Assembly: GCA_902777615.1 (NCBI GenBank)
Contig: CACYUQ010000013.1
Span: 1-33,158 of the forward strand
Source of the DNA: an uncultured Selenomonadaceae bacterium
GTDB lineage: Bacteria; Bacillota; Negativicutes; Selenomonadales; Selenomonadaceae
Length of the DNA stretch: 33,158 bases
Reading direction: 5' to 3'
The position numbers and the translations under genes were made by a program. Under the pieces are notes generated by a model. It saw nothing but the letters and a program-made list of their open reading frames with translations, was not told the DNA's origin and ran no database searches. Positions 1-33,158 of this stretch are shown piece after piece; positions within the stretch are counted from its first letter, which is position 1; each line of letters starts with the position of its first letter.

Positions 1-2
1 TC

Positions 3-866
3 CGTAAGAACCACATCGACCTCTGCACCATCATCAACGGGCGCAGCGGCCGCTGCCCGGAAAACTGCAAATACTGTGCGCAGGCCGCCTGCCACAAGAC
101 CGGCATCGACGAATACAGCTTCCTGCCGAAGGAAGAAATCATCGCCGCCGCGAAGAAAAACCAAGAGGCGGGCGTGAACCGCTTTGCAATCGTGACGGCG
201 GGACGCGCCTGCAAAGGGAAAGAATTTGACTTGGCGATTGAAGCGTTCGAGGAAATGCACCGGACGCTGACCATCGAGCTCTGCGCATCCATGGGCTTCA
301 TCGACGCCGAGCAATTCCGCCGCTTGCGCGCGGCGGGCGTGACCAGCTACCATCACAATATCGAGACGTCGCGCCGTTTCTTCCCGCAAATCTGCACGAC
401 CCACACTTACGACGATAAAATCCGCACGATTAAAATCGCGCAGCAGGAGGGGATGTGCGTCTGCTCCGGCGGCATCATCGGCATGGGAGAGAATTGGGAC
501 GATCGCCTCGACATGGCGATCAGCCTCGCAGAGCTCGGCATCGAGTCGATTCCCATCAACGCGCTGATGCCAATCAAAGGCACGGCCCTCGAAGACCGCC
601 CGCAGATCGACGGAAAGGACGTATTGCGCACCATAGCCTTCTTCCGATTCATCAATCCCGAAGCGAATATCCGACTCGCCGCAGGGCGCAAGGTCCTGCC
701 GGAAAACGGCGCGACGGCGTTCCTCTCCGGCGCGTCGGCCACCATCACCGGCGACATGCTGACCACCAGCGGCACCACCATCAAGGGCGACTTCGAAATC
801 CTGAAACGCCTCGGCCTCTCCAATGAAGGCCCGAACGACTTCCCTCCGGAGGAACTTCCGGCGTAA
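3..866 (+). CDS. bioB: Biotin synthase BioB (5' truncated by window edge)
   Basis: Radical SAM enzyme that inserts sulfur into dethiobiotin in the last step of biotin synthesis. The open frame enters from the left edge, so the start codon is outside the window. The CPENCKYC cluster motif (CX3CX2C) is encoded near 54-80. ELCASMGF, CVCSGGIIGMGE and NIRLAAGR match the segments that in characterised BioB carry two of the cysteine ligands and the arginine of the sacrificial [2Fe-2S] cluster. The C-terminal part is complete and the gene ends at TAA just before a strong terminator, so it is the last gene of its transcript. No other bio gene is visible to the right. Confidence 0.96.
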   Translation, partial: RKNHIDLCTIINGRSGRCPENCKYCAQAACHKTGIDEYSFLPKEEIIAAAKKNQEAGVNRFAIVTAGRACKGKEFDLAIEAFEEMHRTLTIELCASMGFIDAEQFRRLRAAGVTSYHHNIETSRRFFPQICTTHTYDDKIRTIKIAQQEGMCVCSGGIIGMGENWDDRLDMAISLAELGIESIPINALMPIKGTALEDRPQIDGKDVLRTIAFFRFINPEANIRLAAGRKVLPENGATAFLSGASATITGDMLTTSGTTIKGDFEILKRLGLSNEGPNDFPPEELPA

Positions 867-880
867 GGATGACAAGAAAC

Positions 881-920
881 AAAAACGCGCTGCCCAAAAC
901 AGGCGGCGCGTTTTTATTTT
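881..920 (+). terminator. Intrinsic terminator of bioB
   Basis: AAAAACGCGCTGCC pairs with GGCGGCGCGTTTTT (about 14 bp with one G-T pair) across a CAAAACA loop, followed by a T-rich tail. It starts 14 nt after the bioB stop. Confidence 0.9.
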
Positions 921-936
921 GCCGCGAAAATAAACT

Positions 937-965
937 TCGACAATCCGCGCGGGATTTGCTACAAT
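937..965 (+). promoter_or_regulatory. Sigma-A type promoter of nfo-recQ
   Basis: TCGACA (937-942) and TACAAT (960-965) are separated by 17 bp, each one base from consensus. It lies between the bioB terminator and nfo, so the two repair genes form their own transcription unit. No LexA box is seen here. Confidence 0.7.
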
Positions 966-1003
966 AGATAAGCAACTACGAAACGATTGGAGAGAAATGC
1001 CGC

Positions 1004-1858
1004 ATGGAATCGCTGCATATCGGAAATCATCTTTCTTCTGCGGGCGGGTATCTCGCCATGGGGGAGGAAGCGAAATCGCTGGACGCGGACGTGTTCGCTT
1101 TTTTCACGCGCAATCCGCGGGGCGGCAAGGCGAAGGAAATCGACCCGAAGGACGTGGACGCGTTCCTCGCCTTCGCGAAGAAAAACGACATCGTGCGCCT
1201 CGTGGCCCACGCTCCTTATACCTTGAATCCTTGCGCGGCAAAGGACAGCCTGCGGACGTTTGCCCGGGAAACCATGGCGGACGATCTGCGGCGCATGGAG
1301 TTCACACCGGGCAATTACTACAATTTCCATCCGGGCAGCCACGTCGGGCAGGGGACGCAGACGGGCATCGAGCTTTGCTCTGCACTTTTGAACGCGGTGC
1401 TGCGCCCGACCCAGCACACCACGGTGTTGGTGGAAACCATGTCGGGCAAAGGCTCGGAAATCGGCAAGACCTTCGCCGAGGTGCGGGCGATTCTCGACCG
1501 GGTGGAGCTCTCGGACCATGTGGGCGTTTGTCTTGACACTTGTCACATCTGGGACGGCGGCTACGACGTGGTCGACCATCTCGATGACGTGCTGGCGGAG
1601 TTCGATGACGTGATCGGCCTCGACCGCCTGCGTGCCATCCATCTGAACGACAGTCTGAACCCGCGGGGCAGTCACAAGGACCGCCACGCGAAAATCGGCG
1701 AGGGGCAGATTGGCCTAGAAGCGCTGGTGCGGGTCATCAACCACCCACGGCTCCGCCGCCTGCCCTTCATCCTCGAAACGCCGAACGATCACGACGGCTA
1801 CGCGAAGGAAATCGCGTTGCTTCGCAGCCGCTTTGAGGACGTTGGCGATGACAAATAA
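1004..1858 (+). CDS. nfo: Endonuclease IV (AP endonuclease)
   Basis: Zn-dependent AP endonuclease of base excision repair, cutting 5' of abasic sites. The 284 aa match the family length. Family motifs appear in order: [67 protein letters not shown] and FILETPND; together these carry the His, Glu and Asp ligands of the trinuclear zinc site. The ATG at 1004 has a GGAGAG about 10 nt upstream; the ATG at 997 is in another frame. The last 11 nt overlap the recQ start, which indicates translational coupling to recQ. Confidence 0.97.
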
Positions 1859-3659
1859 CCTTGCGCAGACAAACGGCGCAGATACGCTCGGAAGGGCAAA
1901 GGCGTATCTGCGCCGTTTTTTCGGTTACCGGGAGTTCCGGCCCGCGCAGGAGCCGGTGGTGAAAAGCCTCCTTGACGGACAGGACACGGTGGCGATCATG
2001 CCGACGGGCGCCGGAAAGTCCATCTGCTTCCAGATTCCCGCGCTGCTCGCCTCAGGCGTCGCCATCGTCTTTTCGCCGTTGATTTCTCTGATGAAAGATC
2101 AGGTGGACGCGCTTTCCGGGCAGGGCGTTCCTGCAGCGTTCATCAACAGCACGCTTTCGCCCAAAGAAGTCGCTAACGTTCTTGCGGACGCGGAGGAGGG
2201 GCGTGTTCGCCTGCTCTATGTAGCGCCGGAGCGCATCGACGACCCGTGGTTCGCGGAGGCTGTTTCACGCATGGATGTGGCACTTGTTGCGGTGGACGAG
2301 GCGCATTGCCTGTCCCAATGGGGCCACGACTTCCGCCCCAGCTACCGCGCCATCGCACCGTTTATCGCGTCGCTGTCCCGCCGCCCGACCGTCGGCGCCT
2401 TCACTGCCACTGCGACACCGGAGGTTCGGGACGACATCATTCGCCTGTTGGGGCTTCGCGCGCCCGTCATTCACGTCAGCGGATTTGACCGTCCGAATCT
2501 TTTTTTCGACGTGCGGCGCGGCGAGGACAAGGACAAATTCCTGCTGCGCTATGTGACGGCGCGCCCCGACGAGTCCGGCATCGTTTACGCAGCGACGCGG
2601 AAACAGACCGACGCCGTCTATGCGCTCCTGAAAAAGCGAGGCGTTTCCGTCGGTCGTTATCATGCGGGGCTGCCCGATGAGGAGCGGCGTCAAATGCAGG
2701 AGGATTTCCTCTATGATCGGCTGACGGTCATGGTTGCGACGAACGCCTTCGGCATGGGCATCGACAAGTCGAACGTGCGCTACGTCATCCACTACAATAT
2801 GCCGAAAAACGTTGAAGCTTACTATCAGGAGGCGGGGCGCGCGGGCCGCGACGGCGAGCCGGGACAATGCGTACTGCTCTACGCGCCGGGAGACGTACAA
2901 ACCCAGCGCTTCCTGATCGAGCGTTCCATCGAGGACGAGGCGCGACGCACCTATGAGAACGAGCGGCTCCAGCGCATGGTCGATTACTGCCACACGCCGG
3001 GCTGTCTGCGCCGATTCATCCTCGAATATTTCGGCGAGGATGCGCCGGAAAGCTGCGAAAACTGCAGCACCTGCACCGCCGAGACCGAGACCGTGGACCT
3101 GACCGTTGACGCGCAAAAAGTCTTCTCTTGCGTCTATCGGATGCGACAGCACTTCGGCATGGCGCTGGTCGCGCAGGTCCTGACCGGCTCCGGGAGCCAG
3201 CGCGTCAAAAAGTTCGGCTTTGAAAAGCTCTCGACCTTCGGCCTGTTCAAAGATCGCTCGCAAAAGGAAGTCAATCTTCTGATTCAGCGGCTCGTCGCCA
3301 CGGGTTACCTCACCGTCGAAGGTGAACATTCGACGCTGCGGCTGTTGCCGCCGTCGTTTCCCGTGCTGAAAAGCGAGGCAAAGGTGCTGCTGACCTTGCC
3401 AAAGGAGCCGGAGCGCGCTCCTATCGAAGCGACAGACGCGCTCTTTGACGCGCTGAAGCAGGAGCGCCTCCGTCTCGCGAAGGAGGAAAACGTCCCCGCC
3501 TTCGTAGTCTTCTCTGACGCCACGCTTCGCGATATGTGCCGCCTTTTGCCTCGGAGCCTCGACGAAATGGCGGAGGTCAAAGGCGTCGGCGAGCAAAAGC
3601 TCCGCCGCTATGGCGAAACATTCCTCGCGGTCATCCGGGAAACAGCAGACAAAACATAA
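1848..3659 (+). CDS. recQ: ATP-dependent DNA helicase RecQ
   Basis: 3'-5' superfamily 2 helicase for recombination and fork repair, 603 aa, close to the length of E. coli RecQ. Domains in order: Walker A MPTGAGKS (51-58), DEAH box at about 150-153, RecQ loop [29 protein letters not shown] (motif VI), a zinc-binding cysteine cluster starting at C381 (CHTPGC ... CENCSTC), a winged-helix RQC region, and a C-terminal HRDC domain ending near [13 protein letters not shown] chose ATG 1848 because TGAGGA lies 8-9 nt upstream and ATGACAAATAA overlaps the nfo stop; the in-frame TTG at 1833 sits in that ribosome-binding site. Codons 9-25 form an intrinsic-terminator hairpin. Confidence 0.96.
1871..1921 (+). 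terminator. Terminator-like hairpin inside the recQ coding sequence
   Basis: AAACGGCGCAGATACGC (1871-1887) is perfectly complementary to GCGTATCTGCGCCGTTT (1902-1918), a 17-bp stem with a 14-nt loop, and a run of six T ends it. It lies 12 nt after the nfo stop and within the first codons of recQ; the right arm encodes the conserved AYLRRF segment. Likely the nfo terminator or an attenuator relieved by ribosomes on recQ. Confidence 0.75.
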
Positions 3660-3660
3660 G

Positions 3661-3698
3661 AAAAAAGCGGAACGCCGCCTATGACGTTCCGCTTTTTC
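3661..3698. terminator. Bidirectional terminator between recQ and mnmA
   Basis: AAAAAGCGGAACG (3662-3674) and CGTTCCGCTTTTT (3685-3697) form a perfect 13-bp stem with A and T tracts on either side, so it can serve both convergent genes. Confidence 0.9.
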
Positions 3699-3705
3699 CT
3701 CTCCG

Positions 3706-4755
3706 TTATTTTATCTTGCCGCCGCCGATAATATAGCCGTCTTCATCATAAAACACCGCCGACTGGCCGGGCGTCGGCGCGCGAACGGGACTGTCGAAGA
3801 CGGCGGTCAGCGTCCCGTCGCCGTTCATTTTCAGCGTTGCCGCCTCGCCTTTATGGTTGTAGCGGATTTTGACGAATGCCCGCAGCTCTTCCCCGAGGGA
3901 AAGTCCATCGACGCTCATGAAATGCAGGTCGACGCAGACGATTGACGGACGATACAGCGACGGTTCGCCGCCAATCACCACTTCGTTCTTCTCCGCGTCA
4001 ATTCTCGTCACATAGGCGGGCGTGCCGAGAGCGAGGCCGAGCCCCTTGCGTTGACCGACGGTGTAATGCGCGACGCCCTTGTGTCGCCCGAGCACGTTTC
4101 CCGTCTCGTCGACGAAATTTCCCGGCGGCAATTCTTCTCCTGTCTCACGCTCGATGTAATCCGCATAGCTGCCTTCCGTGACGAAGCAGATTTCCTGCGA
4201 GTCCGGCTTCTGCGCCGCTGAGAGCCCCGCCCGCGCCGCGATCGCGCGCACCTCGTCCTTTTCATAACCGCCCAGCGGCAATAGCGTTCGGGCGAGTTGC
4301 TCCTGCGTCAGCTTGTATAAAACATAAGACTGATCCTTCCGCGCGGATGCTCCCTGCCGGATCGCGTATCGACCGTTCGCGAGCAGATCCACCCGCGCAT
4401 AGTGTCCGGTGGCGACATACTCCGCGCCCAGTTCGTCGGCGGCGTTCAGAAGCGCCGCCCATTTCACATAGCGGTTGCACTCGACACAGGGGTTCGGCGT
4501 CCGGCCGGAAAGATACTCGTCGATAAACGGGCGCGCGACGCAGCCCTTGAATTCTGTCGCCGCGCCTCGGACGTAATGGGAAATCCCCATGCGAATCGAC
4601 ATCGCCCGCGCCTCTGACATCTCGCAGCACCGATTGTCTTCCCCCGTCCACGTCTTCAACGTCACGCCGACGACCTCATGCCCCGCTTCCTTTAGGAGCA
4701 GCGCCGTCGTCGCGCTGTCCACGCCGCCGGACATCCCGACCGCTACCCGGCTCAT
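3706..4755 (-). CDS. mnmA: tRNA-specific 2-thiouridylase MnmA
   Basis: Cytoplasmic enzyme that thiolates U34 of tRNA Lys, Glu and Gln. The 349 aa have the N-terminal adenylating PP-loop SGGVDS (9-14), the catalytic cysteine in TPNPCVECN (C90), and the second sulfur-handling cysteine in SQEICFV (C190). ATGHYAR, QSYVLY and HYTVGQRKGLG are further family signatures, and the C-terminal beta-barrel is complete. ATG at 4755 has GGGAG 9 nt upstream and an extended -10 promoter further up. It is a single-gene unit: the upstream gene is divergent and the downstream gene convergent. Confidence 0.96.
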   Translation of the reverse strand: MSRVAVGMSGGVDSATTALLLKEAGHEVVGVTLKTWTGEDNRCCEMSEARAMSIRMGISHYVRGAATEFKGCVARPFIDEYLSGRTPNPCVECNRYVKWAALLNAADELGAEYVATGHYARVDLLANGRYAIRQGASARKDQSYVLYKLTQEQLARTLLPLGGYEKDEVRAIAARAGLSAAQKPDSQEICFVTEGSYADYIERETGEELPPGNFVDETGNVLGRHKGVAHYTVGQRKGLGLALGTPAYVTRIDAEKNEVVIGGEPSLYRPSIVCVDLHFMSVDGLSLGEELRAFVKIRYNHKGEAATLKMNGDGTLTAVFDSPVRAPTPGQSAVFYDEDGYIIGGGKIK

Positions 4756-4805
4756 ATCGTACTCCCAGCTTTCATTTGTTTCACACCTTGCAAAAAATAT
4801 GCTTT

Positions 4806-4814
4806 ATTATATCA
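4806..4814 (-). promoter_or_regulatory. Extended -10 promoter of mnmA
   Basis: On the minus strand TGATATAAT (TGN plus a perfect TATAAT), about 50 nt before the start codon. The -35 region is weak, as is usual for extended -10 promoters. Confidence 0.6.
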
Positions 4815-4861
4815 CAGTTCCCCGCGACAAGTTAGGAAGGAAATTTCTCGCGGACAGCTTT

Positions 4862-4889
4862 TTGTTTTTCTGCGGAATTGTGCTATACT
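4862..4889 (+). promoter_or_regulatory. Promoter of the DUF401 gene
   Basis: TTGTTT (4862-4867) and TGCTATACT (extended -10, TATACT at 4884-4889) with a 16-bp spacer, about 38 nt before the GTG start. Confidence 0.55.
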
Positions 4890-4926
4890 ACAGACAACTT
4901 TTTCCTATAAAAATGCAAGGTGTGGT

Positions 4927-6156
4927 GTGTTTGGCATGGGTATTTTTTTGCCATTGGCTGCGGCGTTCCTGTTGATTGTCCTGCTGCTTCGAAAGCACGT
5001 CCCGATTGGGCTGTGTATGCTTGCGGGCGGACTTTTGCTTTGGCTCGTGAAGTCCGGGGACGTTTTGGCGTTGTTCGTCGCCGCGAAGGAGACGCTTTCG
5101 CTGCCGCGCACTTACGATATTATCTTGGCGCTATATTTCGTGATGTGTCTCGAAATCGAGCTTCGCATGAGCGGAACGCTTTCCGGCATGGTCAATGCGC
5201 TGCGGCGCATCTTTTCCAGCGCGAAGGCACTGCTCGCGCTGATGCCCGCGTTTTTGGGGCTGCTGCCGTCACTGGGCGGCGCGCGGTTTTCCGCGCCGAT
5301 CGTGGAAGAATTGTCCGACGAGCTTTCCATCTCGCAGGAGCATAAATCGGCAATCAATTTTTGGTTCCGCCACATTTTCGAGTTTTCCAGCCCGATTATC
5401 CCCGGCATGATCATGGCCTGCAATATCGCGGGCGTACCTTTCAGCGAATTTTTGAAGCATCTGAGCTGGCTGACGATTTTGGCGTTTTCCGTGGGCTGGT
5501 TCCTGATGATCCGTCCGCTTCGGGTACCCGCCGAGCCGAAGCCGCCGGCGGACAGCGTGCGAAAAAAGCGCGAGACCGTCGACTTGATTCTCGCGCTTTC
5601 CCCGGTGGTTTCCACATTTTTGCTGGTGGTCTTTCTCGATATGAACGCGTCGTTGGCGATGGGCGCGGTGACGTTCCTGCTGTTCTTCGTGCTGCGCGCC
5701 ACGAGCCGCTTTGTCGGCGTGCGGGATACGGTGGTCGGCGCGCTGGATGCGAAGATGCTGGGCAACGTGCTCTGCATCCTCTATTTCATCCAAATCCTGA
5801 CGGTGACCGGTGTGCTGCCCGAGATTGTCGCGGCGTTCCAAGCGTCGCCGCTGCCCGTGCCGGTCATTATCGCCTGCGTGTCGTTCATCATCGGCGTGTT
5901 GACAGGGATGTCCCAGGGGCATGTCGCAATCGTGATGCCGATTGTCGCGGCGATGGGGACGGGCAATCTGGATCTGGCGGGCGTGGCGATGGCCTTTGGC
6001 GTCGCCGGGCAAATGCTGACGCCGACCCACATGTGCCTCGTGGTCACCATCGATTATTTCCGCGCAAACTTTTTCGGCACATTGCGCCCGGTGCTGATCG
6101 GGGAAATCATCCTGCTGACGATTTTCAGCGTTTACACGTATTTTACCATGGCGTAA
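4927..6156 (+). CDS. DUF401 family integral membrane protein
   Basis: 409 aa, about ten hydrophobic segments. The family hallmark is the loop GLLPSLGGARFSAPIVEE followed by NFWFRHIFEFSSPIIPG; a second conserved stretch GMSQGHVAIVMPI lies near the C-terminus. DUF401 proteins resemble GntP/DctM-type ion-coupled permeases, but no substrate is established and I cannot assign one. GTG at 4927 has AAGGTG a few bases upstream; ATG at 4936 is an alternative start that would shorten the protein by three residues. It is a single-gene unit between its own promoter and a strong terminator. Confidence 0.85.
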   Translation: MFGMGIFLPLAAAFLLIVLLLRKHVPIGLCMLAGGLLLWLVKSGDVLALFVAAKETLSLPRTYDIILALYFVMCLEIELRMSGTLSGMVNALRRIFSSAKALLALMPAFLGLLPSLGGARFSAPIVEELSDELSISQEHKSAINFWFRHIFEFSSPIIPGMIMACNIAGVPFSEFLKHLSWLTILAFSVGWFLMIRPLRVPAEPKPPADSVRKKRETVDLILALSPVVSTFLLVVFLDMNASLAMGAVTFLLFFVLRATSRFVGVRDTVVGALDAKMLGNVLCILYFIQILTVTGVLPEIVAAFQASPLPVPVIIACVSFIIGVLTGMSQGHVAIVMPIVAAMGTGNLDLAGVAMAFGVAGQMLTPTHMCLVVTIDYFRANFFGTLRPVLIGEIILLTIFSVYTYFTMA

Positions 6157-6165
6157 TTATGGCAT

Positions 6166-6197
6166 GAAAAAAGCCCGCGGTTTTCGCGGGCTTTTTG
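6166..6197. terminator. Bidirectional terminator between DUF401 gene and nagZ
   Basis: AAAAAGCCCGCG (6168-6179) pairs perfectly with CGCGGGCTTTTT (6185-6196) over a 5-nt loop, suitable for both convergent genes. Confidence 0.9.
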
Positions 6198-6209
6198 TCG
6201 TTCATCCTG

Positions 6210-7343
6210 TTACTTCCTCTCTTCCAGCGTCAACTTCGCCCGCAGGATGCGGCGGACGGAATCGTTTATGCGAGCCTCGGAGAGGCGCCCGCTTTGTAAG
6301 GCTTGCAGCAGCCCGTTGAAGGCTTCCTGCTGGTGCTTGTATTCATGGCAGACCAGCACGATGTCCGCGCCCGCTTCCACCGCGCGGACGCCCAGCTCGC
6401 GGAATGGGAAGATATCCGCCGCGCCCATCTCAAGGTCGTCGGTGACGACGACGCCGCGCCAGCCCAATTCCTTCCGCAGCAGTGAGGTCATGATGGCGGG
6501 GGAGAGGCTTGCGGGCAATGTTTCGTCAAGGGCCGTATAGGTGATATGGGAAGTCATGACGAAAAAACGGTCCGACGCGCCCGACTCATTGATCAACGCG
6601 CGGAACGGCACAATGTCCTCCGCGTCGAGGGTGTCCCGGTCCGCATTGACGACGACGGTGTCGAGATGCGTGTCCGCTTCGCCCTTGCCGAGGCCGGGAA
6701 AATGCTTCAAGGTGCAAAGCATCTTTTCCTCCGCGTAGCCCGCGGCGGCTTCGTGAACGAAAGCGGCGACCGTCTCCGCGTCCCCCGCGTAGCACCGTTC
6801 GCCGTCGCCCACATCGGCGACCGGCGCGAAATTCAGGTTGAAGCCGAAGTCACGGAGACGCTTTGCCGTTTTTTTCGCCCAGGTCCGAGCGAGCACCGGG
6901 TCGCCGCTCTTGCCCAGCTCCGACTGTGCGGGAGGCGGCGGCAAAATCTCCTTCATGCGCGCGACCGGCCCGCCCTCCTCGTCAATGGCAATCAAAAGCG
7001 GTAATTCGCCGTGCCGTGCGTCTTGCAATTCCTTCGTGAAGCGACGCACCCCGTCCGCCGTTTCCAGATTGCGGTCAAACAGGATGACGCCGCCGACGGC
7101 GTACTCGGAGAGCATGAAGCGGACGTCGTCGTTGATTTCCGTACCGTGGACGCCGATCATCAGCAGTTGGCCGATTTTTTCCGCGGGCGTCATCCGTGCG
7201 AGCATTGCGTCCGCACGCTCCTCCGGCGTCATTTTTTGCTCAATGCCGCCTGTCCCGGCCTGCGTCGCCGCCCCGCTGCAGCCGCCCAAAAGCAGCAACA
7301 CGGTAAAGAGCGCCGCAAAAAGCAACGGCCATTTTTCCTTCAT
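6210..7343 (-). CDS. nagZ: Beta-N-acetylhexosaminidase NagZ, GH3, lipoprotein
   Basis: Glycoside hydrolase family 3 enzyme that removes N-acetylglucosamine from peptidoglycan fragments. 377 aa start with a lipoprotein signal peptide: MKEKW, a hydrophobic run, then the lipobox LGGC (C22), so it should be anchored outside the cytoplasmic membrane as in B. subtilis NagZ. Motifs: IDEEGGPVAR (120-129), KHFPGLGKGEADTH (213-226, with the acid/base His of family 3 NagZ) and TDDLEM (301-306, nucleophile Asp). The frame is open up to 7454, but ATG 7343 with GGGGGAAAC upstream gives the only sensible signal peptide. The ribosome-binding site directly follows the lexA terminator. Confidence 0.93.
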   Translation of the reverse strand: MKEKWPLLFAALFTVLLLLGGCSGAATQAGTGGIEQKMTPEERADAMLARMTPAEKIGQLLMIGVHGTEINDDVRFMLSEYAVGGVILFDRNLETADGVRRFTKELQDARHGELPLLIAIDEEGGPVARMKEILPPPPAQSELGKSGDPVLARTWAKKTAKRLRDFGFNLNFAPVADVGDGERCYAGDAETVAAFVHEAAAGYAEEKMLCTLKHFPGLGKGEADTHLDTVVVNADRDTLDAEDIVPFRALINESGASDRFFVMTSHITYTALDETLPASLSPAIMTSLLRKELGWRGVVVTDDLEMGAADIFPFRELGVRAVEAGADIVLVCHEYKHQQEAFNGLLQALQSGRLSEARINDSVRRILRAKLTLEERK

Positions 7344-7358
7344 AGTGTTTCCCCCACT

Positions 7359-7389
7359 AAAAAAGGGACTGCGAAATACAGTCCCTTTT
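7359..7389 (-). terminator. Terminator of lexA, directly upstream of nagZ
   Basis: Perfect 11-bp stem (7361-7371 with 7379-7389) and, in minus-strand sense, a run of six T at 7364-7359. It begins 10 nt after the lexA stop and ends 16 nt before the nagZ start codon. Confidence 0.85.
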
Positions 7390-7398
7390 ATTTTTCCG

Positions 7399-8016
7399 TT
7401 ACATGTGGCGATAGACGCCGATGACCTTGCCGAGCACGGCCACGTTCTTTTCATAGAACGGCTTCATCGTGTCGTTTTCCGGCTGGAGCTTCACGCGATC
7501 CTTCTCGAAGAAGATGCGCTTGACTGTCGCTTCCTCGTTCTCGACGAGGGCAACGACGATTTCGCCGTTCTTCGCGGTGTCCTGCTCCTTGACGAAAATA
7601 TAGTCGCCGTCGAAAATGCCGACATTGATCATGCTCTCGCCCTGCACGCGCAGCATGAAGGTGTCATCCTGCGTGCCGAGCAGCGCGGAAGGCACGTTGA
7701 ACACTTCCTCGATATTTTCTTCCGCTGTGATGGGGACGCCCGCCGCCACATTCCCGACCAGCGGGACGCGCAGCATGTGTTCCCAAGGCTTCTCGCCGAC
7801 CAGTTCGATTGCGCGGGGCTTCGTCGGGTCGCGGTGGATCTTCCCGTCGGCCTCCAGCATGTGCAAATACGAGTGTACGGTGGAGCTGGAGCTGAGCCCC
7901 ACTTTTTCGCCAATCTCGCGTACGGAGGGCGGATAGCCCTTTTTCATCAGGAATTCTTTAATGTACTTGTAGATTTCTGCGCAGCGTTCCGGGGCCGTTT
8001 TGTTTTTTCTGGACAT
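7399..8016 (-). CDS. lexA: LexA SOS repressor
   Basis: Transcriptional repressor of the DNA-damage response that cleaves itself when stimulated by RecA filaments. 205 aa: N-terminal winged helix-turn-helix (about 10-70, PPSVREIGEKVGLSS), cleavage site VAAGVP with A92-G93, catalytic serine in VQGESM (S128) and lysine in ATVKRI (K166). All catalytic residues are present. ATG at 8016 follows AAAGGAG. Two LexA-box-like palindromes in its promoter indicate autoregulation, as is usual for the family. It is read away from fliB, which lies upstream on the same strand. Confidence 0.97.
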   Translation of the reverse strand: MSRKNKTAPERCAEIYKYIKEFLMKKGYPPSVREIGEKVGLSSSSTVHSYLHMLEADGKIHRDPTKPRAIELVGEKPWEHMLRVPLVGNVAAGVPITAEENIEEVFNVPSALLGTQDDTFMLRVQGESMINVGIFDGDYIFVKEQDTAKNGEIVVALVENEEATVKRIFFEKDRVKLQPENDTMKPFYEKNVAVLGKVIGVYRHM

Positions 8017-8031
8017 GCCATCTGCTCCTTT

Positions 8032-8080
8032 CGAACATATGATTTATCAAAATATATCATAGAAGCATATGTTTTGTAAA
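8032..8080 (-). promoter_or_regulatory. lexA promoter with two LexA operators
   Basis: Minus strand: -35 TTTACA (8080-8075) and extended -10 TGATATATT (TATATT at 8056-8051) with an 18-bp spacer. Box 1, AAAACATATGCTTC (8075-8062), fills the spacer; box 2, read on the plus strand as CGAACATATGATTT (8032-8045), lies after the -10. They match the B. subtilis-type consensus CGAACRNRYGTTYC at about 11 and 12 of 14 positions. Confidence 0.75.
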
Positions 8081-8150
8081 GCCTTTTTGCGCGATTTTCC
8101 ACATTTTTTGCCGATTTTTTGTGAAGGACACGCGGAAATCGTGGGGCGCG

Positions 8151-9299
8151 CTAAATAAATGCGAGGAACTCGTCGGCGTCCAGGTCTTGGAAATCCTCAG
8201 CGACACGCCGTTTCAGCGTTTTGTCCGCTTCACGGTTGTGGTCGAGCTTTTCCATGATACTGTTCAGCAGCAGCAGTACGGTTTCTTCGTCCGGTGTTGT
8301 GTTTTTCCCGGCGGCCTCCAGCAGCAGCGCAAATTCGGCGGCGCGGAAACGCAGCGCGAACAGCTTGAAATTATCCAAGAATCCGCCCGCGCAGGCGAAC
8401 GGGTACAGGCGCAAAAACAGCTCGTTGACCGCGAGATTTTCAAGGATGTGCCCGTGCAGCGCCTGAAGCGCTTCCTCGCTCGCCGCTTCGCGATCCGCCA
8501 GCAAGGAAGCGAGCTCGTTCAGCCGGATGGGGTTGTATTCTTCTTCCGCCTCGTAAAGCTCGGCCACGAGCCCCGCCATATAGCGAAGCCGCGTATAAGC
8601 GGACGCGCGCTGCCAGTTTTCCGTCTCGGGCGTTACATTTTTCGCGCAGGCGGCCAGTTCCGCCGCATCGGGCAATTTGTTGCGCCCGGTCCTGTAGCGG
8701 GCCTCAAGCGCCGCGAGAAAGCGCCCGAGATGCAATAAACGAAGGCGCAGAGACTGCCCGCGATCCTGCAATAAGGCAATCATCTGAAGCTGCAACGCGC
8801 GCAGCCCGTTCTCGCAGCGCAGCGCCTCCATCGGCGGACGTATGGCCGAGGAAATGCGCCGCGCCTCCGTCGTCTGCTCCTCAAAGCGCATTGGTGATTC
8901 GGGCAGCAGCGCGAGCCGGGCCGCTACGGGGCAGGTCATCGCCAGCGAGCGCTCGACGAGACCGGAAAAGCGATAGGACACCCGCGGGAATGAGTCGCAG
9001 ACGTCGGGCAGATAGTCTTCGCCATGGGCCTTTTGCAGGCTGCAAAGCCCGTTCCCGTCGAGGAACGCGCAGGTCCCGTCTTCGTCGTGCTTCGTTTCCC
9101 AGCCCGTTTCTTTTTCTGTAAGATTCGCAAAAACCGCTTTGCGGGCTTTGGACTTCAGCCGCGCCAGACGTTCCCACGCCGCCATGTCCACCGGGATACG
9201 CCAGCCCCGGCAGCAGCGGCATCCGCAGGCCGCACCGTCGCAGTGAAAATCCCAAAGATACGCGGGTCCAAATACGCGCTCGTCATTTTGCTCCGGCAT
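8151..9299 (-). CDS. fliB: FliB-type flagellin lysine-N-methylase
   Basis: 382 aa of the family that methylates surface lysines of flagellin. Signatures: an N-terminal cysteine cluster FHCDGAACGCRCCRGW, then CAFLDGNGLCSLQ and LPDVCDSFPR, and a C-terminal ENLAVNELFLRLYPF segment. The cysteines resemble the metal- or Fe-S-binding CxxxCxxCC pattern of this family. ATG 9299 has GGGAGGG upstream. No flagellar gene is visible nearby, so it is an orphan modification gene here; its presence suggests flagella encoded elsewhere. It ends only about 70 nt before the lexA promoter with no clear terminator. Confidence 0.85.
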   Translation of the reverse strand: MPEQNDERVFGPAYLWDFHCDGAACGCRCCRGWRIPVDMAAWERLARLKSKARKAVFANLTEKETGWETKHDEDGTCAFLDGNGLCSLQKAHGEDYLPDVCDSFPRVSYRFSGLVERSLAMTCPVAARLALLPESPMRFEEQTTEARRISSAIRPPMEALRCENGLRALQLQMIALLQDRGQSLRLRLLHLGRFLAALEARYRTGRNKLPDAAELAACAKNVTPETENWQRASAYTRLRYMAGLVAELYEAEEEYNPIRLNELASLLADREAASEEALQALHGHILENLAVNELFLRLYPFACAGGFLDNFKLFALRFRAAEFALLLEAAGKNTTPDEETVLLLLNSIMEKLDHNREADKTLKRRVAEDFQDLDADEFLAFI

Positions 9300-9319
9300 G
9301 ACGTTCCCTCCCTGCGTCC

Positions 9320-9348
9320 ATATTAACTGAAAGGCTTGCGACGGTCAA
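9320..9348 (-). promoter_or_regulatory. Promoter of fliB
   Basis: Minus strand TTGACC (9348-9343), 17-bp spacer, TAATAT (9325-9320). Divergent from the promoter of the cobT-like gene. Confidence 0.55.
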
Positions 9349-9369
9349 GGCGCATGAAACGAAAAAATC

Positions 9370-9378
9370 TGCTATAAT
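9370..9378 (+). promoter_or_regulatory. Extended -10 promoter of the cobT-like gene
   Basis: TGCTATAAT: TGN plus a perfect TATAAT (9373-9378). The -35 is weak. The leader is only about 30 nt, leaving no room for a cobalamin riboswitch. Confidence 0.6.
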
Positions 9379-9415
9379 ATATATATTATTTTTATGCAAA
9401 ATGAGGAGGTGCGTC

Positions 9416-11323
9416 ATGTCCCTCTTGGACGATACGATAGCAAAAATCCAGCCCCCGGACGAAGCGGCGGGTCGCACGGCACTCGCGCATCTCGCTGGGC
9501 ATCTGGGCGACGTGGCGGTGATGGGCGCGCTCGGCGAGTTGCTGGAAAAATACGCGGCGATCACCGGCAAAGAGACGTCGACGGCGTTGAAAAAATGCAC
9601 GATCATCTGCTGCGCCGACCACGGCGTCGCGGAGATGAACGTCAGCGCATATCCGGTCTCGACCACGGTGCAGATGACCGCGAACTACCTGATTTCACAA
9701 GGGTCAACGGCAAACGCGCTGTCGAACTTTTCCGGTGCGGAACTCTTGGTTGTCGATCTCGGCATCGCTTCGGACACGACTTGGATTCCGGGGCTGATCC
9801 AGAGAAAAATCGCCTTCGGCACTAAGAATTTCACGAAAGGACCGGCCATGAGCCGCGAGGAAGCTGTCCGCGCCATTGAGACCGGCATTGAACTGGCGGA
9901 AAAATGCGCGGAGGAAGGCGTCGGATGTTTCCTGCCGGGGGAAATGGGCATCGCGAATACGACTTCGTCGGCCTGTATCGCCGCGGCGACCTGCGGATTG
10001 ACGCCGGAACAGGCGACCGGACGCGGAACGAATATTTCCGACGAGCGTCTGAAAATCAAGATTGAAGTTGTGCGGCAGGCCCTCGAAACGAACCGCCCCG
10101 ACCCGACAGACGGCGTCGATCTCTTATCGAAAGTCGGCGGCTTCGAGCTTGGCTGCATCGCGGGCATCATCCTCGGCGCGGCGGTGCATCACGCGTTCGT
10201 TGTGCTGGACGGCTTCAACACCGGTGCGGCGGCATTGATCGCGCAGGCGATTTGCCCGCTCGTCTCTCATTACCTGATGGGCTCTCATCTCGCCGCCGAG
10301 CCGGCGCATCGAGCCATGCTCGAAAAGCTCCATCTGCGCCATTACATGGATATGAAATTCCGCCTCGGTGAAGCGACCGGCTCATCCATCGCGGTGAACC
10401 TCTTGGACGCGGCTTCGCTGGTCTCCGGCTATCTCGACCTCGATGCGGAGGACGACTTCTTCGACCATCAGACGATGCCCGCAAAGGCTGTACCGCTGAC
10501 GGACAAGACCTTCAACTTTTATCTTGAGACCTTCCCAAAGCCGTCCCGGGCGGCAATGGAAGCGTGCCGATTCCGGCTCGACAACCTGACGAAACCAATC
10601 CACTGTCTCGGCTATCTGGAAGAAATCGCCGTGGAGCTGGCGGGCATCTTGGACGAGGAACGCCCGGACACGGATCTCGCCCGTACGCTGCTCGTCTTCA
10701 CGAACGGTGACATGAGCGATGCGCAGCACCAGATCACGGCGGCTTTCGCGACCCACGCGGAGGCGGAGGTCAAAGTCGCGCGCCTGCGCCCGGACCGCCC
10801 GCTGACCGACGCTTTTGACTTCGGACGCGAGACGGCGGAGGACATCACCTTCTCGTCGTCGCTCTTGGCGCTGGCGTTGACGGAAACGAACAAGACGGAC
10901 ACCTTCGGTACGAAGGCAAAAGCGATGCGCGAGGCGCTCCTGACCGAAGACGGGAACCTCAAATTCGAGCCGCAGGAATTCCTCTCCCACGTCCCGAAAC
11001 ATTTGCAGCCGGATGCCGCCGCGCTGCTCGGCGCGATGATCGCCGGCGCGCACAACCACGCGATGATCGTGCTGGACGACGAATCGACGGAAATCATCGC
11101 GCGCTACGCCGAGGCGCTCTGCCCGGCCCTCGCGCCTTACGTGCTGCACGTCCAGCCCGCGCTCCTGACGCTGGGCATGACCGCCCCCGGCGGTGCCGTC
11201 GCCTGTCTCGGTCTGAAGCTCGTGGACGCTGCGCTCCATATCCTGAACGACATGAAGACCTTTACCGAAGCAAAAGTCCCGGTAGCCAATGACGGTCCCG
11301 GTGCTGGACGACAGGTGGAATAG
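9416..11323 (+). CDS. cobT: Double CobT-family phosphoribosyltransferase (ArsA-ArsB-like fusion)
   Basis: CobT enzymes make the alpha-ribotide of the cobamide lower ligand from nicotinate mononucleotide. At 635 aa this is nearly twice a normal CobT (about 350). Domain 1 (about 1-360) has CCADHGV (near 67), LPGEMGIANTTSSA, a GTNISDE loop, VLDGFNTGAAAL, and RLGEATGSS with E319 in the place of the catalytic Glu. Domain 2 (about 375-635) starts like CobT again (LTKPIHCLGYLEEIAVELAG) and ends with GAMIAGAHNHAMIVLD and LTLGMTAPGGA, but has M588 where the Glu should be and no ADHGV. Sporomusa and Veillonella encode two adjacent CobT homologues, ArsA and ArsB, that act as a heterodimer on phenolic bases; a fused version is my inference. 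ATG 9416 follows AGGAGGTG. Confidence 0.85.
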   Translation: MSLLDDTIAKIQPPDEAAGRTALAHLAGHLGDVAVMGALGELLEKYAAITGKETSTALKKCTIICCADHGVAEMNVSAYPVSTTVQMTANYLISQGSTANALSNFSGAELLVVDLGIASDTTWIPGLIQRKIAFGTKNFTKGPAMSREEAVRAIETGIELAEKCAEEGVGCFLPGEMGIANTTSSACIAAATCGLTPEQATGRGTNISDERLKIKIEVVRQALETNRPDPTDGVDLLSKVGGFELGCIAGIILGAAVHHAFVVLDGFNTGAAALIAQAICPLVSHYLMGSHLAAEPAHRAMLEKLHLRHYMDMKFRLGEATGSSIAVNLLDAASLVSGYLDLDAEDDFFDHQTMPAKAVPLTDKTFNFYLETFPKPSRAAMEACRFRLDNLTKPIHCLGYLEEIAVELAGILDEERPDTDLARTLLVFTNGDMSDAQHQITAAFATHAEAEVKVARLRPDRPLTDAFDFGRETAEDITFSSSLLALALTETNKTDTFGTKAKAMREALLTEDGNLKFEPQEFLSHVPKHLQPDAAALLGAMIAGAHNHAMIVLDDESTEIIARYAEALCPALAPYVLHVQPALLTLGMTAPGGAVACLGLKLVDAALHILNDMKTFTEAKVPVANDGPGAGRQVE

Positions 11324-11449
11324 TAAAATATCCACAACGGCTTCGGTATAAGCGACTCACACGCGAGCAAAGCTCGCGGTTCGCTGCGCATACCGAAGCA
11401 AAAGTCCCGGTAGCCAATGACGGTCCCGGTGCTGGACGACAGGTGGAAT
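11263..11449 (+). repeat. 59-bp direct repeats flanking a palindromic insert
   Basis: The last 59 nt of the cobT-like gene (11263-11321) recur exactly at 11391-11449. The 69-nt segment between them holds nested inverted repeats: GCTTCGGTAT (11340-11349) with ATACCGAAGC (11390-11399), AGCGA with TCGCT, and CGCGAGC with GCTCGCG (11362-11378) over an AAA loop. Both copies still spell the same C-terminal residues QVE and a stop (TAG in copy 1, TGA in copy 2). Confidence 0.9.
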
Positions 11450-11457
11450 GAAAATTT

Positions 11458-11486
11458 TTGCGCATAGCGGCGCTTTATACTATAAT
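11458..11486 (+). promoter_or_regulatory. Promoter of the DUF6765-like gene
   Basis: TTGCGC (11458-11463), 17-bp spacer, perfect TATAAT (11481-11486). It begins 9 nt after the second repeat copy. Confidence 0.6.
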
Positions 11487-11523
11487 GAACGACAGCAAGT
11501 TATTTGACGATTGAGGTGTACCA

Positions 11524-12534
11524 ATGGACATTGACTTTCACTACAGCACGGTCTACGTGCTTGCCCGCTGGGCGAAATTCGGCAGTGAGAACGCGAACCT
11601 GATTGCTCACGCGTCCCAGCTTGTCGATGACAATTTCGACTCGACGCCGTTCTCCGACGAGGAGGAAAAGCGGAACATCGCCGAGGGCGTCCACGTTCGC
11701 TATTCCTGCCAGAACATCTGGGGCAACGTCAGCGGCAAGGGCAATCGCGAGATCTGGATCCCGTTCCACTTCCTGCCTGGTCTCGAAGGCGACACGCAGG
11801 AGGAGCAGCTGATCTGTAAAAAGGACAGCGAGCTTTCCCATAAGCTCGCCGACCGCCTCTTGGAAACGACGTTGGACAACACGAACTTTCCGTTCCGCCT
11901 CGGCGTCGGCCTGCACGTCTTCGCCGACACTTGGGCGCATCAGGAATTCGCCGGCATCAACAACATCGTCAACAAAGTGCAGGATTTGATCTTCGTGACC
12001 TCCGGCTCCGTCGTCGAAAAGGTGTTGGATGACATCCTTGGCGCGTCGGCCTTCGTCAGCAAGATTCTCGACGAAGTCATGCCCCTTGGTCACGCTGCCG
12101 CGGTCCATTGCCCCGATATGCCTTACCTTTGGTGGAAAAGCGGCGAGCGCTTCACCGACGGACGCAAGAATTGGGACGAATTCATGGAAGCGTCCGATGA
12201 AATCTTCCGCATCCTGCAAAAAGTCAGCGGCGAGGAAGTCACCGGGCTCTCCGAGGCGCAGCAGAAGAAAATCATGAAGAGCTTCAAGGGCATCCAATCC
12301 GACAATATCGACGAACGCTATCAGGAATGGCTGCAACGTATCCACGAGAACTACTTCGAGATCGAGGATTTCGACGAAAACGACGCGACGGCGGCATACA
12401 GCATCCCTTACGTCTTCGAGGACATCGATTTTCGACGTCAATTCTACGACGAAATCAACGACCACTTCGATTGGGTCCGGGACGAGTTGGAAGACCATGA
12501 CATCTTCGTGCTGAAAAGCCGACCGATCTATTGA
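11524..12534 (+). CDS. DUF6765-like protein of unknown function
   Basis: 336 aa, acidic, no signal peptide or membrane segment. It opens with MDIDFHYSTVYVLARWA and contains FHFLPG and GLHVFADTWAHQEFAG, a His/Asp-rich pattern I associate with DUF6765 and that loosely recalls the metal-binding helices of zinc-dependent phospholipase C/S1-P1 nuclease folds. That resemblance is weak and no enzymatic function should be assigned. ATG 11524 has GAGGTG 6 nt upstream. It has its own promoter and a strong terminator, so it forms a single-gene unit beside the rearranged 3' end of the cobT-like gene. Confidence 0.7.
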   Translation: MDIDFHYSTVYVLARWAKFGSENANLIAHASQLVDDNFDSTPFSDEEEKRNIAEGVHVRYSCQNIWGNVSGKGNREIWIPFHFLPGLEGDTQEEQLICKKDSELSHKLADRLLETTLDNTNFPFRLGVGLHVFADTWAHQEFAGINNIVNKVQDLIFVTSGSVVEKVLDDILGASAFVSKILDEVMPLGHAAAVHCPDMPYLWWKSGERFTDGRKNWDEFMEASDEIFRILQKVSGEEVTGLSEAQQKKIMKSFKGIQSDNIDERYQEWLQRIHENYFEIEDFDENDATAAYSIPYVFEDIDFRRQFYDEINDHFDWVRDELEDHDIFVLKSRPIY

Positions 12535-12550
12535 ATGGAAAAGTGAATAA

Positions 12551-12602
12551 AAAAGAACGGCGCGCCGCCTAAATATTAGGTCGGTGCGCCGTTCTTTCTT
12601 TT
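12551..12602. terminator. Bidirectional terminator between DUF6765-like gene and chvE
   Basis: AAAGAACGGCGC (12552-12563) pairs with GCGCCGTTCTTT (12586-12597), extended by several inner pairs, with A and T tracts outside. Confidence 0.88.
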
Positions 12603-12606
12603 GTGA

Positions 12607-13650
12607 TTATTTTGCCCAATGCACGGTGTCCAAATTATTCTTATCAATGACAACCGGCTTGCAGAGGAACGCCGGTACGCCTTTTGAACCGTTGTCCTGG
12701 CGAATCTTCGAGGAGTCGGTTTTACCCGCGACGATGTCCTTGATCAGACGCAGGCACTCCTTGACCGGGAGCGTGGGCGGCTTGTCGATGGTCATGCCCT
12801 GGCGGTCGGCGGCGATGGCACGCACACCTTCCGGGTCGGCGTCAAGTCCCGTGATAAACGGCCAAGTTCCCTTGTAGTATTCATCCAACGCTTCACGGAT
12901 TCCGCCCGCCAGCGCGTCATTCGGCGACAAGATCGCGCTGAGCGGTCGGTCGTTTTCATAGGTATGACGCAAGAGGCGGCGCGCGCGCTCCTTTGCGCTT
13001 TGCGGGTCCCAATTTTTCGTCGCCACTTGTGCGAAACTCGTCTCGCCGGACGTTACGACAAGGCGTCCATGGTCAATGTACGGTTTCAAGACTTCCATCG
13101 CGCCTTTATAGAAAAGATGTGCGTTGTTGTCCTTCGGGTCGCCGGCGAAAATCTCGATATTGTCCGAGCCGTGCGTCTCCTTCAGCCGAAGTGCCTTTTC
13201 TATGGAATAGGCCTGCACTCGGCCGATTTCCTGCGCGTCGTAGCCAACGTAATAGGAGACATGTGGGGAATTCATGATCAGGCGGTCGTAAGCGACGACG
13301 GGGATTTCCCACTTCGAGGCTTCCGACAGGGCGTCTTTCAGCGCGTCGCCGTCCACCGCGCCCACGACAATCGCGATGGGTTTCTGCTCGACGGCACGGC
13401 GGAACTGCCCGACCTGCGCCTGCGCCGTCCGCGCGAAGTGCAAATCGACGATAAAGCCGTTCTTTTCCAGCTCCTCTTGCAGCAAGATGCCGCCCCGCTG
13501 CCAAATATCCGAAGAATCGGCGAAAAGCACGGCGACGGTTCGGTGCGGTTTGCCGGCAACTTTAGGATCCTGCTGCCCACCGCATCCTGTCAGGGCCACG
13601 AGCCCCAACATACACAGAGCCAGCGTCAAAAGCATCGTCCATCGTTTCAT
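12607..13650 (-). CDS. chvE: ChvE-like monosaccharide-binding lipoprotein
   Basis: Substrate-binding protein of the periplasmic-binding-protein type I fold used by multiple-sugar ABC importers. 347 aa with a signal peptide and lipobox LTGC, so anchored to the outer face of the inner membrane. ChvE-type signatures: AYDRLIMNSPHVSYYVGYDA, IEIFAGDPKDNNA, VLKPYIDHGRLVVTSGET, AILSPNDALAGGI and ITGLDADPEGVRAI. ATG 13650 has AGGAGGGG upstream. No ATPase or permease gene (mmsA/mmsB) is adjacent on either side, so it is an orphan here; it may feed a transporter elsewhere or a chemoreceptor. The exact sugar cannot be read from the sequence. Confidence 0.88.
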   Translation of the reverse strand: MKRWTMLLTLALCMLGLVALTGCGGQQDPKVAGKPHRTVAVLFADSSDIWQRGGILLQEELEKNGFIVDLHFARTAQAQVGQFRRAVEQKPIAIVVGAVDGDALKDALSEASKWEIPVVAYDRLIMNSPHVSYYVGYDAQEIGRVQAYSIEKALRLKETHGSDNIEIFAGDPKDNNAHLFYKGAMEVLKPYIDHGRLVVTSGETSFAQVATKNWDPQSAKERARRLLRHTYENDRPLSAILSPNDALAGGIREALDEYYKGTWPFITGLDADPEGVRAIAADRQGMTIDKPPTLPVKECLRLIKDIVAGKTDSSKIRQDNGSKGVPAFLCKPVVIDKNNLDTVHWAK

Positions 13651-13808
13651 GGCGTTCCCCTCCTGTGGTCATCCGTCGTTCCGATTGTCATTTTCCGTTC
13701 AGCTTAGGACGCCGTGACGCTCTGCGCCCCATATTTCATTGCTCACACGTTCTGCGTTTTTTTCTCCTGCTTCATAAATTTTGTCAATTATTTTCTGATC
13801 ATTTATAT

Positions 13809-13837
13809 ATTATACTTCGGATTTTGCATTGGCGCAA
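13809..13837 (-). promoter_or_regulatory. Promoter of chvE
   Basis: Minus strand TTGCGC (13837-13832), 17-bp spacer, TATAAT (13814-13809). It starts 8 nt after the ATPase stop and leaves a leader of about 150 nt with no fold that I recognise. Confidence 0.6.
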
Positions 13838-13844
13838 GGTGCAT

Positions 13845-15776
13845 TTACGCCACGGCGGGCTTCGGCGCCACGGCGGATTTTGGCGCGTCCATCAGCACGA
13901 CGCCGCCCTTATCCACGGAAAGAGCGCGGAGCGCGTTCAGTACGGCCAGTACCATCACGCCGACATCGGCGAAGATCGCCATCCACATGGTCGCGAGGCC
14001 GACAGCGCCGAGAATCAGGCACGCCGCCTTGACGCCGAGGGCCATCACGATGTTCTGCTTGACGATGCTCATGGTCTTGCGCGCAATACGCATCGCCAGC
14101 GAAATCTGCTGCGGGTCGTCGTACATCAGCACTACGTCCGCCGCCTCGATGGCCGCGTCGGAGCCCATCGCACCCATCGCAACACCGATGTCGGCGCGGG
14201 CCAGTACCGGAGCGTCGTTGATGCCGTCGCCGACGAAAGCCAGCATGCCGTCTTCGCCTGTTTTCTGCGCCAACAGTTCCTCGACTTTTTCGACCTTATC
14301 CGCGGGCAAGAGTTCGCTGTAGACCAGGTCAAGGCCCAGTTCCTCCGCCACCGCGTCGGCCACGGGCTTCGCGTCGCCGGTCAGCATGACCGTCTTCTTG
14401 ACGCCCGCCTCATGCAGCAGCGTGATGGCTCTCTTGGAGGTCGCCTTCACCACGTCGGAGATGACGACATGACCGACATACTGCCCGTCGATGGCCACAT
14501 GGATGATCGTGCCGGTCTTCTCGCAGGCGTGCCAGTCTGCGCCGATGGCATCCATCAGCTTCTCGTTGCCGACGCAGACCGTCTTGCCGTTGATCTCGGC
14601 GCGGATGCCCTGTCCGGCGATTTCCTCGATGTTCTCGACGCTGCAGTCGTCCGCTTCGTTCGGATAAGCGGCGCGCAGAGAGTTTGCAATCGGGTGCGTC
14701 GAATACCGCTCGACGTGCGCGGTCAGGTGCAGCAGTTCTTCCGCCTCGATTACGTCGGGGTGGACGGCGGCCACGTCGAACACGCCCTTCGTCAGCGTGC
14801 CGGTCTTATCGAAAACCACAGTCTCGGCGCTCGCCAAAAGCTCCAAATAGCTCGACCCTTTGACGAGCACGCCGTTTGCCGACGCGCTGCCGATGCCCGC
14901 GAAGAACGACAGCGGCACGGAAATGACGAGCGCGCAAGGGCAGCTGATGACGAGCAGGATGAACGCGCGCTCAATCCAGACCGCCCAGTCCGGCGAAAGC
15001 CCCATCAGGCCCATGCGGACCAGCGGCACCGCCACCGCCAGTACCACCGCGAAGGCGCAGACGAAGGGTGTATAGACCCGGGCAAAACGCGTGATGAAGT
15101 TCTCCGAGCGGGACTTTTTCATGCTGGAGTTCTCTACCAGCTCAAGGATTTTCGCCGCTGTGGATTCGTCGGCTTCCTTCGTCGTTTCGATGCGGATGAC
15201 GCCGGAAAGATTGATACAGCCGGAAAGCGCCTCGTCGCCGACGCTCGCTTTACGCGGCAGGCTCTCGCCGGTCAGCGCCTTTGTGTCGAGTGTCGTCTGT
15301 CCGTCCACGATTTTACCGTCGATGGGGATGCGCTCCCCCGGCTGGACTACGATGACCGTGCCGATTTCCACGTCGTCGGGGTCGACGCGCTCAAGCTGGC
15401 CGTTCTCGCCTTCGATATTCGCGTAATCGGGGCGGATGTCCATCAGCGCCGAGATGTTGCCGCGGCTCTTGCCGACTGCGTAGCTCTGGAACAGCTCGCC
15501 GATCTGGTAGAACAGCATGACCGCCGCGCCCTCGCGATACTCGCCCAGCACCATCGCACCCAGCGTCGCGATCGCCATCAAGAAGCTCTCGTCGAAAAAC
15601 TCGCCGTGGCTGACGCCGAGCGCAGCCTTGCGCAGAATATCGTAGCCGATGACAAGATACGGGACGACGTAGAGCGCGCCGAGCATCCAGCCCTCGACCG
15701 GCGCGAATTCCAGAGCGACGAGCAGCGCCGCTGCGATAAAAATTCGCACCACCATGATTTTTTGTTTTTCTGTCAT
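13845..15776 (-). CDS. P1B-type heavy-metal ATPase (Zn/Cd/Pb type)
   Basis: Metal-exporting P-type ATPase, 643 aa. Seen in order: TGES (169-172), transmembrane metal site SCPCALV (C279, C281), phosphorylation motif DKTGTLT (D323), HP pair (361-362), GDGINDAP (516-523), and a C-terminal FADVGVMVLAVLNALRAL helix typical of CadA/ZntA rather than copper pumps. The usual N-terminal HMA domain is missing; it is the separate gene just upstream. A short Ala/Pro/Lys tail follows the last helix. ATG 15776 has GGGGG upstream; the open frame to 15836 enters the repeat and was rejected. The exact metal is inference. Confidence 0.93.
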   Translation of the reverse strand: MTEKQKIMVVRIFIAAALLVALEFAPVEGWMLGALYVVPYLVIGYDILRKAALGVSHGEFFDESFLMAIATLGAMVLGEYREGAAVMLFYQIGELFQSYAVGKSRGNISALMDIRPDYANIEGENGQLERVDPDDVEIGTVIVVQPGERIPIDGKIVDGQTTLDTKALTGESLPRKASVGDEALSGCINLSGVIRIETTKEADESTAAKILELVENSSMKKSRSENFITRFARVYTPFVCAFAVVLAVAVPLVRMGLMGLSPDWAVWIERAFILLVISCPCALVISVPLSFFAGIGSASANGVLVKGSSYLELLASAETVVFDKTGTLTKGVFDVAAVHPDVIEAEELLHLTAHVERYSTHPIANSLRAAYPNEADDCSVENIEEIAGQGIRAEINGKTVCVGNEKLMDAIGADWHACEKTGTIIHVAIDGQYVGHVVISDVVKATSKRAITLLHEAGVKKTVMLTGDAKPVADAVAEELGLDLVYSELLPADKVEKVEELLAQKTGEDGMLAFVGDGINDAPVLARADIGVAMGAMGSDAAIEAADVVLMYDDPQQISLAMRIARKTMSIVKQNIVMALGVKAACLILGAVGLATMWMAIFADVGVMVLAVLNALRALSVDKGGVVLMDAPKSAVAPKPAVA

Positions 15777-15801
15777 AACGCCATACCCCCGTTGCGCGAC
15801 G

Positions 15802-15903
15802 ACTCCCCCCGTCAGCTTCGTTGACACCCCCCTCATGGAGGGGGGCTTGCCTTTGCCTCCCTCTACGAGGGAGGTGTCATGCCTTCGGCATGACGGAGGG
15901 AGT
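15802..15903. repeat. Cruciform intergenic repeat with three hairpins
   Basis: Three perfect 8-bp hairpins in a row: 15827-15834/15838-15845, 15856-15863/15867-15874 and 15876-15883/15887-15894. An outer stem ACTCCCCCCGTCA (15802-15814) with TGACGGAGGGAGT (15891-15903), 12 of 13 paired, closes all three. This resembles the CCTCCCTC/GAGGGAGG palindromic repeats scattered between genes in many Firmicutes. It separates the HMA gene from the ATPase gene. Confidence 0.8.
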
Positions 15904-15915
15904 TTTCAGCGTTCC

Positions 15916-16137
15916 TTAATCAATAAATACTTCGCAGTCCGGCTCGACCTTCTTGCAGGCCTCGCGCACCTTCGGCATGACCACAGCGGGATCCGCGCCT
16001 TCGGCAAACTCGACGGTCATCTTCTGCGCCATGAACCCGACGGCGGCCTTGTCGACGCCCTCGACCTTCGCGGCGGCCTCCTCCATCTTCAGCCCGCAAG
16101 CCGCGCAATCCACTTCGATTTTGTACTTCTTTTTCAT
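15916..16137 (-). CDS. Stand-alone HMA metal-binding protein
   Basis: 73 aa, one heavy-metal-associated (ferredoxin-like) domain. The metal-binding loop is DCAACGLKMEEA with a CxxC pair; the DCAxC context is typical of the zinc/cadmium HMA domains found at the N-terminus of CadA/ZntA ATPases rather than of CopZ (GMTCxxC). It precedes an ATPase lacking this domain, so it probably delivers or senses metal for it. ATG 16137 has AGGAGG upstream. The 130 nt between the two genes are filled by a repeat element, so co-expression would need read-through. Confidence 0.88.
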   Translation of the reverse strand: MKKKYKIEVDCAACGLKMEEAAAKVEGVDKAAVGFMAQKMTVEFAEGADPAVVMPKVREACKKVEPDCEVFID

Positions 16138-16180
16138 ACTGTATACCTCCTAAACTAATTGAGTTGATTGGGTTGATTTG

Positions 16181-16198
16181 ATTACATGAACATTTAAT
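16181..16198. promoter_or_regulatory. Possible ArsR/SmtB-type operator upstream of the HMA gene
   Basis: ATTACATGAACATTTAAT is an imperfect palindrome (7 of 9 paired) with an AT-rich ATGAACAT core like ArsR/SmtB metal-sensor operators. It overlaps a possible minus-strand -10 (TATGAT, 16202-16197). No regulator gene is seen in the window. Confidence 0.35.
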
Positions 16199-16276
16199 CA
16201 TATATTGAATGAAAAAGCAAGAGGTTTTGTGAAATTTTTTCATCGTTCGCAGAAAAAGATAAAACGCACCTGAACT

Positions 16277-16306
16277 TTGCGAAGCATGGGAGAAGCGTGA
16301 TATAAT
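16277..16306 (+). promoter_or_regulatory. Promoter of galE
   Basis: TTGCGA (16277-16282), 18-bp spacer, extended -10 TGATATAAT (TATAAT at 16301-16306). Confidence 0.65.
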
Positions 16307-16347
16307 ATAAAGGAATAAAATTTCTTTTTTCGACAGGAGATTATAAG

Positions 16348-17319
16348 ATGAAAGTTTTGGTCACGGGCGGCGCCGGGTACATCGGCAGCCATACGAATCG
16401 TTTCTTGGCGCGGCAGGGTGTCGAGACCGTCGTGCTGGACGATCTGTCCAACGGGCACCGCGAAGCAGTGACGGACGGGCGGCTCGTCGTCGGCGACATG
16501 GGCGACCGGGCGCTCTTGGACGAACTGATGTCGGTCGAAAGATTCGACGCGATCATGGATTTCGCTGCGTTCATCGAGGTCGGCGAGTCGGTGGAAAATC
16601 CGGCGAAGTATTACGAGAACAATGTGGTGAAGCTGAAGACGCTGCTCGACGCGGCTGTCGCGCACAAGATCCGCTATTTCGTGTTTTCCTCGACGGCGGC
16701 GGTCTTCGGCGAGCCGCAGTATGTACCGATTGACGAAAAGCATCCGAAAGATCCGATCAATCCTTACGGCATGACCAAGCGGGTCGGCGAGGCGATGCTG
16801 GCCGACTATGGGCGCGCCTATGGGCTCGTTTCCTGCGCGTTCCGTTATTTCAACGCGGCGGGCGACGCGGCCGACGGAGCCATCGGCGAGGCTCACGAGC
16901 CGGAGAGCCACTTGATTCCGCGGGTATTGCGGGCTGCGAAAGTCGGCCGTGCGATGAAGGTTTTCGGCACGGATTACGACACGCGGGACGGCAGCTGCGT
17001 CCGCGACTACGTCCACGTCGAGGATTTGGCGGAAGCCCATTACTTGGGACTTTGTCATATCATGAAGACGAACGGGAGCGTGCAGTTCAATCTGGGCAGC
17101 AGCGAGGGCTTCACGGTGCTGGAGCTGATCCGCGAAGCGGAGCGCGTGACCGGCGGGAAGATTCCCTATGAACTGACGGAGCGCCGCCCCGGCGACCCGG
17201 CGACGCTGATCGCGGCGAACCAAAAAGCGCGGGACGTGCTGGGCTGGACACCGAAACGCAGCAGTCTTTCGCAGATTTTACGGGACGCTTGGAATTGGGA
17301 GAAGAATAGAAAGTATTAG
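16348..17319 (+). CDS. galE: UDP-glucose 4-epimerase GalE
   Basis: NAD-dependent short-chain dehydrogenase that interconverts UDP-glucose and UDP-galactose, here probably supplying envelope polysaccharide. 323 aa with the Rossmann motif TGGAGYIGSH (6-15), SSTAAVFG (114-121), the catalytic YGMTK (Y140, K144), FRYFNAAGA-like FRYFNAAGDA, and HVEDLAEAH. ATG 16348 follows CAGGAGA. It has its own promoter and is the first of a series of plus-strand genes; a weak hairpin (17324-17344) lies between it and the next gene. A related UDP-sugar (GlcNAc) activity cannot be excluded. Confidence 0.94.
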   Translation: MKVLVTGGAGYIGSHTNRFLARQGVETVVLDDLSNGHREAVTDGRLVVGDMGDRALLDELMSVERFDAIMDFAAFIEVGESVENPAKYYENNVVKLKTLLDAAVAHKIRYFVFSSTAAVFGEPQYVPIDEKHPKDPINPYGMTKRVGEAMLADYGRAYGLVSCAFRYFNAAGDAADGAIGEAHEPESHLIPRVLRAAKVGRAMKVFGTDYDTRDGSCVRDYVHVEDLAEAHYLGLCHIMKTNGSVQFNLGSSEGFTVLELIREAERVTGGKIPYELTERRPGDPATLIAANQKARDVLGWTPKRSSLSQILRDAWNWEKNRKY

Positions 17320-17390
17320 TTTTGAGCCTTCAAGGGGAAGGTTCGAATACGCGATTTTTTTGGGAGTTGCAACAAAGGGAGGTTTTTGTC

Positions 17391-18776
17391 ATGGGAGTCG
17401 TCGGAGCCATTGTCGTGCCGCATCCGCCGTTGATTCTGCCGGGAATCGGGCGCGGCGAGGAGAAGAAGATCCAGCCAACCATTGACGCGTACCGAGAGGC
17501 GATGCGACGCATGGCGGCGCTGAAGCCGGACACGGTGATGATTTCCAGCCCCCACGCGACGATGTACGCCGACTATTTCCATATCTCGCCGCGGGAACAT
17601 GCGACGGGGGATTTCGGCGATTTCCGCAGGCCGGAGCTGAAATTCGAAGCGGACTACGACGCGGAGATGGTGAAAACCTTGTCGCGCTGCTTGATGGAAG
17701 CGGGTGTTGACGGCGGCAGCGGAGCGGAGCGGATGCCGAAGCTCGACCACGGCACGATGGTGCCGCTGTATTTTCTGCAGGAAGTCATGCCCAACGTGAA
17801 AATCGTGCGCGTCGGCCTGTCCGGGCAGTCGACTCGCGCACATTACCGCTTCGGCGAATGTGTCGCGCAGGCGGCGGAACTTTTGAACCGGCGCGTGGTC
17901 TATGTGGCGTCCGGCGATCTCTCGCACAAGCTGAAAGCCGACGGCCCTTACGGCTTCGCGCCCGAAGGCCCGCTCTTTGACAAAGAATGTATGGAGGCGC
18001 TGGCGTCGGGGGATTTCCTGCGGCTCCTGTCCATCGACGCGGAGTTTTCCGAGCGCGCGGCGGAATGCGGTCTGCGCTCGTTCTGGATGATGGCGGGCGC
18101 CCTCGACCGTCGTCGTGTCGACTGTGAACAGCTTTCCTATGAGGGACCGTTTGGCGTCGGCTACGGCGTGGCGTCATTTATCGTCGGCGAGCGCGACGAA
18201 AGCCGTGCGTTCGGCGACGCCTTTGAGGCGGCACAAAAGGAACGACTGGCGGCGCGCAAAGCGACGGAGGACGAATATGTAAAACTGGCGCGTATGAGCC
18301 TGGAAACGTTCGTGAAGACGGGCAAGTACGCCGATGTGCCGAAAGATTTGCCGCCGGAGCTTTCCTCGACGCGGGCCGGCGCCTTCGTCTCGCTGAAAAA
18401 GGACGGAATGCTGCGCGGCTGCATCGGCACGATCCTGCCCGTCACGGAAAGCCTCGGCGCGGAAATCGTGCGGAACGCGGTCTCGGCCTGCTCGGAGGAC
18501 CCGCGTTTTTCTCCGGTGACCGAGGACGAGCTGGACGCGCTGGTCTACAGTGTAGACGTATTGACCGAGCCGGAGCCGATCATGTCGGACGAGCTGCTGG
18601 ACCCGAAGCGGTACGGCGTCATCGTCGAGAGCGGCGGTCGGCGCGGTCTGTTGCTGCCCGATCTCGCGGGGATCGACACCGTGGCCGAGCAGCTTTCCAT
18701 CGCCTGCCGCAAGGGCGGTATCGACCCGGAAGGGCCGGTGAAGCTCTGGCGGTTCGAAGTCGTGCGGCACCATTGA
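17391..18776 (+). CDS. MEMO/LigB-like plus AMMECR1 fusion (AmmeMemoRadiSam system)
   Basis: 461 aa with two domains. Residues 1 to about 270 are a class III extradiol dioxygenase (LigB/MEMO-like) fold: VVPHPPLILPG, SSPHA, LDHGTMVPLYFL and ASGDLSHKL supply its conserved His and Asp. Residues about 285-455 are AMMECR1: GAFVSLKKDGMLRGCIGT, VTEDELDALVYSVDVL and a GLLLPDL stretch. With the radical SAM gene downstream this forms the AmmeMemoRadiSam trio, widely conserved but of unknown biochemical role. ATG 17391 has GGGAGG upstream; the open frame to 17322 lacks a ribosome-binding site and was trimmed. Confidence 0.9.
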   Translation: MGVVGAIVVPHPPLILPGIGRGEEKKIQPTIDAYREAMRRMAALKPDTVMISSPHATMYADYFHISPREHATGDFGDFRRPELKFEADYDAEMVKTLSRCLMEAGVDGGSGAERMPKLDHGTMVPLYFLQEVMPNVKIVRVGLSGQSTRAHYRFGECVAQAAELLNRRVVYVASGDLSHKLKADGPYGFAPEGPLFDKECMEALASGDFLRLLSIDAEFSERAAECGLRSFWMMAGALDRRRVDCEQLSYEGPFGVGYGVASFIVGERDESRAFGDAFEAAQKERLAARKATEDEYVKLARMSLETFVKTGKYADVPKDLPPELSSTRAGAFVSLKKDGMLRGCIGTILPVTESLGAEIVRNAVSACSEDPRFSPVTEDELDALVYSVDVLTEPEPIMSDELLDPKRYGVIVESGGRRGLLLPDLAGIDTVAEQLSIACRKGGIDPEGPVKLWRFEVVRHH

Positions 18777-18785
18777 TGCCGATCC

Positions 18786-18868
18786 TTTTTCCACCATGCT
18801 GCGTCAGATAGCACTCGACGCAGCAGTTTACTACGACTTCGTGCTATCTTTCTTGCCTGATGGAAAAA
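18786..18868. repeat. Nested and competing inverted repeats
   Basis: Outer arms TTTTTCCA (18786-18793) and TGGAAAAA (18861-18868). Inside, AGATAGCAC (18806-18814) pairs with GTGCTATCT (18841-18849), while GCTGCGTC (18798-18805) pairs with GACGCAGC (18817-18824). The two inner helices interleave and cannot both form as simple hairpins. It fills the 120-nt gap between the AMMECR1 fusion and its radical SAM partner. Confidence 0.7.
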
Positions 18869-18896
18869 TTCCTCGGAATCATTGAGGTAAATTGTT

Positions 18897-19724
18897 ATGC
18901 CAAATAAACTGATTTGCCCCGTCTGCTTCCATCACTGTGCGCTCGCCGAAGGGCAGATTGGGCGGTGTCGGGCGCGGGAGAACCGGGAGGGTCGGATCGT
19001 CAGCTTGTCGTATGGGCTGGTAACCTCCGTCGCCCTCGACCCGGTGGAGAAAAAGCCGTTCGCCCGCTGGCAATCCGGGAAATTCATCCTGTCCGTCGGT
19101 ACCTTCGGCTGCAATTTGTCCTGCGCATTCTGCCAAAACGCGGCAATCTCACAGGTCGGCGCGGAGGCGGAAACGGAAGAGTTGTCCCCTGAGCGGCTGG
19201 CCTATCTCGCGGAACTGTTTATAACCCGCGATAACGTCGGCGCGGCGTTTACCTACAACGAGCCGTTGATCGGCTGGGAATACGTCTACGACGCGGCGAA
19301 GCTGCTGCACGAAAAGGGGCTCTTGGTGGCGCTGGTCACGAACGGCACGGTGGAGCCGGATATCTTGGAAACCTTGCTGCCATTTGTGGACGCGATGAAC
19401 ATCGACTTGAAAACATGGTCGGCGGACGCCTACCAAAAACTCGGCGGCGATCTCGAAACGGTCAAGCGGACGATTGTGCGGGCGGCGGAGGCTTGCCATG
19501 TTGAGGTCACGACGCTGGCCGCGCCTGGCTTTGGCGACGACGTTGCGGCGATGGACGAGGAGGCGGCGTGGCTCGCGTCGATTTCCGAGGAATTGCCGCT
19601 GCATATCAGCCGCTATTTCCCGCGCTGGAAAATGACGGAGTCGATGACACCGCTGGAAACGATGGAGAAACTATGCGAGACGGCGCGAAAACATTTGAAA
19701 TACGTATATGCAGGCAACTGCTGA
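18897..19724 (+). CDS. amrS: AmmeMemoRadiSam system radical SAM enzyme
   Basis: 275 aa. The radical SAM cluster is GTFGCNLSCAFCQN (C72, C76, C79). The N-terminus has four further cysteines (C7, C10, C14, C24; CPVCFHHC then GRCRARE), a zinc-ribbon-like pattern typical of this subfamily. AFTYNEPLIGWEYVYD and MNIDLKTWSADAY are subfamily signatures. Many relatives continue after the VYxGN motif with a Cys-containing tail; here the protein stops at YAGNC, so it is a short form. ATG 18897 has GAGGTAA upstream. Substrate unknown; it probably acts with the product of the preceding fusion gene. Confidence 0.92.
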   Translation: MPNKLICPVCFHHCALAEGQIGRCRARENREGRIVSLSYGLVTSVALDPVEKKPFARWQSGKFILSVGTFGCNLSCAFCQNAAISQVGAEAETEELSPERLAYLAELFITRDNVGAAFTYNEPLIGWEYVYDAAKLLHEKGLLVALVTNGTVEPDILETLLPFVDAMNIDLKTWSADAYQKLGGDLETVKRTIVRAAEACHVEVTTLAAPGFGDDVAAMDEEAAWLASISEELPLHISRYFPRWKMTESMTPLETMEKLCETARKHLKYVYAGNC

Positions 19725-19742
19725 AAAGAAAGGAATCATACC

Positions 19743-20066
19743 ATGCGGCGCGATTACAGTTTTGACTTTGAAGAAGAACGGCAGATTTCATCGACGCATC
19801 GGCTGAATATGCACCCGGTCATCGAGTCGGAGGAGCCCGGACCGATGTATTCCCGCGGGCAGAAAACGAGTATGGTGCTGTCGGTGGCGCTCTTGGCCTA
19901 CGCGTTGGTTTCCGGGGACGTGCCGCTGACGTTTTTGATACTGTCCTTTTTGCTGTTCCTGCTGCGCCCGCTGGCGGAAAAATTTATCGGCCTGTGGCTC
20001 AGCAACGCGATGAAGGGCTTCTCGATGGCGCTGGGCTTGGGCGCGTTGGTTCTGGCGTTTTTGTAG
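19743..20066 (+). CDS. Small membrane protein of unknown function
   Basis: 107 aa that I do not recognise. The first 40 residues are polar and acidic (SFDFEEERQ); then come about three hydrophobic segments (near 43-57, 61-74, 90-107) with a short charged loop. No catalytic motif or signal-peptide cleavage site is seen. ATG 19743 has AAAGGAA upstream. It lies 18 nt after amrS and about 30 nt before the first chrA gene, so it is probably cotranscribed with them and may be an accessory of either system. Confidence 0.7.
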   Translation: MRRDYSFDFEEERQISSTHRLNMHPVIESEEPGPMYSRGQKTSMVLSVALLAYALVSGDVPLTFLILSFLLFLLRPLAEKFIGLWLSNAMKGFSMALGLGALVLAFL

Positions 20067-20096
20067 TATAAAAACACATTCTTGGAGGAAACGACG

Positions 20097-20669
20097 ATGG
20101 ACGAAAACACAAAAAAGCGCGACGGTCATTTTTACCGCGCGCTTTTTTGCTCGACATTTTTGATCAGCGCCTTCACAGTGGGCGGCGGCTTCGTGATTAT
20201 CTCGCTCTTGAAGGCGAAATACGTGGACGAATTCGGCTGGCTCGAAGACAAGGAAACGCTGGACCTCGCGGCGCTCGCACAGTCGATGCCCGGCGTGATG
20301 GCGGTCAACGCGTCGATTTTGCTCGGCTATCGCATGGCGGGAATTCTCGGTGCGTTGACTGCGCTGACCGCGACGGTTTTGCCGCCGCTGATTACGATTT
20401 CGCTCATAGCACAGGCTTATGAGGCCTTCGCGTCGTCGCCGATCGTGCGTCTCGCGCTGAAAGGGATGCAGTGCGGCGCGACGGCGCTGATTTTGAACGT
20501 CGCCGTCGATCTCGTGCGTAAACAGTGGGGGCAAGGCGTGAACTTGCCGCTGTTGATTCTTGTCGCCACCTTCGTCCTGAATTTCTTTTTCGACGTGAAC
20601 CTGATGATTTTGGTTGTCGTCGACGGCCTCGTGGGATTCCTGTTCCTGCGCTGGGCGGAAGCGAAATAA
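20097..20669 (+). CDS. chrA: Chromate transporter family, first half (short ChrA)
   Basis: 190 aa, one CHR domain: FLISAFTVGGGFVIISLLK and LAQSMPGVMAVNASILLGYRMAG are the family signatures (FxxGGG and QxxPGxxxxN). Long ChrA proteins contain two such domains; short-chain members occur as gene pairs whose products pair in the membrane, which fits the second copy downstream. ATG 20097 has GGAGGAA upstream; the TTG at 20082 is part of that site and was rejected. Chromate efflux is known for long ChrA; the natural substrate of such short pairs in anaerobes is uncertain. Confidence 0.9.
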   Translation: MDENTKKRDGHFYRALFCSTFLISAFTVGGGFVIISLLKAKYVDEFGWLEDKETLDLAALAQSMPGVMAVNASILLGYRMAGILGALTALTATVLPPLITISLIAQAYEAFASSPIVRLALKGMQCGATALILNVAVDLVRKQWGQGVNLPLLILVATFVLNFFFDVNLMILVVVDGLVGFLFLRWAEAK

Positions 20670-20672
20670 ATT

Positions 20673-20755
20673 GAATCCAAGGCCAAAATTTGAATCGAAT
20701 TTTGAACTGGGATTCGCCTGCTGCGCAGGCTGCATTTGCACCGACGGCGCAAATG
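20673..20755. repeat. Palindrome-rich segment between the two chrA genes
   Basis: Three consecutive hairpins: GAATCC-5 nt-CAAAATT (20673-20690) with AATTTTG-5 nt-GGATTC (20698-20715); GCCTGC (20716-20721) with GCAGGC (20725-20730); CATTTGC (20733-20739) with GCAAATG (20749-20755). The first has symmetric 5-nt internal loops. No T tract, so not an intrinsic terminator. Confidence 0.7.
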
Positions 20756-20820
20756 ACATCTCATGCACTCACAGTAAGGATTGGAAATCTTAACTGCGAG
20801 TAGTATAGGGGAGCATAGAT

Positions 20821-21390
20821 ATGATTTGTCTTCTACTGTTTTGGGAATTCGCGAAAATCGGGCTGGTCTGCGTCGGCGGCGGCTACGCGTCGATGCCGCT
20901 GATCGAGGACGCCGTCGTCCACACCTATCATTGGCTGACACTGTCCGAGTTCATTGACATCTTTACCATTTCACAGATGACGCCGGGGCCCATCGGCATC
21001 AATGCGGCGACTTTCGCCGGCATGAAGGTTGCGGGGCTGCCCGGCTCAATTGCGGCGACGCTGGGCTTCGTGACGCCGTCCTTCATCCTTTGCCTGACGG
21101 TCGCGCGGTTTTTCTTCCGTTACGGCAACATCGGCGCAATCCAGGGCGTACTGAACGGCTTGCGTCCCGCTGTCGTCGCGCTGATCTGCGCGGCGGGGCT
21201 GTCTTTCGTCGCGCTGTCGTTGTTCGATTCGGAAACGTTCCCGGCAAGCTGCGCCGCGATGCGGGAAGCCTTCGACCCGAAAAGTGCGCTGATTCTCGCG
21301 CTGGCTCTCACAGCCGCCCGCAGGAAAATCAACGTCATCCATATCCTGCTCGCCTCCGGCGTCCTTGGCGTCGCGTTGGGCATGATGTGA
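20821..21390 (+). CDS. chrA: Chromate transporter family, second half (short ChrA)
   Basis: 189 aa, second CHR domain: FAKIGLVCVGGGYASMPLI and FTISQMTPGPIGINAATFAGMK. About five to six hydrophobic segments. Together with the preceding chrA half it should form one transporter. ATG 20821 has GGGGAG upstream. Short ChrA pairs usually overlap or nearly touch; here 151 nt of palindromic sequence separate them, which looks like an insertion into a once-compact pair. Confidence 0.9.
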   Translation: MICLLLFWEFAKIGLVCVGGGYASMPLIEDAVVHTYHWLTLSEFIDIFTISQMTPGPIGINAATFAGMKVAGLPGSIAATLGFVTPSFILCLTVARFFFRYGNIGAIQGVLNGLRPAVVALICAAGLSFVALSLFDSETFPASCAAMREAFDPKSALILALALTAARRKINVIHILLASGVLGVALGMM

Positions 21391-21398
21391 ACGCAAAT

Positions 21399-21429
21399 AA
21401 AAAAGAGAGCCTTTCGGCTCTTTTTTTTG
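21399..21429. terminator. Bidirectional terminator after chrA
   Basis: AGAGCC (21406-21411) pairs with GGCTCT (21416-21421) over a TTTC loop, flanked by an A tract on the left and eight T on the right. Serves convergent chrA and the Spx-like fusion gene. Confidence 0.85.
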
Positions 21430-21430
21430 G

Positions 21431-22405
21431 TTACTTCTGGTTTCCCGCTTTGATTTCCCGCAGTGCAACGTTGGTTCCTTCCATATTGTATGGATGGGAA
21501 GATTCTGCCAGCCATTTTTCGGTTTCCGCGTCGGTCTTGGCGAGCTTTTCCATGAAGCTCCAGACACCGCCGCAGTCCTCGGGCGGACAGTCGCCTTCGT
21601 AGGCAAGCACTGCCGCGTGGAGAGCCGGGTAATTTTCGCGGATGTCCTCGACAACGATTTCATGCTCCCAGTTGTCGCCCATATCGTAGACGAAGATGAA
21701 TTTTTTCTCGTCGGGCAGATACTGCGTGAGCTTGACTTTCCGGCCGTCCCGTTCACCGAGCTGCATTTCGTCCGTCCACGAGGCGGCGATGATGTTCATG
21801 CCGCTCTTCGGCAGTTCAAACGCGGCCATATGGCGACCGGTCCAGCCCATGACGCGGATCAGCACTTCCGCGAACTCACTGAACGTCATATCCTCCGGCA
21901 CGAAGAAGCGGCGCCAAACTTCCGGTTTCATGCCCCGCAGCGTGACCTTCATCCGGAACGCGCGGACGGAGACTTTCGGCTGTTCCGCCGCCTTTTGGGG
22001 CTTCGTTTCCTGTGTTGTCAGTTCCGGCGGTTCTGCCGCTTCAGCCCCTGTGAGGCGTTTTTCCCAGTCCGCTTCCTTGAAGCCCACGAGGACAAAGCCG
22101 CTGCCAACGAAAATCGGGCGCTTGACTAAGAGCCCGTCGGTGGCGAGAAGGCGGAACTGTTCGTCCTCGCTCATTTCGGGTAATTTGTCTTTCAGATGCT
22201 GTTCCTTGTATTTCTTGCCGCTGGTGTTAAAGAATTTTTTCAGGGGAAGGCCGCTGGCCTTGTGCCAGGCGCGCAGCTCGTCCTCGGTGGGGTTCTCCTT
22301 CGCGATGTCTCGCACCGTGATTTCAATATGGTTTTCATCCAGCCATTTTTGCGCTTTTTTGCAGGTGGTGCATTTCGGATAGCAGAGAAAAAGCGGGGCA
22401 GTCAT
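21431..22405 (-). CDS. Fusion of Spx/ArsC-like thioredoxin fold and pRiA4b ORF-3-like domain
   Basis: 324 aa. Residues 1 to about 115 are an ArsC/Spx/YffB-type thioredoxin fold with the redox pair YPKCTTCKKAQ (C12, C15), FFNTSGKKYKE and LLVKRPIFV. After a polar Glu/Thr/Pro/Lys linker (about 118-150), the C-terminal half is a plasmid pRiA4b ORF-3-like domain: VTLRGMKPEVWRRFFVPED, MGWTGRHMAAFEL, YDMGDNWEHEI and CPPEDCGG. Neither half has a secure function here: Spx relatives act as redox-sensing regulators or reductases, pRiA4b domains are uncharacterised. ATG 22405 has AAAGGTG upstream; the open frame to 22447 was trimmed. It is a single-gene unit. Confidence 0.85.
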   Translation of the reverse strand: MTAPLFLCYPKCTTCKKAQKWLDENHIEITVRDIAKENPTEDELRAWHKASGLPLKKFFNTSGKKYKEQHLKDKLPEMSEDEQFRLLATDGLLVKRPIFVGSGFVLVGFKEADWEKRLTGAEAAEPPELTTQETKPQKAAEQPKVSVRAFRMKVTLRGMKPEVWRRFFVPEDMTFSEFAEVLIRVMGWTGRHMAAFELPKSGMNIIAASWTDEMQLGERDGRKVKLTQYLPDEKKFIFVYDMGDNWEHEIVVEDIRENYPALHAAVLAYEGDCPPEDCGGVWSFMEKLAKTDAETEKWLAESSHPYNMEGTNVALREIKAGNQK

Positions 22406-22473
22406 TGCAATCACCTTTCTTTCGGGGGGTTTGTTTTCTATTTCCATCGTTTTGTCGAAGTTCAGTCATATAT

Positions 22474-22501
22474 ATTATATCATTTCGCCGCGTTGTGGCA
22501 A
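22474..22501 (-). promoter_or_regulatory. Promoter of the Spx-pRiA4b fusion gene
   Basis: Minus strand TTGCCA (22501-22496), 16-bp spacer, extended -10 TGATATAAT (TATAAT at 22479-22474). Confidence 0.65.
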
Positions 22502-22537
22502 ATTCCTTCCATCCGTCAGCAATAAAAATGCTTCGCG

Positions 22538-22562
22538 CGCAACAGTCCGGTGGACTGTTGCG
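22538..22562. repeat. Perfect 11-bp hairpin, role unknown
   Basis: CGCAACAGTCC (22538-22548) with GGACTGTTGCG (22552-22562) over a GGT loop. No T tract follows on either strand. Confidence 0.6.
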
Positions 22563-22582
22563 TAAATCACGTATATAAAAAA

Positions 22583-22598
22583 TGTTTCACGTGAAATA
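22583..22598. other. parS-like ParB binding site 1
   Basis: TGTTTCACGTGAAATA matches the 16-bp bacterial parS consensus TGTTTCACGTGAAACA at 15 of 16 positions. Confidence 0.7.
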
Positions 22599-22614
22599 AT
22601 CGAATATACATTCT

Positions 22615-22630
22615 TTTTCCACGTGAAACA
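22615..22630. other. parS-like ParB binding site 2
   Basis: TTTTCCACGTGAAACA differs at one position from the B. subtilis parS TGTTCCACGTGAAACA. It lies 16 nt from site 1. Confidence 0.7.
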
Positions 22631-22661
22631 TTTTGTTTTTATTATTCAATTTTAGCGGTTC

Positions 22662-25034
22662 TCAAACGTGCAGCGCTTCTTTGGCCAAGCGTACTGCCGC
22701 TACGCCGTCCGGGGCGTAGAGGTCGGCACCGGCTTCTTTCGCGTATTCGGGGGTGACCGCGGCACCGCCGGCCATGACCTTCGCGTTGACGCCGTCGGCG
22801 CGGAGTGCGTCGACCACCGTCTCGATTTCGGTCATGGTGGTGGTCATCAGCGCGCAGAGGCCCACGATGTCGGCGCGGTTCACTTTGGCGGCCTCGACGA
22901 TGGTTTGGGCGGGTACGTCCTTGCCTAGGTCGATTAGTTCGAAGCCGGAGTTTTGCAGCAGCGCGGCAACGATATTCTTGCCCAGGTCGTGGACGTCGCC
23001 TTTGACCGTGGCGATGACGACGGTGCCCAGCTTTTTCGTCTCGGCGGCGGGCAGCAGCTTCTTGAGGTTTGTGAATGCTTCGCGCATCGCTTCGGCAGAA
23101 AGCAGTACCTGCGGCAGAAACACGCGGCCCGCACCGAAGTCCACGCCGATGTCGTTCATTGCGGCGGTCAGCGCTTTCTCGGTGATTTCATTCGGGTCGA
23201 GCTTTTCATCTACGGCTCGGGCAATCAGCGACGGCATCCGTTCCTTTTCCCCGCGGATTACGGCGGCTTTGATGGCGGTCAGCGCGTCCATGTCCTCCTC
23301 TTTCATGGTCGCGGCGGTTTTCGGCGCGGCGAGGTTCGAGGCGGCTTGGCTGTAATCGCGCCCGTTTGGGTCTTTGCCCAGGAGCGCCGCGGACGCGGAC
23401 AGCGCGTTTTGCATCGCGTCGTCGTAAGGGTTCATGATCGGCGCGTCGAGCCCCGCGGACAGGCACATCGCGAAGAATGTGCTGTTGATCAGCGGACGGT
23501 TCGGCAGGCCGAAGGAAATGTTGCTGAGGCCCATGGTCGACGGATAGCCGAAGCGCTCACGGTACAACCTGAGCGTGGCCAGCGTCTCCTGTGCCGCGTC
23601 GGTCTCGGCGGCGATGGTCAGGACCAGCGCGTCCAGCAGGAAGTCGCCGTCTTTGAGTCCTGCTTTTTTCGCTTCGTCGAGGATGGTTTGCACGGCTTCG
23701 ACGCGCTCTTTCGCGGTCTTTGGCACGCCGTCTTTCGTGATCGGCAGGCAGAGAATGGCTGCGCCGTATTTTTTCGCCAACGGCAAAAAGGTCTTGAGCC
23801 GCTCCGGCTCGGCGCTGACGGAATTGATCAGCGCGCGGCCCGGATAAACGCGGAGCCCAGCTTCGAGCGCGGCGGCGTCGCTGGTGTCGATGGCGAGAGG
23901 CGCGGCGGTCAGCTGCGCGATTTCCATGACGGCGCGGCGCATAGCCGCGGCCTGGTCGATACCGCCAACGCCCATATTGACGTCGAGGACCCGCGCCCCG
24001 GCCTTGACTTGGTCAAGGGCTTCTTTTTTGACGGAAAGCAGCGAGCCGTCTTTGATCTCGGCGGCCAGTTTCTTGCGGCCGGTGGGATTGATGCGCTCGC
24101 CGATCAGCACCGTCGGCAGGCTCTTGTCGATTGCGACGGTTTGGGAGCGGCTGGCAAGGCGCAGAACGTGCGGCACTCCTACGCGCTTCGGCGTCGGCGC
24201 GGTGTTCTTGAATTTGGAAATCGCGCGGATGTGCGTCGGCGTCGTGCCGCAGCAGCCGCCGATATAGGTCGCGCCCGCCGCGATCAGCTTCGGCATCCAG
24301 AGGGAGAAGTCTTCCGGCGTCATCGGGAAAACGGTCTTGCCGTCGATGAACTGCGGCAGGCCCGCGTTCGGTTGCACGGAAATCGGCTTTTCGGTGTTCT
24401 GCGCGAGTTTTTCGACTACGGGCAGGAGCTGTTCGGGGCCGAGGGAGCAGTTGACGCCGATGACGTCTGCGCCCATCGCATCCAGTACCACCGCCGCGGT
24501 CTCCGGGTCGGTGCCGGTGACTGTACGTCCGTCCTCGCTGTAGCTCATCTGGCAGATGACGGGAAGATTTGTGACGCTCTTTGCCGCCAAGAGGGCGGCG
24601 CGCATTTCCTGCAGGTCGATGGACGTCTCGATGATGATGTAATCCGCGCCCGCGTCGGCCAGCGCCTTCGCCTGCTCGGCGTAAGCGTTATAAGCTGTTT
24701 CGAAGCCGAGGTCGCCCAGCGGTTCGATGAAGCGCCCCGTCGGTCCCATGTCGCCCGCGACTTTTGCACGTCCGTGGGCGGCGCGTTTCGCGGCCTTTAC
24801 CGCCGCCGTGTTGATTTCCACCACGCGGTTTTCGAGGCCGTAGTGGGCGAGTTTCAGCGATGTTCCACCGAAAGTATTCGTCGTGATGATAGTCGATCCC
24901 GCTTCGATATAGGCGCGGTGAATCGTCTCGATCATATCCGGACGCTCGACGCAGACCAGCTCCGGGCATTCGCCGGGCTTCAGACCCGCGGCTTGAAGCA
25001 TCGTGCCGGTCGCGCCGTCAAAAATCTCGATCAT
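22662..25034 (-). CDS. metH: Cobalamin-dependent methionine synthase MetH (no reactivation domain)
   Basis: Transfers a methyl group from methyltetrahydrofolate through cobalamin to homocysteine. 790 aa, against about 1,200 for E. coli MetH. Homocysteine domain 1 to about 290 with zinc ligands in GVNCSLGP (C196) and GGCCGTTP (C261, C262); pterin domain about 310-560 (IGERINPTGRKK, DVNMG); cap and B12 domain from about 590, with base-off cobalamin motif GDVHDLGKN (H682). The C-terminal AdoMet reactivation domain is absent, as in several Firmicutes that use a separate activator; none is seen here. ATG 25034 has AAGGAG upstream. It is the last gene of the minus-strand cluster, 21 nt after cdd. 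Confidence 0.95.
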   Translation of the reverse strand: MIEIFDGATGTMLQAAGLKPGECPELVCVERPDMIETIHRAYIEAGSTIITTNTFGGTSLKLAHYGLENRVVEINTAAVKAAKRAAHGRAKVAGDMGPTGRFIEPLGDLGFETAYNAYAEQAKALADAGADYIIIETSIDLQEMRAALLAAKSVTNLPVICQMSYSEDGRTVTGTDPETAAVVLDAMGADVIGVNCSLGPEQLLPVVEKLAQNTEKPISVQPNAGLPQFIDGKTVFPMTPEDFSLWMPKLIAAGATYIGGCCGTTPTHIRAISKFKNTAPTPKRVGVPHVLRLASRSQTVAIDKSLPTVLIGERINPTGRKKLAAEIKDGSLLSVKKEALDQVKAGARVLDVNMGVGGIDQAAAMRRAVMEIAQLTAAPLAIDTSDAAALEAGLRVYPGRALINSVSAEPERLKTFLPLAKKYGAAILCLPITKDGVPKTAKERVEAVQTILDEAKKAGLKDGDFLLDALVLTIAAETDAAQETLATLRLYRERFGYPSTMGLSNISFGLPNRPLINSTFFAMCLSAGLDAPIMNPYDDAMQNALSASAALLGKDPNGRDYSQAASNLAAPKTAATMKEEDMDALTAIKAAVIRGEKERMPSLIARAVDEKLDPNEITEKALTAAMNDIGVDFGAGRVFLPQVLLSAEAMREAFTNLKKLLPAAETKKLGTVVIATVKGDVHDLGKNIVAALLQNSGFELIDLGKDVPAQTIVEAAKVNRADIVGLCALMTTTMTEIETVVDALRADGVNAKVMAGGAAVTPEYAKEAGADLYAPDGVAAVRLAKEALHV

Positions 25035-25055
25035 GAAAAAACGAACTCCTTCTTA

Positions 25056-25451
25056 TTAATTGATATTCTCAGCTGAGAATGCACCGGGGAGCAGCTCTTC
25101 CAGCGTCATTTCCTTGACGTCCCCCGCCAAGTTGGCCATCAGGATATACTGGATGTGGAATTCCGCGAGAATCTGGCGGCACGCTCCGCAGGGGGTCACC
25201 GGTGCTTCGCCTTCCGCGACCACCGCCAGCGCGATCAGTTCTTTTTCTCCGGCGGAAATCGCGTTGTAAATTGCCGTGCACTCGGCGCAGTTCGTCACCG
25301 AAAAGGATGCGTTCTCAACGTTGCAGCCGCCGTAAACTTCCCCGGAGCCGCCCAGTACCGCCGCGCCCACCGCAAAATTGGAATATGGGGCGTAGGCAAA
25401 TTCGCGCACGCGCTTCGCTTCGTCCAGCATCTTCTTGTTCATTTCCGTCAT
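25056..25451 (-). CDS. cdd: Cytidine deaminase
   Basis: Zinc enzyme that deaminates cytidine and deoxycytidine for pyrimidine salvage. 131 aa, the size of the small tetrameric form. Motifs: YSNFAVGAAVLG, the catalytic TNCAECTA (Cys ligand and proton-shuttle Glu) and PCGACRQIL (two more Cys ligands). ATG 25451 follows AGGAGGAG. It lies 41 nt after deoB; two TATAAT-like sequences in that gap (minus strand, 25497-25492 and 25487-25482) lack good -35 partners, so cotranscription with deoB is more likely. The deoB neighbour fits nucleoside salvage. Confidence 0.96.
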   Translation of the reverse strand: MTEMNKKMLDEAKRVREFAYAPYSNFAVGAAVLGGSGEVYGGCNVENASFSVTNCAECTAIYNAISAGEKELIALAVVAEGEAPVTPCGACRQILAEFHIQYILMANLAGDVKEMTLEELLPGAFSAENIN

Positions 25452-25492
25452 GATATGCTCCTCCTAAAAAGTTCCTTCCATATTATACACGA

Positions 25493-26662
25493 TTATACAA
25501 GAATTTCTTTCCAAAAGCTCGTCCCTTGCGAGGACAGCTTACAGCCGAGCATTTCCGACGCCGTCTCGCCGATGTCCGCAAAGGTGCGCCGCGTGCCAAG
25601 ATCGACGCCCGGCTTCACCGAAACGCCGTAGACCAAGAGCGGCGTATATTCCCGCGTGTGGTCGCTGCCGGAAAAGCCAGGGTCGCAGCCGTGGTCCGCT
25701 GTAATGATCAGCACGTCGTCCGGCTTCATACGCTCCATGAACCGCGCCAGCTGGCGGTCGAAGGTTGTTGCCGCCTTCGCGTATCCTTCGATGTCCCGAC
25801 GGTGCCCGTACTGCATATCGAAATCGACGAGATTGACGAAGCAGAGCCCGGTGAAATCTTCGTCCTGCGTCGCAATCGTCTTCTCCATACCGTCGTCGTT
25901 GCCGTCCATCGCGATATGACGTCCGACGCTTCTGCCTGCGAAAATATCCGAAATCTTGCCGACGCCGATGGTCGTGAGCCCCGCCGCCGAAACCACGTCC
26001 AAGAGCGTTGTCCCAGGCGGATCCAGCGAATAATCGTGCCGCCCTGCCGTGCGCTCGTAATTTGGATACGCGCCGATAAAAGGCCGCGCGATCACGCGCC
26101 CGACGCCCAAGTCTCCCTGCATCAGCGTCCGCGCCTTCTTGCAGTAATCGTACAGTTCCTCACGGGAAACGATGCTCTCATGCGCGGCGATTTGCAGCAC
26201 GCTGTCAGCCGACGTGTAGACGATCAGCGCGCCCGTTTTTTCATGTTCCCGTCCGTAATCGTGGATGACCTCGGTGCCGGAGTACGGCTTGCCGCAGAGC
26301 ACGAGCCGCCCGAAAGTTTCCTCCAATTTTTTCATCAAATCCGGCGGAAACCCATCGGGGAATGTCGGCATTCCATGCGCCGAAATAATTCCGGCGATTT
26401 CCCAGTGACCGGTCGTCGTGTCCTTGCCGTGGGACAGCTCGGCGCAACGCCCGAAGGCTCCTCTTGGCGTTCCTGTCCCGCCGCCGACGCCTTCGATATG
26501 GAAAAGTCCCAACGCCGCCAAATTTGGCGTATCGTAGGCGGGAGACTGACGGATCGTTTGCAGCGTATGACAGCCCGCGTCACCAAAGACCGCCGCGTCC
26601 GGCAGCTCGCCGACGCCGAAGCTGTCCAGTACGATCAGATAGACTCGTTTTGCCACCGTCAT
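25493..26662 (-). CDS. deoB: Phosphopentomutase DeoB
   Basis: Manganese-dependent alkaline-phosphatase-fold mutase that converts (deoxy)ribose 1-phosphate to the 5-phosphate in nucleoside catabolism. 389 aa. Metal and phosphate motifs: VLDSFGVGELPDA at the N-terminus, GKDTTTGHWE with the phosphorylated Thr, SADSVLQIAAHE, VDFDMQYGHRRD, and ITADHGCDP/SDHTREYTPLL at the C-terminus. ATG 26662 forms an ATGA overlap with the stop of the upstream acetyltransferase gene and has GGGGG upstream; the open frame to 26701 was trimmed. Part of a nucleoside-salvage pair with cdd. Confidence 0.96.
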   Translation of the reverse strand: MTVAKRVYLIVLDSFGVGELPDAAVFGDAGCHTLQTIRQSPAYDTPNLAALGLFHIEGVGGGTGTPRGAFGRCAELSHGKDTTTGHWEIAGIISAHGMPTFPDGFPPDLMKKLEETFGRLVLCGKPYSGTEVIHDYGREHEKTGALIVYTSADSVLQIAAHESIVSREELYDYCKKARTLMQGDLGVGRVIARPFIGAYPNYERTAGRHDYSLDPPGTTLLDVVSAAGLTTIGVGKISDIFAGRSVGRHIAMDGNDDGMEKTIATQDEDFTGLCFVNLVDFDMQYGHRRDIEGYAKAATTFDRQLARFMERMKPDDVLIITADHGCDPGFSGSDHTREYTPLLVYGVSVKPGVDLGTRRTFADIGETASEMLGCKLSSQGTSFWKEILV

Positions 26663-27210
26663 GACGTTTCCCCCTTTTCGCGCACTTTCAGCTCGCGCCA
26701 TTCCGGTTCGAGAATCGCGAGCACTATGAGATTTTCATATTTTCCGTCCACAAAAATCGTGTCTCGGAGCAACCCCTCGCGCTTCATACCTAACGATTCG
26801 TAGACGTGCAGTGCGCGGTCGTTGTAATCCTTGCAGTCGAGCCAAGCCCGGTGTGCGCCAGCCTCCCCGAAGGCCCAATCCATCAGGAGCCGCAGCGCTT
26901 CTTTGCCATACCCTTTGCCGCGTTCGTTGATAATCACGCGGCGCCAATATTGCTCGTGATCGGGGCTGTTCCGCCCCGCCGCCATCAGGAATCCTATCGC
27001 CGCGCCTGTGTCGTTCCGCTCGACGATAAAATGGACGGCTGCCGGGGAGTCCAGCGTGTCCTGATGATAGGCGCGGGAGTCCGCGACGATGTACCGAGCG
27101 TTTTCCGGCTCCGCTTCCGACGCGACAATGAAATCAAGGTCGCGCTCCTCCGCAATCCGGAGCCGCACCTGCGCCCCCTCGCGCACGATTTTCCGCTGGT
27201 TTGCCATCAT
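26659..27210 (-). CDS. GNAT family N-acetyltransferase
   Basis: 183 aa of the GNAT fold, RimJ/RimL-like. The acetyl-CoA loop is RVIINERGKGYGKEALRLL (R/QxxGxG/A type), followed by AWLDCKDYNDRALHVYESLGM and a basic C-terminus. Such proteins acetylate protein N-termini, amines or drugs; the substrate is not predictable. Two start codons lie side by side (27210 and 27207); both follow GGAGG and overlap the queC stop. The 4-nt overlaps with queC and deoB show a single translation-coupled operon. Confidence 0.88.
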   Translation of the reverse strand: MMANQRKIVREGAQVRLRIAEERDLDFIVASEAEPENARYIVADSRAYHQDTLDSPAAVHFIVERNDTGAAIGFLMAAGRNSPDHEQYWRRVIINERGKGYGKEALRLLMDWAFGEAGAHRAWLDCKDYNDRALHVYESLGMKREGLLRDTIFVDGKYENLIVLAILEPEWRELKVREKGETS

Positions 27211-27902
27211 GTTTCCTCCAGCGCCGGATCCTCCGCGCCGTTCGCACGGAATGCCGCCGCCCGGTCACGGCAGGTTGCGCAAATGCCGCAGGGCTTCTCG
27301 CCGCCTTCGTAGCAGCTCCATGTCAGTTCATAGGGCACGCCGAGGGCAAGCCCCGTCTTTATGACTTCGGCCTTCGGCTTTCCGACAAACGGCGCGACGA
27401 GTTGGACGCGTCCGTAAGTGCCTACGGAAATCGCTTTGCCCATTGCTTGCAGGAATTCCTCGCTGCAGTCGGCGTAAGCGTTCCCTGCCGCATCGTCGGC
27501 GTGAGCACCGAGGTAAATCCGCACGTCCTCGTTCTCGAAAATGCTGCCCGCCACGCTGGCCGCCGCCGAAATCATCAGTCCGTTGCGGAACGGCACATAG
27601 GTCGAGACGCCGCGGCCTTCACGATCCGCGAGCTGCTCGGCATAGCTCCGATGGTCAATGTCATGGGGGGCGCCGGCCAACAGCGCGCAGGTCGAGCCGT
27701 GGAAAATGGGCGCGAGGTCGTATTCCGCATGTCGCACGCCGTAATGCTCGGCCACGTTTCGCGCCGCATCCAACTCCTTTTGATGCTTTTGGCCATAAAA
27801 AACGGAAATCGTCGCGACGTTTTTCGCGCCGTATTCCTTGACTGCCAACGCAAGGCAGGTCGTCGAGTCGACGCCGCCGCTGGACAGGATAACAGCTTTC
27901 AA
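27207..27902 (-). CDS. queC: 7-cyano-7-deazaguanine synthase QueC
   Basis: ATP-dependent enzyme converting carboxydeazaguanine to preQ0 in queuosine biosynthesis. 231 aa with the PP-loop ILSSGGVDSTT, VPFRNGLMISAAAS, IYLGAHADDAAGNAYADC and the zinc site SCYEGGEKPCGICATCRDR. I chose TTG 27902 because AGGAGG lies 7 nt upstream and the PP-loop starts directly after it; the ATG at 27962 gives a 20-residue extension with no ribosome-binding site. No queD, queE or queF is adjacent, and I saw no preQ1 riboswitch upstream. First gene of the queC-GNAT-deoB-cdd-metH cluster. Confidence 0.95.
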   Translation of the reverse strand: MKAVILSSGGVDSTTCLALAVKEYGAKNVATISVFYGQKHQKELDAARNVAEHYGVRHAEYDLAPIFHGSTCALLAGAPHDIDHRSYAEQLADREGRGVSTYVPFRNGLMISAAASVAGSIFENEDVRIYLGAHADDAAGNAYADCSEEFLQAMGKAISVGTYGRVQLVAPFVGKPKAEVIKTGLALGVPYELTWSCYEGGEKPCGICATCRDRAAAFRANGAEDPALEET

Positions 27903-28034
27903 GCAAGCTCCTCCTCTTGTTTTTGTAATCCTATCGATATCTTTAATACGTATTCGCCGCATGTGAAAATATTCCTGCCGTCAAAAATTTCTCATAGGAA
28001 AAATTTCCCTTAAGTTTTTTTCGTTTTTTTTCGA

Positions 28035-28040
28035 TATAAT
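28035..28040 (+). promoter_or_regulatory. -10 element upstream of the 149-aa protein gene
   Basis: Perfect TATAAT 31 nt before the ATG; no convincing -35. Confidence 0.4.
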
Positions 28041-28070
28041 ATAGAAAGGGTATGAACGGGAGGAATTGTC

Positions 28071-28520
28071 ATGGGCATAAATTCAATGGACTCATTGGCC
28101 GCGCTCAAGGCGTTGGCGGCGCAAAGCGGCACGACGGGAACGGCGGAAAAGAAAGCGGAAACGAAGGACTCTTTCAGCGCGGTCATGGCGAAGATGGAAC
28201 AGGAACAGAAGAAATGGGACGCGCTGATGGACCAGGTGGACGTCGCGCAGTACAAGCTGGCGCTGGCGGATAGCTTCTGGTGCGAGCAAGCGGACCCGAG
28301 GAAGCATATCCGGAACTATCTGGAGCGCCATCAGGGGCAAGTTGGCACGGAGGCGCTCGGCAAGCTCGCGGAGAACGTCTCGCTGCTCAACCATCTGAAT
28401 AACCTTGGTGTGCTGAAGGGAAGCGGCGTGACCAATCTGGACATGACGAAACTGAACCGCAAATTCTCGGCTGCCTATGCCTCGATGATGGCGGCGCGTT
28501 CCGTCGGCGGGTATTTTTGA
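28071..28520 (+). CDS. Hypothetical protein, 149 aa
   Basis: I do not recognise this protein. It has no signal peptide or membrane segment. Residues about 1-20 form an amphipathic stretch (SMDSLAALKALAAQ), residues 22-55 are charged and probably helical or coiled-coil (KMEQEQKKWDALMDQ), and the middle has SFWCEQADPRKHIRNYLERH. The C-terminus is Ala/Met/Ser rich and ends GGYF. ATG 28071 has GGGAGG upstream. It sits alone between a -10 element and a strong terminator, so it is probably expressed as a single gene. Such small helical proteins include secretion and flagellar chaperones, but nothing here proves that. Confidence 0.75.
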   Translation: MGINSMDSLAALKALAAQSGTTGTAEKKAETKDSFSAVMAKMEQEQKKWDALMDQVDVAQYKLALADSFWCEQADPRKHIRNYLERHQGQVGTEALGKLAENVSLLNHLNNLGVLKGSGVTNLDMTKLNRKFSAAYASMMAARSVGGYF

Positions 28521-28526
28521 AGAAAT

Positions 28527-28560
28527 AAAAAGAACGTCCTTTAGTGGGCGTTCTTTTTTT
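28527..28560. terminator. Bidirectional terminator
   Basis: AAAAAGAACG (28527-28536) pairs with CGTTCTTTTT (28549-28558), extended by CC/GG inside. Shared by the two convergent unrecognised genes. Confidence 0.88.
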
Positions 28561-28573
28561 ATTGGCTGTTTTC

Positions 28574-29128
28574 TTACCGGGTCAGCGAGCGGCGTTCGCC
28601 GTCTTCGCTGGGCTGCTCGTATTGGCCGCGACGAACCTCGATGTCGCTGCCGCCTTCCTGCGCGTACATGCCGCGACGTACATCGTAGCGATATTCGCGT
28701 TGCTCGGTTGTTTTTTCCGCTTTCGGTCCGTTATGAGCTTCCTCAGCCTGTTGCTCGTCACGGGCTTCGGCCTGATGCCCGGCTTTCTGCTCGTCGCGGG
28801 CTTCGGCCTGGCGCTTCTCGAATTCCGCGCGCTCTTCAGATTGACGCTTCTCGAACTCCGCGCGTTCCTCGGCCTGCCGTTTTTCGAGATCTTCACGCTG
28901 CTGCTCGTGACGCGCTTCCTGATGCTTCTCGTCGGCGTACTTGCCAAGGCGGACGTGCTCGTCGCTGCCGCCGTCTCTCTCGTACATGCCCCGGCGCACG
29001 TTGTACCGTTCGCCGTCCGGGGAGAAGGCAGGGTCGGCTGCCTGCGCCGCGAAGAGCGGCATCCCGGCGACCACAGCGCCAAGCACGGCGGCGGCAAGCC
29101 GCTTTTGCCATTTCGATTCTGCTTTCAT
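28574..29128 (-). CDS. Exported coiled-coil protein with duplicated RRGMY-GGSD motif
   Basis: 184 aa, unrecognised. A signal peptide (basic start, hydrophobic run, AAQA before ADPAF) points to export, probably to the periplasm. A motif occurs twice: YNVRRGMYERDGGSDEHVRL (about 42-61) and YDVRRGMYAQEGGSDIEVRR (about 148-167). Between them is a strongly charged coiled coil with two exact copies of ERAEFEKRQ in tandem register. Glu, Arg, Gln and Ala dominate. ATG 29128 has GGAAG upstream, and the promoter has a good -10. It might be an envelope spacer or stress protein; this is inference. Confidence 0.75.
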   Translation of the reverse strand: MKAESKWQKRLAAAVLGAVVAGMPLFAAQAADPAFSPDGERYNVRRGMYERDGGSDEHVRLGKYADEKHQEARHEQQREDLEKRQAEERAEFEKRQSEERAEFEKRQAEARDEQKAGHQAEARDEQQAEEAHNGPKAEKTTEQREYRYDVRRGMYAQEGGSDIEVRRGQYEQPSEDGERRSLTR

Positions 29129-29167
29129 GGGTAAAACACTTCCTTTTCTGTTTTTTGAATTATCTTT

Positions 29168-29195
29168 ATTATACTCCCGCGCTAAAAAATTTCAA
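29168..29195 (-). promoter_or_regulatory. Promoter of the exported coiled-coil protein
   Basis: Minus strand TTGAAA (29195-29190), 16-bp spacer, TATAAT (29173-29168). Confidence 0.65.
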
Positions 29196-29217
29196 TCGTA
29201 ATCTGATTAAAAGACAC

Positions 29218-29246
29218 TTGTCAAAACGACATAATTTTCTTATAAT
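29218..29246 (+). promoter_or_regulatory. Promoter of rubrerythrin gene
   Basis: TTGTCA (29218-29223), 17-bp spacer, TATAAT (29241-29246). TTATAAT-ATTACAA across the -10 recalls a PerR box but lacks the central base of the consensus spacing. Confidence 0.7.
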
Positions 29247-29324
29247 ATTACAAGACATCATTACCGTAATTCATGGCTGGTCGCTCCGGCGGGGGGCCGG
29301 AGCAGGAGAGAAAGGAGAAACACC

Positions 29325-29858
29325 ATGGAACTGAAAGGCTCGAAAACCGAAAAGAATCTCTGGGCGGCGTTCGCCGGGGAGTCCCAGGCGCGCAACAAGT
29401 ACACTTATTATGCCTCGAAGGCGAAGAAGGACGGTTATGAACAAATCTCGCGGATTTTCGAGGAGACGGCGGGCAACGAGAAAGAGCACGCGAAAATCTG
29501 GTTCAAGCTCGTCGAGGGCATCGGCGACACCACGGCGAACCTGAAAGCAGCGGCGGCGGGCGAGCACGACGAGTGGACCAGCATGTACCCCGAGTTCGCG
29601 AAGGTCGCGAAAGAAGAGGGCTTCACGAAAATCGCCATGCTCTTCGAGAAGGTGGCCGAGATCGAGAAGGAGCACGAGACGCGCTATAATCTGCTGCTGG
29701 CGAACATCGAGCAGGACAAGGTCTTCAAGAAGAGCGACAAGATCCTCTGGCAGTGCCTGAACTGCGGCTACATTTGCGAGGCGACCCAGGCACCGGAAAA
29801 ATGCCCGGTCTGCGAGCACCCGAAAGCGTACTTCCAGCAGGTCGCGAAAAATTACTAA
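29325..29858 (+). CDS. rbr: Rubrerythrin
   Basis: Cytoplasmic peroxide reductase of anaerobes. 177 aa: an N-terminal four-helix ferritin-like domain with the diiron ligands ([32 protein letters not shown]) and a C-terminal rubredoxin-like domain with two CxxC knuckles (WQCLNCGY and [12 protein letters not shown]). Length and domain order are those of classical rubrerythrin. ATG 29325 follows AAAGGAG. It has its own good promoter and terminator, so it is monocistronic; peroxide control by a PerR-type regulator is plausible but not shown. Confidence 0.97.
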
Positions 29859-29868
29859 ATGGAAAGCT

Positions 29869-29903
29869 AAACCCGTGTGGGAGAATTTCCCGCGCGGGTT
29901 TTT
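29869..29903 (+). terminator. Terminator of rubrerythrin gene
   Basis: AAACCCG (29869-29875) with CGGGTTT (29895-29901), GGGA with TCCC inside, wobble pairs between them, then T residues. Confidence 0.82.
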
Positions 29904-29916
29904 CTTTTCGACGAAA

Positions 29917-29932
29917 TGTTTCACGTGAAACA
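29917..29932. other. parS: Perfect parS site
   Basis: TGTTTCACGTGAAACA is the full palindromic ParB-binding consensus. It is intergenic, just after the rubrerythrin terminator. Together with the two near-matches 7.3 kb to the left it marks a ParB-loading region. Confidence 0.85.
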
Positions 29933-30040
29933 AACGAACATAATCTGGAAAAATGATGAAAAATATTTCCGGTTTGATTGGTGATTTGCGCGTTTCCCGC
30001 AGATATTCATTTGAAAATTATATGCTTTTCGTGGTTTTTG

Positions 30041-30070
30041 TTGAAGCAATCGGCGGTTTTGTGCTAAAAT
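30041..30070 (+). promoter_or_regulatory. Promoter of lpxB-msbA
   Basis: TTGAAG (30041-30046), 18-bp spacer, extended -10 TGCTAAAAT (TAAAAT at 30065-30070). Confidence 0.55.
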
Positions 30071-30106
30071 GCTATGATAGGAGAATTTTGTGGAGGAGGT
30101 GCGCCG

Positions 30107-31243
30107 TTGAAGATCATGTTTTCCGCCGGGGAAGCGTCCGGCGATCTTCATGGCGCGCGTTTAGCGGAGGGCGTGAAGCGCATCGCGCCGGAAGCGGAGC
30201 TCATGGGCTTCGGCGGTGAGCAGATGGCGGCGGCAGGTGTCCGGCTCGTGGCGGATTGCGCGGCATACAGCGTGATGGGCGTCTGGGAAGTCGTGACGAA
30301 TCTCCGCCGTATCCTGTCGCTACTCGACCTTTTGACCGAGGCGATGAAGCGCGAGAAGCCCGACCTTCTCGTATTGATTGACTATCCTGATTTCAACTGG
30401 CGGCTGGCGAAACGGGCAAAAGCGCTCGGCATCCGCGTATTTTCGTATATCCCGCCGTCGGCTTGGGCGTGGCGCAAAGGACGGGCGAAGTCCTGCGCGA
30501 AGCTCGCCGACGAGTTCGTCGCGATTTTCCCGTTTGAGCTTCCCGTGTATCAAGCCGCGGGCGCGAATATTTCCTTTGTCGGCAACCCGTTGGTTGATAC
30601 GGTGCGTCCGTCGATGACGGCGGAGGAGGCGCGGGCTTTTTTCGGCGTGCCCGAGGGCTCTTATCCGGTGCTGCTGCTTCCGGGCAGCCGGAAACAGGAG
30701 ATTTCGCTGGTGTTTCCCGTGATGCTGGAAGGCGCGCGGCGTATCGCCGAGGAAAAGCCGGAAGCCGTTTTTTTCCTGCCGGTGGCGCAGGGCATGGACC
30801 AGGTGCAGATGGAGCATATGGCGAAGGCGGCGGGCGTCCGGGTGACGTTCACGCGGGAACACACCTATGATTTGATGGGCGTGATGCAGTTCGCGTTGGC
30901 GACGTCGGGCACGGTGGTCATGGAGGCGGCTCTGATGGGACTGCCTTGCATCGTGCTGTACCGCTTGTCGCCGATTTCCTATTTTATTGGAAAACTTTTG
31001 GTGGACGTCAAATTTTTCAGCCTGCCGAATATCCTGCTGGGCGAAATGGCGCAGCCGGAGCTTTTGCAGGATGAGGCGAATCCGAATCGGATTTTCGCGG
31101 AGGCGCGCCGCTTTTGGGCAGAGCCGGGCCATGGGGCGGCGGTGCGGGCACGATTGAAAGAGGCCTGCGCGCTGCTCGGAGCGCCGGGGTCGTCTGAGCG
31201 CGTGGCGCGGCGGATCGTGGCCGCGGCAGGAGGCGAAGCATGA
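30107..31243 (+). CDS. lpxB: Lipid-A-disaccharide synthase LpxB
   Basis: GT19 glycosyltransferase that joins UDP-diacylglucosamine and lipid X on the inner membrane to make the lipid A disaccharide. 378 aa with FSAGEASGDLHGA at the N-terminus, LIDYPDFNWRLAKRAK, YIPPSAWAWRKGRAK, FVGNPLVD, LLPGSRKQEI and ATSGTVVMEAALMGLP. Its presence is the clearest sign of a diderm. I chose TTG 30107, which follows GGAGGAGGTG; the ATG at 30074 has no suitable site. The stop overlaps the msbA start (ATGA), so the two genes are translationally coupled. Confidence 0.96.
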   Translation: MKIMFSAGEASGDLHGARLAEGVKRIAPEAELMGFGGEQMAAAGVRLVADCAAYSVMGVWEVVTNLRRILSLLDLLTEAMKREKPDLLVLIDYPDFNWRLAKRAKALGIRVFSYIPPSAWAWRKGRAKSCAKLADEFVAIFPFELPVYQAAGANISFVGNPLVDTVRPSMTAEEARAFFGVPEGSYPVLLLPGSRKQEISLVFPVMLEGARRIAEEKPEAVFFLPVAQGMDQVQMEHMAKAAGVRVTFTREHTYDLMGVMQFALATSGTVVMEAALMGLPCIVLYRLSPISYFIGKLLVDVKFFSLPNILLGEMAQPELLQDEANPNRIFAEARRFWAEPGHGAAVRARLKEACALLGAPGSSERVARRIVAAAGGEA

Positions 31244-32292
31244 AGGCGTATTTACGGTTGCTCGCCTATATCAAGCCGTATAAGAAACGGCTGATAGAGG
31301 CCGTCGTCTGCATCATCGTCGCGGCGGGGGCGAATCTCTACCTGCCTTGGGTCATCAAGGATATGATTGACAAGGTGCTGGCGGCTCGGGATATGGATAT
31401 GCTGAACTTGATTTGTGTCGGCATTGTTGTAATTTTTTTCGTTCGCGGCATTTTCTATTATGGGCAGGGGTATCTCGTTTCTTATATCGGCCAGCGCGTG
31501 ATTGTGGACGTGCGGGATGTACTGTTCCGCAAGCTCCAGCGTCTTCCGATTTCCTATTTTGACCGTCATCAGACCGGAGAGATCATGAGCTATATCTCAA
31601 ACGATGTAGCGGCGCTGCAAAGCGCGCTGGTGGAGCGCATGGTCGAGGCGGTGACGGAGTGCGCGATTTTCTTCGGCTCGCTGGTCATGATGGTGCTCTT
31701 GGACTGGAAGCTCAGCGTGATAACGTTGATTACGGTTCCGCTGGTCGGACTGGCGATGGACATTTTCGGGAAAAGGGTCCGTTCGGCAGGCGCGGTGATT
31801 CAGGCGCGCATGTCCGACATCACGGCGCTGATGCAGGAAAGCATTTCCTCGGAGCGCGTGGTCAAGTCCTTCGTGCGGGAGGGCTATGAAATCGACCGTT
31901 TCCATACACAGAATGAGCTGAATTTCCGTGCGGTGATGAAGGACGCGCAGCTTTCGAGCCTCTTGACGCCGACGGTGGAATTTCTGGCGGCTCTCGGCGT
32001 GACGGTGATTATCTGGTTTGGCGGGAAAGAGGTCGTGGACGGCGTCATTACGGCGGGAACGCTGGTTGCGTTTTTGACTTATGCGGTAAATCTCGCGAAT
32101 CCGGTCAAGCGGCTGTCGCGGATTTACGCGCAGATCCAAAAGGCCATGGCGGGCGCGGATCGCGTGTTCGCGCTGATGGATATGGAGGAGACGGTGGCGG
32201 ACGCACCGAACGCGTCGGAGCTGCCGCGAATCGAGTTCCACGAGACGTATTCCATCGGGAACGTGAAGCCGAAATGGTCCGACGTGTTGTAG
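31240..32292 (+). CDS. msbA: MsbA-type ABC exporter, truncated: transmembrane domain only
   Basis: Half-transporter that flips lipid A; full-length members have about 580 aa with an N-terminal six-helix domain and a C-terminal ATPase. Here residues 1 to about 332 give the transmembrane domain (YFDRHQTGEIMSYISNDVAA, ITALMQESISSERVVKSF, GTLVAFLTYAVNLANPVKRL). The expected IEF-start of the nucleotide-binding domain breaks off after LPRIEFHE (about 32240) and the frame ends at TAG 32292 after about 15 unrelated residues. No Walker A, LSGGQ or Walker B follows; AT-richer DNA with a phage gene does. The product cannot be a working transporter as it stands. Confidence 0.88.
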   Translation: MKAYLRLLAYIKPYKKRLIEAVVCIIVAAGANLYLPWVIKDMIDKVLAARDMDMLNLICVGIVVIFFVRGIFYYGQGYLVSYIGQRVIVDVRDVLFRKLQRLPISYFDRHQTGEIMSYISNDVAALQSALVERMVEAVTECAIFFGSLVMMVLLDWKLSVITLITVPLVGLAMDIFGKRVRSAGAVIQARMSDITALMQESISSERVVKSFVREGYEIDRFHTQNELNFRAVMKDAQLSSLLTPTVEFLAALGVTVIIWFGGKEVVDGVITAGTLVAFLTYAVNLANPVKRLSRIYAQIQKAMAGADRVFALMDMEETVADAPNASELPRIEFHETYSIGNVKPKWSDVL

Positions 32293-33125
32293 TCCATCAC
32301 CTTATCGGTTGTATCTGCTTGCTCTTGCTTTGCTTTTCTCACTCCCTTAAGGAATGACAACAGCTTCGTCCCTGTCGTATTGTTGTGCTTTGCTGGGTCG
32401 GTGGTTTCCAGTCCAGTCTTCTGCTTCAAGAACTTGATGAATGCTTCGCTTCTTACATCGACACCGTATCTGCCGAGCTGACCACGTTCATAGTTGATGA
32501 AGTTCACAAGTTCTGGCGAAATCTGCATTTCTGGTTTTTGTTCCTTCTTTGCTTCTTTCTTGTCTGCATGTTTACTTTCTGGCGTCTGGTAATATTCAAG
32601 ACTTGCATCCTTGTCTGGGTCGTCGCCTATTGATAAATTCAGACCAGCAATCAATGCATACTTTTTCGAGTAGGTATCAGCTTTCCCGTATGCCTTGTCG
32701 CCAGAATCCCTACCTTCACCGACACCAGCTGTTCGGATAAATTCCTGTGGATTATCTGCGTTTATAATCCGTAGCGTAGAACGCATGATAACTCTTCTTT
32801 CTTCACGATCGCCATACTGTGTTGACCTAGTGACGATCTCATCGCTAAGAATTTCCTTTCCACAGATATCATTCTGGTCGGGTAGAATTACAATGTGATA
32901 CAACGTAAGTGCTGGCTTACACGCTTTGATTACATCCTCAAACGATAATGCTTTATACGAAGATATCGGTTTTCCGTTTTTATCGGTTTTGGTGGCAACA
33001 TCCAGTCTCTTTTCAATATTCCCAGACTCAGAAGACACCATCATGATCTTCTGGTATATATTCATCTTCGAAACGTCTACAGGTGCGTTTCCAGCCTGTT
33101 CTGGCACTCTTTTTCTTTCTGTCAT
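32124..33125 (-). CDS. ERF-family phage single-strand annealing protein, chimeric 3' end
   Basis: Phage recombination protein of the ERF superfamily, which anneals single strands. The signature is AGVGEGRDSGDKAYGKADTYSKKYALI, preceded by LSFEDVIKACKPAL and followed by a charged linker (ADKKEAKKEQKPE) and a C-terminal segment. 333 aa as an open frame, but only about 278 residues (33125 to about 32290) are in the AT-richer phage-like DNA; the rest is read antisense through the msbA fragment (FGASATVSSISISANT) and is not native. ATG 33125 has AAGGA upstream. It overlaps msbA by 169 nt on the opposite strand. Confidence 0.8.
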   Translation of the reverse strand: MTERKRVPEQAGNAPVDVSKMNIYQKIMMVSSESGNIEKRLDVATKTDKNGKPISSYKALSFEDVIKACKPALTLYHIVILPDQNDICGKEILSDEIVTRSTQYGDREERRVIMRSTLRIINADNPQEFIRTAGVGEGRDSGDKAYGKADTYSKKYALIAGLNLSIGDDPDKDASLEYYQTPESKHADKKEAKKEQKPEMQISPELVNFINYERGQLGRYGVDVRSEAFIKFLKQKTGLETTDPAKHNNTTGTKLLSFLKGVRKAKQEQADTTDKVMDYNTSDHFGFTFPMEYVSWNSIRGSSDAFGASATVSSISISANTRSAPAMAFWICA

Positions 33126-33158
33126 ATTAATTGTCCATCCTTTCCTTAAACGTTCTCA

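Follow-up and report, generated by a model that had tools for sequence, protein, structure and literature searches.

Phenolyl cobamides make up 20–34% of bovine rumen corrinoids and 16% of human faecal corrinoids, and their only proven makers are Sporomusa ovata and Veillonella parvula (PMC8123684, PMC6461909). The enzyme ArsAB of S. ovata, represented by structures 4hdk, 4hdm and 4hds, is encoded by two genes, and its ArsB keeps the glutamate at the catalytic column (LGEGTG). V. parvula has two ArsAB genes and an additional CobT (PMC8123684), and its ArsAB is cited in PMC4657239 as preferring phenolic bases. On the basis of the rule that two cobT genes are adjacent, 27 arsAB species have been predicted (PMC6461909), and no member of the Selenomonadaceae was recognised among the 15 arsAB species printed in a later review. 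The related CobT enzymes of Salmonella, Yersinia and Thermus are homodimers with every motif present in each chain. In Propionibacterium freudenreichii, a naturally fused enzyme of the CobT family occurs as BluB/CobT2, in which the partner is the dimethylbenzimidazole (DMB) synthase BluB (PMC4657239).

The gene described here belongs to an uncultured Selenomonadaceae bacterium and is located in a window of 33,158 nucleotides, the whole stretch of DNA analysed (GenBank CACYUQ010000013.1). It encodes one chain, with a first half like S. ovata ArsA and a second half like ArsB, whereas the S. ovata proteins are separate; the ArsB half is also about 100 aa shorter and lacks the Glu. The fused protein shares with the CobT enzymes the fold, the reaction type, the catalytic Glu and, in total, the same motifs, but these are divided between unlike halves. 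There is one gene where V. parvula has two, and the fusion partner is a second CobT homologue, unlike BluB in P. freudenreichii. Since a single frame in place of two adjacent genes forming a heterodimer is an architectural difference, the protein was filed as a fused ArsAB variant and not as the two-gene form. No description of a fused ArsAB was found in the literature searched, a set outside which the original ArsAB papers lie; the kind of enzyme itself is known.

Structure and conservation of the fused gene

The gene is one open frame on the forward strand, from the ATG at 9416 to a stop codon ending at 11323. The Pfam family DBI_PRT covers its 635-aa product in three stretches (E 4e-123). 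The following features were assigned.

9373–9378 (+), TATAAT, a -10-like element, seen in the sequence only and not listed by the consensus scan
9403–9411 (+), GAGGAGGTG, a Shine–Dalgarno-like sequence of the AGGAGG type before the ATG at 9416, from sequence
9416–11323 (+), fused arsA-arsB gene, 635 aa, from the frame, Pfam, the match to structural relatives and the class-wide search
9416–9586 (+), N-terminal small-domain part of the ArsA half, residues 1–57, TKP motif lost, least constrained, from the motif table, selection and identity
9587–10405 (+), large catalytic domain of the ArsA half, residues 58–330, with D68, H69, E176 and E319, from similarity and the residue inventory
10370–10372 (+), codon of Glu319, the equivalent of Salmonella CobT Glu317, from alignment, the role of Glu317 being taken from PMC9561151
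10406–10540 (+), linker, residues 331–375, from alignment and the AlphaFold model
10541–10660 (+), N-terminal small-domain part of the ArsB half, residues 376–415, LTKP at 391–394, from the motif table and selection
10661–11140 (+), residual large domain of the ArsB half, residues 416–575, catalytic residues lost, from similarity, the motif table and the model
11201–11314 (+), C-terminal small-domain part of the ArsB half, residues 596–633, DMKTF at 612–616, most constrained (omega 0.02), from the motif table and selection

The single frame is conserved, with 82–88% identity among full-length congeneric copies and about 44–70% across the family, and is therefore neither a chance occurrence nor an assembly error. 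A frameshift or assembly artefact was ruled out, since nine further genomes of the genus carry this frame too, two of them in copies cut short at contig ends. The original prediction of one 635-aa frame with two CobT-like regions is thus confirmed by the frame call, the Pfam match and the conservation in relatives.

No B12 riboswitch was detected in the window at the gathering score, and the locus shows no operon evidence, its neighbours being fliB and a DUF6765 gene. The former, encoding the flagellin lysine-N-methylase FliB, adjoins the fused gene and is divergent from it (8151–9299, reverse strand). A protein combining a LigB-like domain and AMMECR1 is encoded elsewhere in the window (17322–18776, forward strand).

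Identity of the two halves

Among solved structures, the best relative of the full protein was S. ovata ArsA (4hdk_A), with 369 bits over residues 1–333 versus 188–204 bits for CobT structures; residues 378–417 and 594–633 matched both ends of S. ovata ArsB. Taken separately, half 1 is about 50% identical to S. ovata ArsA, and half 2 had ArsB as its top match with 83 bits, while CobT scored 28 bits or less. The AlphaFold model of the full chain was confident (pLDDT 93.8, pTM 0.93), with the core of half 2 reduced to a strand-helix form, and Foldseek searches with this model and that of a Pectinatus relative gave ArsA of the ArsAB complex as the best match (target TM-score 0.94–0.96).

A phylogenetic tree of 119 sequences placed half 1 in a set of 42 rows (99*) comprising only S. 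ovata, split and fused ArsA, and a 100* branch parted ArsA and CobT from all ArsB halves, together with one CobT-like row, L072. In a more careful tree of 56 rows, the ArsA group, with half 1 of the window protein inside it, was separated from CobT and ArsB (100/98). Split ArsA of Negativicutes, presumably including that of Veillonella, bracket the fused ArsA. The heterodimer fusion originally proposed agrees with these results: the placement that would have contradicted it (half 1 with CobT, half 2 not with ArsB) did not occur, half 1 being nested among ArsA sequences and half 2 falling with ArsB, and neither belongs to the CobT clade. At eight positions diagnostic of ArsA versus CobT, the ArsA residue is present at all eight in both the window protein and S. 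ovata ArsA, at 6–8 in fused and split ArsA, and at no more than two in 25 CobT. By similarity, tree position and residues, half 1 is ArsA and half 2 is ArsB.

The substitution of the S80/Q88/L175 pocket triple by Y/M/M (Y79, M87 and M177 in the window protein) was considered as proof of phenol specificity and rejected, because Y/M/M also occurs in 9 of the 25 CobT and is not diagnostic. According to the title of structure 4kqj, transplantation of the triple into CobT gave a p-cresol-bound structure.

The CobT equivalog model TIGR03160 also matches the fused protein above its cut-off, with 380 bits, so automatic annotation labels it CobT. This match would favour another origin, in which two ordinary CobT copies, both formerly active on benzimidazoles, were fused in tandem and one is now decaying, but the two halves fall in separate parts of the tree.

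Complementary loss of motifs and selective constraint

The second half has lost the catalytic residues and about 100 aa, and it keeps LTKP and DMKTF, both absent from half 1; nowhere in the fused protein do TKP, the catalytic Glu and the C-terminal TF occur within one CobT unit. The motif table, in Salmonella CobT numbering, covered 26 fused ArsA and 26 fused ArsB halves. In the ArsA halves, the equivalents of the DH pair, Glu174 and Glu317 are kept in 25–26 of the 26, and TKP and the C-terminal TF are mostly gone. All 26 ArsB halves retain K, P and E of the N-terminal motif and M, T, F, V and A of the C-terminal motif. The Glu317 column holds E in every ArsA half and in only four ArsB halves. 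Since S. ovata ArsB has this Glu, its loss is a trait of the shrunken ArsB halves in fusions, not of ArsB in general. The retention of E319 and the degenerate N-terminal segment in half 1, as well as the absence of ADHGV from half 2, were as first described, whereas Met588, which had been taken to replace the catalytic Glu in half 2, lies four residues before that column, which is occupied by Gly592.

Selection was analysed by segment in eight congeneric genes of the genus to which the window belongs. The lowest omega was obtained for the C-terminal end of the ArsB half (0.02), followed by its N-terminal end (0.06), the ArsA large domain (0.09), the residual ArsB core (0.12) and the ArsA N-terminal end (0.19). 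Identity to the window protein in 33 other fusions was 54–65% for the ArsB ends, 38% for the ArsB core and 31% for the ArsA N-terminal end. The pattern was not the same in a second genus, g21, whose ArsB ends were no more conserved than the rest and whose segments ranked in a different order, so the constraint argument draws on one genus and the cross-family motif table. In the host genus, constraint is strongest on the end motifs of half 2, which shows that this half is not merely decaying and, together with the tree, makes an origin from two ordinary CobT copies hardly credible.

In Salmonella CobT, the contribution of the neighbouring chain to the pocket reportedly consists of its N- and C-terminal small domain. 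Because the base pocket of that enzyme is built by both chains (PMC9561151), the simplest reading is that each half of the fused protein lost the parts serving a dead site. The motif table and the selection in the host genus support the complementation between halves anticipated in the original prediction, and the halves have decayed complementarily, as would be expected if both partners contributed to the base pocket, like the two chains of Salmonella CobT.

Distribution and gene context

The fused one-frame form was found in about 108 Selenomonadaceae genomes, including that of the window, and recurs in other Negativicutes. A class-wide search of 380 genomes revealed 75 members of the same family (the host among them) with a single-row match over all or nearly all of the length, an internal TGA being present in one of these; of 36 further family genomes viewed singly, 34 have both halves in one frame, and an internal TAA was seen in one of the 34. 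The closest named relative is a Schwartzia MAG from water-buffalo rumen (84%), and others include Selenomonas, Anaerovibrio, Quinella 2Q5 and two Pectinatus species. A search for viral relatives returned none. The 56-row tree forces at least five changes between the fused and split states, and fusion or fission therefore occurred repeatedly.

Other arrangements were observed as well. In an Acidaminococcaceae MAG (L127:5986-8746), a CobS-like gene lies between genes for a diverged ArsA-like and a shortened ArsB-like protein, and similar diverged and shortened genes are present at L124, L069 and L070. The shortened ArsB-like protein of these pairs keeps the KP and TFEEAGV end motifs. Not being adjacent, such pairs also escape a predictor based on two adjacent genes. 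Genome G334 (family f33) carries two CobT-like genes about 9 kb apart (L072 and L081), of which L072 groups with ArsB, and no ArsA was found in the search of this genome.

At three loci, from Pectinatus, a Selenomonas MAG and one other genome (L088:3818-7437, L085:3-3172 and L019:1498-4919), the fused gene comes immediately after, or overlaps, a tex-like gene, whose product ends in an S1 domain. In Quinella (L098), it adjoins a precorrin-6A reductase gene on the opposite strand.

Reduction of the ArsB half

Split ArsB proteins are about 350 aa long, and shortened split forms of 276–300 aa occur in three genomes. In several further families of Negativicutes, the fused proteins are 626–709 aa long; those of the window's genus have 635 aa and that of L041 has 597 aa. 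In Pectinatus, the fused protein is only 469–478 aa long; its ArsB half of about 100 aa consists of the two ends joined, the core having been dropped, and in the model of the 478-aa protein (pTM 0.95), this second half is predicted to be all-helical. Quinella-type genomes show a loss on the other side, their ArsA half starting at about window residue 57 without its own N-terminal small domain. Both losses are combined in genome G166 (L068) and genus g15 (L071, G219), where an ArsA core is followed by about 80–110 aa of ArsB-like ends. Even the TKP motif has degenerated in L071.

We lean slightly towards the reading that, since the fusion, the pseudo-enzyme half has been shrinking step by step until little more than an active-site lid is left, and that an enzyme of two chains, one of its sites dead, is in this way becoming an enzyme of one chain and one site. 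The series would then run from an ArsB of about 350 aa in split form through about 250 aa here to about 100 aa in Pectinatus, and the ArsA small domain lost in the Quinella and genus g15 relatives would have served only the dead site.

Corrinoid genes of the host and the probable product

The fused gene is the sole PF02277 locus in the host genome, although the assembly, at 92% completeness, may simply lack a second cobT. Genes for CobS, CobD, a CobC-like protein, CbiB and CbiP are clustered without cobT, and CbiC is also present. Of the five cobalamin riboswitches, two lie in a row 5' of the methylmalonyl-CoA mutase genes (L175:7089-13374, contig C39). Phenolyl cobamides bind well to the methylmalonyl-CoA mutase of a different bacterium and support its catalysis in vitro (PMC6759758). 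A family-by-family search of the host yielded no BluB or BzaB above cut-off, and the sole ThiC-family protein is ThiC itself. HydG, which cleaves tyrosine to p-cresol (PMC9046217), was detected with 924 bits. Judged from this gene set, a phenolyl-type cobamide is likely in this rumen-type host.

We consider it probable that the protein is a fused ArsAB with a catalytic ArsA half and an ArsB half acting as a pseudo-enzyme lid, and that it leads to a phenolyl or p-cresolyl cobamide. Nicotinate mononucleotide and the base would be bound by the large domain of the ArsA half, and Glu319 would act as in CobT and ArsA. The remaining task of the ArsB half would be to close the base pocket with its small helical domain (the LTKP helix and the C-terminal DMKTF), which we infer to contact the ArsA pocket across the former dimer interface, now inside one chain. 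The alpha-ribotide would be attached by CobS and the cobamide finished by the cobC/cobD/cbiB/cbiP set of the host. Phenolyl or p-cresolyl cobamide may be made when no other base is at hand, and HydG could supply p-cresol from tyrosine.

It could also be proposed that, despite its descent as a fused ArsAB, the protein serves chiefly to activate salvaged benzimidazoles or purines in the host, its phenolic function being lost or minor. The S. ovata enzyme also activates DMB (PMC8123684), and a DMB complex is among its listed structures (4hdr), so the fused enzyme could serve another base in vivo; moreover, V. parvula produces benzimidazolyl as well as phenolyl cobamides (PMC6759758). As the only base-activating enzyme of its family in the host, the fused protein must handle whichever base is used. 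However, the ArsA-diagnostic residues are all kept, and no known pathway to benzimidazoles scored above cut-off in the host, which does have HydG as a source of p-cresol; we therefore regard a mainly salvage-directed enzyme as unlikely. The argument from HydG is weak, since this protein occurs in many hydrogenase-bearing bacteria.

Significance

A fused gene fails by construction a predictor that needs two adjacent cobT genes. The fused form is family-wide in Selenomonadaceae, with Selenomonas, Schwartzia, Quinella, Anaerovibrio and Pectinatus among its carriers, some of which are rumen bacteria, and this makes rumen makers of phenolyl cobamides directly testable in culturable species. The relatives also form a deletion series made by nature, from which one can read off the portion of a dead partner that an enzyme still requires. 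If the stepwise reduction to an active-site lid did take place, the family would be a main, overlooked source of phenolyl cobamides in the rumen and gut.
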